This document shows positions 1 to 64,000 of a stretch of DNA of 64,000 nt, piece by piece. How positions within the stretch are numbered: the first letter of the stretch is position 1; the number at the start of each line of letters is the position of its first letter. This DNA comes from Mucilaginibacter sp. SJ (GTDB lineage: Bacteria; Bacteroidota; Bacteroidia; Sphingobacteriales; Sphingobacteriaceae), in contig NZ_CP118631.1 in assembly GCF_028993635.1 (NCBI RefSeq), forward strand, positions 5,580,001 to 5,644,000, read 5' to 3'. The notes under the pieces are model-generated. The model saw only the letters and a program-made list of their open reading frames with translations. It was not told where the DNA came from and searched no databases. A program made the translations under genes and the position numbers.

Positions 1-2
1 AA

Positions 3-812
3 GGGCGTTGGGTACCTACACCACCTATGTATTCACAAGCATTGGAACCACATTGGGGAGAGATCAGGCCTTTAATACTCGATTCTGCTTCGCAAGTGGC
101 GCCGCCACCACCTCCTTTATTTGATATGAAGGACATAAATAGTCAGTTTTATAAGGACGTATTAGATGTAGAGTCTATTGGTACAAATCTTACCAAAGAG
201 CAAAAACACATCGCTGATTTTTGGGATGATAATGCCTTTAAGTTAAACGTTGTCGGACATGCTACCTTCGGAACTAAGAAGTTCTCACCGGGCGGGCATT
301 GGATGAATATCGTGGGGATAGCCTCAGAAACGTGCAAGGCCGATTTTAGCAGCACAGTTTGTGCATATACTGAAACATCGATTGCTTTATTCGATGCATT
401 TATCAACTGCTGGTATTTTAAGTATAAATATAATTTAGTTCGGCCCGAGACTGTAATAACCAAATACTTGGACCCTGACTGGAAAACCTATATTCAAACG
501 CCCTCATTCCCTGAATATGTAAGCGGTCATGCTGTAATCTCGGCAGCAGCAGCGGAGATTTTGACCGGCCAATTCGGAGATAATTTTGCCTACCGGGATA
601 CATCAGAGACTGAGTTTGGAATAGCACCCCGTAGCTTTAAATCTTTTAGGGAAGCAGCAATGGAAGCGGGTATTTCGCGCGTCTATGGCGGCATACATTT
701 TAAAAATTCCTGCATAGTTGGAACAGAAGAAGGTAAGCAGGTTGGGCAACTGGTATTAAACAGATTACATATGAAGATTAAATTGCATGAAAAAGAATTT
801 GTATCTCAATAA
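3..812 (+). CDS. Vanadium-dependent haloperoxidase-like PAP2 superfamily protein, 5'-truncated by window edge
   Basis: The reading frame is open from base 3, and the residues before the first ATG (base 27), GRWVPTPP, continue a typical family segment, so the gene starts upstream of the window. The visible part has the PAP2/haloperoxidase signature: a YVSGHAV motif near residue 175 and a later SRVYGGIHF motif carrying the Arg and His that hold phosphate or vanadate. Family members are secreted phosphatases or haloperoxidases; which reaction this one catalyses cannot be told without the missing N-terminus. It faces a convergent reductase gene, with 126 bases between them and no clear hairpin. 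Confidence 0.85.
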   Translation, partial: GRWVPTPPMYSQALEPHWGEIRPLILDSASQVAPPPPPLFDMKDINSQFYKDVLDVESIGTNLTKEQKHIADFWDDNAFKLNVVGHATFGTKKFSPGGHWMNIVGIASETCKADFSSTVCAYTETSIALFDAFINCWYFKYKYNLVRPETVITKYLDPDWKTYIQTPSFPEYVSGHAVISAAAAEILTGQFGDNFAYRDTSETEFGIAPRSFKSFREAAMEAGISRVYGGIHFKNSCIVGTEEGKQVGQLVLNRLHMKIKLHEKEFVSQ

Positions 813-938
813 TTAATTAATGCGCTTTAAGTTTCCGTATCATTTATTTATGTTAACGATTAGTATATTTTCGGTTTACTTTATTTAAATCTTAGTCCCA
901 TTCATTCAATGTTCTCTGTTTCATCGACAGGATCGATG

Positions 939-1610
939 TTAATATCCAATTTCAACTGTTGCCTGGTAAGTATCCCGGTTAGCAATGTTATTGATGATAA
1001 AGTGCGCAACATCGGCCCTTGATATTTTGAGGCAGTTTTTAAGAAATGCATTAATAGCTATGCGATATACGCCGGTAACAGTCTGGTTTGTAAGCTGCGG
1101 GGGCCTAATGATAGTCCAGCTAATGTTACTGTTTTTTATCAGAATCTCCATTTTAAGCAAATCGGTATACATGTGTTTCAGCAGTTTTTGAACTACATGT
1201 TTTTCAATAAGCCTGATATAAAATGGGAGTACCGGACTTATTTCAATTGCACTGGCCGAGATCAGGAATATGCGTTTTATGCCTTTTTGTTCCATCGCTT
1301 TTAAAACATTGGCATTGCCCTGCGAATACAAAGTTGTGGGTTTATCTGATCCGAAACCACCGGCTACACCTATTGCCGAAACCACAGCATCCTGGTTTTC
1401 AAAATGATTTTCAAATGTGCCGGGTTGCATAACATCGCCGCTTACTTTTTTCAGATTGGGGTGCTCGATTGCTAATTTGGCCGGGTTTCGTAATATTGCG
1501 GTAACCAGGTACCCCGCGTGAAGGGCTTGTTCAACACACTGCCTGCCAATGCCACCGTTTGCGCCTACAATTACTAACCTATAAATAGGGGTGTTTTGTT
1601 GCTTTTTCAT
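939..1610 (-). CDS. NAD(P)H-binding NmrA-like/atypical SDR oxidoreductase
   Basis: This 223-residue protein opens with a Rossmann fold: the nucleotide-binding VGANGGIGRQCVEQAL lies at residues 15-30, of the GxxGxxG type used by NmrA-like and YwnB/flavin-reductase-like atypical SDRs. These bind NAD(P)H and act as small-molecule reductases or redox sensors; the substrate is not visible. It starts 11 bases after the stop of a membrane-protein gene on the same strand, so the two are probably one operon. That operon is divergent from a MarR-type regulator, which is the likely controller. Confidence 0.85.
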   Translation of the reverse strand: MKKQQNTPIYRLVIVGANGGIGRQCVEQALHAGYLVTAILRNPAKLAIEHPNLKKVSGDVMQPGTFENHFENQDAVVSAIGVAGGFGSDKPTTLYSQGNANVLKAMEQKGIKRIFLISASAIEISPVLPFYIRLIEKHVVQKLLKHMYTDLLKMEILIKNSNISWTIIRPPQLTNQTVTGVYRIAINAFLKNCLKISRADVAHFIINNIANRDTYQATVEIGY

Positions 1611-1621
1611 TTTTTTGGCGA

Positions 1622-2098
1622 TTAACTAAATTTGAAAACGCTTAAAAAAACTATGCTGAAAAACAGTATCAGCTGTACTGTAAAAAAGATACTAAGGTTT
1701 GCCTTAATTTGGCTAACCTGTTGTGTTAAATAGGCGCTGTCGTTATTCATAATCATTCGTAACTTTTCGCCTTGCTTTCTGCCAAAAAAAATCCCGTTCA
1801 GCATCAGAACCAAAACAATTCCTATTTTTATTCTAAACCATAGCTGTTCGCCAAATACGCCATGGGTTAAGGCCATCATTCCAACGCCTGTTATAACCAG
1901 CAGGGCGGCACCTATACCAATCAATGTTGATGACTTAGATGTACCCGCCAGTATACCTTTTGATTTTTCTGTATCATCATCAAAATGCTTCCAAAAGGTT
2001 TTAAATATTGTAAAATCAACAATGGTGGTGCCCGCCATTATAGTTAGCCCTGTTAGGTGCAGTATTAATAGTGCCGGTAAAAAGATTGAGGTATTCAT
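1622..2098 (-). CDS. Small four-helix integral membrane protein, function unknown
   Basis: The 158-residue product has four hydrophobic segments at about residues 5-25, 58-78, 86-104 and 137-157, with a charged loop after the first. It resembles the uncharacterised DUF2214/DUF2269-like inner-membrane proteins, but I cannot assign a family with certainty. It is the first gene of a two-gene minus-strand unit with the NmrA-like reductase. Its start lies 130 bases from a divergent MarR gene, with repeated operator-like sequences in between. A stress or detoxification role is only inferred from the MarR context. Confidence 0.75.
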   Translation of the reverse strand: MNTSIFLPALLILHLTGLTIMAGTTIVDFTIFKTFWKHFDDDTEKSKGILAGTSKSSTLIGIGAALLVITGVGMMALTHGVFGEQLWFRIKIGIVLVLMLNGIFFGRKQGEKLRMIMNNDSAYLTQQVSQIKANLSIFFTVQLILFFSIVFLSVFKFS

Positions 2099-2126
2099 TT
2101 GTTGTGATTGATTAAATTTATAAAAT

Positions 2127-2223
2127 ATACCATATGGTAGTAAATTAATACAATATTATACCAAAAGAAAGTAAATAGCAAATATTGGAGGCGTTTTTTT
2201 TAAATTTGATACCAAAAGGAAAT
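2127..2223. promoter_or_regulatory. Three operator-like direct repeats in the divergent MarR promoter region
   Basis: Three related sequences begin ATACCA: at 2127-2145 (containing the perfect 12-bp palindrome TACCATATGGTA, 2128-2139), 2158-2176 and 2209-2226. The first two agree at 15 of 19 positions. The starts are 31 and 51 bases apart, near three and five helical turns, so all could face one side of the DNA. A -7-like TAAATTTG at 2201-2208 sits directly before the third copy, putting that copy at the expected start of marR transcription. Autoregulation by the adjacent MarR protein is inferred. Confidence 0.55.
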
Positions 2224-2228
2224 AACAC

Positions 2229-2855
2229 GTGAATAAAACAGTTGAATTGGTTAAGCTTTGGGGCAATTATGAGGAGCAAAATCCCGGTTGTAATTTGGAT
2301 GATTTCTTCCGGCATCAGTTAATGGCTAAGGCAGCAGATGAGAAAAAAGCCACGCCCGACTGGCAGTTAAGGCCTGGAATTAACGGCAAGCTCATGATTT
2401 TGATAAGACGGATAGGGAAGTATCATATGGTATATTCAAACAAAGCGCTTGAAGGTACGGGGCTTGATCAGATAGAGGAGTTTGGTATACTGGTTACCAT
2501 TTTTAACCAGGTTAACCCAATAAAATCTGAGGCTATCTATAATAATATAATCGAGCTATCGAGTGGTACCAATATGCTTAACAGGCTGAAGAAACGCGAA
2601 CTGATAACCGAGTATGAAGATATTGATGATAAACGTATTAAGCGTTTAAAGTTAACAGCCCTTGGAGAGGAAACTCTTGGAAAAGCCAAAGTACGCGTAC
2701 TTGAAGTTGCGCGAATGATGACCAACGCGTTGAGCGAAGATGATAAGCAACTTTGCTTTCAGCTGCTTAACCCGGTTAGCGAAAAGTTTGACGGAACCTT
2801 CCAAAAATTTAAAAGCAAAGGTTTTGACGAAATTTTTGAAGCTATGATGAAGTAG
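2229..2855 (+). CDS. MarR family transcriptional regulator (GTG start)
   Basis: The 208-residue protein has a MarR-type winged helix at about residues 75-150: IEEFGILVTIFNQ, then a recognition region with GTNMLNRLKKRELITEYEDIDDKR, the usual R-x-DKR wing. An N-terminal extension of about 55 residues makes it longer than the usual 140-160. Translation starts at GTG (2229), just after the third operator-like repeat. It is divergent from the membrane-protein/NmrA-like reductase pair, which it probably controls together with itself. Confidence 0.88.
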   Translation: MNKTVELVKLWGNYEEQNPGCNLDDFFRHQLMAKAADEKKATPDWQLRPGINGKLMILIRRIGKYHMVYSNKALEGTGLDQIEEFGILVTIFNQVNPIKSEAIYNNIIELSSGTNMLNRLKKRELITEYEDIDDKRIKRLKLTALGEETLGKAKVRVLEVARMMTNALSEDDKQLCFQLLNPVSEKFDGTFQKFKSKGFDEIFEAMMK

Positions 2856-2989
2856 TTTGTTGGCTTTTTAGCGGAAAGAAAAGTTTTGTGACCGTTAATA
2901 CAACATGTGTTAATATTTGTTAAAAGCGTAAAGGTTAATAATTTATGCGTATATTTAGTTAACCTGCTCACCTGTTAACTGAACCCGTC

Positions 2990-3787
2990 ATGAAAACATT
3001 GAAACTTACTTTTACAGTGATATTGACGCTCCTGTCAATAAATCTGTTTGCTCAACGTGTTAAGGGAATTGTAATTGATAAGACTACCTATCTGCCCGTG
3101 GCAAATGCTTTTATCAGCACACCGGCATCGAAAAACATAAGTAACGCCGAAGGTAAGTTTGTGCTGGCCAATGTAAAGCCCGGCGATACTTTGAGGATCA
3201 ATAGTATCGGTTACAAACCATTTAGGCTTGTTATCAGTTTTTTGAAATTTGATACTTTAAGGTGTTATATTGTGCCTGATGCAACTGTTTTAAGTGAGGT
3301 GAAAATCAGGGCCAGGCGTAACGTCAGAGCCGACTCGTTACGTAACAGGAGAGAGTTTGCCTCTGTTTTTGCCTATCGCGGCTCAACCATAAAAGATGCG
3401 TTTATAGCGCGTCCGGCTGATCTTGATTTTGGTAAACCCGGTAACCACATAAATGCAGACAAAAGTACAGCAACTATTTTGAGCATCAATCTGCTGTCGG
3501 TGATCGACATGCTGAACAAAAATAAAGCTCCGCAATCAAAGCTGCAAAAGATTTTACTGAAGGATGAAGAAGATGAATATGTGGACAGATTTTTTTCGCC
3601 TGAAAAGGTGAGTTCAATAACTAATCTTAAAGGTGATTCGCTGCAAAATTTTATGAATCAATATCACCCCGAAATTAAAAAAGTGAAAAAGATGAGCGAT
3701 TATGATATGATGAGCTATATTAAAAAAAGCTATGCCGAGTACCTCAAATCGGGCAGTAGGCAAACAGCTCCGTTTTTTGCAAAGTGA
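2990..3787 (+). CDS. Secreted CarboxypepD_reg-like domain protein
   Basis: Residues 1-21 form a signal peptide ending in FAQ. The next 80 residues (VKGIVIDKTTYLPVANAFIS onward, with NAEGKFVL and IGYKPF) are the carboxypeptidase-regulatory-like beta sandwich that in Bacteroidota usually starts TonB receptors. Here no barrel follows: the protein ends after 265 residues with a charged, helix-prone half. It is probably an envelope or periplasmic protein, and its partner and function are unknown. The gene stands alone between a marR gene and a convergent small zinc-ribbon gene. Confidence 0.8.
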   Translation: MKTLKLTFTVILTLLSINLFAQRVKGIVIDKTTYLPVANAFISTPASKNISNAEGKFVLANVKPGDTLRINSIGYKPFRLVISFLKFDTLRCYIVPDATVLSEVKIRARRNVRADSLRNRREFASVFAYRGSTIKDAFIARPADLDFGKPGNHINADKSTATILSINLLSVIDMLNKNKAPQSKLQKILLKDEEDEYVDRFFSPEKVSSITNLKGDSLQNFMNQYHPEIKKVKKMSDYDMMSYIKKSYAEYLKSGSRQTAPFFAK

Positions 3788-3858
3788 AATGGCCTTGTAT
3801 TGTTAAAGTTATGCCTTGTTTTGAACTACAGAAAGTGTATTGTTATTGAATGGTTTCA

Positions 3859-4050
3859 TTATCTTTCAATTACCAGGTATTTTTTGTTGCAGCTATAGCA
3901 AAAATACCTTTTAACCGGCAGCCAAAATGTCAATAGCTTTAACAATACCGGCCTGTGAATCCTTTGGCCGGTATTAGTTTGGCACTTTGGACAAAATGTA
4001 TAGCTGTGCCTTTTTTTTGAAGGTTCATTTTCAGTATCTACAATATGCAT
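3859..4050 (-). CDS. Small zinc-ribbon protein, 63 residues
   Basis: The product has two CxxC knuckles, FCPKCQ near residue 19 and FCYSCNKKY near residue 51, spaced as in a zinc ribbon, with a hydrophobic stretch (LLKLLTFWLP) between them. The cysteine pairs and the basic composition argue that the frame is real. Function is unknown; such proteins bind nucleic acid or act as small structural zinc folds. It precedes another small cysteine-rich gene on the same strand, 93 bases away. Confidence 0.65.
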   Translation of the reverse strand: MHIVDTENEPSKKRHSYTFCPKCQTNTGQRIHRPVLLKLLTFWLPVKRYFCYSCNKKYLVIER

Positions 4051-4143
4051 AACATGAATACAATTAAACCCATTGTATCCTCATAAGCAGGCTTTTATTG
4101 ATTAAATACCCAAAACTGAAACTATTACTTTATGGAATAGTTT

Positions 4144-4371
4144 TTATGAGGCTTTGCTTTTATATTGAGTGCCTGTAAGCACAGGCGATTTTTGGTTAAA
4201 CCTGTTCCATTCGTCAATATTTACCATACCGGGAGCAGTTGCATAATGTTTTTTATTTGTTGGGCAGGTAACTATAAAACCTTTACGGGTTTGATTAATT
4301 ACCGGGCGTGCACCACACTCTTTGCAAGGCTCACAATGGATATTGGGTTGAATTTGAATAGATTCGGACAT
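4144..4371 (-). CDS. Small zinc-finger protein resembling Lar-type restriction-alleviation folds
   Basis: This 75-residue protein has CEPCKECGARP at residues 13-23 and a later CPTNKKHY, followed by a WNRF-type ending (EWNRFNQ). That layout, a cysteine pair, a second zinc-ligand pair and then W-N-x, is seen in Lar-like proteins and in phage and bacterial small zinc fingers. I do not claim restriction alleviation. The plus-strand frame over the same bases lacks any domain sign, so the minus-strand frame is preferred. Confidence 0.6.
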   Translation of the reverse strand: MSESIQIQPNIHCEPCKECGARPVINQTRKGFIVTCPTNKKHYATAPGMVNIDEWNRFNQKSPVLTGTQYKSKAS

Positions 4372-4665
4372 TACGTTTTTTTAAAGGTTAAATGAACCCT
4401 TGCTACTGAGCAAGAGAAGTTTTTTTATTATGAATTGGGGTTTGGGTTGTGTTGCTACAAAGGTGCAAATAATATTTTTATTAAAAAAATGCATTTTGAG
4501 AAGTGGACTTCACAATTATGTAGTATGTTTATTAGCAAAAGTGTAAAGTCTGGTCATTTTGTGTGCATAATTGTGCAACTGTTGGTTTACAACAGGCAAC
4601 TTTAAACTGTGACTGTTTTGTTTATCAACAACTTTTTTACACTTTGAGATATTGAATTCCTCCTC

Positions 4666-6813
4666 ATGAAAAAAATCATATGTCCACTGTTATCGTTATT
4701 AGTTTGCATTCATTTTGCATTTGCACAACCGCCATCTTCTTCGGTTAAGCTATGGCAGGATCAAAAGTTTTCTATGTTTATCCATTTCGGGGGTATTTAT
4801 TCGGTTTTGGGAGGTGTTTGGGAAGGGAAGCCAATTACCCGCGGCTTAAGTGAGCAAATCCAGGCTCATGCTGGTATTTACAGTGATACTTACGCCAACC
4901 TGGCCAAAAATTTTAACCCGGTAAACTGGAATGCCGATAGCATTGCCCTGCTGGCTAAAGCGGCGGGGATGCGCTCTGTTGTACTTACTTCAAAACATCA
5001 CGACGGATTTTGTATGTTTAAAACCGCAACTACCCAGTTTAATGTGGTTGACGCCACTCCATTTAAACGCGACGTAGTAAAGGAAATGGCCGAAGCCTGT
5101 AAAAAGCATGGTTTAAGGTTTGGTTTGTATTTTTCGCTGATAGATTGGCATTATCCGCAGGCGTCACCCATATCAAGTCATAACTCTGATTATATAACAC
5201 CCGAACATCACGAGTATAACAAAAAGCAGGTAACCGAGTTGCTGTCAAATTATGGCACTATATCCGAACTTTGGTTTGATATGGGGTCACAAAGTATTGA
5301 ACAAAGTAAAGAGCTTTATCAATTGGTGCACCGCTTGCAACCCGATTGTATGGTGAGCAGCCGTTTGGGTAACGATCAGGGTGATTTTGCCGTTATGGGC
5401 GATAATCAGTATCCCGATTATTCCATTGGAGTGCCATGGCAGTCGCCCGCTTCATTTTTTGACGAAACCTGGGGCTACAGGTCGTGGCAAAAGCGTGGCA
5501 GCGAGAATGAAAAGTATAAAGAGAAATTGGAAAGCCTGATCCGCGTGGTTAGCAGGGGAGGGAATTACCTGCTTAATATTGGGCCCAAAGGCGATGGCTC
5601 AGTAGTTGGTTTTGAAAAGGATGTTTTATTGAAGATAGGCGACTGGCTCCATAAAAATGCTGAAGCTGTTTATGGCACAACTGCCGATCCATTTTTTGCC
5701 TCTTTTAAGTGGGGGAATATAACCAGTAAACCTAATAAGCTTTATCTTTTTGTAACCTCGGTACCTGCTGATGGCCTGATCACTTTGCCTGGTCTGGAAG
5801 GCAGGATCAGTAATGTTTCTGTTTTGGGCGAACAACAATCGCTTAACTTTAAGCAAGTAACTGATGCCGCTGTGATAACCTTATCAGCAGGTTTTGACAG
5901 TGAAAAGCAAATAAAAGTTATAGAGGTTGACATTGCCGAAGGTTACAAAGTGCAACCTGTTCATATCCTGAGCAGCAGTTATGACCACATAAAACTGGAT
6001 GAGCATAACGCTTATAATTATTACAGTTCATCGGGCATTGATTATAACAGCAATTATCAAAGTACGGTAAAGCAAGGCTGGACAATTAAGCCCAAACACA
6101 AAGGCAAGTATCTGCCTACTATACAGTATACCGACGAAGAAAAAGGCAGCATTGTTGACCTAACTGTAAACAATGTAACCACCACGCTCCAGCTCGACAG
6201 CGATAGGAAGATGAAGTATAAACCTGATACGGCTAAAATAAAATGGGGGCCATTATATATAACCGGCCCATACTCCACAGGCTTAGGAGGTTTAAATGGC
6301 CGCGCGGATAAAATCGACATCACAAAACCTTTTACCAAAGACACCGATAAACCATGGCGGTCTGTAAATGAATACAAAAACGGGCAGCTGATTGATTTGC
6401 CTGCAGGCATGGATAATGCTTACTACATTTTGCAAAACATCAACGCAGACAAGGATTTAATTTACGCGCAGGTTAAGGTTACCAGCGGCGATGGCATAAT
6501 TGTTTTGCTGAATGGGAAGCAACTGCTCATCAATAATAATCCGGGTAAGGCTGCCTCTGTAAGTCATGTAATCGGTTTGGATTTGATGCCCGGCAATAAC
6601 CAGTTACTGATAAAAGTGTTCAACAACTTTAAAAAGAACATCCCTTTTGCGCTTACGCATAGCATTTCACAAAATATCTATGTAAAAGATCTTGAACCTT
6701 TAACGTTTGAAGCAAATAAACTTTACCCGGTGAGTTTAAAGTTACATGATCCGGCATCGCCGCATCAAACTTTAAAGCTGCCTAATCTTGAAGTTTGGTT
6801 TGCGAAAAAGTAA
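4666..6813 (+). CDS. Secreted alpha-L-fucosidase, GH29
   Basis: The enzyme removes terminal alpha-L-fucose from glycans. Residues 1-20 are a signal peptide ending in FAQ. The (beta/alpha)8 domain spans about residues 27-345, with MFIHFGG, LTSKHHDGFCMFKT and LWFDMGS; Asp205 in the last motif is the expected catalytic nucleophile. An unusually long C-terminal part (residues 350-715) contains beta-rich segments that look like a fucosidase C-terminal sandwich plus a carbohydrate-binding-type domain. The gene stands alone, with the convergent DUF2027-Smr gene downstream. There is no SusC/D pair beside it. Confidence 0.93.
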   Translation: MKKIICPLLSLLVCIHFAFAQPPSSSVKLWQDQKFSMFIHFGGIYSVLGGVWEGKPITRGLSEQIQAHAGIYSDTYANLAKNFNPVNWNADSIALLAKAAGMRSVVLTSKHHDGFCMFKTATTQFNVVDATPFKRDVVKEMAEACKKHGLRFGLYFSLIDWHYPQASPISSHNSDYITPEHHEYNKKQVTELLSNYGTISELWFDMGSQSIEQSKELYQLVHRLQPDCMVSSRLGNDQGDFAVMGDNQYPDYSIGVPWQSPASFFDETWGYRSWQKRGSENEKYKEKLESLIRVVSRGGNYLLNIGPKGDGSVVGFEKDVLLKIGDWLHKNAEAVYGTTADPFFASFKWGNITSKPNKLYLFVTSVPADGLITLPGLEGRISNVSVLGEQQSLNFKQVTDAAVITLSAGFDSEKQIKVIEVDIAEGYKVQPVHILSSSYDHIKLDEHNAYNYYSSSGIDYNSNYQSTVKQGWTIKPKHKGKYLPTIQYTDEEKGSIVDLTVNNVTTTLQLDSDRKMKYKPDTAKIKWGPLYITGPYSTGLGGLNGRADKIDITKPFTKDTDKPWRSVNEYKNGQLIDLPAGMDNAYYILQNINADKDLIYAQVKVTSGDGIIVLLNGKQLLINNNPGKAASVSHVIGLDLMPGNNQLLIKVFNNFKKNIPFALTHSISQNIYVKDLEPLTFEANKLYPVSLKLHDPASPHQTLKLPNLEVWFAKK

Positions 6814-6824
6814 GAAAGAAAGCC

Positions 6825-6855
6825 GCCCTACGAAGGTTTCAAAACTTCGTAAGGC
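6825..6855. terminator. Hairpin between convergent genes
   Basis: Arms TACGAAG (6829-6835) and CTTCGTA (6845-6851) pair perfectly. After one mismatch the stem continues with three more G-C pairs to 6825/6855. It lies just after the fucosidase stop and before the end of the convergent DUF2027-Smr gene, so it probably ends transcription from both sides. The same 7-bp arms occur in the hairpin after clpP (31357-31388). Confidence 0.6.
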
Positions 6856-6875
6856 TTACTTACTATCGTAAATTG

Positions 6876-7826
6876 TTACTTCAACAATACCTTGGTAGCG
6901 CCGTAACCAAATTTTTCTTTACGGGCATCCATAAAGGTTTGTACTTTTTTATGCCTGCCCAATTGTTTGTGCAGCTCATTACGCAGTGTGCCATTGCCCG
7001 CGCCGTGTATGAAAGTAATATCAGGTAATTGATGAACAATTGCCGCATCCAATGCTTTGTGAAAATGGGCCAGCTGAATCTCCATAATCTCAGCGCTGCT
7101 TAAAAACTGGTAATCATCCCGCAGCTTTTCTATATGCAGGTCAACTTCGCTAACCGGCTTTTCCATCACTATTTTTTCGGTAGGGCTTTCAAAAAAACTT
7201 TCCTTCAGCTTTTGAGCATCAATAACCAGTTCAGGCTCGTCGAGCCTGATGAGCCAGCCAGCCTGGTTAAGCAATGGAATGTTCTTTTTAGTGGTCGAAA
7301 AATCCTTGGCCTTAAACTTTTCATGTACAGCCAACGGTGCCGGTGGTTCAACGTTTTGTTTAGTACTGAATAAAACGCTGAAAATAAGCTTTGGCCAAAC
7401 CTGCAGATCGGCCAGTTGGGCGGAGTAGATATTTTCGGTTGATTTTGGCGCGATAATCCCTGCAAATTCGCCTTTAAATACCTGTTGCTTATCTGTGGTT
7501 AAAGTAGCCAGCAACTGAAACGAAGTTTCATTGATTAAATGAAAATGAATAACAGAACTTGCCCTGGCGTCAGTAACCACACCTATATAAACGCCTTTTT
7601 TAACAAATTCACCTGGTGTTACGGGCTTTTCATCCGTTGTATTGTTACTTTTTGTTGCGCCTGCAGGTTGGTAACCATGAACGTAAGTTACTTTGCTGGC
7701 AAGTACCGGAATCTCAAAATCGTCTTCGCCGGTAACGCCTATCATTTGCTCGTCGATGATGCGGGTTACAAAACCTTCCATTTTTTCATCAACAAACCGA
7801 ACAAAATCGCCTAATTTATATTTCAT
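6876..7826 (-). CDS. DUF2027 domain protein with C-terminal Smr domain
   Basis: The N-terminal 70 residues (KLGDFVRFVDEKMEGFVTRI) match the DUF2027 start found in Bacteroidota Smr proteins. A middle beta-rich domain follows. Residues 225-316 are an Smr (MutS2 C-terminal) domain with VDLHIEKL and FIHGAGNGTLRNEL, the conserved D-x-H and H-G-x-G motifs. Smr domains are nucleases acting on DNA or on RNA in stalled ribosomes; the actual target here is unknown. The gene is convergent with the fucosidase and divergent from the DUF892 gene. Confidence 0.9.
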   Translation of the reverse strand: MKYKLGDFVRFVDEKMEGFVTRIIDEQMIGVTGEDDFEIPVLASKVTYVHGYQPAGATKSNNTTDEKPVTPGEFVKKGVYIGVVTDARASSVIHFHLINETSFQLLATLTTDKQQVFKGEFAGIIAPKSTENIYSAQLADLQVWPKLIFSVLFSTKQNVEPPAPLAVHEKFKAKDFSTTKKNIPLLNQAGWLIRLDEPELVIDAQKLKESFFESPTEKIVMEKPVSEVDLHIEKLRDDYQFLSSAEIMEIQLAHFHKALDAAIVHQLPDITFIHGAGNGTLRNELHKQLGRHKKVQTFMDARKEKFGYGATKVLLK

Positions 7827-7860
7827 AGCATTATGTTATTGCAATGCAAAGTTAATTTAT

Positions 7861-7879
7861 CCCGGCACATCTGTCCGGG
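7861..7879. other. Small hairpin in the divergent region before the DUF892 gene
   Basis: CCCGG (7861-7865) pairs with CCGGG (7875-7879), and ACA/TGT inside extend it. It lies 34 bases upstream of the DUF2027-Smr start and 102 bases upstream of the DUF892 start. It has no T-run, so it is not a terminator; an operator or leader hairpin is possible, with no further evidence. Confidence 0.3.
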
Positions 7880-7981
7880 TAATAAAACTTAGTTATTTTT
7901 AAGGTAAGTTTGATAAGCAATTGCGTGAAACAGCTTTTAAGAAATATATAAACCCTAACTATATACTTTTAACTTCATACC

Positions 7982-8488
7982 ATGAGCAACAATACCCCTA
8001 AAACACTGGATAACGATTTGTTAAAACAGGTTTTTGTCCACAACCTGAACAGAATTTATTTTGGTAAGTGTTATCTTGATAAACATCTTGGGCACCTGAA
8101 AGGCCTCGCTTCTTTTACCGCATTGCAGCAAGCGATACAGGAGTTTTGGGACGATATCAAAAAACAGATAGAACGGATGAATAAGGTGTATACCCTGATT
8201 GATGAAATTCCATCTGATAAGAACTGTAACCCTATAAAGTCCATTGTTAAGGATGAGTTTTGCCTGGACGAAGAGCAAACTATACCTGTATTGCTGGATA
8301 TGGATATTATGTTGTATCTGCAGTTACTTGAGCATATTAATATCACTTCGTGCCATATGTTAATAATGGTGGCCAAACAGCTTAATTATACTGAAGCTCA
8401 ACAATTACTTACCGAGTGTAAAGATGAATCAATTGATAATGACGAGCTTTTTACACTCATTTCCAAAGAATATATTGTTGCTGATTGA
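7982..8488 (+). CDS. DUF892 (YciE/YciF-like) ferritin-fold protein
   Basis: The 168-residue, nearly all-helical protein matches the DUF892 pattern: an early helix with LNRIYFGKCYLDKHL, a second with FWDDIKKQIERM, and two C-terminal helices with LYLQLLEHI and LLTECKDESIDNDELF. DUF892 proteins have a ferritin-like four-helix bundle and are linked to osmotic or oxidative stress. The metal ligands (Glu/His on paired helices) look only partly kept, so ferroxidase activity is uncertain. It is followed by a clear stem-loop. Confidence 0.72.
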   Translation: MSNNTPKTLDNDLLKQVFVHNLNRIYFGKCYLDKHLGHLKGLASFTALQQAIQEFWDDIKKQIERMNKVYTLIDEIPSDKNCNPIKSIVKDEFCLDEEQTIPVLLDMDIMLYLQLLEHINITSCHMLIMVAKQLNYTEAQQLLTECKDESIDNDELFTLISKEYIVAD

Positions 8489-8502
8489 GAGGGGAAATAA
8501 GA

Positions 8503-8529
8503 AAGCCATCCGCATAGCGCAGATGGCTT
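8503..8529 (+). terminator. Stem-loop after the DUF892 gene
   Basis: Perfect 8-bp arms AAGCCATC (8503-8510) and GATGGCTT (8522-8529) enclose an 11-base loop whose CGC and GCG can pair further. It begins 15 bases after the DUF892 stop and is followed by an AT-rich stretch rather than a clean T-run. Confidence 0.65.
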
Positions 8530-8763
8530 AAATGTTAGTTATTTAATACCCCTATTAAAATAACTGGTAACAAAGTAAAAAAAAATATATCCGATACCGC
8601 AAAATATTTATTTATAAATAATCTTTGTGACAGATTTGTTACAAAATAAGCTCTGATATAGCGATTTATCAAGCGATTTTTTGTTTTAAATTTTCCGATT
8701 AATGTTTCCTGCATATCGTTATTTAGTCCAATTAATTTAAATTGGCAACGAAATTTAAGACGT

Positions 8764-10629
8764 ATGACCAAACCCATTATTTTATCTGCATTAGCCTGCA
8801 TTGCATTTATACAGGTTAAGGCCCAAACCTTGTATATGCCCCGCGATATACAAAAAGCATTTAAAAACGAAACGCGCTCGACTGATGGCCGCCCCGGCAA
8901 AAAGTACTGGCAAAATTATGGCCGTTATAATATCAGTATTACGGCTGTGCCTCAAAATCGTACTGTAAAAGGCACAGAACAGATCACTTATGTTAATAAT
9001 AGTCCGGATACTTTAAAAAGGCTTAACATGAAGCTCATCCTGAACATTCATAAACCGGGTGCCGCCCGTTTTGGCGATGCAGGGGCTGACTATCTTACAC
9101 CGGGCATTCAGTTTGATAGCTTTTCAATTAATGGCGAAGCAAAAAAAGTTGCATCAGGTTCAACAAATCAAATGGTTGGTTTAAGTAAGCCGTTGATGCC
9201 TCATGATTCGGTTAAGCTTGATATTGGCTGGCATTTTGAAATTTCGAAAGAAAGCGGCCGCGAAGGAATGATCGATTCAACTACCTGCTACCTGGCTTAT
9301 TTTTATCCGCGGGTGTCGGTTTATGACGATTACAATGGCTGGGACAGGCTACCTTTTTTAGATGCCCAGGAATTTTACAACGACTTTAACGACTATAACC
9401 TGCACGTTACCGCGCCTAAAAACTACGTAGTTTGGGCTACCGGTACCCTGCAAAACCCTGAAGAGGTGCTTCAGCCTGAATATGCTAAACGATTGAAGGC
9501 TTCATTCACCAGTGATTCAACTATCAATATTGCATCGGCTGCTGAGCTTGCCGCCCATAAAGTAACGGCTCAAAAGGAGATGAATACCTGGACCTGGACC
9601 GCTAACGATATCAGCGATATGGCTGTAGGCATCAGTGATCATTATGTATGGGATGCGGCCAGCGTTGTGGTTGATGACGCAACAAACCGCCGCGCCAGTA
9701 TGCAGGCAGCTTTTTTAGATAGCTCGGAAGATTTTCACCATGCGGTACAAAACGGCCGTAATTCATTAAGCTGGTTGTCCCACAACTGGCCGGGCGTACC
9801 ATATCCGTTCCCCAAGATGACATCGTTTCAGGGCTTTGCAGATATGGAATACCCTATGATGGTTAACGATAGCCATACCAATGATGTGCGCTTTTCGCAA
9901 TTTGTGCAGGATCATGAAATAGCGCATACCTATTTCCCATTTTATATGGGTATTAATGAAAGCCGTTATGCATTTATGGACGAGGGCTGGGCAACCACAT
10001 TTGAACTGTTGATAGGAACATCAGAAGTTGGCAAAGAAAAAGCTGAAGCATTGTACAAAAATTTCCGTGTTGACAGATGGATACATGATGCTTCAACCGC
10101 CGAAGATCAGCCGGTTATTACACCATCGAGCGAATTGAGGGGTGGGTACGGTAATAACTCATATGGTAAGCCATCATTAAGTTATTTAGCGCTGAAAGAC
10201 ATGCTGGGCGATCAACTGTTCAAAAAAGCCCTGCATGGATATATGGACCGCTGGCATGGCAAACACCCAATACCATGGGACTATTTTAACTCTATGAGTA
10301 ATATTACAGGTAAAAACCTCGATTGGTTTTTCAATAACTGGTTCTTTACTAATTACTATATTGATCTGTCGATAAAAGGTGTAACCAAAGCAGCCGGTGG
10401 TTATACAGTAGCAATTAAAAACGTGGGCGGTTTTGTAATTCCGTTTGATGTAAAAATTACTTATGCTGATGGTTCGGGCGAGAGCATTCATCAAACCCCT
10501 GTGGTTTGGGAAAAAAATCAAAAGCAAATTGCAATAGATATTAAAACCACCAAGGCCATTAAATCAGTTACTTTAGATGGCGGCATATTTATGGATGCCG
10601 ATGAAAGTAACAATACATGGAATAAATAA
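8764..10629 (+). CDS. Secreted M1 family zinc metallopeptidase
   Basis: This aminopeptidase-type enzyme has a signal peptide at residues 1-20 (ending KAQ), a beta-rich N-domain, and a gluzincin core with His384-Glu385-x-x-His388 and the third zinc ligand Glu407 in MDEGW, exactly the HExxH-x18-E spacing of M1. The exopeptidase GxMEN motif appears as FADMEYPMM. It probably trims peptides in the periplasm or outside the cell. At 621 residues it is a short, Bacteroidota-type M1 member. The gene is monocistronic, ending at a strong terminator. Confidence 0.92.
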   Translation: MTKPIILSALACIAFIQVKAQTLYMPRDIQKAFKNETRSTDGRPGKKYWQNYGRYNISITAVPQNRTVKGTEQITYVNNSPDTLKRLNMKLILNIHKPGAARFGDAGADYLTPGIQFDSFSINGEAKKVASGSTNQMVGLSKPLMPHDSVKLDIGWHFEISKESGREGMIDSTTCYLAYFYPRVSVYDDYNGWDRLPFLDAQEFYNDFNDYNLHVTAPKNYVVWATGTLQNPEEVLQPEYAKRLKASFTSDSTINIASAAELAAHKVTAQKEMNTWTWTANDISDMAVGISDHYVWDAASVVVDDATNRRASMQAAFLDSSEDFHHAVQNGRNSLSWLSHNWPGVPYPFPKMTSFQGFADMEYPMMVNDSHTNDVRFSQFVQDHEIAHTYFPFYMGINESRYAFMDEGWATTFELLIGTSEVGKEKAEALYKNFRVDRWIHDASTAEDQPVITPSSELRGGYGNNSYGKPSLSYLALKDMLGDQLFKKALHGYMDRWHGKHPIPWDYFNSMSNITGKNLDWFFNNWFFTNYYIDLSIKGVTKAAGGYTVAIKNVGGFVIPFDVKITYADGSGESIHQTPVVWEKNQKQIAIDIKTTKAIKSVTLDGGIFMDADESNNTWNK

Positions 10630-10651
10630 TAAAAAATGCTTATAAAATAAT

Positions 10652-10676
10652 AAACCCTGCTAACTGGCAGGGTTTT
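10652..10676. terminator. Intrinsic terminator between convergent M1 peptidase and ytxH
   Basis: Perfect 9-bp arms AAACCCTGC (10652-10660) and GCAGGGTTT (10667-10675) with a 6-base loop are followed by T and an AT-rich tract, and preceded by A-rich sequence. It can act in both directions, between the peptidase stop (10629) and the end of the convergent ytxH gene (10701). Confidence 0.88.
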
Positions 10677-10700
10677 ATTATTTTATAATAGTACTAAATA

Positions 10701-11087
10701 TTATGCGTTCTGTACAGAATTGTTCCAGTCATTGGCAGTTGCTTTGACTTTTGATTTCGCTTCATTCGCAGCGTCACCTGCTTGGCCTGCAAGGTCGTCG
10801 GCTTTTGATTTTGCAGCATCAACAGCTTTATCTTTAGCGTCCCAAAGGTCGCTAACAGTTCCGCTAAACTTGGTTTTAGCTTTGTCAATCACACTATTGC
10901 TGTAATCTTTAATATCTCCGGCTGTTGTTTGCGCTTTGGTTTTAGCAGTATCAACCAGGTCGTTTATATAATCTGCTATATCGCCTCTTAATTCCGTTCC
11001 TTTTTCAGGAGCTAACAATAAACCCAAAGCCGCGCCCGCCGCTGCACCTACCAATAATGCAGCTATAATTTTTGCTTGATCTTTCAT
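10701..11087 (-). CDS. YtxH domain stress protein
   Basis: The 128-residue protein starts with a glycine/alanine-rich membrane segment (residues 8-27, GAAAGAALGLLLAPEKGTELR), the YtxH hallmark. A long Ala/Lys/Asp-rich amphipathic helix follows, with repeated KAK and DxAK turns resembling LEA or apolipoprotein-like repeats. YtxH proteins are small general-stress membrane proteins of unknown biochemistry. The gene is monocistronic. Confidence 0.88.
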   Translation of the reverse strand: MKDQAKIIAALLVGAAAGAALGLLLAPEKGTELRGDIADYINDLVDTAKTKAQTTAGDIKDYSNSVIDKAKTKFSGTVSDLWDAKDKAVDAAKSKADDLAGQAGDAANEAKSKVKATANDWNNSVQNA

Positions 11088-11218
11088 GTTCTTTTCTTTG
11101 TTTTATGTGTAGTCGATTTATGATATTATTGGAATAAACAACAACAATGCCAGTTTTTATTTGAAAGTAACATTCAAATATTAAGCCGATGTACGCGGTA
11201 GGTTAACAAAAAAATAAA

Positions 11219-11250
11219 GCAAAAAAAAAGGCACTCAAAATTGAGTGCCT
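11219..11250 (-). terminator. Intrinsic terminator of the cold-shock gene
   Basis: Arms AGGCACTCAA (11229-11238) and TTGAGTGCCT (11241-11250) form a perfect 10-bp stem. The run of A at 11219-11229 becomes a T-run after the stem on the minus strand. It lies 25 bases beyond the stop of the cold-shock gene. Confidence 0.9.
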
Positions 11251-11275
11251 GGTAGGCTTAATGATGATATTATAC

Positions 11276-11470
11276 TTATATAACTTTTACATTTACCGCG
11301 TTAAGACCTTTACGGCCGTTTTCAACTTCGTATTCAACGGTGTCGTTTTCACGAACTTCGTCAATAAGGCCTGTTGAATGAACAAAAATATCCGGACCAC
11401 CATTGCTTGGTACTATAAATCCGAAACCTTTTGTTTCATTAAAAAATTTTACTGTTCCTTGATTTTGCAT
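11276..11470 (-). CDS. Cold-shock protein, CspA family
   Basis: A 64-residue single cold-shock domain with RNP1 (KGFGFI) and RNP2 (DIFVH), binding single-stranded RNA or DNA and acting as an RNA chaperone. I place the start at the ATG at 11470, not an in-frame ATG 8 codons earlier, because the protein then begins MQNQGTVKFFN like its relatives. The upstream part would be an AT-rich leader, as expected for a cold-regulated messenger. A strong terminator follows. Confidence 0.95.
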   Translation of the reverse strand: MQNQGTVKFFNETKGFGFIVPSNGGPDIFVHSTGLIDEVRENDTVEYEVENGRKGLNAVNVKVI

Positions 11471-11591
11471 TATTTTATTTATTAATGCTGCCAAGGTAGT
11501 TATAATTTACCGTAATCAGCAATAGCCAAAGGGTAATTTAGGTGTTAACCAAACCTGTGGGATAGTATTTGGATCGTTAAATAATTGATGG

Positions 11592-12728
11592 TCAGGCTAC
11601 TATTGCCAAATGGCCCCCCTGTATGGTATCTTCCGAATCTTTTACTATTCCCCGTATCTTTTCATCCAGTTCGTTAACGGTATGTTCTATTATATTAAAG
11701 TAACCAAAATCAATATTTTCCATTCGCATGAGGTCTAATATGCCAAGCAGTGATGCTACCGGCCTCCGCAATTCGTGCGATTGTATGATAGCTATACGGT
11801 TAAGCGCCTCTTTTTGAATATTGATTTGTTCCTCGTGTCTTTTGCGTGTAGTAATATCTGTCGAGTTAATAGCTATCCCGATTACCTCGCTGCTATTATT
11901 TTTTACAGGGATAAATGAGGTTTCTTTCCAACAGGCATTTGGCGTTCCGGCCAGCAGTTCCCACTCACGTTTTATGGACCGGCCAGTTAATGCAACTGCA
12001 AAGTATTTCGAAAACGAATTTACCAGGGCCGGCTCTGTATAAGAGATAATATTATCCCCATTGGCCAGTTTTTTATTGTATAGGCTTTTGATAAATACCG
12101 ATGCAGATTTATTAAATGCCATAACCTCAAGATTACGGCCAACCAGGATATGGGTATCTTTTGAGCTGTCGAAAATTGCTTTCAACTTCATTTCCGATTC
12201 GCTGATAGACGCTTTTTGCGATTGCGACTGCTGGTGCTGCTGCTCAAGTGAACGCAAGCTTGAATTGAGCTCCATGAGGTTTACAACCTGCCTGGCCAGC
12301 GTTTTTAATGATTTAACCTGTTGCTGATCAAGTTCATGGGGCTTAAAGTCAATAACGCACAGGCTGCCAAGTGCATGACCATCTTTGGTAATTAGTGGGG
12401 CTCCTGCATAAAACCTTGCTTTAGGGGCTTCAAAAACGAGCGGGTTGGTGTTAAAGCGTTCGTCATTAAGCAGGTCAGGCACAACCAACACCTGTTTTTG
12501 GATAATGGTGTGATTGCAGAATGATAACTCACGTGGAGTATAGGTGATATTGGTGCCGGTAGCCGCTTTAAACCACTGCGTGTCGGTATCGAGCAAAGTA
12601 ACCAGGGCAACAGGTGTGCCGCAGATCTGAGCTGCTAATCCTACTATATCATTTAAATCAACCGCGATGTCGCTATCCAGATCCTTAAATCTCTTAACGG
12701 CACGCAGGCGCAGGGGTTCATTATTCAT
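11592..12728 (-). CDS. GAF-PAS-HisKA protein lacking an ATPase domain
   Basis: Residues 20-160 form a GAF domain (NDIVGLAAQICGTP..., FCNHTI, GAPLI..GHALGSLCVID). Residues 185-300 form a PAS domain with PAC end (GIAINSTDIT). A HisKA-like helix hairpin follows, with a phosphorylatable His in IIQSHELRRPVASLLG. The protein then stops after 378 residues: there is no N, G1 or G2 box, so no HATPase domain. It is probably a sensor whose His is phosphorylated by a partner kinase, or a dimerising sensor only. No kinase lies next to it. The ORF ends cleanly and I see no ATPase fragment downstream. Confidence 0.85.
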   Translation of the reverse strand: MNNEPLRLRAVKRFKDLDSDIAVDLNDIVGLAAQICGTPVALVTLLDTDTQWFKAATGTNITYTPRELSFCNHTIIQKQVLVVPDLLNDERFNTNPLVFEAPKARFYAGAPLITKDGHALGSLCVIDFKPHELDQQQVKSLKTLARQVVNLMELNSSLRSLEQQHQQSQSQKASISESEMKLKAIFDSSKDTHILVGRNLEVMAFNKSASVFIKSLYNKKLANGDNIISYTEPALVNSFSKYFAVALTGRSIKREWELLAGTPNACWKETSFIPVKNNSSEVIGIAINSTDITTRKRHEEQINIQKEALNRIAIIQSHELRRPVASLLGILDLMRMENIDFGYFNIIEHTVNELDEKIRGIVKDSEDTIQGGHLAIVA

Positions 12729-13157
12729 TGTATAAGGATTAGTAGTTTTTTATATATCCAACAAGGAGCACACGCACACTGTAAACAATATGAGCTTATT
12801 GTAAAACACACACGCCACGGTTTAGTTAATAGTTGTATAAATTACAGAAATAAAAAGAGATAATGGCAATGATTTTATTATAATTTAACTGATTAATTAT
12901 TGCTTAAGGTTAAAATTCATTATGGTTAAAATCTTGCGGATTAAGTACCTTTTTATCGGATGGATTGAGTACATGAAAAGACCAATGCTCGCTAAAAAAA
13001 AGATCGAACAATGTTATCCATTCATCGTTCGGCTGTTAAAAACTAATCGCCGATGTGTTTAAAGAATATGTGGCATAATTCAACTTTTAGTTTTTTAAAG
13101 GTTTAAGTTTGCCAAAAAACTGCGATCGGTTTTATCTCATAAATTGAAAATTAATAC
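12729..13157. other. 429-base region between divergent genes
   Basis: AT-rich sequence between the GAF-PAS protein and the HAD gene, presumably holding both promoters. The only frame I see is a 46-codon one at 12922-13062 (plus strand, basic product) without domain signs or a convincing start signal; I do not call it. No repeat or RNA gene is visible. Confidence 0.5.
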
Positions 13158-13808
13158 ATGAAGGCCTTTATATTCGACCTCAACGGCACTATGATCAATG
13201 ACATGCCTTATCATACCAAAGCATGGCAATATCTTTTAAATACCGACCTTGGCGGCAGCTTTACCTGGGATGAAGTAAAACCACAGATGTACGGAAAAAA
13301 TCAGGAAGTACTGGTGCGTATGTTTGGCCCTAACCGTTTTACTACCGAAGAAATGGACAGGCTTTCGTACCTTAAAGAGCAGCGCTACCAGGATGAGTTT
13401 TTACCGCACCTGGCACTGTTGTCCGGTTTGCATGAGTTTTTGGAAAAAGCTTATCAAAACGGTATCCCTATGGCTATCGGTTCAGCAGCTATTCCTTTTA
13501 ATATTGATTTTGTATTAGACAACCTCAATATCAGGCATTATTTCAAAGCTATAGTTAGTGCCGATGATGTAGTGTTAAGTAAGCCCCATCCTGAAACGTT
13601 TTTGAAGGCTGCTGAACTGCTGGGTACATTGCCTACAGATTGCATTGTGTTTGAAGATGTGCCCAAAGGCGCCGAAGCTGCTGCCAATGCCGGTATGAAA
13701 GCGGTAGTACTTACCACCACACACCAACAGGATGAGTTTGAAGCGTTGCAAAACGTAATTCATTTTGCCTATGATTTTACGGATGACTTTATTAGCAGCC
13801 TGGTATAA
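13158..13808 (+). CDS. HAD-superfamily phosphatase/phosphomutase-like protein with variant motif I
   Basis: A 216-residue beta-phosphoglucomutase-like HAD protein: motif I at residues 7-11 (FDLNGTM), a helical cap (residues 15-90), motif II near GSAAIP, Lys in motif III (VVLSKPHPE) and motif IV (CIVFEDVPKGAEAA). The nucleophile Asp7 is kept, but the second motif-I residue, normally Asp (general acid/base), is Asn9. The substrate is unknown; the cap type suggests small sugar phosphates. It stands alone in its orientation. Confidence 0.88.
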   Translation: MKAFIFDLNGTMINDMPYHTKAWQYLLNTDLGGSFTWDEVKPQMYGKNQEVLVRMFGPNRFTTEEMDRLSYLKEQRYQDEFLPHLALLSGLHEFLEKAYQNGIPMAIGSAAIPFNIDFVLDNLNIRHYFKAIVSADDVVLSKPHPETFLKAAELLGTLPTDCIVFEDVPKGAEAAANAGMKAVVLTTTHQQDEFEALQNVIHFAYDFTDDFISSLV

Positions 13809-14192
13809 TAAACAGTCGGGGCAAGCGGATCATTAATATTTAATGATGATGACTTGTTCTTAATATAGCTAACGGAATGAGGTTATGATGTAAGTGATCC
13901 TGGTGCCGGTTAAATAACCCAGGTCTCATCGTCACCGGCTTTTGCCAATAACAACCATAAACACTCGGATGTGCTTAATTGCTCAAAAAATTCAGTTTAG
14001 TGTTAACCCGGTAAAAATATAAATGATTGATAGTAAGTTACTTATATGTGTAAAATTTGAAATGTGTTAACCCTGTTAACCCCATTTAGATGTGTTTGCC
14101 CTGAATAAACAGCAGGGTATGTTATTTTATTACTTGTTTTAGCGTATAATTGTTCAGTATCCAGTTTATAAACCTGATCCGGACCTTTTGCG
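13809..14192. other. 384-base intergenic region
   Basis: Between the HAD gene and a co-directional lipoprotein gene. It holds short inverted repeats, for example an AT-rich one near 13838-13856, and a GTTAACCC doublet near 14068-14083, but no frame with coding signs and no clear terminator. Confidence 0.45.
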
Positions 14193-14957
14193 ATGAAACT
14201 TAAATTCAGCCTGCTTTTGCTCCTGGCCGGTATGATCATCAGCTCATGCAGTGATCATATTTATGCACCGGCCATGCACCATAGCGATATTGCTTATCTG
14301 CCTAAACCGGTATCTGCCGATGCTGTTAAATCGGCAAATTATATTTCGGGGGCATTAGTAGTTAATGAAAGCCCAAATTACTCAGACGAGTTGGTTAGCG
14401 CACAGTTTAATTTTAGCCGTGCACATGTATTTGATCATTTCAACCTGGCGTACGGCGCCTTTGGCACATTAGGGAATTATCATAATAGCGAATTGCAGCC
14501 GCAAGACCCCAACTATTTTAAAAATAAGTTCTTTGGAGCGGCAGGAGGGAGGTTATCGGGCAATTTTTTTGTGAGCAGCGGGCACATCGATTTTCGCTTT
14601 ATCGGCTTTGAAGTCGCCTACAGTCATGAGTTTGGCGATTACCTTAACTTTAGGAAAGCTGTGACCAATAAACCGGGTTTTTACACGGATCCGCGTGCCG
14701 GTCTTTTTACGTTAGGCGGCACAACCGAGGTTATATTTCATACCAATAAAGTTGCCAACCAGTTTGGCTTCCGGCTTTTTTGGGGTGGTACGTTTGGCAA
14801 CGACAACGTATACCGAAACAAAAACAGCGATTACGTTTACAGGGCTTATAACCCTGGTTTTGTAACCGCTGCTTATTTTATGCAGATTAAAAACTATATA
14901 GCCATTGTTGAAGCCGGTACCTATGTGCAGCTAAGACTTGGCTACAGGTTCAGATAG
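14193..14957 (+). CDS. Outer-membrane-type lipoprotein, function unknown
   Basis: Residues 1-20 form a lipoprotein signal peptide with the lipobox ISSC. The rest (254 residues in all) is rich in aromatic residues and alternating patterns, ending RLGYRFR, as in small outer-membrane barrels. I recognise no family. The gene ends one base before the stop of the convergent lysA gene, so transcripts from the two strands probably overlap. Confidence 0.75.
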   Translation: MKLKFSLLLLLAGMIISSCSDHIYAPAMHHSDIAYLPKPVSADAVKSANYISGALVVNESPNYSDELVSAQFNFSRAHVFDHFNLAYGAFGTLGNYHNSELQPQDPNYFKNKFFGAAGGRLSGNFFVSSGHIDFRFIGFEVAYSHEFGDYLNFRKAVTNKPGFYTDPRAGLFTLGGTTEVIFHTNKVANQFGFRLFWGGTFGNDNVYRNKNSDYVYRAYNPGFVTAAYFMQIKNYIAIVEAGTYVQLRLGYRFR

Positions 14958-14958
14958 T

Positions 14959-16125
14959 TTATTCAGAATACACGCTGCCAACCCTGTCGCGCAGGTTATA
15001 GCCCGATGCCATCACCTCGCCATAAGCGCCCGCAGTACGTACAGCTATCAGGTCACCACGGAATGACTCGGGCAGGCTCACATCCTTCTGAAAACAATCC
15101 GTGCTTTCACATATCGGCCCAACAACATCATATTTCAGACTATGGTCTATGGTCGATGGTCCATGGTCTTTCCTGCTTAAGTTTTCAATTTGATGGTAAG
15201 CCTGGTAAAGCATCGGGCGGATTAGCTCAGTCATGCCTGCATCAAGGATCAGGAAGTTCTTTTTCTGCCCGTTTTTAACATACAATACGCGCGATATAAG
15301 CGAAGCACTTTGGGCTACCAGTGCACGGCCAAGCTCAAAGTGAACTTCTTGCCCCGGCTTAACGTTCAGGAAGTTTTTAAACACCTTGAAGTAAGCTTCA
15401 AAATCGGCTATGTTGTTGTCCGGGCTGTAATAATCAACCCCAAGGCCGCCACCTGTATTAAGTACTTTGATGGGGAAACCACGATCTTCAAACCAATCCT
15501 GCATTTCATTAATGCGGGTACATAGGTTTTTGTAGACTTCCAGATCGGTAATTTGTGAACCGATATGAAAGTGGATCCCTAAAAACTGCAGGTTATCACA
15601 TTTGCGCAAAGCAGCGGCAACATCAGGTAATTGCCAGGTATTGATACCGAACTTGTTTTCATCAAGTCCGGTGGTGATAAAATGGTGGGTATGCGCATCA
15701 ACATTTGGGTTAATGCGGATAGCCACACCAGCTTTTTTGTTTTTTGCTTTAGCAAGGCCATCAATAATGAAAAGTTCCTGAATGGATTCGACATTGAAGC
15801 AGAAGATATCCGCATCGAGGGCCAGGTTTATTTCACGGTCTGATTTGCCAACACCTGCAAATACAACTTTGCTTTTATCAAATCCATGATCAATAGCTGC
15901 CCGAACTTCATTACCGCTCACGCAATCGGCACCAAAGCCATATGTTTGTATGGTATCAATAACCTTTGGGTTAAAGTTGGCCTTCATGGCATAATGCACA
16001 TGGAAACCATGCTTTGCAGATGCATCGCGGCAGGCACTCAGGGTGTTTTTAAGCACCTCGAGATCGTAGTAATAAAACGGAGTTTCTAAGCCGTTAAATT
16101 TATCTATAGTTTTACTTGTGAACAT
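14959..16125 (-). CDS. lysA: Diaminopimelate decarboxylase
   Basis: This PLP enzyme converts meso-diaminopimelate to lysine, the last step of lysine synthesis. It has 388 residues, slightly short for LysA. The PLP lysine is Lys48 in HYAMKANFNPK, the glycine-rich phosphate-binding loop is LNTGGGLGVDY, and the C-terminal substrate motif CESTDCF and the AYGEVMASGYN region are present. It lies 125 bases downstream of lysC on the same strand, giving a two-gene lysine pathway group whose first enzyme is aspartate kinase. Cotranscription is plausible, but a repeat lies between the two. Confidence 0.95.
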   Translation of the reverse strand: MFTSKTIDKFNGLETPFYYYDLEVLKNTLSACRDASAKHGFHVHYAMKANFNPKVIDTIQTYGFGADCVSGNEVRAAIDHGFDKSKVVFAGVGKSDREINLALDADIFCFNVESIQELFIIDGLAKAKNKKAGVAIRINPNVDAHTHHFITTGLDENKFGINTWQLPDVAAALRKCDNLQFLGIHFHIGSQITDLEVYKNLCTRINEMQDWFEDRGFPIKVLNTGGGLGVDYYSPDNNIADFEAYFKVFKNFLNVKPGQEVHFELGRALVAQSASLISRVLYVKNGQKKNFLILDAGMTELIRPMLYQAYHQIENLSRKDHGPSTIDHSLKYDVVGPICESTDCFQKDVSLPESFRGDLIAVRTAGAYGEVMASGYNLRDRVGSVYSE

Positions 16126-16165
16126 GGGTAATATTTCATCAAATCATGCTGAACTATGCATATCA

Positions 16166-16193
16166 GGGATTGCTTCGTTCCTTGCAATGACGT
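16166..16193. repeat. Interspersed repeat-like sequence between lysC and lysA
   Basis: The sequence reads GGGATTGCTTCGTTCCTTGC followed by AATGACGT. Its ATTGC/GCAAT arms pair. Sequences of the form GTCATTGC-AGG-ACGAAGCAATC are, from general knowledge, scattered through many bacterial genomes including Bacteroidota. Only one copy of this exact form is seen here; a related hairpin ending in GTCATTCCC lies on the other side of lysC (17740-17769). Confidence 0.45.
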
Positions 16194-16250
16194 TTTAAAT
16201 TAAAAATTTCAAATAAGGTAATTCCGAAATCGAAAATCCGATATCCGGAA

Positions 16251-17561
16251 TTAAAACAACCTGTTATGTAAACTTCTTAAAGTTTCAACCTTATCCTCGG
16301 TTTTTACCAGTAATGACAGGTTGTGATCGCTGCCGCCGTATGATATCATCCTTAATGGGATATGCTTAACGGCTTCCAGTACCCGGGCTGCATAACCATG
16401 TTTTTCGGCACCAAAATCACCTACCACACAAATGATGGTATGGTTCACGTCTATCTCAACCGAGCCGTATGCGTTCAGCTCTTTGGTGATATCACCCAAA
16501 TAGGTAGTGTCATCGATAGTTACCGAAACCGCTACTTCTGATGTGGTGATCATATCGATAGATGTTTTATAGCGTTCAAACACTTCAAACACCTTACGCA
16601 GGAAGCCATGGGCCAAAAGCATTCTGCTCGATTGGATCTTGATAGCGGTAATGGCATCTTTGGCGGCGATGGATTTGATCTTATCCTTTTCGCTGTTGAT
16701 GGTGATGAGGGTACCTTTTGCCTGTGGATCCATTGTATTCAATAAACGAACCGGGATCTTATATTTTTGGGCAGGGAAAACGCTTTGCGGGTGCAGGATC
16801 TTGGCGCCAAAATAGGCCAGCTCGGCAGCCTCATCAAACGACAGCTGGGCAATTGGCTGCGTACCCTTTACAATCCGCGGATCATTATTGTGCATCCCGT
16901 CGATATCTGTCCAGATCTGTACCTCTTCGCTGCGGATGCCGGCACCAATCAATGAAGCGGTATAATCGCTGCCGCCGCGGCGCAGGTTATCTATCTCGCC
17001 ATAGGCATTGCGGCAAATGTAGCCCTGGGTAATAAACAGGTTCACTTCAGGATGCTTATCAAGAAGCGGGAGCAGGTTTTCGGTGATATGATCAACAATG
17101 GGCTCATTATCCTCATCTATCTTCATAAAATCCAGGGCAGGCAGCAATACCGATGAGATACCTATCTCCTTCAAATAAACATGATAGAGGGTAGTTGAAA
17201 GTAGTTCGCCCTGCGCAACAATGATCTTATCTTCAATATGGGTGAAAAGGTCATTGGCCAGGTTGCTGAGCAACGAAAAATGGTAGTCGATAACCTCTTT
17301 ACCCTGGGCTAAAAACTCGGGCTTCGCAAACAATTCCTTAATAAAAATTTCGTACTTATCCTTCAGGATAGTAATAAGCTGCACTGCCTTCTTCTTATCG
17401 CCGGCGAGATATGCTTGTCCAATTTCTACGAGGTTGTTTGTTGTGCCTGACACTGCCGATAGCACCACTACCTGGCGCTCTGCCGGGTTAATGATATCAA
17501 GCAGCGCTTTCATCCGGGCGGGGCTACCTACTGATGTCCCACCAAATTTTAAAACTTTCAT
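16251..17561 (-). CDS. lysC: Aspartate kinase
   Basis: Phosphorylates aspartate, the entry step for lysine, threonine and methionine. The start is placed at the ATG at 17561, since the protein then begins MKVLKFGGTSVGSP, the canonical kinase start; the frame is open for 68 codons upstream but that part looks like untranslated leader. At 436 residues it has the kinase domain (RRGGSDYTASLIGAG, DIDGMHNNDPR) and two C-terminal ACT regions (TSEVAVSVTIDD and ICVVGDFGAEKHG), as in feedback-controlled monofunctional enzymes. lysA follows. Confidence 0.95.
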   Translation of the reverse strand: MKVLKFGGTSVGSPARMKALLDIINPAERQVVVLSAVSGTTNNLVEIGQAYLAGDKKKAVQLITILKDKYEIFIKELFAKPEFLAQGKEVIDYHFSLLSNLANDLFTHIEDKIIVAQGELLSTTLYHVYLKEIGISSVLLPALDFMKIDEDNEPIVDHITENLLPLLDKHPEVNLFITQGYICRNAYGEIDNLRRGGSDYTASLIGAGIRSEEVQIWTDIDGMHNNDPRIVKGTQPIAQLSFDEAAELAYFGAKILHPQSVFPAQKYKIPVRLLNTMDPQAKGTLITINSEKDKIKSIAAKDAITAIKIQSSRMLLAHGFLRKVFEVFERYKTSIDMITTSEVAVSVTIDDTTYLGDITKELNAYGSVEIDVNHTIICVVGDFGAEKHGYAARVLEAVKHIPLRMISYGGSDHNLSLLVKTEDKVETLRSLHNRLF

Positions 17562-17911
17562 TTTTATGTTGCTGTTAACCGTATATGATCGGTGTTCCCG
17601 AATATCATTCTGCTGATATTCAAGCACCAATATTTGAGGCGCTAAAAATAGTGTTTTAAAACGCTTTAATGTAATGTGATTGGAATTTAAATTTGAGGGG
17701 CATATCATTTCTAAGTTTTGAAATTCGTGGGCTTTGATTGGGAAATGACATCTGCGTCTCGTCATTCCCGGTAATATGCCGCGATCATTATATTCCTCTG
17801 CCTAAACTATCAGGTGAATAAAAACTTTCCCGCCGGTAACTACCGCTCTGTACAACGGTTGCAAACAATCACAACAAAAAATGGCATATTGCATTACCAA
17901 TTTTAATACTT
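17562..17911. other. 350-base divergent region with lysC leader hairpin
   Basis: Between lysC (minus) and a plus-strand TIM-barrel gene. It contains an 8-bp hairpin, GAATATCA (17600-17607) with TGATATTC (17614-17621), 38 bases before the lysC start; GGTG (17591-17594) and CACC (17625-17628) can pair around it. A second hairpin, GGGAAATGAC/GTCATTCCC with one bulge, spans 17740-17769. The first may be a leader structure; no known lysine riboswitch pattern is recognisable. Confidence 0.4.
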
Positions 17912-18895
17912 ATGGAAAATATTAGCCGTAAAAGATTTATTGCTTCGGCCGCAATAGCTGCCGCCGGCTTACCTTTTGGTTTAAGTGCTTTGGCTAAGCA
18001 GTCACCCTTAAATACTGACGTTGCTACAGATAACCCCTCTGTGGGTGGAAAAATAAAAGTGAGCATATTTTCCAAACATATGCACTGGCTTAATTATGCC
18101 GATATGGCCGTTTTAACGGCACAGCTTGGTTTTGACGGAATTGACCTTACTGTAAGGCCCGATGGGCACGTACTGCCCGAACGTGTCGCCGATGACCTGC
18201 CTAAAGCGGTTGAAGCTATTGAAAAAGCCGGACTCAAGGTTTATACCATAGCAACCAATATTAAAACTGCAGATGAAAAATACACCGAGCCGATCCTGAA
18301 AACGGCATCGGCATTGAGCATTAAATATTACCGTACCGCCTGGTTTAATTATGATAAGGCCACCAGTGTACCGGCCAATATCAGGGCTATCAATAAACAA
18401 CTGGCCGGCCTTGCCGGGCTCAATAAAAAGTATGGCATGCACGGCGGTTATCAAAACCACTCCGGCGATTTGTTTGGAGCATCGCAATGGGATTTATGGC
18501 TGAGTCTTGAAGGACTCGACCCTAATAACATCGGTTGCCAATACGATGTAAGGCATGCAACAACCGAAGGTGCCGATACCTGGCCTGTTACACTTGACCT
18601 GTTGAAGGCTTATTCCAAAACAATCAATGTAAAAGATTTTTACTGGGAGAAAAAGGGCGACAAATGGCGGGTGAAAAGTGTGCCATTAGGCGAGGGTATG
18701 GTTGATTATAAAAAATACTTCAGCCTGCTAAAACAATACAATATCAATGGCCCCATGAGCCTGCACTGCGAATATCCCTTAGGCGGGGCAGAGGATGGTA
18801 AACGTGAGCTGATTATTAGTAAGGATGAGTTTTCGGCCGCTTTAAAAAAGGATTTGACCAGATTGCGTGGATGGCTGGCAGAGTATGACCTGTAG
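17912..18895 (+). CDS. Exported sugar phosphate isomerase/epimerase-like TIM-barrel protein
   Basis: The 327-residue protein has a Tat-like signal (SRKRFIASAAIAAAG, an RK variant of twin-arginine) and an AP-endonuclease-2/xylose-isomerase-like barrel. Candidate metal ligands lie in YQNHSGD, QYDVRHATTEG, INVKDFYW and MSLHCEYPLGG. Such proteins handle sugars or inositol derivatives in the periplasm; the substrate cannot be told. It stands alone. A second barrel of the same superfamily, with a true RR motif, is at 37543. Confidence 0.85.
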   Translation: MENISRKRFIASAAIAAAGLPFGLSALAKQSPLNTDVATDNPSVGGKIKVSIFSKHMHWLNYADMAVLTAQLGFDGIDLTVRPDGHVLPERVADDLPKAVEAIEKAGLKVYTIATNIKTADEKYTEPILKTASALSIKYYRTAWFNYDKATSVPANIRAINKQLAGLAGLNKKYGMHGGYQNHSGDLFGASQWDLWLSLEGLDPNNIGCQYDVRHATTEGADTWPVTLDLLKAYSKTINVKDFYWEKKGDKWRVKSVPLGEGMVDYKKYFSLLKQYNINGPMSLHCEYPLGGAEDGKRELIISKDEFSAALKKDLTRLRGWLAEYDL

Positions 18896-18966
18896 GTCTC
18901 GTTCAACGCATTACAGGTTTAAGTATCCGCGCTTCAACCTGTCATTTTTTTTTACTCCCCTAAAAC

Positions 18967-18997
18967 TTGTTTTATAACAAATTTGTTACTAAATTTA
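18967..18997 (+). promoter_or_regulatory. Candidate promoter with operator-like palindrome upstream of doxX
   Basis: A -33-like TTG (18967-18969) is followed after 20 bases by TAAATTTA (18990-18997), one base from the Bacteroidota -7 consensus TAnnTTTG. The perfect 14-bp palindrome TAACAAATTTGTTA (18975-18988) fills the spacer, where a repressor would block polymerase. The DoxX start is 80 bases downstream. Confidence 0.4.
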
Positions 18998-19077
18998 ATA
19001 ACAGCATGCCCGTCGCTTGATCTCCCTGATCGCCCCGGGTTGCTCATAACCAATTATTAAACTAAAAGGAGGGCTTT

Positions 19078-19515
19078 ATGAATCTGGTTCATAAAATTGA
19101 ACACTGGGGCGACACTCATCACCCTAAAGTTTTGGATATTGTGCGTATTGTTCTTGGCGTATTTTTACTGATGAAAGGCATAACTTTTATGGAAAATACA
19201 TCATACCTGCGAGGTATTATTACCGATCAGGATGTTATTAATGTATCGCCAGATATGCTGATGATCCTGGTATACTATGTATCATTTGCCCACATGGTTG
19301 GTGGTATACTCATAGCCATGGGTATATTAACCCGTTTGGGCTGCATTATTCAGATCCCTATATTGGTGGGCGCAGTATTTTTAACAGGGATTTTCCAGGA
19401 ACCTATCAATACCATGTTATGGCCATCAATTACAGCTCTGGCTCTGCTTATACTATTTACCATTTTAGGCTCCGGTCCATGGTCATTGGATAAAGTACTG
19501 TCGTTTAAGGGATAA
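19078..19515 (+). CDS. DoxX family membrane protein
   Basis: The 145-residue inner-membrane protein has four hydrophobic helices (about residues 19-38, 61-83, 88-108 and 117-137), with the DoxX pattern RIVLGVFLLMKG early and MGILTRLGCIIQ in the middle. DoxX relatives are linked to quinone or thiol redox balance; the substrate is unknown. The start is supported by an unusually good purine run, AAAGGAGGG, 4 bases before the ATG, which is rare in this group. It is convergent with the UBP zinc-finger gene. Confidence 0.88.
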   Translation: MNLVHKIEHWGDTHHPKVLDIVRIVLGVFLLMKGITFMENTSYLRGIITDQDVINVSPDMLMILVYYVSFAHMVGGILIAMGILTRLGCIIQIPILVGAVFLTGIFQEPINTMLWPSITALALLILFTILGSGPWSLDKVLSFKG

Positions 19516-19590
19516 TGGAGAGATAAGAAATCAAGAGCCAGGAAAGGAATTTCTTTTAACTAACACCAAAACTGTAAAACTCCCAATTTG

Positions 19591-19627
19591 GGACTTAAAA
19601 CTTCGAACTCAAGACTTCCGACTTCCA
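19591..19627. repeat. Degenerate short tandem ACTTC repeat
   Basis: Between doxX and the convergent UBP gene the unit ACTT(C) recurs about every 8 bases (gACTTaaaACTTCgaACTCaagACTTCcgACTTC). It may be a relic of a tandem repeat or a repeated intergenic element. Confidence 0.35.
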
Positions 19628-19628
19628 A

Positions 19629-19895
19629 TTAATATCCTTTAACGGCTTCATCTACATAACACCATAGCCAGCGCTCACCTGGTTCGGCAGATATAACTAC
19701 GGGATGGCCTGTAGCGTGGAAATGCTTAGTCATATGCGTATTGGGTGAACTATCGCAGCAAAGTGTAACGCCGCAGGTTTGGCAGGTACGCAGGTGCAGC
19801 CATGAACCGTGATGTTTTATGCATTCCTCACAAACGTAGCCTTTGGGCTCGGTTATGCTTTCAACAGCTTCGATGTGGGCACAGGTTTCTTCCAT
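19629..19895 (-). CDS. UBP-type zinc finger protein
   Basis: An 88-residue protein that is almost entirely a ZnF-UBP fold: CAHIEAV at the start, CEECIKHHGSWLHLRTC, TCGVTLCCDSSPNTHMTKHFHATGHPVV and a closing WLWCYVDE. In eukaryotes this domain binds ubiquitin C-termini; in bacteria it occurs as a small stand-alone protein. It starts 23 bases after the receiver-oxidoreductase gene, so it is the third gene of a kinase, receiver-oxidoreductase, UBP operon. The bacterial role is unknown. Confidence 0.9.
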   Translation of the reverse strand: MEETCAHIEAVESITEPKGYVCEECIKHHGSWLHLRTCQTCGVTLCCDSSPNTHMTKHFHATGHPVVISAEPGERWLWCYVDEAVKGY

Positions 19896-19918
19896 AGGTG
19901 TATGTAGTGATTAATAAT

Positions 19919-21580
19919 TTAAACTTCGGCAAGATATTTATGTACAAAACTTATAGCCATTGAGCCTTCGCCTACGGCAGATGCCACGCGGTTCATAGCC
20001 CCGGCACGCACATCGCCGGCCGCAAATATACCCGGGCAACTGGTTTCTAACAGGAACGGATCGCGTTTAAGCTTCCAAACTTTTCCAAAGCTTTCATAGC
20101 TGCGCAACTCACGGCCGGTTTCAATAAAGTCTTTACTGTTTTTAATAATATCCAGCTTTATCCAGTCGGTATAAGGTTTAGCGCCAATAAATATATACAA
20201 CGCGTTAGCCGTTTTAACCTCAGATTCTTTGGTTTTACAGTTTTGTATCGTAAGCTTTTCAAGGCAGTTGGTACCTTCGGCCTCAATTACCTCGGTATTT
20301 GGCATAACCTTTATATTGGGCGTATCGGCAATCTGGTTGATCAGGTAGGCAGACATAGTTGCCGTCAAATCATCCCTGCGGATAATGATATGCACGTTTT
20401 TCGCAAATTTGGAAAGGTACATAGCTGCCTGCCCTGCCGAGTTACCTCCGCCAATTACAAACACCTCTTTACCTGTACATGCCGAAGCTTCGGTAGTTGC
20501 AGCGCCATAATAAATGCCGGCCCCGGTAAAGTTATCAACACCTTTAACTTCCAGCTTGCGGTAGTCAACCCCGGTAGTAATTACTACTGTACGGCTGATG
20601 ATCTCCGGCCCGTCATCTAAAATAATAGTCTTGTAGCCATCTTTTTGTTTGATATCGCTAACAGATTGCGGTGATAAAAATTCGGCACCCAAACGCATAG
20701 CCTGGCTTATGGCGCGACGGGTAAGATCGGCACCGCTTAAGCCTGCCGGGAAACCCAGATAGTTTTCAATACGTGAGCTGGTACCGGCCTGCCCGCCCGG
20801 CGCTTTACGCTCAATCAATAAAGTTTTTAGGCCTTCAGATGAACCATAAACAGCGGCGGCTAATCCTGCCGGACCTGCACCTATAATTACCACGTCATAG
20901 ACGTCGGTAAGCTGGGTAGGATTTTTACCCATTTTATCGGCAATATCCCTTATGGTTGGTTTTGTTAAACAACTGCCATCCTCAAATATAACCATCGGCA
21001 AATCATCGGTTGTGCGGTTATTGATGGTAAGCAAACTGGCCGAATCGATATTTTTTTCGATGTCAAACCAGCGATAAGGGATCAGGTTACCGGCTAAAAA
21101 ATCTTTTATAACGTGCGATTGAGGCGAAAACTGGTAACCTACCAGCTTCATACCCACAAATTCGGGGATGTAGTGGCTGTGCCAGTCGCCAAGCAGGTCA
21201 TTAATTACCGGGTAAAGCTTTTCCTCGGGAGGATTCCATGGCTTCATCAGGTAATAATCAAGCTGCACATCGTTGATGGCTTTAATGGCGGCATCAGTAT
21301 CGGAGTAGGCGGTCAGTAGTACACGTTTAGCTTCGGGGAATACTTTTTTCGCTTTCTCCAGAAATTTAACGCCTTCCATTTCGGGCATGCGCTGATCGCA
21401 CAAAAATAAGGCGACCACCTCCGAACTGTTTTTCAGTTCAATAAGGGTATCATATGCCTCATTTGCCGATGTTGTGCTTAGTATTTTATATTCTTTGCCA
21501 TACTGCGACTTTAAATCGCGGCTTATTGACCGCAGTACCTGCGGATCATCATCTATGGAAAATATTATCGGACGGCTCAT
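19919..21580 (-). CDS. Fused response-regulator receiver/thioredoxin-reductase-like flavoprotein without CxxC
   Basis: Residues 1-125 are a receiver with the acidic pocket IDDDP, phospho-acceptor Asp62 (LCDQRMPEM), TAYSD and Lys in LMKPW. Residues about 135-215 form a glutaredoxin-like linker domain whose usual Cys positions read SPQSH. Residues 227-553 are a two-dinucleotide-fold reductase with the FAD motif VIIGAGPAGLAAAVYG, NADPH motif VIGGGNSAGQAA and closing FAAGDVR. The redox-active CxxC of thioredoxin reductase is absent: around residues 355-367 the sequence reads GAATTEASACTG. It is therefore a phosphorylation-linked NAD(P)H-flavoprotein of unknown acceptor. It lies in an operon with the upstream kinase and downstream UBP gene. 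Confidence 0.92.
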   Translation of the reverse strand: MSRPIIFSIDDDPQVLRSISRDLKSQYGKEYKILSTTSANEAYDTLIELKNSSEVVALFLCDQRMPEMEGVKFLEKAKKVFPEAKRVLLTAYSDTDAAIKAINDVQLDYYLMKPWNPPEEKLYPVINDLLGDWHSHYIPEFVGMKLVGYQFSPQSHVIKDFLAGNLIPYRWFDIEKNIDSASLLTINNRTTDDLPMVIFEDGSCLTKPTIRDIADKMGKNPTQLTDVYDVVIIGAGPAGLAAAVYGSSEGLKTLLIERKAPGGQAGTSSRIENYLGFPAGLSGADLTRRAISQAMRLGAEFLSPQSVSDIKQKDGYKTIILDDGPEIISRTVVITTGVDYRKLEVKGVDNFTGAGIYYGAATTEASACTGKEVFVIGGGNSAGQAAMYLSKFAKNVHIIIRRDDLTATMSAYLINQIADTPNIKVMPNTEVIEAEGTNCLEKLTIQNCKTKESEVKTANALYIFIGAKPYTDWIKLDIIKNSKDFIETGRELRSYESFGKVWKLKRDPFLLETSCPGIFAAGDVRAGAMNRVASAVGEGSMAISFVHKYLAEV

Positions 21581-21633
21581 AGGGTAAATATGCAGGCAAA
21601 TTAACTAATATTTTTGGTAAAATCAGTTTTTTG

Positions 21634-23052
21634 CTAACCATTTATCGGGAAGCAAACTATAAACTCGGTATGCCCTGGCCTTGATTTTACCTTTATTGAA
21701 CCGCGATGCTGCTTCACAATACGCTGCACCACTTCAAGGCCCATGCCGGTACCTTTGCCCATTTCTTTTGTGGTAAAGAACGGATCGTAGATCTGGCTGA
21801 TATTATCTTCGGGTATACCAGGCCCATCATCAATGATTCTTACTTCAACAAAGTCGTTATCTTTTTTTGTGCGGATGGTAAGCGTGCCTCTCTCATTTAT
21901 TTCCATGGCATCAAGGGCATTATCAACCAGGTTGGTCCAAACCTGGTTAAGTTCGCCGATAAGCGCTTTCACTTCGGGCAGGGTTTCATCAAACTCTTCA
22001 ATTACGGTAATATTTTCCTTCCTGATCTTGTACCCCAGCATGGTAATCGTGTTACGGATCCCTACGTGGATATCGGCATACTGCTTATCCTGCGCGCGGT
22101 CCATGTGAGTAAACGTTTTAACGGAACTTACCAATTCGGCAATACGTCGTGCAGACTCCTGGATATCTTCAATCATCTTTTCGCCCATTAGCTTGGCACT
22201 AAGCCAACCCATAATAATGGATACCGCATGTTCGGGTATATGCGCCTTCAGGGCCTCCAGGTTTTCGGTGGTAAAACTAAAGTCTACAAAGCTTTCGGCT
22301 ATATCATAGGCGTCTTCAACGCCGTTATCTTCCAGCCATTCAGATATTTCATCTTCAAGCTGGGTACGCTGTTTTAGTGTAAGGCGGGTATAGCATTCCT
22401 TTTTATTCAGGATCCTGAACAACTCGTCGGTCAAACCGTCAACCTGTTCATCACTGGCCCTTATGGCAAACATGTTTTTTAGGTGGGCAGGCACCATACG
22501 CAGGTGTTTTCTTAATGATAACGAATCGCGTACGATGGCCGATGCCGGGTTATTAAGCTCATGAGCCAAACCTGCAGATAGCTTGCCTAAAGCCATCATT
22601 TTATCGTTTTGCTGCTGCATGGCGGTAAAATCCCGTACCCGGGTGGTCATGATATGAACCAATGCCTGGGTGAGCTCAAAATGGTGTTGGATCATCTCCA
22701 TGATCTCGCCCGTAGGATAGCTCAATACGGTTAGTTCGCCAACAGCCTGAGCATAACCTTTGGCTATAAGGCCGCGCGAATAGGGCATATAACCGGTAAT
22801 GCTTCCTTTTTCAACCAGGGTATAATCACGGCGTGAGCCCTGTTGCATCATAAAGAAACGCAGATTGCCCTCCATTATAAAATGCGGGCCTGTAAGGTCC
22901 TGGCCCGGCTCCATCAGGTATTCACCATCTTCAAATGTTAAGATCTCACTTTTATCAATCAGCCACTGCAGCTGATCGTCGGGTATATTGGCCAAAGCTT
23001 CAAAAGCTTTCAAGTCTGATACGCTTACCTGTAGTTCACTTACCTTTTGCAT
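21634..23052 (-). CDS. Sensor histidine kinase with N-terminal CRP-like cyclic-nucleotide-binding fold
   Basis: Residues 12-130 form a CRP/CNB-type beta barrel (LANIPDDQLQWLIDKSEIL, EDGEYLMEPG, FIMEGNLRFF), but the phosphate-binding signature for cyclic nucleotides (GE...RxA) is not recognisable. The H-box LSAGLAHELNNPASAI follows near residue 160, and the ATPase domain near residues 345-470 has LNQVWTNLVDNALDAM, DDGPGIP and GKGTGMGLEV. There is no membrane segment, so it is cytosolic. It lies 53 bases upstream of the receiver-fused oxidoreductase, its likely phosphotransfer target. Confidence 0.92.
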   Translation of the reverse strand: MQKVSELQVSVSDLKAFEALANIPDDQLQWLIDKSEILTFEDGEYLMEPGQDLTGPHFIMEGNLRFFMMQQGSRRDYTLVEKGSITGYMPYSRGLIAKGYAQAVGELTVLSYPTGEIMEMIQHHFELTQALVHIMTTRVRDFTAMQQQNDKMMALGKLSAGLAHELNNPASAIVRDSLSLRKHLRMVPAHLKNMFAIRASDEQVDGLTDELFRILNKKECYTRLTLKQRTQLEDEISEWLEDNGVEDAYDIAESFVDFSFTTENLEALKAHIPEHAVSIIMGWLSAKLMGEKMIEDIQESARRIAELVSSVKTFTHMDRAQDKQYADIHVGIRNTITMLGYKIRKENITVIEEFDETLPEVKALIGELNQVWTNLVDNALDAMEINERGTLTIRTKKDNDFVEVRIIDDGPGIPEDNISQIYDPFFTTKEMGKGTGMGLEVVQRIVKQHRGSIKVKSRPGHTEFIVCFPING

Positions 23053-23353
23053 AAATTAAAAGTAGGGAATATTATTCAATGATGTAAAAATGAGGTAAAA
23101 AATTGCAATAGGGTGAAGCTGTGCAGGATGGATTTTGTTTGTCTGTACCAGGATTTTGTCTGAACCGGGATTTAGGGGATTATTGGATTCCCTGGATTCG
23201 TGTCCTCACGAATCGCTTTATTAATATTGAAAGTTGATGGCTTTGAAGGCGATCGTGGAGACACGATCGCAGGGGCAGAATATAGAATGGCTCAGTTAAT
23301 CTTCAGGCTGCATTCAAAAATCCTGAAATCAGGAAAATCCTATAAATCCGGGT
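23053..23353. other. 301-base region occupied mostly by a palindromic repeat element
   Basis: Apart from about 100 bases of leader for the CRP-domain kinase, the region is filled by the inverted-repeat element at 23161-23356. No frame here has coding signs. Confidence 0.6.
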
Positions 23354-23356
23354 TCA
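23161..23356. repeat. MITE-like palindromic element with 13-bp terminal inverted repeats
   Basis: The ends TGAACCGGGATTT (23161-23173) and AAATCCGGGTTCA (23344-23356) are inverted copies with one mismatch. Inside, GGATT/AATCC words recur about every 9 bases in both arms. Two tight hairpins lie within: GATTCGTG/CACGAATC (23195-23214, 4-base loop) and GCGATCGTG/CACGATCGC (23249-23270, loop GAGA), the second being roughly an inverted copy of the first. The left end is preceded by a partial duplication of its own start. The right end overlaps the lytT stop codon. It has no coding capacity. Confidence 0.6.
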
Positions 23357-24097
23357 ATTCCATTTGCTCAAAAATACCCCGAAGGCTTCTTTATACTGAT
23401 CCCCAACGGTAATGTTCACTTTACCTATCTGTAAAGCGTTGCGGGTAATGGAGTTGATTTTATTGAGCGATACAATGAATGAACGATGTACACGCATAAA
23501 ACATTTGGATGGCAGTTTTTCTTCCAAAGCTTTTAAACTGGTGAGGGAAAGCAATGGTTTTTCCTTATCCTGAAGATAGATTTTTACATAATCTTTCAAA
23601 CCTTCAATGTACAAGATGTCATTAAGAGCGATCCTTACTAACTGGTATTCTATCTTTAAAAACAAGTACTCTTCCTCTTCGGGTTCAGCGGCAATTACGG
23701 TTGCAGGACTGTTCGAGCGATTCACCAGTTCAAAATAAGTTAGGGCTTTGTTTGAAGCATGCAAAAATTCTTCGTAGTTAAAGGGTTTGAGCAGGTAATC
23801 GAGGGCATCAACCCGGTAGCCTTCAATAGCAAACTGGTTGTAGGCGGTGGTGAAAATAATGCGGGGTTTATTTGCTCCGCGACTGTCAAGCACCCGTGCG
23901 AGTTCCATGCCGTTAAGGTTAGGCATCTGGATGTCCAGGAAAATAAGGTCAACCTTTTGATCCTGTAAGCCAACAAGCGCCTCAACGGCACTGCTGTAAC
24001 GGCCAATGAGTTTCAGGAAAGGGGTTTGTTCTATAAAAGCACAAACGAGGCCCAGCGCGAGTGGCTCATCATCAACAGCTATGCAGTTAATTATCAT
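23354..24097 (-). CDS. LytR/AlgR-type response regulator (receiver + LytTR)
   Basis: The 247-residue regulator has a receiver (AVDDEP, phospho-acceptor Asp55 in FLDIQMPNLNG, FTTAYNQ, LLKPF) and a C-terminal LytTR DNA-binding domain (residues 145-245, DILYIEGLKDYVKIYL, FMRVHRSFIVSLNKI). The start overlaps the stop of the sensor kinase gene by 4 bases, so the two are translationally coupled. Its own stop codon is the outermost TGA of the palindromic element's right end, which may have replaced the original C-terminus. The likely target is the divergent outer-membrane barrel gene. Confidence 0.93.
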   Translation of the reverse strand: MIINCIAVDDEPLALGLVCAFIEQTPFLKLIGRYSSAVEALVGLQDQKVDLIFLDIQMPNLNGMELARVLDSRGANKPRIIFTTAYNQFAIEGYRVDALDYLLKPFNYEEFLHASNKALTYFELVNRSNSPATVIAAEPEEEEYLFLKIEYQLVRIALNDILYIEGLKDYVKIYLQDKEKPLLSLTSLKALEEKLPSKCFMRVHRSFIVSLNKINSITRNALQIGKVNITVGDQYKEAFGVFLSKWN

Positions 24098-25164
24098 GAC
24101 AGGTTAAGGGTTAAGTGAACAGTATAGATATTGGCGGTTACATCCTCGGTAATATCCAGTTTATATTTCCCTGCATAGAGCAAATCAAGCCGGCGAATAG
24201 TATTGGTTAAACCGATACCTTTATTTTCGCCAATGTTTAGGTTATGATCTTTATAGATGCCATTCTCTACCTTTAACTCCAGCAGGTTATCATGCTGATC
24301 AATAATGATGCGGATAGCGCTTGGCTCCGTAGCGCTGATGCCGTGTTTAAAGGCGTTTTCTACAAAAGGTAAAAAAATCATCGGGGCCACGGTTACATCG
24401 TTAGTGTGTGCAGGCGGAGTAAAGGTAACGGTTACTTTTTGGGTAAGGCGCAGTTCCATAAGGCTGATATAGTCTTTAATGAAAGCTACCTCCTGGCTTA
24501 ATAATGCCGTACCATGCTGCGTATCATATAATACATACCGCATCATGCGCGAAAGCTGGTGCAATGCCTTGCGCGACGTTTCGGCATTAACATGCGTAAG
24601 CGCATAGATGTTATTAAGCGTATTGAAAAAGAAATGAGGGTTGATCTGCGCTTTCAGAAACGATAATTCGGAACTGATTTTATCCTGCTCCAGGGCCTGG
24701 CGCAGGCGGATATCCATTTGCCATTTTTGTATTGCCGTAATACTGGTACTAATACCTAAAACCAGGGCCACTATAACAGTGCCAAAAAAATCCCAGCCGC
24801 CGCGGTCCCTTGGTTTTGGCGGGCGGTGCTGCCGGTGAAAAACGGCTTCCATATGCTCATGCATATGCAGCACCTTATCGGCCCAGCTATTGAGTAGCAA
24901 AAAAACAATTACCACTCCCACAACAACTATAAAGTACATCCCTATACGGTCATGCAATAAAAATCGCGGAACCAGTAATTTACTGTTGAAGTAATAAGCA
25001 GCAACAAGTATAAAAAGGGTAACCGCCTGTTTGACCCAGAACTGGTACGGAATTTCGACATTCCAGCTAAGGGGCTGATAGAAGAACAACAGCAGGCCAA
25101 AAACTACCCATATTAAAATATGGATGAGTATGGTAATGGTGTTGCTTTTTGACTTAAGGCTCAT
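24094..25164 (-). CDS. LytS-like sensor histidine kinase
   Basis: The 356-residue protein has four membrane helices (about residues 8-28, 43-61, 76-95 and 120-142), then a coiled linker and the His_kinase domain with LKAQINPHFFFNTLNNIYAL and an ATPase part ending IGLTNTIRRLDLLYAGK. This is the short LytS/YehU form found widely in Bacteroidota. It is paired with the overlapping LytTR regulator. The stimulus is unknown. A 281-base divergent region separates it from the outer-membrane barrel gene. Confidence 0.93.
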   Translation of the reverse strand: MSLKSKSNTITILIHILIWVVFGLLLFFYQPLSWNVEIPYQFWVKQAVTLFILVAAYYFNSKLLVPRFLLHDRIGMYFIVVVGVVIVFLLLNSWADKVLHMHEHMEAVFHRQHRPPKPRDRGGWDFFGTVIVALVLGISTSITAIQKWQMDIRLRQALEQDKISSELSFLKAQINPHFFFNTLNNIYALTHVNAETSRKALHQLSRMMRYVLYDTQHGTALLSQEVAFIKDYISLMELRLTQKVTVTFTPPAHTNDVTVAPMIFLPFVENAFKHGISATEPSAIRIIIDQHDNLLELKVENGIYKDHNLNIGENKGIGLTNTIRRLDLLYAGKYKLDITEDVTANIYTVHLTLNLS

Positions 25165-25445
25165 TGAAAGCGTTTATTGTAGTGCAGAAAAATAAATTTA
25201 CATATATAATTCAGCAATATTACAAATCAATAAAGCTTTAGGACAATCATAATCGCCCGGGAGGCAAAAAATACCGATGAGCGCCTTGATCTGATCTTTA
25301 AAGCCTGATACAAGCCTTATACAGAGTAACTATCCGTTTTCATGGGCGAAAAATGGTATCCCGTCTATACATTAACAATGCCCGTCTATTCCGTTTTTCA
25401 CGATAAAAATAATGCTATTGTTTTGTGGCTGTTAAACAGCATAAA

Positions 25446-28295
25446 ATGAAAATCCTATACTCCGTAGCAGTAATAATTGCTTTAGCGCTTACATTACCAT
25501 TTAACGCAAATGCCGAAACCGGTCGTACGGTTAAAGGTGTCGTGAAAGACTCTACCGGTTACCTCGTTGCGGGTACCAGTGTAAAAATGCTTACCGGTAC
25601 CGATAGCACCACAGTTATTACGGGTGCCGACGGCACTTTTACTTTTAACAATGTAACAGTAAACCAGTTTAGTTTAGTTTTTAGCTCGATAGGTTATCAA
25701 TACCTCAGACGCAGGTTTGTGTTGGCCAATGATAACAAGCCTGCCAATTTGCCTCCCGTTATCCTAAAGATAGAAACAACCATGTTAAAAACCGTAGTTA
25801 TTGCGGATGTGAACCCGGTAAAGCTTAAGGAAGATACCATTGAATTTAACGCCGATGCTTACAAAGTGCGCGATAACGCCCCTGTTGAAGATGTGATTAA
25901 AAAACTGCCTGGTATGGATGTTGATAAAGATGGCAATATTACCGCCCAGGGCAAAAGTGTAACCAAGGTGCGTGTTAATGGAAAGGATTTTTTTGGAGGC
26001 GACGTTAAAACAGCTACAAAAAACCTGCCTGCTGATATCGTACAAAATATCCAGATCATAGATGATTATGGCGATCAGGCAAATCTTACCGGTGTAAAAA
26101 CCGGCGAACCGGATAAGGTACTGAACATCACTATTAAGCAAAATAAAAACTATGGTTACTTTGGGCAGGCCAGCATAGGTGGCGGGCGGGATGCCATTCC
26201 CGGTGTCTCAAGCGATAAGGAGAGCAACAGGTATGTGGCTTCGGCCAATGTGTTTAGCTTTAACGGCAACAGGCAGCTTGCCTTTTTAGGTAACCTTAAC
26301 AATACCAATACCAATCTGTTTAGCTTTGGGGGTGGTGGTCCAAGAGGCGGCGGACCGGGGGGCTCTCCTGGATCAAACAGCAACTCATCAAACGGGATCA
26401 CTACCGCACGTTCATTCGGGTTCAATTATCGCGATAGCTGGGGCAAGAAGATTACCGCTTATGGTAGTTACAGCTTTGCCGATAATTCGGTGAACACCAT
26501 CAGCAGTACCATTCAAAATAATCTTTCATCAACCAACCCGAGCACCAATACACAAACTAATAAACAGCAGGACGAAAAGCTGAACCACCGGGTTAACTTC
26601 AACATTGAGTATAAACCCGATACCGTAAACTATATAAAGATTACCCCAACATATGCTTACGCCAGCACCAATACTACATCTGATGCAACCAGTTTGCTGC
26701 TCAGAAATTCGGAAACGGTATCAAATTATACTCTCACAAACCTCAGTAAATCAACTGAGCCTAATTATGGTGTTAATGTGTTATTTAATCACAGGTTTAA
26801 CAGTCACGGGCGCAACTTCAGTATAAATGTCGGCGCAGGGAGTTATACCATTAACAAATATCAAAATCCGGTTTATACCTATATCGATGGCGCCCGTAAT
26901 GCCCCTCTTAACCAGTTCATCAATACCGATAGCCGTACGGATAGCCTGGGGACTACCGTATCGTACATGGAACCGATAAGTAAAAAGGGCTACATGGAAT
27001 TGAACTATGCCTACCACTACGCCTACACCACTGCTGATAAAGCTACCGACACCCTGGCCGATGATGGAAATATAAACAGGTATGATTTGTTGAGCAATAA
27101 CTATAATTCAACCTTTGTTACCAACCGGTTCGGGCTTAACTATCGTTTTATCGATAAAAAATACAATTATACTTTAGGTGTTGTGGCCCAGCCAACGTTG
27201 TTAAGAGGATCGTCGATAGTTGATGGTACACCGTTTACAACCAATAACAACACATTTAACTGGGCGCCCACTGCAAGGTTTATATATAACTTTTCGCGTA
27301 GTCAGTCGCTTAGTTTAAATTATAACGGCAGCAGTAACCAGCCCACATATACAGAGCTGCAGCCTGTTACTGATTTCAGTAACGCCTCATACCCGGTACA
27401 AGGTAACCCCGATCTGAAACCGGAGTTTAATAATACACTTTCGTTAAAATACAATAAGTTCAATTTTGAAAGCGGTAACGTATTTTTCAGTAACCTGTCG
27501 TTCATTAAAACTGATAATAAAATAGTAGCCAATACCATTACCTACCCCAAAACCTATACCCCTAACAGCAAACTGGCCGGAAGTATTTTAACCCAATATT
27601 TGAATGCCGATGGTTATTACTCGGCACAAGGATTTTATGTGTTTGCTAAACCATGGCAAAAAAGAAAATATAATTTGTTCATGATAGGTAACATTTCATA
27701 CAATAACAACGTCTCATATATAAGTAATGTGGATTCCGCTACCTATAACATGACAACCGAAAAAAATATCGCCAAAAATCTGGTGTTATCTCAAGGCGCG
27801 CGCTTTAGGGTAAGCATTACCGATGTTATTGATGCCGAAGCAAGTACAACCTATAGCGTTAATACCTCAAGCAACTCCATCAAACAGGCAAACGTTAACA
27901 GCAACTTCCAAACCCTTAACCTGGGCGTTAACGGCAAAAGCTATTTTAAAGACTGGACACTGAGCTATGATTATTCAAAAATGATCTATTACGGCTATAC
28001 TGGTGCTACCAATCCCAATATATTGAACACCTATGTAGAACGCCGGTTTTTGAAGGGTAATGCAGGTACGCTGCGTTTTTCGATAATGGATGTATTTAAC
28101 GAGAACACGGGATATACTACTACTCAAAACGGCAGTTACATCACGCAAACCAACAGCAACCGTTTGGGCCGTTATTACCTGTTAACCTTTACACTAAAAC
28201 TACAGAAATTTGCGGGTAAAAAGCCAGCTACGGAACGCGGCGGACCGGGAGGCCCACCTCCGGGCGGCGGCCCCGGCGGACCGCCACCATTTTAA
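25446..28295 (+). CDS. Outer-membrane beta-barrel (TonB-receptor-like) protein with Gly/Pro-rich tail
   Basis: Starts at ATG 25446; an in-frame GTG 7 codons earlier is less likely because the signal peptide (residues 1-24 from this ATG, ending NAE) then begins properly. A CarboxypepD_reg domain, a plug-like region (VIKKLPGMDVDKDGNI, KNLPADIVQNIQIIDDYG) and a long barrel follow, as in OMP_b-brl_3 proteins. A glycine/proline-rich loop lies near residues 290-312. After the barrel-closing strand (LTFTLKLQKF) a Gly/Pro tail of about 25 residues is appended. It is divergent from the LytS/LytT pair. Confidence 0.9.
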   Translation: MKILYSVAVIIALALTLPFNANAETGRTVKGVVKDSTGYLVAGTSVKMLTGTDSTTVITGADGTFTFNNVTVNQFSLVFSSIGYQYLRRRFVLANDNKPANLPPVILKIETTMLKTVVIADVNPVKLKEDTIEFNADAYKVRDNAPVEDVIKKLPGMDVDKDGNITAQGKSVTKVRVNGKDFFGGDVKTATKNLPADIVQNIQIIDDYGDQANLTGVKTGEPDKVLNITIKQNKNYGYFGQASIGGGRDAIPGVSSDKESNRYVASANVFSFNGNRQLAFLGNLNNTNTNLFSFGGGGPRGGGPGGSPGSNSNSSNGITTARSFGFNYRDSWGKKITAYGSYSFADNSVNTISSTIQNNLSSTNPSTNTQTNKQQDEKLNHRVNFNIEYKPDTVNYIKITPTYAYASTNTTSDATSLLLRNSETVSNYTLTNLSKSTEPNYGVNVLFNHRFNSHGRNFSINVGAGSYTINKYQNPVYTYIDGARNAPLNQFINTDSRTDSLGTTVSYMEPISKKGYMELNYAYHYAYTTADKATDTLADDGNINRYDLLSNNYNSTFVTNRFGLNYRFIDKKYNYTLGVVAQPTLLRGSSIVDGTPFTTNNNTFNWAPTARFIYNFSRSQSLSLNYNGSSNQPTYTELQPVTDFSNASYPVQGNPDLKPEFNNTLSLKYNKFNFESGNVFFSNLSFIKTDNKIVANTITYPKTYTPNSKLAGSILTQYLNADGYYSAQGFYVFAKPWQKRKYNLFMIGNISYNNNVSYISNVDSATYNMTTEKNIAKNLVLSQGARFRVSITDVIDAEASTTYSVNTSSNSIKQANVNSNFQTLNLGVNGKSYFKDWTLSYDYSKMIYYGYTGATNPNILNTYVERRFLKGNAGTLRFSIMDVFNENTGYTTTQNGSYITQTNSNRLGRYYLLTFTLKLQKFAGKKPATERGGPGGPPPGGGPGGPPPF

Positions 28296-28740
28296 AGAAC
28301 GGCAAGGTTCACAAATATTAAAAACCTTCCCATCCCTGAGAAAGATGGTGAGTTCAGATCAAAAAAGCATGATGATCTGAGATTTAGTTGATGTTATCAT
28401 CAGATAACTACAGGGCGTTCCGGGGTGAGATACGGGACGCCCCTTTTTTATTAATTATACGTTAATGCACTTATTTAGGTTTCGGTTTTTTGCTTAAACC
28501 AATTTATTATTCAATCAATCTGAATATCAACGCAGTAGTATGAGATATTATTCTCATTTTTTTTATTATTTAATTAAACTACACAAACCAAAGATTAAAC
28601 TTTTATGTGTTAATTTACCTGGACCGTTTTTGCGGGGGTACTTCGTAGCCCGAATATTTGTTAATTTAGCCCTTTATAAAAAATAAGCTTTTTTTACAGT
28701 TTTTATTTACATTTAACCCATCATTTGTAAATAAAACTGA
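28296..28740. other. 445-base intergenic region between barrel gene and araC
   Basis: It holds about 115 bases of 3' untranslated sequence, the strong terminator at 28413-28446, and then some 290 bases of AT-rich DNA that must contain the araC promoter. No coding frame or clear -7 element is visible. Confidence 0.5.
28413..28446 (+). terminator. Intrinsic terminator of the outer-membrane barrel gene
   Basis: Arms GGGCGTTCCG (28413-28422) and CGGGACGCCC (28433-28442) form a 10-bp stem with one G-T pair, followed directly by TTTTTT. It lies 118 bases after the stop, leaving a long 3' untranslated region. Confidence 0.88.
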
Positions 28741-29616
28741 ATGAAGCCGCTTTTACTTAAAGTTTCTGCCGATCCTGCGCATTCCTTTAGCGTAAGGCAT
28801 GATGTATCACCGGATATCAATAACCGCTGGCACTGCCATCCCGAATTGGAGCTGATTTATTTCATCAAAGGTGGCGGAACGCAATTTATAGGCGATAGTA
28901 TTAAGCAGTTTGAAGACGGCGATATGGTGCTGGTTGGATCAAACCTGCCTCATTACTGGCGCTTCGACGACATGTACTTTAATAATGGCAACGAACAGGT
29001 GCCGGTTGATACCATCGTGGTACATTTTTGCGAAAACTTTTGGGGCGATCAGTTTCTTCAGCTTCCAGAAAACAAGCTAATAAAAGTATTGCTTGAACGT
29101 TCAAAACGTGGCTTGCAAATAACAGGTGAAATAAAAAAGCAGGTGGCCTCTATTTTAGCCACTATGCTTAATACTGATGGTGCCGAAAGGATCATCATGC
29201 TGCTCAAAGCATTGAATACCATAGCGGGCAGTTCACCGCTTAATTACCTAACTTCTATAGGTTTTAAGTACGATCATAATGAATCGGAAAGCGACAGGCT
29301 CAATAACATTTATGAGTACTCGGTACGTAACTTCCGTAAAAAGATCTACCTTGAAGAAATAGCCGATATAGCCGGCGTGAGCGCCAACTCGTTTTGCCGG
29401 TACTTTAAATCAAAAACCCGCAAAACCTACTCACAGTTTGTGATCGAAATAAAGGTAGGCTATGCCTGCAAACTCCTCATCGAAAATAAGCTCAACATCA
29501 AGCAGCTTTGTTACGACAGCGGCTTCAATAATTTCTCCACTTTTCACAAGCATTTTAAACAGGTAACAGGTAAAAGCCCACTCATGTACCAAAAGGAGTT
29601 TACGAAGAAAACATAA
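28741..29616 (+). CDS. AraC family transcriptional regulator
   Basis: The 291-residue protein has an N-terminal cupin sensor (WHCHPELELIYFIKGGG, FEDGDMVLVGSNLPHYWR) and a C-terminal double helix-turn-helix (LEEIADIAGVSANSFCRYFKSKTRKTYSQF and CYDSGFNNFSTFHKHFKQVTGKSP). Cupin-type AraC regulators sense a sugar or small molecule and usually activate nearby transport or catabolic genes. No such gene adjoins it on this strand; the next unit is a sigma-factor operon 215 bases on. Confidence 0.92.
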   Translation: MKPLLLKVSADPAHSFSVRHDVSPDINNRWHCHPELELIYFIKGGGTQFIGDSIKQFEDGDMVLVGSNLPHYWRFDDMYFNNGNEQVPVDTIVVHFCENFWGDQFLQLPENKLIKVLLERSKRGLQITGEIKKQVASILATMLNTDGAERIIMLLKALNTIAGSSPLNYLTSIGFKYDHNESESDRLNNIYEYSVRNFRKKIYLEEIADIAGVSANSFCRYFKSKTRKTYSQFVIEIKVGYACKLLIENKLNIKQLCYDSGFNNFSTFHKHFKQVTGKSPLMYQKEFTKKT

Positions 29617-29831
29617 TTTTTTGCTATCCCCGAGTGGTTTTAATTGTATTGAAAATAACTCGGGATGGGCTGACCTTTAGAAAAAAGGCAGTTCATGACA
29701 GGGCAGCAGCCCCTTCAATATCCTTTTCCATAAGGCTGAAAATAATTCTATTATCCTATCCTGGGAATAATTTTCTAAATTCACGGTGATATATCTCTCG
29801 TTTTGCGCACTTACTATTAAACGCACTGATC

Positions 29832-30383
29832 ATGACACATGAGATAGTTTTTGATAAACCGGCCGTCCGAAGGGAAAAACTCATTACGAAGCTTTACCAA
29901 AGCGCTTTCCCAACAGTGGCTAAATATGTAAGCAAAATGGGCGGCTCTTTTGATGACGCGAAAGATATTTTTCAGGATGCCCTTGTTATTTATTATGAAA
30001 AGACGGTAAACGGTGATCTGTCCCCGCATAACGGCGAAAAGGCTTACCTGTTGGGTATTGCCAAACATCTTTGGCTCAAAAAGTTTAGGGACGACCGCCA
30101 TAATCTGCCGTTTGATAATTGCACCAAAGATTTTGATGTTACAGATGAAGCTGAAGATCAGCCATCGGGGAGGAAACTAATGAGATACCTGGAAACCGCC
30201 GGTAAAAAATGCATGGAGTTGCTAAGCGCTTTTTATTATCATAGGCTGCCCATGAAGGAACTTGCAGATTTGTTTGGCTACGCCGGCGAGCGATCAGCTA
30301 CTGTTCAGAAGTATAAATGCATTGAAAAAGTAAGGGAAAAGGTAAAAGAACAATCACTGGCTTATGAGGACTTCATTGAATGA
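29832..30383 (+). CDS. ECF-type RNA polymerase sigma factor
   Basis: A 183-residue sigma-70 relative: region 2 at about residues 20-85 (AFPTVAKYVSKMGGSFDDAKDIFQDALVIYYE, AYLLGIAKHLWLKKF) and region 4 at about 125-175 (ECF-type helix-turn-helix with PMKELADLFGY and ATVQKYKCIEKVRE). It directs polymerase to stress- or envelope-type promoters. Its last 20 bases overlap the next gene, an anti-sigma-like protein, and clpP follows, so the three form one operon. Confidence 0.88.
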   Translation: MTHEIVFDKPAVRREKLITKLYQSAFPTVAKYVSKMGGSFDDAKDIFQDALVIYYEKTVNGDLSPHNGEKAYLLGIAKHLWLKKFRDDRHNLPFDNCTKDFDVTDEAEDQPSGRKLMRYLETAGKKCMELLSAFYYHRLPMKELADLFGYAGERSATVQKYKCIEKVREKVKEQSLAYEDFIE

Positions 30384-30636
30384 GATCAAGGAAATCGATG
30401 ACCATGTGCTTGGGCAAGTTGCACCTGATGAGGCACTATTATTTGAGGCCAAACTGATCATCAATCCAAGCCTTAAGTATAAGGTAATGTGGCACAAACA
30501 AACCCTGACCCTGGTGCAGCAATATGGCCGTAACAGCCTTAAGGCCGAAATTGAAACTGTACATCAAAAGCTATTCAGCCTGCCTGGGCATGAAGGTTTC
30601 AGGCAAAAGATCATGCGTTTGTTCAATAAACGCTAA
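30364..30636 (+). CDS. Small soluble protein, candidate anti-sigma factor
   Basis: The 90-residue product (EIKEIDDHVLGQVAPDEALLFEAKLIINPSL) resembles the cytoplasmic N-terminal segment of Bacteroidota anti-sigma factors, where an acidic helix is followed by E-x-x-FE-x-x-L-x-x-NP. It has no membrane helix, so if it is an anti-sigma factor it is a soluble one. It overlaps the sigma gene by 20 bases and ends 12 bases before clpP. The role is inferred from position and this resemblance only. Confidence 0.65.
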   Translation: MRTSLNEIKEIDDHVLGQVAPDEALLFEAKLIINPSLKYKVMWHKQTLTLVQQYGRNSLKAEIETVHQKLFSLPGHEGFRQKIMRLFNKR

Positions 30637-30648
30637 ACATTAAATTTT

Positions 30649-31344
30649 ATGAATATCAATCAAAATGAGTTCCGCAAATATGCGGTAGGGCATCGCCGTG
30701 TCCAAAGTTTACATGTCGACAGGTTTATTGCACAGGTAAATAACAGCAAAATAAGCATGGGCATGACGCCCTATATTATGGAAGAGCGACAGCTCAACAT
30801 TTCGCAAATGGATGTTTTTTCGAGGCTGATGATGGACAGGATCATTTTTCTGGGCACTGCGATAGATGAGCAAGTGGCTAACATCATCCAGGCGCAATTG
30901 CTGTTCCTGCAATCTGCCGATGCCAAAAAGGATATCCAGATCTATATTAATTCGCCGGGCGGTTCTGTATATGCCGGACTGGGGATTTATGATACCATGC
31001 AGTTTATATCGCCCGATGTAGCTACTATCTGTACTGGTATGGCTGCCTCAATGGCTTCGACATTACTTTGCGCCGGCGCCAACGGCAAACGGGCGGCGTT
31101 GCCGCACTCACGGGTGATGCTGCACCAGCCATCAGGTGGAGCGCAGGGGCAGGAATCGGATATCGAAATTGCTGCCCGACAGATCTCAAAAATGAAGAGA
31201 GAACTGTATGAGATCACAGCGAAACACAGCGGGCAAAGCTACGACAGGGTTTATGAAGTATCTGACAGGGATTACTGGATGATAGCTAAAGAAGCGAAAG
31301 CTTTTGGGATGATAGACGAGGTTTTGGGAGCTAAGGAGGACTGA
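30649..31344 (+). CDS. clpP: ClpP-family serine protease subunit in a sigma-factor operon
   Basis: The proteolytic subunit of Clp, a barrel of serine peptidases fed by an AAA+ unfoldase. The catalytic triad is Ser134 (GMAASMAS), His159 (VMLHQPSGG) and Asp208 (SDRDYWM); the spacings 25 and 49 match E. coli ClpP exactly. The substrate-binding YINSPGGSVYAGL is intact. The N-terminus is about 35 residues longer than the mature E. coli form. No clpX neighbours it, unlike the main bacterial clpP, so this is probably an extra copy tied to the sigma factor. Confidence 0.92.
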   Translation: MNINQNEFRKYAVGHRRVQSLHVDRFIAQVNNSKISMGMTPYIMEERQLNISQMDVFSRLMMDRIIFLGTAIDEQVANIIQAQLLFLQSADAKKDIQIYINSPGGSVYAGLGIYDTMQFISPDVATICTGMAASMASTLLCAGANGKRAALPHSRVMLHQPSGGAQGQESDIEIAARQISKMKRELYEITAKHSGQSYDRVYEVSDRDYWMIAKEAKAFGMIDEVLGAKED

Positions 31345-31356
31345 TTGGCATATTGA

Positions 31357-31388
31357 AGACTTACGAAGTTTAATTACTTCGTAAGTCT
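31357..31388. terminator. Strong hairpin between convergent clpP and creatininase genes
   Basis: Perfect 13-bp arms AGACTTACGAAGT (31357-31369) and ACTTCGTAAGTCT (31376-31388) with a 6-base AT loop. It lies 12 bases past the clpP stop and 11 before the end of the convergent gene. Its TACGAAG/CTTCGTA core recurs in the hairpin at 6825-6855. Confidence 0.8.
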
Positions 31389-31399
31389 GGCTATTTAGA

Positions 31400-32272
31400 T
31401 CACTTATTCAACGCATCTACCTTATCAAAAAACTCATTTTGTAATTTGATGGTACTGGTATCGGCCTTAATCGCTTTAAGCGCTTGTACAAAGCTGGCTA
31501 TTTCATGCTCTGCTATAAATTTGCCAAATTCAGGTGTAGCTTTAGCACCTTCACCGGCATAATGGTTAGGGTAAGCGGCATACCACCATATAGGTGTATA
31601 AATATTGGCCAGGTTTAAACGGTGCTGATTATCGCCTGATTGTGATGCCGCCCTATCCATCTTCATCAGATCGGGGCGATAGTACAGCATTGATGCAGTT
31701 TCGCTTTCACCGGCGTGCTGGTCGCCCTCAATAGGCGATTTGTGCATTTTTCGGTATTGGTCATTATACTCCTTATCGCCGCCGTGCGGATCATAAAAAT
31801 ATACAGCATAGTTGTGGCGTTTGTTCAGCAGTGATTGCATAAAGAACTGGATAAACTCCGGGTTACCGCCATGGCCGTTAAGTATTACTATTTTATCAAA
31901 TCCGTTTCGGGCAATTTCATCACAGGTAGCTTCCAGTAAATCCCAGATCACTTTGCTTGGCAGGGCAAATGTTCCTGGCTGATGACGGGCCTCATTGATC
32001 TGCCCGTAAAAATAATCGGGAAATACAACCGCATATTCCGACTTAACAGCATGGGCTGCCCACTCACGTACGTGGATCAGGTCGGTGCCTAAAGGGGAGT
32101 GGGGGCCGTGTTTTTCCAGGATCCCAATAGGCAGGATGCAGGTTTTCGACGATTTTTCGAGCGCAGCGGGAAAATCTGAGGCAACAAGCTCGTCCCAGCG
32201 GGCAGGTATTTGCTGGGCAAAGGAATAAGCGGAAAGCAGTAGCGCTGCAAACAGTAATAAGTAAGTTTTCAT
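31400..32272 (-). CDS. Secreted creatininase-family amidohydrolase
   Basis: The 290-residue protein has a signal peptide (residues 1-19, ending FAQ) and the creatininase fold with metal ligands in LPIGILEKHGPHSPLGTD (Glu, His, Asp), NGHGGNPEF and GDQHAGESETASM. The family includes creatininase and lactam- or formamide-opening enzymes used in riboflavin/F420-type and mycofactocin pathways. Being exported, it probably acts on a periplasmic amide; the substrate is unknown. It is monocistronic. Confidence 0.9.
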   Translation of the reverse strand: MKTYLLLFAALLLSAYSFAQQIPARWDELVASDFPAALEKSSKTCILPIGILEKHGPHSPLGTDLIHVREWAAHAVKSEYAVVFPDYFYGQINEARHQPGTFALPSKVIWDLLEATCDEIARNGFDKIVILNGHGGNPEFIQFFMQSLLNKRHNYAVYFYDPHGGDKEYNDQYRKMHKSPIEGDQHAGESETASMLYYRPDLMKMDRAASQSGDNQHRLNLANIYTPIWWYAAYPNHYAGEGAKATPEFGKFIAEHEIASFVQALKAIKADTSTIKLQNEFFDKVDALNK

Positions 32273-32379
32273 AAATTTATAGGTTTAATAACAGTTTATA
32301 GCAAACTGTATTTGAACTGAAATTTACGAACTTAAAATGTTGTTTTTCAACAGGTAATTTAAAAATTACAATGAAGAGG

Positions 32380-34248
32380 CTAATAGATATTGGGCAATGA
32401 GTAGCAGAAAATAGCTCCTTTTTCTTTGTTGTTTTCAACCCAGATCCGGCCATTCATTTTTTCGGTAAAATCTTTACAGATCATGAGCGCTACGCCCGCG
32501 CCTTTTTCCTTTTCGTTACTGTATTGCATGTTGGCTTTAAAATTAAAGAGCAATTTCAGCTTATCGGGCGAAATACCTTTTCCTTCGTCCTGTACACAAA
32601 CAGTTACATCGTTGTTATCGCTTGATGCACCTATAGTAATGGTTGAATTATCTGGCGAAAACTTAATGGCGTTATGTATAAAATTGCGGTGGATAAATTG
32701 TACCAACTCTTTGTCGGCATGAATAACAATGGCTGGGTCCACTGTGGTTACGAACTTAAGTCCGCGGTCTTTACCCATTAAGTAAAATGGTTGTATTGCC
32801 TCATCTATAAGGTCCTTTAAAGGCAGTTGAACAGCTTTGTAATTAAAGCCCGACAGTTGCTGTTTGATCCATTGCAATATGTTTTCAAAAATCTCCAGCG
32901 AAATATTTGAAGAATGCTCCATGGTATCTACCAATTCCATCAATTCTTCCCGTGTAAAAGTATTAGCGTCTTTAAGTACCGTTGCCAGTGTTTTGAGTGC
33001 ACCTATTGGCTGCCTGAAATCATGCGCAAGAATAGATACCAACCGGTTGTTGAATTCATGATCTATTTCCAGTTTTTCGTTTCGTAGTTGTACGGTGTGA
33101 TTAAGTTTTTCCAATGTTTGACCATGCTTTTTCTTGAGGTTATACAGACGGTAGGTAAATATTACGGTAATGGCAGTTATCACAAATAAAATGCCCAGCA
33201 CAATGGCAAGCACTTGCCTGTTTTGGCTTCTGATAGTAATTGCTTCCAGTTCCTGGTCCTTAAGCGCATAATCAATGTAATCGAAGCCTGATGTGTTAGC
33301 GAATTTTTCTTCGTCTTCATACAGCTTCAATAACTTTTCGCTGTAGCGCTGTACCTCATTCAGGTTATTTTGAGCGCTGTAGATATCATATAATTTTTTG
33401 CCGAAGAACTTTTCATAATAATGATAACCACTTTTTTCGGCAATGGAAAGCCCTTGTTTATAGTATGTAATGGCTTTGGCTATATCATTATCCATGTACA
33501 AGTCGCCAAGGTTAATGATTATATCCAGGCTCAGGTAGGAAAGCTCCATGGCTAAACCGTTGTCAGCAGCCTGTTGCAGCAATGCCGTACCTTTTTCGCG
33601 CTCGTTGTTTTGCAGGTATAATAAGCCCTGGATCTGGTCTGCTTCAACCAGCATGCGGTTGTCTTTAAATCTTGTTCCTATTTCCCGCGCTTTATTCAGG
33701 TAAATTTCAACCGAGTCTTTTGGTACTTGCTCCGGGTATAAGAGCAGGTAGTTACATAATACCAGCGACATAATTGAATCGCGCTGGAGGGTTTTGCCGA
33801 TATTCATCGCGCGCTTAAAAAAATCTATCGCTTTTTTATTCTCTCTGGTTTCGTTAAACACCAGGCCAATGTTCATTAGCCCCTGCACAATGTTTGAGGT
33901 GTCTTTTAACTCTTTATAAAGATTATAGGCCTCGTTATAATACCGCAGCGAAAGCTGTAAATTGCCTTTAAGGTCATAAACAATGCCTATAGCATTCAAG
34001 GCGTCGGCTTTACCGGCCTTATAGTTTAGCCGTTCGGCTATATTTCTTGCTTTTTTAGCATAAAAAAAGGCACTGTCGATATTTTGCTCATACAAAAGTA
34101 AGCCCAGCCGGTTAAGTGTATTTACATACTGTATACTGTCATGAATTAAAGGCAGGTCTTTTTTTAGTTTATTAACCTCCCTGAATTGGCCGAAACATTC
34201 AGATACAGCAAGCAACAGTAATACTAAAAGGCTTACGTTTTTTTTCAT
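32380..34248 (-). CDS. TPR sensor histidine kinase
   Basis: The 622-residue protein has a signal peptide (residues 1-20, ending FGQ) and periplasmic tetratricopeptide repeats (about residues 35-310, with repeated A-x-x-Y-x-x-A patterns such as ALNAIGIVYDLKGNLQLSLRYYNEAY). A membrane helix near 346-366, a coiled linker, the H-box ILAHDFRQPIGAL and an ATPase domain (FIHRNFIHNAIKFS, DEGKGIS, GAGVALMICKDF) follow. It senses an envelope signal and passes phosphate to an unknown regulator; no response regulator adjoins it. Confidence 0.9.
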   Translation of the reverse strand: MKKNVSLLVLLLLAVSECFGQFREVNKLKKDLPLIHDSIQYVNTLNRLGLLLYEQNIDSAFFYAKKARNIAERLNYKAGKADALNAIGIVYDLKGNLQLSLRYYNEAYNLYKELKDTSNIVQGLMNIGLVFNETRENKKAIDFFKRAMNIGKTLQRDSIMSLVLCNYLLLYPEQVPKDSVEIYLNKAREIGTRFKDNRMLVEADQIQGLLYLQNNEREKGTALLQQAADNGLAMELSYLSLDIIINLGDLYMDNDIAKAITYYKQGLSIAEKSGYHYYEKFFGKKLYDIYSAQNNLNEVQRYSEKLLKLYEDEEKFANTSGFDYIDYALKDQELEAITIRSQNRQVLAIVLGILFVITAITVIFTYRLYNLKKKHGQTLEKLNHTVQLRNEKLEIDHEFNNRLVSILAHDFRQPIGALKTLATVLKDANTFTREELMELVDTMEHSSNISLEIFENILQWIKQQLSGFNYKAVQLPLKDLIDEAIQPFYLMGKDRGLKFVTTVDPAIVIHADKELVQFIHRNFIHNAIKFSPDNSTITIGASSDNNDVTVCVQDEGKGISPDKLKLLFNFKANMQYSNEKEKGAGVALMICKDFTEKMNGRIWVENNKEKGAIFCYSLPNIY

Positions 34249-34454
34249 TAATTAATATTTGCAAAACGGGGCTAACGGTTCATAAAATAGCCTAAAGCTA
34301 TTATACGGATAAAAAATGGTATGGTTGGAGAATGTTAAATAAAATAAGCTTGGGGTACAGTTAATTTAAACTGTTATCCCCGAAGAAAGATATCAAACTT
34401 ATGCAGGTAATACCGGCGTAATAGTTTGAATAAAAAGTCTGATCTATAGAACTG

Positions 34455-35156
34455 CTATAATGAGTCCGGATTAGGAATAAAATTCATAAAGGCCTGGAAC
34501 TTGGCATAATAGTTTTGCATGTTTAACTGGTAATAATAAGCACCGCGTTTTGAGCCGGCTTTATCTTTATCGGCCAGTTTAATGAGCAAACCGGTTGCCA
34601 GCACCCTTTTACTGAAATTACGTTTATCAATGGTGGTATTAAACACGCTTTCATAAAGAGTTTGCAATTGCGGGATGGTAAACTTGGTGGGCAAAAGCTC
34701 AAACAGGATGGGGTGCATAGCTGCTTTGTAACGGATGCGTTTGCGGGCCTGCTCAACCATTTCCTGCTGGTCAAATATCAATTTAGGAGCACGTTTAAGC
34801 TGAAACCATTCGGCATGGTAATCATCACTGATCTGGGCTTCATATTTGTGGATATCAACCAATGCAAAGTATGCTACAGATACAGTACGCTCAATAGGAT
34901 CACGCTGGGGCTGCCCAAAAGTATATAATTGTTCAAGGTACACGCCCTCCAAACCGGTTAATTGCTTTAAAATGCGGTTGGCACTTTGATCAAGGCTTTC
35001 ATCTGGCTGAACAAAGCCACCCATCAGGCTCCAGTTTCCCTTTTCGGGTTGAAAGCCTCTTTTTATCAATAGGATTTTTAAAACTTCGCCATCAAAGCCA
35101 AAAATGATACAATCAACAGCTAATAATAACCTTGTTTGCTTGGAGTACTTGAGCAT
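34455..35156 (-). CDS. NUDIX-fold transcriptional regulator (NrtR-like), hydrolase residues lost
   Basis: The 233-residue protein has a NUDIX domain (residues 8-145) and a winged-helix C-terminus (residues 155-228, FTIPQLQTLYESVFNTTIDKRNFSKRV, GAYYYQL). In the NUDIX box, Gly47 and Glu53 are kept but the catalytic REUxEE segment reads RILKQL (Glu positions are Ile62, Gln65, Leu66), so it should bind but not hydrolyse its ligand. Relatives control NAD or pentose genes. Its target is not evident; no sugar gene adjoins it. Confidence 0.88.
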   Translation of the reverse strand: MLKYSKQTRLLLAVDCIIFGFDGEVLKILLIKRGFQPEKGNWSLMGGFVQPDESLDQSANRILKQLTGLEGVYLEQLYTFGQPQRDPIERTVSVAYFALVDIHKYEAQISDDYHAEWFQLKRAPKLIFDQQEMVEQARKRIRYKAAMHPILFELLPTKFTIPQLQTLYESVFNTTIDKRNFSKRVLATGLLIKLADKDKAGSKRGAYYYQLNMQNYYAKFQAFMNFIPNPDSL

Positions 35157-35324
35157 TTATAAACAGTAATAATTTTATGGTAAAAACAAATATAGAATAA
35201 CATTCGATATAAGCTTGCAAATTTGCTGTGTTATACCCGTTAAAAAAGCATTAATTTACAATTGTTAGTCAAATGTGTAAATTAATTGTGCTTTTTACAA
35301 TAATAATTGATGCTTATTCGTCTT

Positions 35325-35747
35325 TTATTCGCCCCATGCCGATATTACCAGCATGCGGTTGCCGCCGTGGTTACGGTGTTCGCACAAATAAATTCCCTGC
35401 CACATGCCTAAAGCCAGTCTTCCGTTGCGGATAGGAATAGTTACTGAACTGCCCAGCATCGCGGCTTTCAGGTGGGCAGGCATATCATCAGGACCTTCAT
35501 CATCGTGTAAATAATCCGGGTCGTTTTCGGGTACGGTTTTACTGAAATACATTTCAAAATCATGCCTTACGGTTGGGTCGGCATTTTCATTAATGGTTAA
35601 TGATGCCGAAGTATGCTGAATAAATACCTGGCAAATCCCGGTTTTTAACTCTTGTATTTGAGGCAATGCATTAACTATTTTGGCTGTGACGAGGTGAAAA
35701 CCTCTTTTGCGCTCCCTAAGCTGAAGTATTTGCTGAAACATTTTCAT
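35325..35747 (-). CDS. YjbQ family (UPF0047) thiamine-phosphate-synthase-like protein
   Basis: A 140-residue UPF0047 protein, recognisable by IFIQHTSASLTINENADPTV, DDMPAHLKAAMLGSS and the C-terminal GTWQ-equivalent GMWQGIYLCEHR with the conserved His. Relatives were reported to have weak thiamine-phosphate-synthase activity in E. coli, but the physiological role is not settled. It is monocistronic, 168 bases upstream of the NUDIX regulator on the same strand. Confidence 0.92.
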   Translation of the reverse strand: MKMFQQILQLRERKRGFHLVTAKIVNALPQIQELKTGICQVFIQHTSASLTINENADPTVRHDFEMYFSKTVPENDPDYLHDDEGPDDMPAHLKAAMLGSSVTIPIRNGRLALGMWQGIYLCEHRNHGGNRMLVISAWGE

Positions 35748-35850
35748 AAACAGTTTGCTTTATAACAGTGTTGCAAACATATCTATAAAGATTGTTCCGT
35801 TTTGTTTTGAATAGTGTACCAATTAAAAATTGTATGCAGGTTTGCATTGC

Positions 35851-36168
35851 TTATGCAGCGATGGCCGGATTCAGACCACCGCTTTCGGCTGCGAACAGGC
35901 GATTAATGAAAGCCTTTATCTTTTCGATGAAACTTTTCCTGACCGGTTTTTCAATCATTTGAATTTGATCATCGTCCGGAGGCTTTGGGGTATCGGCATC
36001 CTGCATTTCTTCCAAAACAATTTCACGGATCTCAGGGTCACGGTTTACGATCTCATCCAGTTCGGTGAGCTCGTTAAAGGTGGCTATACCGTTTTTTTGC
36101 CGTTTAATAAGTATTTCAAAACGGTCCTGGTTGAAAGTACGCCTTTCCAGTTGTTTGCCGTGTCTCAT
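35851..36168 (-). CDS. Hypothetical charged protein, 105 residues
   Basis: A highly charged protein with an amphipathic central helix (NELTELDEIVNRDPEIREIVLEEM), a Pro/Asp-rich linker and a basic C-terminal helix (RKSFIEKIKAFINRLFA). I recognise no family. The minus-strand frame is chosen over a similar-length plus-strand frame because of this composition. Confidence 0.6.
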   Translation of the reverse strand: MRHGKQLERRTFNQDRFEILIKRQKNGIATFNELTELDEIVNRDPEIREIVLEEMQDADTPKPPDDDQIQMIEKPVRKSFIEKIKAFINRLFAAESGGLNPAIAA

Positions 36169-36576
36169 GATATATACAGTAATCTTTATTAAGAACTCAA
36201 ATTAAGTGCCATGTATTTATAGTATTGTTATTCAGTTAATTACAATTGTTTTCAATGCGGTAATGTGCATCGTTATGATACATTTATTGTTCGTTTTCGT
36301 GCAGGGGTATCTATTATTTAAATAGGTTTTGATGAGCAGTATTGGTACTTTGAATGTTAATATTTGTTAGTTATGCTTGGGCCAATAATGATTTTTATGA
36401 CAATTGCTTTTGTATTTTTGAGTATAATTATCCTGACCGCTTTGGGAAGTATAGTAGGAATTGGTCATTGCTCGGGCCAATTGGGATAATGTTTTTCTAT
36501 CTCTTAATGATCTGTAGTTTTACTTCAGAAAGTATAAGTTCAAAAAAGTTTTTGTTAGAATTATTGGAAACAGAAT
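36169..36576. other. 408-base region with overlapping small hydrophobic frames
   Basis: Two plus-strand frames occupy the right half: 36373-36489 (38 residues, one strong membrane segment MLGPIMIFMTIAFVFLSIII) and 36354-36584 (76 residues, ends 8 bases inside the VOC gene). Each alone is weak; together they might be a frameshifted small membrane-protein gene. The left half (36169-36350) shows nothing recognisable. Confidence 0.35.
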
Positions 36577-36981
36577 ATGAATAATACAGGTTCGGGCCAA
36601 CCCACAAAACAGATACAGGGCATGGCTCCCTTACTCCAGGTTTTTGATATGTCCGTTGCTTTAGGATTTTACCGTGATGTGCTGGGTTTTGAAATAGTAC
36701 AGGCATCAGGCGAAGGTGACGATGTTGACTGGGTTTTATTGAAACTTAATAGTATAGAGCTGATGCTCAACACCGCCTACGAAAAACCGGGCCGTCCTCC
36801 AGGCCCCGATGAGCAGCGTGTTTCTGCCCATGCCGATACTTCACTTTATTTCGGCCACCCCGACATTGATATGCTATATAGCTATTTATTAAGTAAGGGC
36901 CTGCACCTTAAACAACCTCAAATTACAGGTTATGGCTGGAAAGCCATTTATCTGCTTGATCCGGATGGATATCTGTTGTGA
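36577..36981 (+). CDS. VOC (glyoxalase/bleomycin-resistance) family protein, C-terminus cut by TGA
   Basis: A 134-residue vicinal-oxygen-chelate protein: PLLQVFDMSVALGFYRDVLGFEIV starts the first beta-alpha-beta-beta-beta unit and YLLDPDGYLL ends the second, with a Glu metal-ligand position (SIELML). The function of the subclass is unknown. The frame ends at TGA (36979-36981) just where relatives usually have Cys followed by F-x-WP. Read past it, the same frame encodes FHWPVQ and stops at TAA (37000-37002), so the annotated end looks like a recent nonsense change. Confidence 0.85.
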   Translation: MNNTGSGQPTKQIQGMAPLLQVFDMSVALGFYRDVLGFEIVQASGEGDDVDWVLLKLNSIELMLNTAYEKPGRPPGPDEQRVSAHADTSLYFGHPDIDMLYSYLLSKGLHLKQPQITGYGWKAIYLLDPDGYLL

Positions 36982-37004
36982 TTCCACTGGCCTGTACAAT
37001 AATA

Positions 37005-37400
37005 TTATAACCGCTCATAGTGAGATTCCGGCCCGTCTGCTGCAAGGGGAACTGTTCCGTAGAAAGTGAGTATTTTGCCTTCTATCCTGAAAAATGTGAT
37101 GCTGTTTCTGGAGGTATCATTGTCATACATGATCTGCTCATGTGCATTGTCATATTTACGGGTACGGTAAGTGCCGCTGCTTATCAGGGTGTCTTTTTTA
37201 AAACGTTTGTAGGTACTGGCGGTAAAAACAATAATGTTGCCGTTGCCTGCCTTTATCGAATTAGGATCTTTAGGAGGCTCGCAGTAACAACTTGTACCGC
37301 GGTATTCCCATCTGCCAATCAATTGATCATCATTAGGAGTATTGTCTTTTCTACAGCCTAACAAAACGGCGAGTATGCCAAATAAAAACAGCTTTTTCAT
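37005..37400 (-). CDS. Small lipoprotein, lipocalin-like, function unknown
   Basis: The start is taken at ATG 37400, giving a 131-residue protein with a lipoprotein signal (LFLFGILAVLLGC, lipobox LLGC). The mature part begins LIGRWEYRGTSCYCEP and has beta strands ending in FRIEGKILTFYG, the pattern of lipocalin-like or DUF4488-type small sandwich proteins. The longer frame upstream has no coding signs. It is convergent with the VOC gene. Confidence 0.75.
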   Translation of the reverse strand: MKKLFLFGILAVLLGCRKDNTPNDDQLIGRWEYRGTSCYCEPPKDPNSIKAGNGNIIVFTASTYKRFKKDTLISSGTYRTRKYDNAHEQIMYDNDTSRNSITFFRIEGKILTFYGTVPLAADGPESHYERL

Positions 37401-37542
37401 AGCATAAGGTTTATAATACTTTACGTTAATATCAGGCAAAACGCTACAAATTAACTTTGTTAGTAACACTTTCAATACACAATTTGCAGGCATCAATTAA
37501 TTGATAACTTTGGTGTAAACCAATGTATTTCCTATAAAATTT

Positions 37543-38481
37543 ATGAAGCAGCATAATTTATCAAGGCGCAGGTTTATTGGCAGCAGCGCACTTGTCGCAG
37601 CGGGGCTTTTAGCATTTTCAAAATCATCATTTGCGGGCGTGGTTTCAGGCCGTACTGATAAACCCAACTCGCTTATCAACGGCGTACAAATAGGCGTGAT
37701 CACCTACTCATTCAGGAGTATGCCGGGCACAATTGAAGATTTACTGAGGTACTGTATCGACTGTAATATTAATGCCATTGAACTTATGGGTGATGCCGCC
37801 GAAATGTATGCCGGCGCCCCTAAACATGAAGCCGGCGAAGACTGGGCTGCATTTGGGAAAAAGATGGCCGAATGGCGTGCCTCTGCCCCAATGGATAAAT
37901 TTAAGGAGATCAGGAAGATGTACCATGATGTCGGTGTCAATATTTATGCCTGGAAACCCAATGCTCTCGGTACTAAAAACAGCGATCCCGAAATTGATTA
38001 TGCTTTTAATGCAGGGAAAGCTTTGGGTGTAAATCACGTAACTGTTGAGTTGCCTGATGAGGTTCAAACCAAACGCCTTGGTGATATAGCCGCCAAACAT
38101 AAAATGATGGTTGGCTACCATGCCCACACCCAGGCCACGCCAACCCTTTGGGACGCGGCCCTGGCCCAGTCAAAGTATAACGGAATTAATTTGGATATCG
38201 GCCATTATGTGGCAGGTACCAGCAGCAGCCCCGTTCCCTTTATTGAAAAATATCATGACCGTATAACCAGTATGCACATCAAAGACCGTAAGTTTCATGA
38301 CGGGCCCAATCAGCCCTGGGGGCAGGGCGATACTCCGATAAAGGAAGTGCTGCAGCTGCTTAAAAATAACCGCTATAAATTCCCGGCCACTATTGAGCTG
38401 GAGTACAAGATACCTGAAGGATCGGATGCGGTAAAGGAGGTGAAAATTTGCAGGCAGTTTGCTGCTGATGCACTGACATAA
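37543..38481 (+). CDS. Tat-exported sugar phosphate isomerase/epimerase-like protein
   Basis: A 312-residue AP-endonuclease-2-type TIM barrel with a true twin-arginine signal (SRRRFIGSSALVAAGLLA). Metal-ligand candidates are in AIELMGD, VGYHAHTQ, GINLDIGHYVAG, MHIKDRKFHDGPN and TIELEYKIPEG. It belongs to the secreted sugar isomerase-like proteins abundant in Bacteroidota; the substrate is unknown. It resembles the gene at 17912 in fold and export route but not closely in sequence. Confidence 0.9.
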   Translation: MKQHNLSRRRFIGSSALVAAGLLAFSKSSFAGVVSGRTDKPNSLINGVQIGVITYSFRSMPGTIEDLLRYCIDCNINAIELMGDAAEMYAGAPKHEAGEDWAAFGKKMAEWRASAPMDKFKEIRKMYHDVGVNIYAWKPNALGTKNSDPEIDYAFNAGKALGVNHVTVELPDEVQTKRLGDIAAKHKMMVGYHAHTQATPTLWDAALAQSKYNGINLDIGHYVAGTSSSPVPFIEKYHDRITSMHIKDRKFHDGPNQPWGQGDTPIKEVLQLLKNNRYKFPATIELEYKIPEGSDAVKEVKICRQFAADALT

Positions 38482-38524
38482 AGTATTGTATTAGTTTATC
38501 CGTGATTTGTAAATTTATATTTAT

Positions 38525-38713
38525 TTGAATATAGATATGGATAACTCCCGTAAACTAAAGCTGGAATGGATTCCTGCTGCCTATAGCGGAATAGCAGAAC
38601 ATGGCTTTAACGATAAATCGGCTGATAAGCTTAAACAAACGCAACCTGTAAACGGGATTTATCAAAGCGGCAAAGGCTTTACAAAACACAAGGTTTACCG
38701 GCGGAAACCATAA
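38525..38713 (+). CDS. Hypothetical small protein
   Basis: A basic 62-residue frame (start at 38525, or the ATG at 38537) with no recognisable domain. It lies 43 bases after the TIM-barrel gene on the same strand and is followed by another small gene. A real gene is plausible from position only. Confidence 0.4.
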   Translation: MNIDMDNSRKLKLEWIPAAYSGIAEHGFNDKSADKLKQTQPVNGIYQSGKGFTKHKVYRRKP

Positions 38714-38758
38714 GAAGTTGCTTTGCTGATGTTCGGCATATAAGCCTATCTTTATCAA

Positions 38759-39010
38759 ATGGAATCTAAAATATTTTCATACAAGGCAGATGGCATTATA
38801 CTTGCCCCGGTTGACGATCAGTTAAGTATCAGCCCCGTATTTGATCGCAAAGAACTGCTGAGCAAACTGAAGGACCTTTTTAACGATGATGACTATAAAG
38901 TTGATGAACGTGCCCTCGATTATAAAATTAAAGATGGCCAACTTTACATTGAAGGTGTAGTTATTAAACAGGCAGAGGCAAAGTCGATAGGATTTATGAG
39001 CGGGAAATAG
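38759..39010 (+). CDS. Hypothetical small protein, 83 residues
   Basis: A compact acidic protein with alternating strand and helix character (ADGIILAPVDDQLSISPVF, KELLSKLKDLFNDDDY, GQLYIEGVVIKQ). The pattern is protein-like and the start is clear, but I recognise no family. It follows the 62-residue frame with 45 bases between. Confidence 0.6.
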   Translation: MESKIFSYKADGIILAPVDDQLSISPVFDRKELLSKLKDLFNDDDYKVDERALDYKIKDGQLYIEGVVIKQAEAKSIGFMSGK

Positions 39011-39031
39011 GTAATGAAATATCTGACAATT

Positions 39032-39432
39032 TCAATTGCCAATTAATTGCCTAAAACTGGTAAAGGTTTCCCGTGTAACGGGTTTGGTATAATATGATTT
39101 TACATGTTGGTACTGCTTTGAACGGATAAGGTCTTTTGGAAGTATCGAGAACGTAGCGATATAGATTTCAATAGTTTTGCCTATCAGGTGGTGGATTTTC
39201 ATAAACTCATCCGGCAATTCCCTCCCGCTGAATTCATATAAATATCAAGGAAAATGACATCCGAAAGCTCATCTTCATTTTGCAGATGTTGCCTGATATA
39301 GCGGATAGAATATTCAGCATCGGTGTTGTATGTAACAGAATCAAACGCAAGGTATTTATCCTGCATCCCTTTAATAATGGCAATATCTATTTGATTGTCA
39401 TCAATGTATAAAAGCGTTTTGGCAAATTTAGG
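39032..39432 (-). pseudogene. Broken single-domain response regulator (receiver)
   Basis: Reading the minus strand from 39432 gives a receiver start, TLLYIDDNQIDIAII, with the acidic pocket DD, then strand 3 with the phospho-acceptor Asp in VIFLDIYM. The frame then runs into a stop at 39245-39247 region in the alternative phase. The next frame, from about 39235, continues as EFSGRELPDEF, then the conserved Thr (IATFS) and Lys (YTKPV) of a receiver, to the stop at 39032. A 4-base (or net -1) loss at the MP-x-x-G site, where Pro is expected, explains the break. There is also no start codon in frame before the first strand. So the whole domain is recognisable but disabled. Confidence 0.75.
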
Positions 39433-39864
39433 TTAGGTTTAGATCGTCACTAATATATAGCTAAAAGCTATATTAATAGTGCGGGAGTAGGCGATCTATT
39501 GATGTATTTGTATAGAGGTGAGAAAAGTATGGTGCTGTTAGTGTGTTGATTGTCAATTTTTTATATCATTATCCTTGGGCTATTTCCCAATATTCTACAA
39601 TTTTATTTTAGGATAAAGTTACTAAGATAACAAGCAATTTAAGGGATGCAACGGTGAAAAACTACTTTCAAAGAACGGCGCTTAATGTTTTACAAAGTGC
39701 AGGCATATCTTTATAATGTTAAACTCTTTGCCTTTCAATCAAATGCTGGAAGTAGGGAAACGAACTCAGGAGGCAATCATTTTTGATGTGCTGGATTATC
39801 TTAAAGACGAATCCTTTCGTTTCGTAGGTGTGCCCCCTGGCCGAAGGCCCTGCTAACTCAAGAT
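39433..39864. other. 432-base region with a hairpin and no convincing gene
   Basis: It starts with an AT-rich hairpin (ATATAGCT/AGCTATAT, 39455-39473) upstream of the receiver pseudogene. A 46-codon frame at 39716-39856 has some protein-like character (AIIFDVLDYLKDESFRF) but no recognisable family; it may be a fragment. Confidence 0.4.
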
Positions 39865-40650
39865 TTATTTATCCAATATAATTCGTGTATAGCTATAGTC
39901 AACTTTTCTTACTGCTACCGAACTATGTACAACAACCATTTGTTTAGGGTATTCGCTTGCGTAATAAGTATAATTATAGAGCTCTAACGCATTGCTGCTT
40001 ATCCTGTTATTAACATAGGTATTAATGTCATTAAAGGCCTGGTATACAATGTAAATATTATCACGTGAGGCCCAAAATGAGCCGTGCTTTTTGTCGTAGA
40101 TATAATCAAATTTAAAAGTAGGTTTTGCAGGGTTAGTGTTTTCATACTGGCTGCGGTTTGTTATATTCCCGTCTGCGTCGTATGTAAACATGTAATACTG
40201 GCCATTACCCTGAATTTTGTCGGCCAATCCATTACTATTTAAGGAGATAATAATACTATCCTTGCTGGCCGGGTAAGTATATACAACTTTTATAGTGTTA
40301 GCAAAATAAGTATAGTTTATTTTATTCCATGGGTAAGGCTTAGTCTTTGAACTATTTACCGCACTAACCTTTCCGTCGTTATAAGCTATGGTGTAATTAG
40401 TTGTATAATTTTCTGTGTAGCTTTTATAGTTAAAAATATGTTTTGTTAGCCGACGGGCGGAGTCATAAGTAAATGTTTCAGTTTGCGTTACCGGCGAAGG
40501 TGTAAGCAGGTAATTGGTTACCATTTTATTTACCAGGTATATGGTATCTTTCACCTTGATATCAACGTGTTTATTTGGAACGTTATCTTTTTTACAGCCA
40601 ACAATTATACTCATTACCGTAACAAGTATAATAACGTGTTTGGGGTTCAT
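39865..40650 (-). CDS. Hypothetical lipoprotein with YD-like repeats
   Basis: The 261-residue protein has a lipobox (MSIIVGC) at residues 11-19 and a Tyr/Asn/Thr-rich mature part in which F-T-Y-D-(A/S)-x-x-R/G motifs recur (TFTYDSARRLTKHI, MFTYDADGNITNRSQ), like DUF4595 or YD-repeat surface lipoproteins. It is probably anchored at the outer membrane; the role is unknown. The gene is monocistronic. Confidence 0.75.
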   Translation of the reverse strand: MNPKHVIILVTVMSIIVGCKKDNVPNKHVDIKVKDTIYLVNKMVTNYLLTPSPVTQTETFTYDSARRLTKHIFNYKSYTENYTTNYTIAYNDGKVSAVNSSKTKPYPWNKINYTYFANTIKVVYTYPASKDSIIISLNSNGLADKIQGNGQYYMFTYDADGNITNRSQYENTNPAKPTFKFDYIYDKKHGSFWASRDNIYIVYQAFNDINTYVNNRISSNALELYNYTYYASEYPKQMVVVHSSVAVRKVDYSYTRIILDK

Positions 40651-40895
40651 AAGACTTTGAATTACAGGATGTTTTTATTATGAATGGAAATTTACATGAA
40701 GTTACATCAAAACGTTGGCGTTCGCAATAGATTTCCGTTGAAATAATTTCATTGGCTTTGGGAGCTTAAGAAGCTATTGATATTGCAGTAATTTGTCTCA
40801 ATTTTTCTTCAATTCATTTCAAAGTGAGTTACGTTATGCTTTGTTATTTTAAAGCATTGTTTTTTTGGGTGGTATCCTTCTTTATCTTCAATTTT

Positions 40896-41696
40896 TCAAT
40901 CAAGCCTGTTTACCTTGTAATTCAATGCTGCAGTTGTGCCTCCGGTTACGTCAATAGTAACGCCTGTAATCTGGCCAGCCAGATCTGATGCCAGGAAAAC
41001 CGCGGTATTGGCAATATCGGCCATTAAGGGTAATTTTTTGAGCATGGTATCAGCTTCCATTTTTTTAAGGATAGGATCCATAACATCGGGCATGGTGTCA
41101 ATGGCATTTTTAAACACGCGCGAATCGGGCGAGCCTCCCGATCGGATATTAACCACGCGGATGCCGTAAACACCCAGTTCGGATGCCAGTGTGCGCGAAA
41201 AGCTTTCAACACCGCTGCAAGCCGGACCAAAGCCACCTGTATGAGGATAGCCGATACCTCCCGGCGTAGCTGTAAGCGATAAAATTACGCCCGATTTTTG
41301 TTTCATCATCACCTTGACAGCTGCAATGGCCGTCATGAAGCGGGTTTGCATCGTAAGAGTAATCGGCTTTACAAAATCTTCGGCCGATATTTCGGTAAGC
41401 GGTACATTCTGCACCACATCAACTCCAACGGCGTTAAATGAAATATCAACTGTTCCTGCTCTGCTTACCATTTGCTGTAAATGCTGATCAATTGCTTTTT
41501 CATCAAATGCATCTACAATTGCTGTGTCAGCAAGGCCCCCTGAAGCAATAATTTCACCGGCTATTTTTTTAATTGACCCGGGATTAGGCCCGGTTAAAAA
41601 TACGTGTGCCCCGGCGGCCGCCAGTGCCTTTGAAACAGCACCGCCTAATGAACCGCCTGCACCGTAAATTACCGCGTTTTTATTTTGGAGTATCAT
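40896..41696 (-). CDS. SDR family oxidoreductase
   Basis: The start is at ATG 41696, giving 266 residues; the longer frame adds an unlikely hydrophobic leader. It has the nucleotide motif VIYGAGGSLGGAV (GxxxGxG type) and the classic-SDR regions NAVGVD, LTATPGG and GVTIDVTGGT. At the catalytic Tyr-x-x-x-Lys position I see no clear YxxxK: the stretch after the serine strand reads GYPHTGGFGPACSG. Loss of the catalytic Tyr/Lys is therefore possible. The substrate is unknown. Confidence 0.85.
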   Translation of the reverse strand: MILQNKNAVIYGAGGSLGGAVSKALAAAGAHVFLTGPNPGSIKKIAGEIIASGGLADTAIVDAFDEKAIDQHLQQMVSRAGTVDISFNAVGVDVVQNVPLTEISAEDFVKPITLTMQTRFMTAIAAVKVMMKQKSGVILSLTATPGGIGYPHTGGFGPACSGVESFSRTLASELGVYGIRVVNIRSGGSPDSRVFKNAIDTMPDVMDPILKKMEADTMLKKLPLMADIANTAVFLASDLAGQITGVTIDVTGGTTAALNYKVNRLD

Positions 41697-42036
41697 GATG
41701 GTAGTTTTATTTAAAAATAGTCTTATAAGATACCGAGCTATATAACAAACATAGGTGTAAATGATGTTCGAGAGAAGGAGTAAAGATGACAATTACTGGA
41801 AGGGTTTGGGACAGACGAGGGTAAATACCAAAGTAAATGCGTATGAACTTATCAGGTAAATTTAAGACCGAATAGAGGCTATTGAGCTATATTCTTTGCT
41901 TGATCAGGCTAAATGGTGTTTGATTACTTGTCATACTAACATCCGTCAAAGGGAGTCCGATGTCAACCAGCAAACAAATGTAAACGTTTATTTTTATAAG
42001 CTTCAGGCCATTTTGATAATATGCAGTTGCTTAATC
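41697..42036. other. 340-base intergenic region
   Basis: Between the propeller gene and the SDR gene, both on the minus strand. I see no coding frame, repeat or RNA gene. A 10-bp palindrome TAAACGTTTA (41981-41990) lies near the propeller gene's end. Confidence 0.45.
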
Positions 42037-43521
42037 TTAAGCCCCTGCCTTTTTCCTGATCCTTAACAAGCCATTGGCAGTAGTGGCGTAAATAACGCCT
42101 TTTGAATCCTGAACTATCTGGTAAATAGTAAAACCTGGCAGCGGCGAATTGTTGTTGTGGTAATTTTCCCAACCATTATTCAAGTCAAACCGGGCGATGC
42201 CCGATTCGTCTGTACCCAGCCACAAAACATGCTCAAACTTATCATACAACATGGTATTAACATGGTTAGCAGGCATGCCCGAGTTTTTATCATTATAATG
42301 CAGCCAGTTACCATTAAACTTTAGTACGGCTATACCTTCTTTATCACTATCATTTTCATCAGTTTGTTTATTACAATCAACCAGTGAGAAGTAAACATTT
42401 CCTTTTTCATCCTCTACCGCGCCCGAAATACTGGCATTTTTCAGCGGAGTGTTGTTAAGGCTGTTAAACGAGGTGATAACGCTTTTATCAATCATGATGG
42501 TGCCTTTTGACGTACCTATCCAAAGCCGTTTCTGACTATCTACATAAGCAAAAAGCACATTGCTCGAGGGCATTTCAGGCATCGATTTTTTGTTTATCAC
42601 TACTACTTTATCTTTCCTTTTTACAACAAGACCGTTTTGGGTGGTGAAAAGTAATTCGCCATTGCGGCTGTTCAGCACCTGGTTAACCCCGCCTGCCAAA
42701 AACTGCTTAAAATCAAACAGCTGCCAGCCGCCGCTGCCGTACATAAATATTTTATTATCGTAATAAACCCATTTGTTATTATCCCTGTCGATGGTTACTT
42801 CCTTTATGTTGGCATCTGACGGGAATGGCGAATTATATTCATTAACCGGGATAAACGTTGTTCCCTCAAAGCGGGTCATCCCTTTTTCAGTAGCATACCA
42901 TAACAGATCCGACTGATCCATAGCGGCTGATTTGCCGATGTTATCAACCAGGGGCGAGTTATATTTTGTCCATACCGTAAAGTCGTAGTTTTTTAATGAT
43001 GGATTGGCGTAGGTAACGGTTTTATTGTAAATGGTTGGGTCGCCGGGCGGTTTCATTTCGGCAAGATCCATCCTTTGTACCTGGCCGTAAACGCCGCCGC
43101 TTATAAAGCGAAAGATCACATTTACAGATGAGGCTACCGGTTTGCCATCTACCTTGGCCGGCTTCCAGATGCAACCGTTCAGATAGGTGATCAACTCGTT
43201 AGTGAGGGCGCTTTTGCTTGCATCGTTATGGCTAAGCACACAGCTAAAACCCCGCTCATCCACCAAAACCTGGAACGTTATGGAACCGGTAGCTTCTTTT
43301 AGCAGATAACGGTTATTGATCCTCGCAGAAACAAAATCAATGGCAAGCTGGTCGCAACTGGCCTTTGGATCGCCGCAGTCCATGCAATAATTGGTGATAT
43401 TGCACATCTCAACCTTTTGCAAAAAAAGATTTTGTGCAAACAGGGCCGATGGTAAAATAAAGATAAACAGGCAGATAAATAAAACTCTGCGGATTTTAGT
43501 TGGGGATAACAATGCCAGCAT
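42037..43521 (-). CDS. TonB-C-like domain fused to a two-component-type sensor propeller, no kinase
   Basis: I place the start at ATG 43521 (an in-frame ATG at 43560 adds 13 residues); residues 1-30 are then a signal peptide ending FAQ. Residues about 50-140 resemble a TonB C-terminal domain (ITFQVLVDERGFSC, GCIWKPAKVDGKPVASSVNVIFRF). The remainder is a reg_prop beta propeller as in hybrid two-component sensors (ATEKGMTRFEGTTF, KRLWIGTSKGTIMI, HVLWLGTDESGIARFDLNNGW, GVIYATTANGLLRI). It ends there, without membrane helix, kinase or regulator. Probably a periplasmic ligand-binding or accessory protein. Confidence 0.82.
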   Translation of the reverse strand: MLALLSPTKIRRVLFICLFIFILPSALFAQNLFLQKVEMCNITNYCMDCGDPKASCDQLAIDFVSARINNRYLLKEATGSITFQVLVDERGFSCVLSHNDASKSALTNELITYLNGCIWKPAKVDGKPVASSVNVIFRFISGGVYGQVQRMDLAEMKPPGDPTIYNKTVTYANPSLKNYDFTVWTKYNSPLVDNIGKSAAMDQSDLLWYATEKGMTRFEGTTFIPVNEYNSPFPSDANIKEVTIDRDNNKWVYYDNKIFMYGSGGWQLFDFKQFLAGGVNQVLNSRNGELLFTTQNGLVVKRKDKVVVINKKSMPEMPSSNVLFAYVDSQKRLWIGTSKGTIMIDKSVITSFNSLNNTPLKNASISGAVEDEKGNVYFSLVDCNKQTDENDSDKEGIAVLKFNGNWLHYNDKNSGMPANHVNTMLYDKFEHVLWLGTDESGIARFDLNNGWENYHNNNSPLPGFTIYQIVQDSKGVIYATTANGLLRIRKKAGA

Positions 43522-43739
43522 TACGCTTATAAATAAAAGAAAGCAAACCCGAAACTCCAAGCGAATGATAGTTAAATAATGTTAAACAAAGATACAAATC
43601 CTAAATGAGGATAATATGAAGCCTTTTGCATTTGACTTGCCTGCTATAAAACATTTAAAATATGATAAATGTTATTTTAAAACCAATTATCCTGGAGCAC
43701 GGATTTATTACATTTTAGGTCCTTTAATATTTAATTAAC

Positions 43740-44198
43740 ATGAAAGTTGAAAAATCAAAGAGCGCCGAAGCGCAAATGCTGATTCGCAAGCCTGTTGCTG
43801 AAGTGTTTAACGCTTTTATTGATCCGTATGTTACCACGCAATTTTGGTTTACACAATCAACAGGTAAACTGGAAACCGGAAAACAAGTTATCTGGTCATG
43901 GGAAATGTATGGTGTATCATCGGTAGTGGTTCCGATAGTTATTAAAGAAAACGAATTGATCACCGTTGAATGGGGATCGCCTGCTACAACTGTTGATTTT
44001 AATTTTAAACCTATGGGCGTGGATGCTACCTATGTAGAGATTCAGAATTATGGGTTCAATCAAACGGGAGATGAATTAATTGCTGCTATCAAAGATTCTA
44101 CAGGAGGTTTCACAACGGTATTAGATGGATTGAAAGCCTGGCTGGAGTACGGGATCCATTTAAATTTGGTGGAAGATAAATTCCCGCAAGGAAAGTAA
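43740..44198 (+). CDS. SRPBCC/AHSA1 family protein
   Basis: A 152-residue START-like fold: IRKPVAEVFNAFIDPYVTTQFWF at the start, WSWEMYG in the middle, and a C-terminal helix (GGFTTVLDGLKAWLEYGIHL) lining a hydrophobic pocket. AHSA1-type members bind small hydrophobic ligands; the ligand is unknown. It is followed 49 bases later by a DUF6965-like gene. Confidence 0.9.
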   Translation: MKVEKSKSAEAQMLIRKPVAEVFNAFIDPYVTTQFWFTQSTGKLETGKQVIWSWEMYGVSSVVVPIVIKENELITVEWGSPATTVDFNFKPMGVDATYVEIQNYGFNQTGDELIAAIKDSTGGFTTVLDGLKAWLEYGIHLNLVEDKFPQGK

Positions 44199-44235
44199 CA
44201 GCAGTTGTTTTTAGCACAGATACACTAAAATCTTT

Positions 44236-44243
44236 TACTTTTG
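44236..44243 (+). promoter_or_regulatory. -7 promoter element directly before a start codon
   Basis: TACTTTTG matches the Bacteroidota -7 consensus TAnnTTTG and ends only 4 bases before the ATG at 44248. If used, transcription would begin at or next to the start codon, giving a leaderless or nearly leaderless messenger. No good -33 TTTG lies at the usual 19-21 bases, so support is partial. Confidence 0.4.
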
Positions 44244-44247
44244 CACC

Positions 44248-44469
44248 ATGAGCTACGAAGAATTGAGTGAATACTTTAGTAATGTTACGTTACCCCAGGA
44301 ATTAAGGCTTGACCGCGCTACAACTCAGCTCCATGTTGCCGATTTTGTTAAGCAATTATTGAAAAACATGAAAAACTATCCTGATAATTGGCGTCACCAA
44401 TACCAGTTAATGAGGATCAAGAATGCCCTCGAAAATCCATATAACGGCCCGGAAATTCCAAGGTTTTAG
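44248..44469 (+). CDS. DUF6965-like small protein
   Basis: A 73-residue protein with the pattern ELSEYFSNVTLPQELRLDRATT, HVADFVKQLL and RHQYQLMRIKNALENP, as in small Bacteroidota proteins grouped as DUF6965. Function is unknown. It ends 9 bases before the stop of the convergent helicase gene. Confidence 0.7.
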   Translation: MSYEELSEYFSNVTLPQELRLDRATTQLHVADFVKQLLKNMKNYPDNWRHQYQLMRIKNALENPYNGPEIPRF

Positions 44470-44478
44470 ATGTTCTGT

Positions 44479-46584
44479 TTAGGAAAATAAGTCGTTTTCG
44501 CCTAAATAACTCCTGATCATTTTTAAAATGGGTTCGCCCAGGTCTGTTGCTTTTGCATCACCAAAACTTTTTAACTGCGAAAGCTGGTTTAATGACCGTG
44601 GTAGCTTAGCAGTGATATCGCGTAGCATGTTTTCAGACACCAGCGTATGTTCGGGGATTTTACGTTCGAGGCTGGTTTCTTTACGCCAATTAAGTAATTG
44701 CTTGTATAATTCGGGATTAACAATTTCCTTCTCCTTTGGCAACGCTTTAGGGTTCCAGTTTTTATATACCGGTTTGTAACTTATCCCGGCCTCCTGTACC
44801 GATGATAAAACATCCCTGCCCGATGTGGCAATGGGCAGGCGTACAAATGCTGCCGTTTTTGCCTTCAGGTTAACTAATAAGTGATTTAAGCTGTCGTAAA
44901 ACTCGGCAGGTGGATTAGTATTATTGATGGCAATATAAAAACCGTTAATGGCTTCTGTAAAAACATTTAATTTAGGCAGAAAATAATTGGCGGCATTTTT
45001 TAGTCTGCCTATAAATGGCGTGTTGTTCCAGATAAATTGGTCATCAGGTAAAGTGCCCAGTTCCTTCCTGATAAAACGGTCTCCAATAGTTTTAATTTCA
45101 GCTTCCCAGTTTTGATCAGTTTTATCGATGTTTTCGGATAATTGGCTGTTTTTAACTCCGCCGGCAAGCATGATGGTTTTAAGCTGTTTCCACGCACCTG
45201 TAAGCATCGAAAAATCAAAGATGTCTTTCATTTCTTCCAGCGCTATTTGTCGAATAGTGCTTTCAAGCAATTGTTCATCAGGCATGGAGATGGCCGCATT
45301 TTGCATAAAGCCGATGATTTCCGGATCGGTACGGATATTTTCGGGGCGTACAGGCGATTTCAGGATCATGCCCTCAAGCGAACGGCAACGACTTAGCGCA
45401 ACATAAGCCTGCCCGAAAGCAAAGGCGGCGTCAACATCAATAACTGCTTTCTCAAAGGTAAGCCCCTGGCTTTTATGGATGGTGATTGCCCAGGCCAGCC
45501 TTAATGGATATTGACTAAACGAACCATTGTTCTGTTCATTTACCTTTTGCTCATCTTCGGCCAGGGCGTATTTTACATTTTGCCAGGTTTCGGGGATTAC
45601 TTCAAACTCAGAGCCATCATCAAGAAAGGTTAAACGGATGTTGCCGGGGCCCATAGCCATGATACGCCCCGTGCGGCCATTATAATATTGCTTTTTACCC
45701 GAGCTGTCATTTTTAATGAACATCACCTGTGCGCCAACTTTCAAAACAAGCTCATCTTCGGCCGGGTAGGCATCTTTGGGAAAATCGCCGGTTACGGTGG
45801 CTTTAAAAGTGTGGGCTTCACCATCAAGCTCCATTAAGCGCTGCTGGTTAATTTCGTTAACCAATTGGTTATGGGTTGATAGGGTTACATAATCTTTAAG
45901 CCAGTTGGCATTCAGGTTAGGGTTATAATGCGCATTCAGTTTGTCAAGCATTTCGCTGTCTGCATAGCCATTCCTGATGCTATTCAATATTTCCACAAAC
46001 ACCGGGTCTTTTTGGCGGTAAACCTGTGTAAGCTCAAAAGTTAACACCGGGAATTTTTGAAATGCGAGACTATCAAAAAAATAAGGCCCTTTGTAAAAGT
46101 TTCTGAGTACCGGCCAGTCTTTTTCATAAACCGGGGGGAGCTGAAACAAATCGCCTATCATCAATAACTGTACACCGCCAAAAGGCCGCGTCGATCCTTT
46201 AACCTGGCGTAATACGGTATCAATATAATCGAGGGTATCGGCCCGTACCATACTGATCTCATCAATAATGAGCAGATCGAGGCATTTTAATATGTTTGAC
46301 TTTTCGAGGCTGACCTGTCTGAGCAGGGTGTTTTGGTTGTTATGATCGGTTACAGGTACCTGCGGCCCAAAAGGCACCTGAAAAAAAGAATGAATAGTTA
46401 CCCCGCCTGCATTAATAGCTGCCACGGCGGTAGGGGCTACAACTGCCAGGTTTTTGGTAACGTTTGCTCTGATCCAGCGAAGAAAAGTGGTTTTACCGGT
46501 ACCTGCCTTACCTGTTAAAAATATCGGCCTGTTAGTATTTTCAATAAATTTAAGGACGAGTTCATGAAAAGGCTCCAACACCAT
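44479..46584 (-). CDS. Pif1/RecD-like helicase with C-terminal HRDC-type domain
   Basis: The 701-residue protein has Walker A (LTGKAGTGKTTFL, residues 20-32), Walker B (LIIDEISMV), the Pif1-like GGVQLLMIGDLFQLPPV, and the SF1B motif V/VI region (AWAITIHKSQGLTFEKA, VALSRCRSLEG). The C-terminal 70 residues (LVSENMLRDITAKLPRSLNQLSQLKSFGDAKA) form an HRDC domain, a nucleic-acid binding module. It probably unwinds DNA or RNA-DNA hybrids in replication or repair. It is monocistronic. Confidence 0.92.
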   Translation of the reverse strand: MVLEPFHELVLKFIENTNRPIFLTGKAGTGKTTFLRWIRANVTKNLAVVAPTAVAAINAGGVTIHSFFQVPFGPQVPVTDHNNQNTLLRQVSLEKSNILKCLDLLIIDEISMVRADTLDYIDTVLRQVKGSTRPFGGVQLLMIGDLFQLPPVYEKDWPVLRNFYKGPYFFDSLAFQKFPVLTFELTQVYRQKDPVFVEILNSIRNGYADSEMLDKLNAHYNPNLNANWLKDYVTLSTHNQLVNEINQQRLMELDGEAHTFKATVTGDFPKDAYPAEDELVLKVGAQVMFIKNDSSGKKQYYNGRTGRIMAMGPGNIRLTFLDDGSEFEVIPETWQNVKYALAEDEQKVNEQNNGSFSQYPLRLAWAITIHKSQGLTFEKAVIDVDAAFAFGQAYVALSRCRSLEGMILKSPVRPENIRTDPEIIGFMQNAAISMPDEQLLESTIRQIALEEMKDIFDFSMLTGAWKQLKTIMLAGGVKNSQLSENIDKTDQNWEAEIKTIGDRFIRKELGTLPDDQFIWNNTPFIGRLKNAANYFLPKLNVFTEAINGFYIAINNTNPPAEFYDSLNHLLVNLKAKTAAFVRLPIATSGRDVLSSVQEAGISYKPVYKNWNPKALPKEKEIVNPELYKQLLNWRKETSLERKIPEHTLVSENMLRDITAKLPRSLNQLSQLKSFGDAKATDLGEPILKMIRSYLGENDLFS

Positions 46585-46890
46585 ACACTGTTATATTATC
46601 GCTTCCCGGATCAGGAATTATCTTCAAATTTAATAATTAGGCGCGATAGTGCGGGAAACTGTTTGTCAACATATCAGAAAACAACTTTAAATAGACCCAA
46701 GCGGATAAATTAAGTGCTTTTTTTGCCTTCTTTTAAGTGCCTGTTTCTTAAACAGACATCAATTGCAAACTATAACAGGTCTGGCGCCTGGTGTAAACAA
46801 TTGATTAAAAGTGTGTTAAATTTAACGTTCGAAATTTCAAAAAATATTTTGCCAGCACCTGGTGGAAGTTATATATTTGCGGCCACCAAC
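46585..46890. other. 306-base region before the tRNA gene
   Basis: It contains the helicase promoter at its left and the tRNA promoter (46848-46879) at its right. A plus-strand frame spanning it is not protein-like. Nothing else is visible. Confidence 0.5.
46848..46879 (+). promoter_or_regulatory. Textbook Bacteroidota promoter of the tRNA-Gly gene
   Basis: TTTG (46848-46851), exactly 20 bases, then TATATTTG (46872-46879): a full match to the -33/-7 consensus TTTG-N19-21-TAnnTTTG. The predicted transcript start is near 46884, about 7 bases before the mature tRNA. Confidence 0.8.
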
Positions 46891-46963
<73 letters not shown>

Positions 46964-46965
46964 CT

Positions 46966-46997
46966 CAAGCCTTTCCTGTTCAGGGAGAGGCTTTTTT
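46966..46997 (+). terminator. Intrinsic terminator of the tRNA-Gly gene
   Basis: Arms AAGCCTTTCC and GGGAGAGGCTT pair with one small irregularity, and the second arm runs into TTTTTT. It starts immediately after the tRNA. Confidence 0.85.
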
Positions 46998-47315
46998 ATA
47001 CCTCTATATTATCCATTCAACCACTCCGGCGGAGGAATAATTGGAGATCAGGCAGAAATTTGAAATGCTCAAATTAGTCGATAAATTAACCCAAAGCAAC
47101 AGCGGCGTTTTTACTGCTTCCAATTGGGTTGAGATCATTTTAATAAAAGCCTATCTGTAACAATATCAATACAATAAAGATAGATTAATAGTGGCTGGGC
47201 AAGGCAGCGCTATGACAGGGTTAATTCTTCCCCGGTTCGGGAAAGTTTATATACGCTAATTAAGCCTATAGGCGGGTATAAAAGTTAGTTTACCTGTAAA
47301 AACTCCCGTGTTATT
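46998..47315. other. Intergenic region after the tRNA gene
   Basis: A 39-codon frame (47041-47160) with a TTG start behind a GGAGG-like run is the only coding candidate, and I do not call it. Otherwise the sequence up to the small minus-strand gene at 47316 shows nothing recognisable. Confidence 0.4.
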
Positions 47316-47558
47316 TCAGGAAAAAGTTTTGCGGTAGCTGTACCAGCGGATAACTTTTAATAGCTCATCTTCTGAAATAATATTATTGCCTGTGGGCTGA
47401 AAAGCCAGTTCTTTATCCAGTATTGTGGCCCGCAATGATTGGGACGAACCCGGACTGGTTTGTGTTTCCGGTTCGAAAACGCAGACGCTGCTGCCTGAAC
47501 CGGGAATTAAGATAACGTCGACCCCATCTACGGAGTTCAGTAAATAATTTTGATCCAT
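47316..47558 (-). CDS. Hypothetical protein, 80 residues
   Basis: A small acidic protein (LLNSVDGVDVILIPGSGS...) with a Ser/Pro-rich middle and a C-terminal helix (EDELLKVIRWYSYRK). No family is recognised. It lies 45 bases downstream of the VOC gene on the same strand, so it may be cotranscribed with it. Confidence 0.45.
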   Translation of the reverse strand: MDQNYLLNSVDGVDVILIPGSGSSVCVFEPETQTSPGSSQSLRATILDKELAFQPTGNNIISEDELLKVIRWYSYRKTFS

Positions 47559-47603
47559 GCTATACCTTTTGCAAAAAGTATACCTGTTTAGTAACTATCT
47601 CTA

Positions 47604-47990
47604 TCAACGGGGATGACCGAAAAATAAAATATAACCATCAACGTCTTCCAATTCAAAGCCGCGCAAGCCATCAGGAGTATTTTGTAGCGGTATAGTGAAA
47701 TTAACACCGCGCAATATAAACTCTGAGGCGAGCGTATCCGGGTCAGGTACACTAACATAGGCGTCCCACCGGGCGTCCGGGGCTTGCTTGTAGTTCGGAA
47801 GCGGGTCCCCGTTTACAGATTTCAGGAAGATCATTGCCCCACCCCGCTGCACAATAGCAAAAAACGGATCGTGATCCGGCTCCTGGAAAACGGTATCAAA
47901 GCCGAGTTTCTCCCGATAAAAGGATATTGCCGTTGTGACATTGCGTACAATGAAGAATGGAGCAATGCCGGCTACATGTGGCTGATTCAT
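47604..47990 (-). CDS. VOC (glyoxalase/bleomycin-resistance) family protein
   Basis: A 128-residue protein with APFFIVRNVTTAISFYREKLGFDTVF at the start and LEDVDGYILFFGHPR at the end, the two beta-alpha-beta-beta-beta halves of the VOC fold. It belongs to the small Glo_EDI_BRP-like branch with unknown ligand. Its intact end (DGYILFFGHP) is a useful comparison for the truncated VOC protein at 36577. Confidence 0.88.
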   Translation of the reverse strand: MNQPHVAGIAPFFIVRNVTTAISFYREKLGFDTVFQEPDHDPFFAIVQRGGAMIFLKSVNGDPLPNYKQAPDARWDAYVSVPDPDTLASEFILRGVNFTIPLQNTPDGLRGFELEDVDGYILFFGHPR

Positions 47991-48252
47991 AAGGTGATTT
48001 TACAAGACTGCAGATATAAATATATGAAGCAGACAGCGGATTGACAATAAAAAGAACTTCAATTTTATGACTGTTGGTCCGTTAAAAATAACTCCTGATC
48101 GGTAACCCGCTGGCTAACGTCGATTTATCAGTTATTGGCAGAGGAAGCTGAGTGAGTGTTCAGTATATTTGTTTTAAGAAGGGTCGTTTTTGATGATCGG
48201 CTTCGGTTTTATATTAAAACGATTATAACCTGTTTCTCTAACTGTAAACCGT

Positions 48253-49371
48253 ATGAAAAAAGTCGCATGTACCTCAGGCTTTAAAGCTTTAATATTAAGT
48301 CGGATCAAATTGCTCAGCTTGAGCTTTTTGTGGCTCCCAATAGTTTTAGCTGCAAACAAATGCCAAGCCCAAGCCCAGACCACGCCTAAGCGGTCATTGC
48401 TCGCGCTTTCCAAAAGTGATCATACCCTGTCAATCATCGACCCTGTTACGCTGAAGGTTATCGCGATTGCTCCGGTAGGTTCCGATCCTCATGAAGTTAT
48501 AGCCTCTGCCGATGGAAAGACAGCTTATGTTTCCATCTACGGCGGCGGAAGTCTGCACGAATTAAGTGTGGTTGATCTCGTGGCACAAAAAGCCATGCCC
48601 GCTATAGATACTAAACCGCTAATAGGGCCGCACGGGCTAACATTTGCCGGGGGAAAAGTATGGTTCTCTGCGGAGGGTGCTAAAGCTGTTGGCCGTTACG
48701 ACCCTGCTACCGGTAAGTTTGACTTGGCCATGGGAACGGGCCAGAACAGAACGCACATGATCTATGTAACCAACGATGAGAAAAAGGTGTTCACCACAAA
48801 TGTTTCATCGGCTACTGTAAGTATTTTGGAGGACAGCCTGATGAAGCCAATGGGGCCTCCGGGCGGCGGAGCTCCTCCTGCTGGTGCGGCAACTCCGCCC
48901 GGGTTCGCGCCTCCGGCACGTCATGACTGGGTACAGACCGTTATCCCGGTGGCTAAAGGCTCCGAGGGTTTTGACGTATCGCCCGATGGCCATGAATTAT
49001 GGACTGCAGGTGCTGATGACGGCAATATTTCAATCATCGATATCGTTGCCAAAAAGGTAACTTCTACAATTGATGCAAAGGTGGCGGGTGCCAACCGGCT
49101 TAAGTTCACGCCGGATGGTAAACGTGTTCTGATTACGAGCCTCCGCACTGGCGATCTGTTTATTTTTGATGCAGTGTCACATCTGGAGTTGAAACGTATA
49201 AATACAGGCCATGGTGCCGCTGGTATCCTGGTTGATGACGATGGATCGCGTGCATTTATCGGCTGTACCGGCGATAATTATGTGGCGGTGATCGATCTCA
49301 ATAAATTAGAGGTGACCGGGCATATCGAGGTTCGTGGCGCTGATGGTTTGGCGTGGGCGGTTAGGCGTTAG
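48253..49371 (+). CDS. Secreted YncE-like beta-propeller (YVTN repeat) protein
   Basis: The 372-residue protein has a long signal region (hydrophobic residues 21-35, cleavage near CQAQ) and seven-bladed-type YVTN repeats: KSDHTLSIIDPVTLKV, SADGKTAYVS, SPDGHELWTAGADDGNISIIDI, TPDGKRVLITS, LEVTGHIEV. A Gly/Pro/Ala-rich insert lies near residues 196-220 between blades. Such proteins bind ligands or proteins in the periplasm; no catalytic residue is known. A -7-like TATATTTG lies at 48164-48171, without a good -33 partner. Confidence 0.85.
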   Translation: MKKVACTSGFKALILSRIKLLSLSFLWLPIVLAANKCQAQAQTTPKRSLLALSKSDHTLSIIDPVTLKVIAIAPVGSDPHEVIASADGKTAYVSIYGGGSLHELSVVDLVAQKAMPAIDTKPLIGPHGLTFAGGKVWFSAEGAKAVGRYDPATGKFDLAMGTGQNRTHMIYVTNDEKKVFTTNVSSATVSILEDSLMKPMGPPGGGAPPAGAATPPGFAPPARHDWVQTVIPVAKGSEGFDVSPDGHELWTAGADDGNISIIDIVAKKVTSTIDAKVAGANRLKFTPDGKRVLITSLRTGDLFIFDAVSHLELKRINTGHGAAGILVDDDGSRAFIGCTGDNYVAVIDLNKLEVTGHIEVRGADGLAWAVRR

Positions 49372-49391
49372 TATTGTGGACCGGAATCTTC

Positions 49392-49423
49392 CAAAGGTCT
49401 CCTGATTTTCCAGGAAACCTTTG
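49392..49423. terminator. Hairpin between convergent YncE-like and outer-membrane genes
   Basis: CAAAGGT (49392-49398) pairs with ACCTTTG (49417-49423), and after one mismatch TCCTG pairs with CAGGA, closing a 6-base loop. It lies 20 bases past the YncE-like stop and 33 bases before the end of the convergent gene. Confidence 0.7.
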
Positions 49424-49456
49424 AACTGAGAAAGGAGTTAAATCATAACTGTCCTG

Positions 49457-50383
49457 TCAAAACTGGTAACTAAGCCCGCCCTGAAATATGAATGAATTTT
49501 GCTTATAGGAGATATTCGCTACACGGTCATTAAGTTTCGCGAACCCTTCAAACGGCACTTTCTGATCCATATTGAATGTTTCCAGCCTCTGCATAAAGGT
49601 GTGGCCGGCCACCGCGGTGAATTTCCACCTTCTGCCTAATGTGAAGTCATAGAGAAGCCCTGCGCTGTTTTGGCGTAAATGCAGGTACTGTGGTTGCTCA
49701 TTAGTGTTAAGGCGGTACATACTTCCATCAATTGCCATAGTTACACCTAACGACTGCGAGCTTGAAAGCCTGCGTTTTAAGGATGCCCTTGAAGGTAAAA
49801 CAGCGGTAAAATTCCAGTTATCATTAATAGTCCAGTCAAAATCAGGAAGGGGTAACAAAAACTGCCCCGAATAGTTACGGGTATACACCAGTGTTACACC
49901 CCATTTAAAAGATTTACTTGAACGGAACCCGATACGTACACCAAGTGTGTATAAGATATCGTTGGCCTCAATGCCGCGTTTAAAATCTGAACCGGCAGTG
50001 GCTAAACCTATAAATGAAATTGTTTTGGCGCGCGAAAGCGAATAATTGAGCAATAGGGGAACGGTGACTGAATGAAAAGCATTTTCTCCGATTTTTTCCT
50101 CGTTTGACAGGAACAAGCCCCGGTAACGGACGCCGGTTTTTACCAAAACTGAGTTTACAGAAGAAAAGTCCTTATAAACGGGAACGCCAATATCTACAAT
50201 TGGCTGCTGCGTGGTTATGGTGTTGTTGTTTACTTTAACAGGGGTAACAATGTCGGTTACGTTAACACCGCCGAGGAAGGGGGAGGTGGTTAAAAACTTT
50301 TTATGTTTTGCGGTATCCGGGCTTTGGCAGTAGGAAAGTACAGGCAATAAAAGTCCTGTCAGAAGAAAAAAGCATTTTTTCAT
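49457..50383 (-). CDS. Outer-membrane beta-barrel protein (DUF6268-like)
   Basis: The 308-residue protein has a signal peptide (residues 1-19, ending CQS) and a barrel of amphipathic strands with aromatic girdles, closing FIFQGGLSYQF with the terminal Phe recognised by the BAM machinery. The layout resembles DUF6268 proteins. It lies 43 bases after a MarR gene on the same strand, so the two form an operon, and MarR probably controls it. Confidence 0.8.
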   Translation of the reverse strand: MKKCFFLLTGLLLPVLSYCQSPDTAKHKKFLTTSPFLGGVNVTDIVTPVKVNNNTITTQQPIVDIGVPVYKDFSSVNSVLVKTGVRYRGLFLSNEEKIGENAFHSVTVPLLLNYSLSRAKTISFIGLATAGSDFKRGIEANDILYTLGVRIGFRSSKSFKWGVTLVYTRNYSGQFLLPLPDFDWTINDNWNFTAVLPSRASLKRRLSSSQSLGVTMAIDGSMYRLNTNEQPQYLHLRQNSAGLLYDFTLGRRWKFTAVAGHTFMQRLETFNMDQKVPFEGFAKLNDRVANISYKQNSFIFQGGLSYQF

Positions 50384-50426
50384 GTCTGTTAATTTGTTTA
50401 AGAAAGTTTATAGGAGATGAGGTTGA

Positions 50427-50876
50427 TTACATGGGGGTAACTATTGAAATTAGTTTTTTCATGAGGTTGTCGAACTGTTTTTTCTCTCCCTCGGTAAACT
50501 TTGCAGCCAAAGCTGTATCAAATTTTTCAAGCACAGCATCGGCCTGAACGGAGAGTTCTTGACCATAGCCGGTTAACTCTACACGGGTTTTTCGTTTATC
50601 GCTGATGTCCTGTTCTACCTTCACCATATCGTTTTTAAGCAAAAAGGATATGGTTCTGTTAACCGATGCTTTATCCCGTTGCAAACCATAACAGATTTCC
50701 TGTTGAGATGCCGGGCCGGAGTAATAAAGGCTTAGCAGGACCTGCAGCTGATCCAATTCCAGGGGGAAACCCTGGTCGCGGAAAACTTTATCACATTCCC
50801 GGCGTAACCTATTTGAAGCCGCCCCAATCTGAGCGATCATATAAGGTGGCAAAGGGTTGCCATTATTCTTATCCAT
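50427..50876 (-). CDS. MarR family transcriptional regulator
   Basis: The start is at ATG 50876, giving 149 residues, the standard MarR size; the frame upstream runs through the operator palindrome and is not coding. It has the winged helix LDQLQVLLSLYYSGPASQQEI, the recognition helix RDKASVNRTISFLLKNDMVKV and the wing DISDKRKTRVELT, plus helical dimerisation ends. It is autoregulated in all likelihood through the 32-bp palindrome 12 bases upstream. It cotranscribes the outer-membrane gene and is divergent from the GH78 gene. Confidence 0.92.
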   Translation of the reverse strand: MDKNNGNPLPPYMIAQIGAASNRLRRECDKVFRDQGFPLELDQLQVLLSLYYSGPASQQEICYGLQRDKASVNRTISFLLKNDMVKVEQDISDKRKTRVELTGYGQELSVQADAVLEKFDTALAAKFTEGEKKQFDNLMKKLISIVTPM

Positions 50877-50887
50877 AATACAAATGT

Positions 50888-50919
50888 AAACAATTGGTTG
50901 ATATATCAACCAATTGTTT
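50888..50919. promoter_or_regulatory. 32-bp perfect palindrome, likely MarR operator
   Basis: The half-site AAACAATTGGTTGATA (50888-50903) is followed by its exact reverse complement (50904-50919), with no spacer. It starts 12 bases before the marR ATG and lies 101 bases before the divergent GH78 start. Size and placement suit a MarR dimer operator overlapping the marR leader or promoter. Confidence 0.75.
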
Positions 50920-51019
50920 TGAAAATAATTTAAATAATCAAAGGGGGTAAGTAAAGGACAGTTAAGTATCATTTTATTAGCATATTGCTATACCAATTAT
51001 TTTACTGTAAACCCAAATT

Positions 51020-54000
51020 ATGATAAAAAAACCTGCCTCTATAGTCAAACTGGCTGCCCTGATTTTATTACTGTTGTTTTCATTTACACAAGTTAACCTA
51101 TACGCTGCCGTAAAGCGAACCCGCATAGTGAACCTGCAGGTGGAATATACTGACCATCCTATTGGGATTGATGTTAAACTGCCCCGGTTTAGCTGGCAGA
51201 TGCTGGCCCCTGAAGGATCGAGAGGCTATAGCCAGGTTGCTTATCAGATCACCGTAAAAGATGCACAGGGAAAAGTGATATGGAATAGCTCCAGGATAAA
51301 AAGCGGAACAGCCTTAGCGGTGGTTTATGCAGGCCCGCCCCTTAAAGCTACAACACGGTATAACTGGACAGTGAGCGTATGGGATCAAACCGGCGGTGTT
51401 TCTTCTGCGGGTTCCTGGTTCGAAACAGGGCTTATGGACACTGGGATGTCGGCCTGGGATGGCGCGCAATGGATAGGGGGAGGAGATAATGACCTGGTGC
51501 TGTATGCGCATTACCTGCCGCTATATAACCTGAAATATAAAGTGGCTATCGCTTCCGGCAGTTCCAGGGCAAGTATAATCTTTGCGGCTAATGATCCAAG
51601 GTTAATGGACAGTAACAGGAACGTTTTCCAGCTTGCCAACAAAAAGAACCAGTCGTACTTTAAGGTTGAGCTGGATATTTCAGGTCTGGATCAGGGAGGC
51701 AATGCACGGATCAATGTGTATAGAGCGGGGTATTCAGAAAAAGATACATTGGGTAAAGTATTTAAAAGCTTCCCAATAAAAACCGACCTGATTGGCAACA
51801 GCAACAAAAATAAACAGCACTCAATACTGATCCATAATGAGTTTGGTACGCTTACATTTGCTGTTGATAATGATAAAACATTTCTTGCCGATGAAAAAAG
51901 CGGCACAGCCGTAGCCAGGCCCCTACCGGCAAACCGCGGAGCGGTGATAACGCTTAACCCGCTTGGCGCGGGAGGAGATGTTGTATCTTATGGAATGTTA
52001 GGTGAAATAGGCTTTTCTGCAGATCAGAACCAGAAAGCTGAATTTTCCGATCTTACTGTGTCAAATATCAGGTCGCCGCGCAATGCTTTATTCAATGAAA
52101 AACCCGAAGAAAATAATTACAGCGGAATTTTTAAAGAAGCCGCTGCTGCGCCTGCCTCCGGCTTGGTTGTAAAAAATGGAAAATATGAAGTAAGTGGTGG
52201 AAGTGCCGGGGCATTCATCCTTGCCGATCCCAGTCACAATGCTATGCCCATGCTGCGGTCGGTTTTTAATGCTGATAAAAGTATTTCAAAGGCAAGGCTT
52301 TATGTAACGGCAAGGGGGATTTATGAAATCTATCTTAACGGCAAACGGGTAGGCAACGACTATTACAATCCCGGCCTAACCCAGTATAACAAAACCCACC
52401 TTTACCAAACCTATGATGTTACCAACATGATAGGGAAAGGTAAAAATGCTATCGGGGCTATGCTTGGTGAAGGCTGGTGGAGCGGATTGTTAAGCTATGG
52501 CTCCGTTTGGAACCATTTTGGCGACAGGCAATCTTTATTGGCCAAACTGGTAATTACTTATGCCGATGGTTCGGAGGAAGTGATCAAAACTGACGACAAA
52601 AACTGGAAATACTTTAATCGTGGTCCTGTTGTTTACAGCAGCCTGGATATGGGCGAGATTGATGATGCCACCCGTGAGGCTGCTGTTAAAGATTGGAGTA
52701 CGGTAAGCTACAAAGACCACGACTGGCAAAAAGTAGAGGAGGTGCCATTAAAAGGCACAACATATACAGGTGATGACGTTGATTACTTCGGAAAAAAGAT
52801 TCCTCTTGATTTTGATCATCTTTCGTTTATTGGGCAGATCGGTACTTCGGCAGGGATCTATAAAACCCTTACTGCAAAAGCAGTGAAGGAAGTTAGAAAA
52901 GGCGTTTATGTTTATGACATGGGGCAAAACTTTGTGGGCGTACCTAAGATCCGCATCAAAAATGGTATCGCGGGGAAAAAACTAACCCTGCGCTATGCTG
53001 AGATCATGTACCCCAACCTGAAAGAGTCTGGTAAAAATGTAGGCATGATCATGACCGAAAATTACCGCGCAGCTTTAAGTCAGGACATTTATGTCATGAA
53101 AGATGGGGACCAGGTGATCCAACCGCATTTTACTTCGCACGGATATCAGTATATTGAAATTACCGGTATTGATAGCCCGCTGCCCCTTAGTGATGTGCAG
53201 GGCCTGGCAATCAGCTCTGTCAAAAAATTAACTGCCGATTATGCAACTTCAAATCCGAAAGTGAACAAACTATGGTCGAACCTCACCTGGTCAAATATCG
53301 ATAACTTCCTCACCATACCAACAGATTGTCCGCAAAGGAATGAACGCATGGGCTGGTCGGGCGATATCAGTATCTTTTCGCGCACTGCCACTTATGTATC
53401 CAATGCCGATCAATTTCTGCGCAGGCACATGCTGGCCATGCGTGATCTGCAAACCGGGCAGGGAAGATTTACCGATATAGCCCCCGTTGGCGGTGGATTT
53501 GGCGGTGTGATCTGGGGAAGTGCAGGCATCACCGTGGCTTGGGAAACTTACCAGCAATATAATGATGTATCACTGCTTGCCGAACATTATGATGCCATGT
53601 GCAGGTATATGGATTACATCGACTCAACTATTGATCCTAAAACCGGTTTTAGTACGGACGGTGTGTTGGGCGACTGGCTTGGGCCACAATATATGCAGCT
53701 TGGCACTGCTTTCCCGGTTACGGCCTATCATGTTTATGATTTGGGCATTATGACAAAGGTGGCCGCTATTTTAGGAAAGAAAGATGATGCTGAGAAATTC
53801 AGGAAAAAATATGAAGAGCGAAAAGCCTTCTTCAACAAAACATTTGTTAACGCCGATAAAAAGGCGGTAGGCCTCATCGGCGGCGGGATGTTTGGCGAAC
53901 CTGGAAAAAAAGAGTTTAAAGTTTCGGATACGCAAACCGCCTATGCAACAGGTTTGGCACTTGGCGTATTTAGCAACGAAAATATCAGTTATATGGCAAA

Positions 54001-54661
54001 GAACCTTGAGGCTACCGTTGAACGCGAAAATAAGGACGATCAGGGAATTGTTCGCCCGGCTTATTCGCTCATGACCGGGTTTGTAGGCACAGGGGGTATC
54101 AGTAAAGCGCTTTCAGATCATGGGCACTCGGACCTTGCTTATAAAATGCTACAGAATGAGCATTACCCATCATGGCTGTATGCCATTGATCAGGGAGCTA
54201 CAACCATTTGGGAAAGGCTAAACGGGTATACTGTTGAAAATGGCTTTGGCGGAAATAACAGCATGAATTCTTTTAACCACTATTCATTTGGCGCTATTGG
54301 TCAATGGATGATTGCTTATTCTATCGGGATCCAGCGGGATGAACCTGGTTTTAAGAAATTTATTTTGCAGCCTGAGCCCGACCCAACCGGGAAGATGACC
54401 TGGGCTAAAGGATTTTATGATTCGCCTTATGGGCGCATAAACAGCAACTGGTCGGTAAGCGGTAAAACATTAACCTATGATGCAACTGTTCCGGCGAATA
54501 CTACGGCTACATTGTTTCTTCCGGCAGTTATTGTTAAAGGTATAACTGAAGGCGGGAAGCCTGTAGCAGGTGCAAAGGGCGTCATCTTTATCAGGTTTGA
54601 AGGGAACAAAGCAGTTTATCGTTTGATGCCGGGAGCTTACCGGTTTAAATCAAGCTTATAA
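51020..54661 (+). CDS. Secreted alpha-L-rhamnosidase, GH78
   Basis: Removes terminal alpha-L-rhamnose. The 1213-residue protein has a signal peptide (residues 1-29), an N-terminal domain (NLQVEYTDHPIGIDVKLPRFSW), a long sandwich region (about 150-370), the GH78 carbohydrate-binding part (YEIYLNGKRVGNDYYNPGLTQY, MLGEGWWSG) and an (alpha/alpha)6 barrel. The conserved DCPQRNERMGWSGD (residues 769-782, Glu775) and TTIWERLNGY (Glu1065) hold the expected acid and base. The extra N-terminal region makes it long for the family. Its promoter region is shared with the MarR palindrome. Confidence 0.95.
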   Translation: MIKKPASIVKLAALILLLLFSFTQVNLYAAVKRTRIVNLQVEYTDHPIGIDVKLPRFSWQMLAPEGSRGYSQVAYQITVKDAQGKVIWNSSRIKSGTALAVVYAGPPLKATTRYNWTVSVWDQTGGVSSAGSWFETGLMDTGMSAWDGAQWIGGGDNDLVLYAHYLPLYNLKYKVAIASGSSRASIIFAANDPRLMDSNRNVFQLANKKNQSYFKVELDISGLDQGGNARINVYRAGYSEKDTLGKVFKSFPIKTDLIGNSNKNKQHSILIHNEFGTLTFAVDNDKTFLADEKSGTAVARPLPANRGAVITLNPLGAGGDVVSYGMLGEIGFSADQNQKAEFSDLTVSNIRSPRNALFNEKPEENNYSGIFKEAAAAPASGLVVKNGKYEVSGGSAGAFILADPSHNAMPMLRSVFNADKSISKARLYVTARGIYEIYLNGKRVGNDYYNPGLTQYNKTHLYQTYDVTNMIGKGKNAIGAMLGEGWWSGLLSYGSVWNHFGDRQSLLAKLVITYADGSEEVIKTDDKNWKYFNRGPVVYSSLDMGEIDDATREAAVKDWSTVSYKDHDWQKVEEVPLKGTTYTGDDVDYFGKKIPLDFDHLSFIGQIGTSAGIYKTLTAKAVKEVRKGVYVYDMGQNFVGVPKIRIKNGIAGKKLTLRYAEIMYPNLKESGKNVGMIMTENYRAALSQDIYVMKDGDQVIQPHFTSHGYQYIEITGIDSPLPLSDVQGLAISSVKKLTADYATSNPKVNKLWSNLTWSNIDNFLTIPTDCPQRNERMGWSGDISIFSRTATYVSNADQFLRRHMLAMRDLQTGQGRFTDIAPVGGGFGGVIWGSAGITVAWETYQQYNDVSLLAEHYDAMCRYMDYIDSTIDPKTGFSTDGVLGDWLGPQYMQLGTAFPVTAYHVYDLGIMTKVAAILGKKDDAEKFRKKYEERKAFFNKTFVNADKKAVGLIGGGMFGEPGKKEFKVSDTQTAYATGLALGVFSNENISYMAKNLEATVERENKDDQGIVRPAYSLMTGFVGTGGISKALSDHGHSDLAYKMLQNEHYPSWLYAIDQGATTIWERLNGYTVENGFGGNNSMNSFNHYSFGAIGQWMIAYSIGIQRDEPGFKKFILQPEPDPTGKMTWAKGFYDSPYGRINSNWSVSGKTLTYDATVPANTTATLFLPAVIVKGITEGGKPVAGAKGVIFIRFEGNKAVYRLMPGAYRFKSSL

Positions 54662-54672
54662 CGCTGCGTCGA

Positions 54673-54738
54673 AGTAATTTTGGAAGTATTGATTGCCATG
54701 ATCATGATGAAATGGGGATCGATGCTTCCAAAATTACT
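54673..54738. terminator. Long hairpin between convergent GH78 and cupin genes
   Basis: Perfect 14-bp arms AGTAATTTTGGAAG (54673-54686) and CTTCCAAAATTACT (54725-54738) can extend inward by three pairs including one G-T. The 38-base interior is itself partly paired. It starts 12 bases after the GH78 stop and ends 11 bases before the cupin gene's end. Confidence 0.7.
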
Positions 54739-54748
54739 GATTACTCTC

Positions 54749-55159
54749 TTACTTGATTAATGTAACAAGTGGTTTATCTTTTTCAACAATATAGGTAGCA
54801 AGCTCACTCGCTTTAGTAGTACCCACATTTTTTACCGAATGCACGGCTCCGTAAGGAATGAACAAAACATCACCTGCTTTAAGTGTTACCGGTTGTTGGC
54901 CTGCTACCTGGTATTCCAGTAACCCATCAAGTACATAAATAATTTCTTCGCCGAAATGTGTATGCTGCGGGAATGACATTCCTTTTTCAACATCCACGCG
55001 TACCTGTACCATTTCGCGGCCGGAGATGCTAAGGTCATGTCGTTGTAATTCGGTGCGGCCTGCTACAGCTGTTTGAGCCAGTACAGATAAAGGAAGAGTA
55101 AAAACTGCAAGGGCAGTAATAACAATGGCAATGGCCAGTTTGTTTTTGTTAGTTTTCAT
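54749..55159 (-). CDS. Secreted cupin domain protein
   Basis: A 136-residue single cupin with a signal peptide (residues 1-29, ending LAQ), cupin motif 1 (MSFPQHTHFGEEIIYVLDG, with His-x-His and Glu) and motif 2 (FIPYGAVHSVKN). The metal site looks complete. It may be a sugar- or small-molecule-modifying enzyme or a binding protein. It is divergent from the HTCS gene, with a LacI-type palindrome between. Confidence 0.88.
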   Translation of the reverse strand: MKTNKNKLAIAIVITALAVFTLPLSVLAQTAVAGRTELQRHDLSISGREMVQVRVDVEKGMSFPQHTHFGEEIIYVLDGLLEYQVAGQQPVTLKAGDVLFIPYGAVHSVKNVGTTKASELATYIVEKDKPLVTLIK

Positions 55160-55382
55160 AGCTTTTAGTTTTAATTTTTAGTAAAACTACAGCCTCAAAC
55201 TATCCCTCTGGTAGGGCAGCGTCAATGAACCGGACTAAATCATCCTTCAGACAGACATTCGCTATCGCGAAATAGCCAGGTTTTCGAACCCGGATTTGTT
55301 ATGTAAATATGCCACAGCATTGACTTTATCGGTTCCTAAACTCTTTCTCATATCCAATCGGGTTGAGTAAATACGATTGATT

Positions 55383-55410
55383 TTAAATGTGCAATCGATT
55401 GCACATTTAA
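55383..55410. promoter_or_regulatory. 28-bp perfect palindrome, LacI-type operator upstream of HTCS gene
   Basis: Half-site TTAAATGTGCAATC (55383-55396) and its exact complement meet at a central CG-containing core TGCAATCGATTGCA, the form bound by LacI/PurR-family repressors. It lies 118 bases before the HTCS start. The same 14-base core occurs in the palindrome at 63017-63040 before susC. Confidence 0.72.
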
Positions 55411-55430
55411 TTTTTGTTTAACTATATTTG
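55399..55430 (+). promoter_or_regulatory. Candidate HTCS promoter overlapping the operator
   Basis: TATATTTG (55423-55430) matches the -7 consensus. A TTG at 55399-55401, inside the palindrome's right half, is 21 bases upstream and fits the -33 position. A bound repressor would therefore cover the -33 element. Confidence 0.55.
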
Positions 55431-55527
55431 ATTTAACCAATTACCTCATATTAATTAATAAAGCTTTTATTGATACGATGGCGATTTTTCTAATATAAAA
55501 CTGGCGAACCTACAGATATTTAACTTA

Positions 55528-58500
55528 ATGATGCCAAAGACACCTTTAACAGGCAAAGCGTTTATTTTTTTACTATTCTTATGTTGCAGGTGCTGCATGG
55601 CCGTAGCCCAGCGTGATCTTAATTTCACAGCGTTTACTACTAAAGATGGATTATCTGCTAACACCGTCAGTGTGATCTGGAAGGACCGCATGGGGCTGAT
55701 GTGGATCGGAACCAGCGACGGACTGAATAAATTTGATGGCACAAACTTCACGATATACCGCCATGATGCACAAGATTCTACCAGTATACCAGCTAATGAA
55801 ATTTTATCAATTTGTGAGGATCATTTAGGACGTATGTGGGTTGGTACGGGAGGGGGTGGACTGGCCTATTATGACCGGCGGCATAATTCGTTCGTATCCC
55901 GTCGGGCCGGTGCCGACTGGCCAAACCTTCGCGATATCAGCGCCCGTGCCATATGCGAAGACCATATGAACAACTTATGGATAGGCAGTTATGGCACCCT
56001 TCGGAAAATTGATTTCCGTACAAACAAGATTTTGAAAATCCCCCTGGGGAAGATACCGGATTCTTTTGTGGTTTTAAGTTTGTTTGAAGACAGCAAGCAG
56101 CGAATGTGGGCGGGAACTAATAACGGAGTTTATGTATTCGATTTAAAGTCGGGTAAAACCTCGTTGCTGTCACATTCAGATGCGAATCCGGCAAGTATAA
56201 GCGATAATGTGATAAAGAGCGTAACCGAAGATGCGAAAGGTAATATGTGGTTTGGAACTACCCGGGGACTAAACCTGCTTATGCCCGACGGCAAAAGTTT
56301 TCGTAGTTTCCGCCATGCCGATAACGATCCTGAAAGTTTGAGCAGTGATGATATTTATGTGATTGAACCTGCCGGTGATAATAAACTATGGCTGGGTACA
56401 GAGGAGGGTTTAAATATATTTGATCTGTCAGGTTATACTTCATTTAAGATAGGGCCAGACATCAGAAAGATTTTTAGCCTGGCCAATAAATCTGTAAAGA
56501 GTATCTACATTGATAAAAGCGGCATTTTTTGGCTGGGTACCTACCAGGGAGGTCTAAACAAATATGATCGCAATCTTCCCCTGTTTAACCTTAAACGAAG
56601 CAATGCACTTGATCCTAAAGGTCTCGCTTCACCACTGGTGACTTCTTTTGCCGAATATAAAAACGATCTCGTTTTTGTTGGTACCGATGGTGGCGGTGTT
56701 AACCTGTTCGATCAGAAAACAGGTTTATTTACCCATTATGGCGAGGGAAGCCTGGCTGGGCATTTATCTGTGCTTGCTTTGAAACTGGACAGGCGTGGTA
56801 GTTTATGGGTGGGAACATTTCACAAAGGACTTTTTCAGCTTGATCCAATTACAGGCAGGTTCAGGGAAATTTCGACAGGAACCGGAGACAATGAAATCAA
56901 TAATAAAGACATCCGTTGCATTGAGGAAGACTCCCGGGGGCGTATTTGGGTAGGTACTTTAGGCGGCGGGGTTAACCTTTATAACCCCGAAACAGGTGTG
57001 TTCATCAAATACATAAAAAATGCCAGGCATAAGGGCGAGATACCCTTATCATTGAACGGTTATATCAGCACCATCTCCGAAAATAAAGATGGTGAAGTAT
57101 GGGTAGGTTCATTAGGTACAGGAATTGCAGTATTTAATCATGACCTTGGAAAATTCAAGATCTACAACAGGAGCAATAGCAACCTGACAAATGATGGAGT
57201 ACTCTGTACCTTTCATGACCGTGCCGGAAATACCTGGGTGGGGACTAATGGAGGAGGGCTTAGCTTGTTTAACAAGAAAGACAGCAAGTTTATTACCTAT
57301 ACCGACCGGGAGGGATTATCCAGCGGCATTGTTCACAAGATCCTTCAGGATGAAAATGGGGTGTTATGGCTCAGTACAGATCAGGGCATCTACAGTTTTG
57401 ATCCGGTGAGCAAAAAATTCAAAAACTTCACTACCCATAATGGTGTTCAAAACAGCCCGTTTATTTCGGGTTCAGGTATGCACTCAACACGGGGCGAGCT
57501 CTTTTTTGGCGGGCAAGACGGTTTTAACTATTTTGATCCAAAGCTTTTGCCTAATAATCAGGCTATTCCTAAAGTCCTTTTAACCGAGCTCAAAGTTTCT
57601 AATAATATCGTTTATCCGGGCGAAACCTCATCGCTCAGGGAAGATATTTCAATCGCGAAAAATATCAGGCTTGCTTATGGCCAAAATTTTTCTATCAGTT
57701 ATGTTGCATTAAATTATACCACTCCCCAGCAAAATAAATATTGCTATAAGCTGATCGGGTTTGATAAGGAATGGAACTTTGTGGGTAACTCAAAAACGGC
57801 GTATTATACCAACATTGATCCCGGAAACTACACTTTTCAGGTGAGGGCCAGTAATAACGATGGTACCTGGAATGATCAGGTTAGCACAATCCATATTGAG
57901 GTGCAGCCGCCATTGTGGCGTACGATTTACGCGTATATAGCTTATGTGCTCATCGTATTATGCCTGTTGTTTTATATCAGGCGCCGGGGCATCCAAAAGA
58001 TAAAGACGAAGTTTGCTCTTGAACAGGAAAAAGAGAAGGCAAGACAACTGATAGAGCAGGAACGCCGGGAATCTGAAAAATTGCATGAACTGGATATGCT
58101 GAAGATCAAATTCATCACAAACCTTAGTCATGAATTCCGCACTCCGATTTCATTGATTTTGGCCCCTGCTGATAAATTATTGTCTGCACCAATTGATCCT
58201 GCCGTTTCCGGCCAGGTACATGTGATGAGAAGGAATGCCAGAAGGTTGTTAAACCTGGTGAACCAATTACTTGATTTTCGGAAAATGGAAGAGCGGGAAC
58301 TAAAGCTGAACCTGGTTCCGGGAGATATAATCGCGTTTATCAAGGAAGCAGCAGACTCGTTCAGGGACCTGTCAGAACGTAAAAAGATCGGTTTCCGGTT
58401 AAATGCTGAGCCCGGACACCTGTTGGCGGCCTTTGATCATGATAAAATTGAGCGAATAATTTTTAACCTGTTATCTAACGCGTTCAAATTTACCAGGGAG

Positions 58501-59688
58501 GGTGGGACAGTAGCACTCAACATATCCTGCGGTGAAAGCAAGGTTGCCGGTGAAAAATGTTCACTTCGCCTTGAGTTTATAGATAATGGTTCGGGGATTC
58601 CTGCCGAAGTTCAGCAAAAGATCTTCGAGCGTTTTTATCAATATGAAAACGCAGTTTCTATCCTTAACCAGGGCAGTGGTATCGGGCTTTCAATAACCCG
58701 CGAATTTGTTGAATTACATGGCGGGACCATTGCTGTAACAAGCACGCCCGGCAAGGGGAGTATGTTCACTGTTAATTTACCGGTAACCGCATTGCCGGTT
58801 CTGGATTTACCGCAAATACCTGGCATGGATGAAGACCCCGAAGAAAATAAAGAATCGGAGGCAACTGTATTTGAATATGAAGCGGCCGGAGCTTCTGCAC
58901 AGGTTCCTGCTGTTTTGTTAGTAGAGGATAACGAGGAGATGAGGTATTATCTTAAAGATAACCTGAAAGCGCATTACCAGGTAGTAGAGGCCGCCAATGG
59001 GAGAGAAGGCTGGCAAAAAGCACTCTCCTGCCATCCGCAGCTGATTGTCAGCGATATCAGCATGCCGGAGATGAGCGGCATCGAACTTAGCAAAAAAATT
59101 AAGGCTGATAAACGTACCGCTCACATCCCGGTTATCCTGCTAACGGCAATAACCGGAGAAGAAGAACAACTCAAAGGATTGAAAACAGGTGCTAACGATT
59201 ATCTGACCAAGCCATTTAATTTTGAGATCCTGAATGCCAAAATAAAAAATCTGTTAATGCTCAACCGCACACTGAAAGATACTTATTCCAAACAGATCCA
59301 TGTGTGTGGTAATGATGTCGAGATCGAATCAGGTGATGCAAAATTATTGAACAACATTGTCAGGTATATCGAAGATAAATTAAATGATCCGGAGTTATCA
59401 GTTGAGGAGTTGAGCAGGCATGTAGGAATGAGCCGCGGGTCGCTTTATACAAAACTGTTAGAGCTTACCGGCTTAACACCACTTGAATACATCCGGTCGG
59501 TTAAATTGGATAAGGCTGTAATGTTACTGGAAAAGAGCGATTATAATGTAGCCCAGATTGCCTATATGACCGGCTTTGGAACCCCGAGCTGGTTTTCAAA
59601 CAAGTTTAAGGCTAAATATAACATGTTGCCATCGGAATATCAGAATTCCAAACGAAAAGATCGCCAGGTAACACAGGCAGCTTCATAA
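55528..59688 (+). CDS. Hybrid two-component system regulator (HTCS)
   Basis: The 1386-residue one-protein signalling system spans the inner membrane. It has a signal peptide (residues 1-27), two seven-bladed reg_prop propellers (about 30-690, with recurring MWIGTSDGLNKFD-type blades), a Y_Y_Y domain (about 715-790), a membrane helix (about 798-815), HisKA with His868 (NLSHEFRTPIS), HATPase, a receiver with Asp1176 (IVSDISMPEM), and an AraC-type DNA-binding end (VEELSRHVGMSRGSLY, VAQIAYMTGFGTPSWFSNKF). It detects an oligosaccharide in the periplasm and activates glycan genes; GH115 and susC are the neighbours. Confidence 0.95.
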   Translation: MMPKTPLTGKAFIFLLFLCCRCCMAVAQRDLNFTAFTTKDGLSANTVSVIWKDRMGLMWIGTSDGLNKFDGTNFTIYRHDAQDSTSIPANEILSICEDHLGRMWVGTGGGGLAYYDRRHNSFVSRRAGADWPNLRDISARAICEDHMNNLWIGSYGTLRKIDFRTNKILKIPLGKIPDSFVVLSLFEDSKQRMWAGTNNGVYVFDLKSGKTSLLSHSDANPASISDNVIKSVTEDAKGNMWFGTTRGLNLLMPDGKSFRSFRHADNDPESLSSDDIYVIEPAGDNKLWLGTEEGLNIFDLSGYTSFKIGPDIRKIFSLANKSVKSIYIDKSGIFWLGTYQGGLNKYDRNLPLFNLKRSNALDPKGLASPLVTSFAEYKNDLVFVGTDGGGVNLFDQKTGLFTHYGEGSLAGHLSVLALKLDRRGSLWVGTFHKGLFQLDPITGRFREISTGTGDNEINNKDIRCIEEDSRGRIWVGTLGGGVNLYNPETGVFIKYIKNARHKGEIPLSLNGYISTISENKDGEVWVGSLGTGIAVFNHDLGKFKIYNRSNSNLTNDGVLCTFHDRAGNTWVGTNGGGLSLFNKKDSKFITYTDREGLSSGIVHKILQDENGVLWLSTDQGIYSFDPVSKKFKNFTTHNGVQNSPFISGSGMHSTRGELFFGGQDGFNYFDPKLLPNNQAIPKVLLTELKVSNNIVYPGETSSLREDISIAKNIRLAYGQNFSISYVALNYTTPQQNKYCYKLIGFDKEWNFVGNSKTAYYTNIDPGNYTFQVRASNNDGTWNDQVSTIHIEVQPPLWRTIYAYIAYVLIVLCLLFYIRRRGIQKIKTKFALEQEKEKARQLIEQERRESEKLHELDMLKIKFITNLSHEFRTPISLILAPADKLLSAPIDPAVSGQVHVMRRNARRLLNLVNQLLDFRKMEERELKLNLVPGDIIAFIKEAADSFRDLSERKKIGFRLNAEPGHLLAAFDHDKIERIIFNLLSNAFKFTREGGTVALNISCGESKVAGEKCSLRLEFIDNGSGIPAEVQQKIFERFYQYENAVSILNQGSGIGLSITREFVELHGGTIAVTSTPGKGSMFTVNLPVTALPVLDLPQIPGMDEDPEENKESEATVFEYEAAGASAQVPAVLLVEDNEEMRYYLKDNLKAHYQVVEAANGREGWQKALSCHPQLIVSDISMPEMSGIELSKKIKADKRTAHIPVILLTAITGEEEQLKGLKTGANDYLTKPFNFEILNAKIKNLLMLNRTLKDTYSKQIHVCGNDVEIESGDAKLLNNIVRYIEDKLNDPELSVEELSRHVGMSRGSLYTKLLELTGLTPLEYIRSVKLDKAVMLLEKSDYNVAQIAYMTGFGTPSWFSNKFKAKYNMLPSEYQNSKRKDRQVTQAAS

Positions 59689-60085
59689 ACTTGGCGATGG
59701 TACTTTAAAAAGCGCCCCCGGCCAGGTTTATTCTCAAAAAAATAGCACTGTTAAACATTTGGTGCATAATGTTCAACAATCAACGACTTCAAACATTCCC
59801 TATCACTGTACTTTAGGCCCCAAGTTTCCTGGTGTTTAAAATACACTTGGGGAGATTTATCCTTAAAACCAATTCCTGAACATGTATAGTAAAATAGTTT
59901 CGGCGGGTATCATAATGTCAAATATGAGCCTGGTAGCTAAGGTCTCACCAGTATATTCATTTTTTATCCCTTCATATAAGCCGGTTAATAACTGCCGGCC
60001 CGCCGCGCGGTGGGTTAATTGCCCTCTATAAACCTTGTATCACCGTGATCAACCGGAGCATATCTCATTTATTTCTATCATCCCA
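59689..60085. other. 397-base region between HTCS and GH115 genes
   Basis: It holds an inverted repeat GTTAAACATT/AATGTTCAAC (59750-59777, one mismatch), possibly an HTCS binding site, and a hairpin CCCCAAGT/ACTTGGGG (59818-59852, 19-base loop) without a T-run. A 49-codon frame (59882-60031) has no protein-like features. Confidence 0.4.
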
Positions 60086-62650
60086 ATGAAAAAATTACTT
60101 CTTCTGCTGTACAGCCTGTTACCCTGTACCCTTTTTGCACAAATTATTATTTCAGACCATAAGGATGCCGGAGCATTTCCGCTGGTTGCCAATGGGCACG
60201 CTGCCACGATCATTTACGATAGGGAAGATGACCCCCTGGTACATATTGCCGCTAATTTATTTGCCGGGGATATTCAAATGGTGAGCGGCCATAAGCCTGC
60301 TTTGTTGTCATCAGTTAGCACGGCTAATAATATCGTCATTATCGGGACTGTTGGAAAATCCAAACTCCTGCAGCAATTGATCGCAGAAAAAAAGATAAAT
60401 GTAGGTCAGGTTAAAGGTGAATGGGAAGGTTACCAGGTACAGGCTGTCAAATCTCCATTTAAAGGGGTTGATCAGGCATTGATTATTGTCGGAAACGATA
60501 AAAGAGGTGCAGCTTATGGTGTTTTTGAGTTGTCGGGGCAAATGGGCGTGTCGCCATGGTACTGGTGGGCGGATGTGCCGGTAAAACGGAAGGCTGCAAT
60601 TTATGTACGAGCCAAACAGCCATTTACCGATGCTCCTAAAGTTAAGTACCGCGGTATTTTCATTAATGATGAGGCACCGGCTTTTTCAAGGTGGACGAAG
60701 GAAAAATTTGGAGGGGTTAACCATTTGGTGTACGAAAAAGTATTTGAGCTGCTGCTTAGGCTGAAGGCGAATTACCTTTGGCCGGCCATGTGGAACAATG
60801 CGTTTAATGACGATGATAAAATGGACCCTGTTCTTGCCGATAAATGGGGTATTGTAATGGGCACATCACATCATGAACCTATGCAACGTGCGCAGCAGGA
60901 ATGGAAACGGTATGGCCAGGGACCCTGGGACTATGAAAAGAATGATTCTCTTTTGCGTAGTTTCTGGCGGCAGGGGATCATTAACATGGGGATGCATGAA
61001 AGCCTGGTTACTATTGGTATGCGTGGGGATGGTGATAAACCTATGACGGAAGGTACGGCAACCGCATTACTGGAACGAATAGTTAGCGATCAGCGTCAAA
61101 TCATCCGGGAGGTGACCGGAAAACCTGCATCCGGGACACCGCAGATCTGGGCTTTGTATAAAGAAGTACAGGAATATTATGACAAGGGCATGAGGGTTCC
61201 GGATGATGTAACCCTGCTGCTATCGGACGATAACTGGGGCAATATCCGCAAGCTTCCTAAATTAAACGATAAGCCAAGGAGTGGTGGTTACGGCATCTAT
61301 TATCACTTTGACTATGTAGGCGATCCGCGTAACTATAAATGGATCAATACCAATAATATTGCCCGGGTATGGGAACAGATGCACCTGGCCTGGGAGTACA
61401 AGGCAAGGCAGGTTTGGGTTGTTAATGTTGGCGATCTCAAACCCATGGAATTTCCAATCTCTTTCTTTCTTGATTATGCATGGAACCCGACCAGGTGGAC
61501 AGCGGATAATTTAAATATCTATTATACTAACTGGGCCGAAAACCAGTTTGGTGCCGAACATGCCAAAGAGATTGGTGATATCATGCGGCTTTATGCCAGG
61601 TATGCAGCAAGGCGAAAACCGGAGTTGGTAGATGCCGACACGTACAGTATTCAAAATTATAATGAGACGCAAACCGTCGTTAATGAGTTCAATGATCTGC
61701 TGGCGAGGGCCGAAAAGGTCAATGCTGCATTGCCCCCTGCTTATCGCGATGCTTTTTTTGAACTGGTGCTGCATCCGTTAAAAGCTAATGCCAACCTGCA
61801 TGAAATGTACAAGGCCGTTGCTTTGAACCGCTGGTATGCCGACAGGAACGACAGACGGGCAAACAGCTATGCCGATACGGCAAAACAGCTTTATAATAAA
61901 GATTCTCTGATTTCGGTACAGTATAACAGGGACCTTGCCGGTGGTAAATGGAACCATATGATGGACCAGGTGCATATCGGTTATAAAATTTGGAACGATC
62001 CGCCTGTTAATAAGATGCCCGAAGTGAGATATGTTGCGGCCGGTACTTCTTCAGAAAATACAATAGCAGCAAATGATGTAAGTAAAACCGCAGAATCGCT
62101 GATACCTCCGTACACAAAAGGAAAGGTGTTTTTTGAAAAGGATGGTTATGTTTCTATAGAAGCAGAACATTTTAGCAAAGCTATTAGTTCCGGTGCCATC
62201 ACTTGGAAAATTATACCGGATATCGGCAGAACAGGCTCCGGGATCAGTCATTTTCCGGTTACTGCTGCCACACAACAACCAGGGCTTGACCATCCGCATA
62301 CGGCATATGATTTTTATACTTGTGATGCCGGCAACATCCGGATAGCAGCATATTTTTCACCTACACTTAATTTTCACAATGAAGAGGAGGGATTGCAATA
62401 TGCAATTTCTGTTGATGATGAAAAACCGCAAATCATTAACCTTAATACTTACAAAGATGTAAACGTTTGGCGGAGCTGGGTGGCAAATAACATCATCATC
62501 AAAAAATCAGATCATCATATTTTAGCCCCTGGAAAACATACGTTAAAATACTGGATGGTGCAGCCAGGCATTGTGCTTCAAAAACTGGTTATTGACCTTG
62601 GCGGTGAAAAACCAAGCTATCTGGGGCCACCAGAAACCTTGAAGAAATAA
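60086..62650 (+). CDS. Secreted GH115 xylan/arabinogalactan alpha-glucuronidase
   Basis: GH115 enzymes cleave (4-O-methyl-)glucuronic acid side groups from polymeric xylan or related glycans. The start is ATG 60086, giving 854 residues with a signal peptide ending FAQ. Family segments include YGVFELSGQMGVSPWYWWADVPV, KYRGIFINDEAPAFSRW, LKANYLWPAMWNNAFNDDDK, MHESLVTIGMRGDGDKPM and SDDNWGNIRKLP. The C-terminal part (about 690-850) is a carbohydrate-binding-type beta sandwich (GYVSIEAEHFSKAI). It sits between the HTCS and susC genes. Confidence 0.94.
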   Translation: MKKLLLLLYSLLPCTLFAQIIISDHKDAGAFPLVANGHAATIIYDREDDPLVHIAANLFAGDIQMVSGHKPALLSSVSTANNIVIIGTVGKSKLLQQLIAEKKINVGQVKGEWEGYQVQAVKSPFKGVDQALIIVGNDKRGAAYGVFELSGQMGVSPWYWWADVPVKRKAAIYVRAKQPFTDAPKVKYRGIFINDEAPAFSRWTKEKFGGVNHLVYEKVFELLLRLKANYLWPAMWNNAFNDDDKMDPVLADKWGIVMGTSHHEPMQRAQQEWKRYGQGPWDYEKNDSLLRSFWRQGIINMGMHESLVTIGMRGDGDKPMTEGTATALLERIVSDQRQIIREVTGKPASGTPQIWALYKEVQEYYDKGMRVPDDVTLLLSDDNWGNIRKLPKLNDKPRSGGYGIYYHFDYVGDPRNYKWINTNNIARVWEQMHLAWEYKARQVWVVNVGDLKPMEFPISFFLDYAWNPTRWTADNLNIYYTNWAENQFGAEHAKEIGDIMRLYARYAARRKPELVDADTYSIQNYNETQTVVNEFNDLLARAEKVNAALPPAYRDAFFELVLHPLKANANLHEMYKAVALNRWYADRNDRRANSYADTAKQLYNKDSLISVQYNRDLAGGKWNHMMDQVHIGYKIWNDPPVNKMPEVRYVAAGTSSENTIAANDVSKTAESLIPPYTKGKVFFEKDGYVSIEAEHFSKAISSGAITWKIIPDIGRTGSGISHFPVTAATQQPGLDHPHTAYDFYTCDAGNIRIAAYFSPTLNFHNEEEGLQYAISVDDEKPQIINLNTYKDVNVWRSWVANNIIIKKSDHHILAPGKHTLKYWMVQPGIVLQKLVIDLGGEKPSYLGPPETLKK

Positions 62651-62658
62651 TTATTGTG

Positions 62659-62700
62659 AACAACCCGCTAAGTAACACGACAATGGGTTGTTTATAATTT
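62659..62700 (+). terminator. Hairpin after the GH115 gene
   Basis: Perfect 8-bp arms AACAACCC (62659-62666) and GGGTTGTT (62685-62692) with an 18-base loop, followed by TATAATTTT. It begins 9 bases after the GH115 stop. Confidence 0.6.
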
Positions 62701-62982
62701 TAAGAGACAATTTAAATGATATACGCGGTACATTAATGATTTTAGATGTTGAAATGATATTTGTCTGATAATCAATTTATTGTAAACTTTCTTTGTACCT
62801 TCTGTTTTTGGTTTGTATGCTTCAATATGATTTTTTTGAACATTTGTCCTATCATTTTTGGTAATATCAACTATCGTGATAAACATCAATTACAGAACTT
62901 TACGGTGTTTGAAGATGTCATGTCGACAGGCTACCAATTAAATTTTAAACCAATTTAACATTTGATCATGGGATTTCAATAA

Positions 62983-62998
62983 ATGGTCATTTGACCAT
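62983..62998. promoter_or_regulatory. Short palindrome next to the susC operator
   Basis: ATGGTCA (62983-62989) and TGACCAT (62992-62998) are exact inverted arms with 2 bases between. It sits 18 bases before the LacI-type palindrome, so it could be a separate activator site, such as for the HTCS. No second copy is seen. Confidence 0.35.
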
Positions 62999-63016
62999 GC
63001 AGGAATTACTACGTCA

Positions 63017-63040
63017 AAAAATGCAATCGATTGCATTTTT
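63017..63040. promoter_or_regulatory. 24-bp perfect palindrome, LacI-type operator upstream of susC
   Basis: AAAAATGCAATC (63017-63028) and its exact complement, centred on the same 14-base core TGCAATCGATTGCA found before the HTCS gene. It lies 171 bases before the susC start. Confidence 0.72.
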
Positions 63041-63211
63041 ATTTGGGGCTTATTGTATAGTAATTCTGAAGGCATTTTTAAAAAGAAACCAATATTTAAC
63101 CAATATAATATGACCAAAAAACAAACATAGTCCGGGTGTATGAATGCAGTTTCCCGCTGCCACTGGTAAAGTACTAAATCAATAATTATTAAATCATTAT
63201 TTCTTGTTGAT

Positions 63212-64000
63212 ATGCAAAAACTTCAACTTATTAAATTTTGGAAAATTATCCTGATCATCGTATCGGTTAATTTGTTTTCCTTATCTCTTTTTGCACAAAA
63301 CGTCGCTTTGCATGGCAAGGTGGTAGATGAAAAAGGAGAAGCCATGGTAGGTGCAACCGTAAAAGTTACGGGTACCACAACTGCCACTACTACAAATGTA
63401 AGCGGCGACTTTACGCTTAATGTTGCTGCCAATACCCGAAAGATCACCATCTCTTTTGTCGGTTATGTTGATTATGAAAAAACAATCGCAGCCGGATCGA
63501 CTAACTTAGGGGTCATCCCGATGGTGAAAAACTCCGGTAATCTAAATGAAGTGGTAGTAGTAGGGTACGGAACTTTAAAGAAACAGGACGTAACCGGAAC
63601 AATAGCTACCGTTAGTGCCAAAACTTTACAGGAAATTCCCTCGGCCAACGTTTTTGAACAAATGAAAGGCCGTGTAGCCGGCCTGGATGTTGTTAACGGC
63701 AACAGTGGACCTGCAATTACTATTCGTGGCAGCCGTACCATAGGCAGCGCTACGGCCGACCAGCCCCTCATTGTGTTAGACGGACAGCCTTATTACAATT
63801 TCATCGAAAACATCAACCCAAATGACATTAAAAGTGTTGATGTGTTAAAAGGCGCCTCGGCAACAGCTATTTATGGCTCGCGCGCCTCAGGCGGTGTGCT
63901 TTTAATCACCACCAACAGGGGGCGTGTAGGGCAAACTGTTACTGCTTACGATTCTTATGTAGGTTCGAGCAGGCTTGAAGGAAAACTGCAGCTATTAAAT
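63212..64000 (+). CDS. SusC/RagA-type TonB-linked outer-membrane receptor, N-terminal part
   Basis: The frame is open from ATG 63212 to the window end (263 codons) with no stop. It has a signal peptide (residues 1-29, ending FAQ), a CarboxypepD_reg domain (LHGKVVDEKGEAMVGATVKV, VSGDFTLNV, ISFVGY), the TonB-box-like VVVVGYG, and the plug with AQ-type motifs of the SusC group (DVLKGASATAIYGSRASGGVLLITT). SusC proteins import oligosaccharides with a SusD partner, expected just beyond the edge. The LacI-type palindrome upstream suggests repression when the sugar is absent. Confidence 0.95.
   Translation, partial: MQKLQLIKFWKIILIIVSVNLFSLSLFAQNVALHGKVVDEKGEAMVGATVKVTGTTTATTTNVSGDFTLNVAANTRKITISFVGYVDYEKTIAAGSTNLGVIPMVKNSGNLNEVVVVGYGTLKKQDVTGTIATVSAKTLQEIPSANVFEQMKGRVAGLDVVNGNSGPAITIRGSRTIGSATADQPLIVLDGQPYYNFIENINPNDIKSVDVLKGASATAIYGSRASGGVLLITTNRGRVGQTVTAYDSYVGSSRLEGKLQLLN

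Follow-up and report, generated by a model that had tools for sequence, protein, structure and literature searches.

A conserved bacterial trio of a histidine kinase, a receiver-fused thioredoxin reductase-like flavoprotein without CxxC, and a UBP-type zinc finger protein

The closest described systems of the flavoprotein analyzed here are low-Mr thioredoxin reductases (TrxRs), in which FAD and NAD(P)H domains are accompanied by a redox-active CxxC, together with AhpF and the glutaredoxin-TrxR fusions. Ferredoxin/flavodoxin-NADP reductases (FNRs) of the TrxR type possess a TrxR-like fold and are functional without a TrxR-type dithiol. The ZnF-UBP domain is known from HDAC6 and USP5, and from a bacterial structure, PDB 2ida, which is deposited only as ‘hypothetical protein’. 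Here, the window, meaning the whole 64,000-nucleotide stretch of Mucilaginibacter sp. SJ DNA that was analyzed, was found to contain a TrxR-like flavoprotein and a ZnF-UBP protein side by side with a kinase.

On the minus strand, a histidine kinase (21634-23052; ORF of 472 aa), a response-regulator flavoenzyme (19919-21580; 553 aa), termed the flavoprotein below, and a UBP-type zinc finger protein (19629-19895; 88 aa; Pfam zf-UBP) are arranged head-to-tail in this order. The ORF calls give gaps of 53 bp and then 23 bp, the same tight one-strand spacing as described in a previous sequence-only reading of the locus. Among 15 same-genus loci, the kinase and flavoprotein are adjacent in 15/15 and the UBP gene is adjacent in 11/15, which is more than chance. 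That reading would have been undermined by a neighborhood not conserved in related genomes; instead, the trio recurs in relatives and is conserved in multiple phyla, and the combination of a kinase, a receiver-fused CxxC-less flavoprotein and a UBP protein is confirmed. Clustering of the neighbors at 90 loci for a third operon partner yielded, besides kinase and UBP, only scattered or lineage-limited neighbors, among them LtrA at 7 loci and, in Acidobacteria, an aldehyde dehydrogenase and a NarL-type regulator. A LytTR regulator/LytS-type kinase pair (23354-25164) was rejected as a member of the unit, being located about 300 bp away and forming no recurrent neighbor cluster, and a defense system was also rejected, with PADLOC matches to 0/3 of the trio proteins. 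In the open-access papers searched, no description of the trio or of the fused proteins was found, and the term ‘cyclic nucleotide’ is absent from PMC8945050, which concerns Deinococcus thiol reductases. The individual parts are already annotated in databases, while the assembly as a whole is apparently undescribed. Points lying beyond the sequence-only reading are an SPxSH remnant, a CxxC-bearing sister branch, a cNMP-fused one-component form and a kinase insertion of about 90 residues.

The flavoprotein begins with a receiver (domain 1-118; Response_reg, PF00072, above the Pfam cut-off at residues 6-118) containing D62, continues with a glutaredoxin-like domain defined by alignments (residues about 141-224), in which SPQSH is located where CPxC is expected, and ends with a TrxR-like FAD/NAD(P)H core (residues 225-553; Pyr_redox_2 at 228-539, above the Pfam cut-off), in which GAAT is located where CAxC is expected. 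The mean pLDDT of its AlphaFold model is 88.2, and TrxR structures are its best Foldseek matches. It can be observed that the switch residues D62, T90, and K113 are invariant in 70/70 flavoproteins, as is characteristic of response regulators, and residue 62 of the complete receiver recognized earlier is upheld as its Asp. Both dinucleotide folds are present, as had been claimed, with the motifs for FAD (GxGPAG, GD) and those for NAD(P)H (GGGxS, R) retained, including R401. Alignment with genuine TrxR also agrees that the CxxC is replaced by GAATTEASACTG; the degenerate redox motif, YYGAATTEASAC (residues 357-368), lies at 20477-20512 on the minus strand, as derived from residue numbers. The linker had been described as free of cysteine, but C204 (FEDGSC) is present; its active-site positions do lack Cys, reading Ser-Pro-x-Ser, and the family pattern is SPxSH against the CPxC of the glutaredoxin site.

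Although thioredoxin reductases are the top structural and HMM matches, an ordinary thioredoxin or glutaredoxin reductase with its redox cysteines located elsewhere is contradicted by the sequence and is hardly credible. The TIGR01292 equivalog cut-off is missed (242.8 versus 343.45 bits), redox cysteines sought at sequence level were not found, no invariant Cys column occurs anywhere across 70 flavoprotein sequences, and the same genome possesses a separate genuine TrxR (G000:C1:862136-863062) with CAVC at the corresponding position. With the TrxR CxxC in 0/70 relatives, the earlier statement that this is not an ordinary thioredoxin reductase holds; the motif is also absent from 120 members of the flavoprotein family. 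A two-member sister branch (L166/L167), itself a glutaredoxin-TrxR fusion, has kept both CPDC and CATC, which makes it probable that the ancestor was a working fusion from which both dithiols disappeared. Support in the tree is moderate for the CxxC-less clade (0.857) and weak for the receiver clade (0.548).

C368 is the single Cys left in the degenerate motif and is present in 59/70 receiver-type sequences, which would be in keeping with a disulfide reductase of the bacillithiol disulfide reductase kind, using C368 as its sole redox Cys on low-molecular-weight thiol disulfides. A mycothiol-dependent dehydrogenase adjoining the Tsukamurella operon points in the same direction. Such a function is nevertheless very unlikely: the residue is Tyr/Phe in 11/70 sequences and Met/Leu in 11/11 members of a clade with decayed receivers, and C368 was rejected as a one-cysteine catalyst on account of this lack of conservation. 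The Cys position of the YpdA/Bdr type (GGGPCG) is occupied by Ala (A238), so that a catalytic cysteine of that type is absent as well. Conservation is found elsewhere, since Y358, G359, and E364 are invariant in the 70 flavoprotein sequences, as are W502 and R506 across the 70 receiver-type sequences, the latter two being located in a family-specific insertion (residues about 487-506; 20063-20122, minus strand) that is missing from genuine TrxRs. The conservation of Y358, E364, W502, and R506, specific to this family, suggests an active site.

The cytosolic kinase consists of an N-terminal CRP/cNMP-type sensor fold (residues about 1-125), a DHp helix with H164 (AHELNNPA), an all-helical insertion of about 90 residues (about 187-269) preceding the second DHp helix, and HATPase_c (367-470, above the Pfam cut-off). 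Two further Pfam matches are sub-threshold, namely cNMP_binding (26.1 versus 27.5 bits) and HisKA (22.3 versus 26.9 bits); profile matches to cNMP/PKA-R structures and to kinase structures, together with a fold search, accord with this layout, and the AlphaFold model has a mean pLDDT of 91.9. The H-box His, the N and G boxes and HATPase_c identify a histidine kinase, and H164, N378, D408, G410, and G412 are invariant in 57/57 relatives. The sensor is without the canonical cNMP phosphate-binding cassette, reading GYMPYSRG here: the cassette Glu, found in 21/57 kinase relatives, is Tyr in this kinase, and the canonical Arg is not in place as judged by eye. The cNMP-domain match could reflect general cNMP-domain similarity.

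The presence of the kinase tracks the intact receiver. An adjacent kinase is found at 24/26 loci with a canonical receiver versus 0/21 of those that are cNMP-fused or sensor-less (Fisher p 2e-11); the decayed-receiver clade, where no member has all three switch residues, shows it in 0/11. The pairing of kinase and receiver proposed previously is thus borne out, and from linkage and co-decay the two proteins seem to form a two-component pair, in which phosphotransfer would proceed from H164 to D62. In Deinococcus and Rhodococcus, the flavoprotein itself carries a directly fused cNMP domain of the kind found at the N-terminus of the kinase, which amounts to the same control in one-component form. 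Alternatively, the core may be a redox sensor rather than an enzyme, reporting the redox state of the cell through bound FAD and NAD(P)H and feeding back via the receiver on either the kinase or UBP-tethered partners, with turnover beside the point. Conservation of the FAD/NAD(P)H sites, which are retained while both catalytic dithiols are gone, could serve sensing and not catalysis; at some loci (L072, L168), a single flavoprotein has two or three kinases in tandem beside it, and kinase and UBP can form one polypeptide. This explanation is rather unlikely, however, as sensor-less (L037, L161, L164) and cNMP-fused forms exist without a nearby kinase, implying that the core acts with no kinase to talk to, and the family-specific residues described above suggest an active site.

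The UBP protein matches zf-UBP at residues 22-83 (42 versus a cut-off of 22.7 bits), and its nearest solved structure is 2ida (E=3.5e-27). Twelve Cys/His are conserved in a 37-sequence alignment (C5, H7, C22, C25, C38, C41, C46, C47, H54, H58, H64, and C79), a pattern that three Zn sites would account for; in Streptomyces and Tsukamurella, C5/H7/C79 have disappeared as one set. Owing to this joint loss and the fit to three zinc sites, the cysteines look structural, and the passage of electrons via this cysteine-rich protein, as first proposed, is unlikely. Its partnership with the flavoprotein fared better. Across 790 genomes in four groups, the flavoprotein is present in 45/55 UBP genomes versus 8.4 expected (CMH z 15); within Bacteroidia it is present in 14/14 UBP genomes, physically adjacent in 4 and unlinked in 10, or 9/9 versus 20/165 when counted per genus (p 8e-10), although such p-values overstate certainty because genomes are phylogenetically non-independent. 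Thus UBP tracks the flavoprotein core, often unlinked and irrespective of the input domain, and the co-occurrence search proposed earlier finds association both of the kinase with the receiver-flavoprotein and of UBP with the flavoprotein. UBP is not obligatory, since 10/55 UBP genomes have no detectable flavoprotein and 43/88 flavoprotein genomes lack UBP. A single actinobacterial ORF (L175) joins cNMP-kinase and UBP beside a receiver-flavoprotein, and UBP-Na+/H+ exchanger fusions occur at four loci, one adjoining the flavoprotein. The earlier reading called a UBP fold unusual for a bacterial two-component operon, which is correct across genomes overall, but beside the flavoprotein UBP is recurrent. 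That UBP is a functionally unlinked passenger of the same mobile stress islands would accord with the genomes lacking it, with plasmid loci that resemble stress islands, and with UBP found alone or fused to antiporters; it is improbable, however, given co-occurrence despite unlinked genes (10/14 Bacteroidia), the kinase-UBP fusion and the independence from input domain.

On balance, it is probable, if not strongly so, that the kinase acts through a phospho-receiver on an NAD(P)H/FAD oxidoreductase with direct electron transfer to an acceptor, UBP serving as a zinc adaptor. In such a two-component system with an enzyme as output, the CRP-type domain of the soluble kinase would sense a signal, and the kinase would then phosphorylate D62. 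Phospho-D62 may shift the seating of two domains on the TrxR-like core, the receiver and the glutaredoxin-like domain that is redox-dead, by which electron flow from NAD(P)H to FAD would be switched on or off. As the core appears to have lost both dithiols of its glutaredoxin-TrxR ancestor, the flavin would have to pass electrons straight to the acceptor, bypassing thioredoxin. UBP would be a dedicated zinc adaptor of the core rather than an electron carrier, tethering it to its kinase or to clients, possibly cation/proton antiporters. From the earlier model, kinase-receiver pairing, non-TrxR chemistry and the UBP partner are retained, and the electron path via UBP is abandoned. A bolder proposal is a new class of signal-gated flavoenzyme, in which a glutaredoxin-TrxR fusion lost both dithiols and turned into an NAD(P)H oxidoreductase with direct transfer under phosphorylation control, while a bacterial ZnF-UBP adaptor also docks this enzyme onto kinases and onto cation/proton antiporters, so that redox state would be coupled to ion homeostasis; in this full form it is speculative and unlikely. 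A bacterial ZnF-UBP protein hereby gains a genomic context and a partner, the flavoprotein would represent a rare response regulator with a flavoenzyme output, and names such as ‘thioredoxin-disulfide reductase’ in its family are indicated to be wrong on chemistry. Because the set comprises three genes only, in many phyla, the electron destination and the zinc-finger ligand become directly testable.

In comparison with low-Mr TrxRs (TIGR01292; PDB 7aaw, 5mh4), the flavoprotein has the FAD and NAD(P)H domains, the fold and a core identity of about 31-33% in common, whereas it lacks CxxC, possesses its own Y/G/E motif and an insertion of about 18 residues with W502, and adds N-terminal receiver and glutaredoxin-like domains. 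Like AhpF and the glutaredoxin-TrxR fusions, it carries a redoxin-fold domain before the TrxR core; the dithiols, present in the L166/L167 sister branch, are replaced, CPDC by SPxS (SPQS here) and CATC by GAAT. TrxR-type FNR (PDB 3lzw) is a precedent for FAD passing electrons on directly, but the match is weaker (81 bits versus about 159 for TrxR), and FNRs have neither a receiver nor a glutaredoxin-like domain. The protein named by NCBI ‘cyclic nucleotide-binding domain-containing thioredoxin-disulfide reductase’ shares the glutaredoxin-like domain and CxxC-less TrxR core, and sometimes adjoins UBP, whereas its sensor is fused directly, without kinase or receiver. Finally, the UBP protein shares the profile match and zinc-ligand pattern of the ZnF-UBP domain (HDAC6, USP5; bacterial 2ida), but, unlike in HDAC6 and USP5, it stands alone here as a bacterial protein whose partner is a flavoprotein.

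The three genes are encoded on the minus strand with intergenic gaps of 53 and 23 bp. Pfam detects HATPase_c in the first ORF (the histidine kinase, 472 aa, 23052-21634), Response_reg and Pyr_redox_2 in the second (the flavoprotein, 553 aa, 21580-19919), and zf-UBP in the third (the UBP protein, 88 aa, 19895-19629). The flavoprotein shares 86-87% identity with the nearest named loci, in Mucilaginibacter. The host genome carries one flavoprotein and one zf-UBP copy, and a genuine thioredoxin reductase (TrxR) with a CAVC motif is encoded separately. Directly upstream of the kinase on the same strand lies a pair of LytTR response regulator and LytS-type membrane kinase (23354-25164, minus strand), which did not recur with the unit among the comparison loci (L-numbers) fetched from other genomes and plasmids. 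A DoxX-family membrane protein gene (19078-19515, plus strand) is convergent with the UBP gene, and its position there is retained in several close relatives (L002, L005, L044, L045).

It was proposed in the sequence-only reading that the CxxC of TrxR is replaced in the flavoprotein, and this was borne out: GAAT occupies the CAxC positions, and the reductase core contains a CxxC in 0/70 aligned receiver-type flavoproteins from Bacteroidota, Cyanobacteria, Acidobacteria, Chloroflexi, Actinobacteria, Gemmatimonadetes, and others. Across these 70 sequences, Y358, G359, and E364 are invariant, no cysteine column is invariant, position 368 has Cys in 59 sequences and Tyr/Phe in the other 11, and SPxSH stands at the site of the glutaredoxin CPxC in the glutaredoxin-like domain. 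The family retains the motifs for FAD and NAD(P)H, and R401, which aligns with the first Arg of the NADPH motif in TrxR, is conserved. The AlphaFold model superposed over the full core on the flavin-reducing form of Lactococcus TrxR (5mh4, TM 0.89 on target) and more poorly on the flavin-oxidising form of the same enzyme (5mjk, TM 0.62), a difference that, as far as a predicted structure can show, is consistent with a core that would no longer have to present a dithiol to the flavin. Both dithiols are present in two actinobacterial glutaredoxin-TrxR fusions (L166:3777-5009 and L167:2678-4114), with CPDC in the glutaredoxin domain, detected by Pfam in L166, and CATC in the core. A FastTree phylogeny of 122 members of the family, with six genuine TrxRs as the root, places these two as the sister branch of the 120 sequences that lack CxxC (support 0.857). 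The simplest history would be that a working fusion lost both dithiols, regulatory domains being gained afterwards or alongside.

Residues H164, N378, and D408 of the kinase and D62, T90, and K113 of the receiver are all invariant in the alignments. A kinase of this family was located inside the fetched flanks of 69 of the 80 receiver-type loci fetched by sequence. In genome surveys and plasmids, the kinase gene is adjoining at 24/26 canonical-receiver loci, at 0/21 cNMP-fused or sensor-less loci, and at 0/11 loci of a decayed-receiver actinobacterial clade (L188-L198, support 0.985), no member of which keeps D62, T90, and K113 together; this contrast does not hinge on the fact that some loci came from hit lists for UBP or the flavoprotein. 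On these counts, kinase and receiver belong together. The kinase family's N-terminal domain is matched by the cNMP domain that in Deinococcus and Rhodococcus is fused directly to the flavoprotein; the core thus appears to be under the control of one sort of sensor, acting on it directly or by way of His-Asp transfer. The cyclic-nucleotide phosphate-binding cassette of the window kinase is non-canonical, and its model displays a helical insertion of ~90 residues between the two DHp helices, possibly a docking or sensing element.

Four surveys queried the same genomes with both the UBP protein and the flavoprotein. The flavoprotein was present in 14/14 UBP genomes of the host's class (296 genomes surveyed), 4/5 in Cyanobacteria (146), 21/30 in Actinobacteria (149), and 6/6 in Pseudomonadota (199). 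Pooled, this gives 45/55 versus 8.4 expected, with little change on dropping the central genomes, chosen outside the host's class for having the flavoprotein. The p-values are too small because the genomes are related; testing by genus within the host's class nevertheless gave 8e-10. Among the 31 actinobacterial genomes with a flavoprotein, two carry the CxxC-bearing outgroup, and both lack UBP. Since the UBP gene physically adjoins the flavoprotein in only 4/14 genomes of the host's class, physical linkage does not account for the co-occurrence, and the link is seen for receiver-type, cNMP-fused, and sensor-less cores alike. By this distribution the UBP protein belongs to the flavoprotein core; per-locus UBP counts depend on choice, some comparison loci having been taken from UBP or flavoprotein hit lists. 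On a Hymenobacter plasmid (L041:4274-5215), UBP is followed by an apparent broken-up flavoprotein remnant.

A single actinobacterial ORF (L175:3328-5085, minus strand) comprises a cNMP domain, histidine kinase, and UBP (zf-UBP E 3.9e-10) and adjoins a receiver-flavoprotein, with a further, separate UBP gene close by (7526-7906). The UBP zinc finger also forms the C-terminus of Na+/H+ exchangers in a recurrent fusion at four loci (L103:2634-4772, L042:2222-4258, L201:2321-4195, L208:3977-6349), two with TrkA_N (Kef-like) and two without, and the L103 fusion adjoins a receiver-flavoprotein and kinase. The 12 conserved Cys/His of UBP, enough for three zinc ions, and the joint absence of C5, H7, and C79 in Streptomyces and Tsukamurella argue for a structural zinc adaptor rather than an electron carrier. 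The earlier idea of electron flow through this cysteine-rich protein was thus not upheld.

Clp ATPase and PsiE in Paraburkholderia, and clpB-trxA in Rhodococcus, lie near the flavoprotein and UBP in stress-island-like contexts. Together with a neighbouring mycothiol dehydrogenase gene in Tsukamurella and the antiporter fusions, these suggest, as a lead only, a setting of oxidative, electrophile, or ion stress. Such stress-island-like gene groups, at L037 and L039, hold the flavoprotein and UBP genes alongside Clp chaperones, PsiE, or thioredoxin. Genes for LtrA (low temperature requirement A) are found repeatedly close to the flavoprotein/kinase pair, in phyla distant from one another (L030, L033, L086, L091, L105, L106, L119).

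Sequence analysis establishes the architecture, the invariant signalling residues, the loss of both dithiols, the two associations, and the kinase-UBP fusion. In the mechanism we propose, the kinase would phosphorylate D62, and the receiver and the dead redoxin domain would as a result shift their position on the core; the latter would pass NAD(P)H electrons via FAD directly to an acceptor, and UBP may dock the core onto the kinase or clients. At NCBI, the small protein is listed as 'UBP-type zinc finger domain-containing protein', while the flavoprotein goes by either 'FAD-dependent oxidoreductase' or 'cyclic nucleotide-binding domain-containing thioredoxin-disulfide reductase'; no paper on the three-gene set was found among the open-access papers searched. 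Two-component systems with enzymatic output and CxxC-less TrxR-like flavoproteins are both known kinds, of which the kinase/flavoprotein pair and the window's flavoprotein, respectively, are best regarded as variants.
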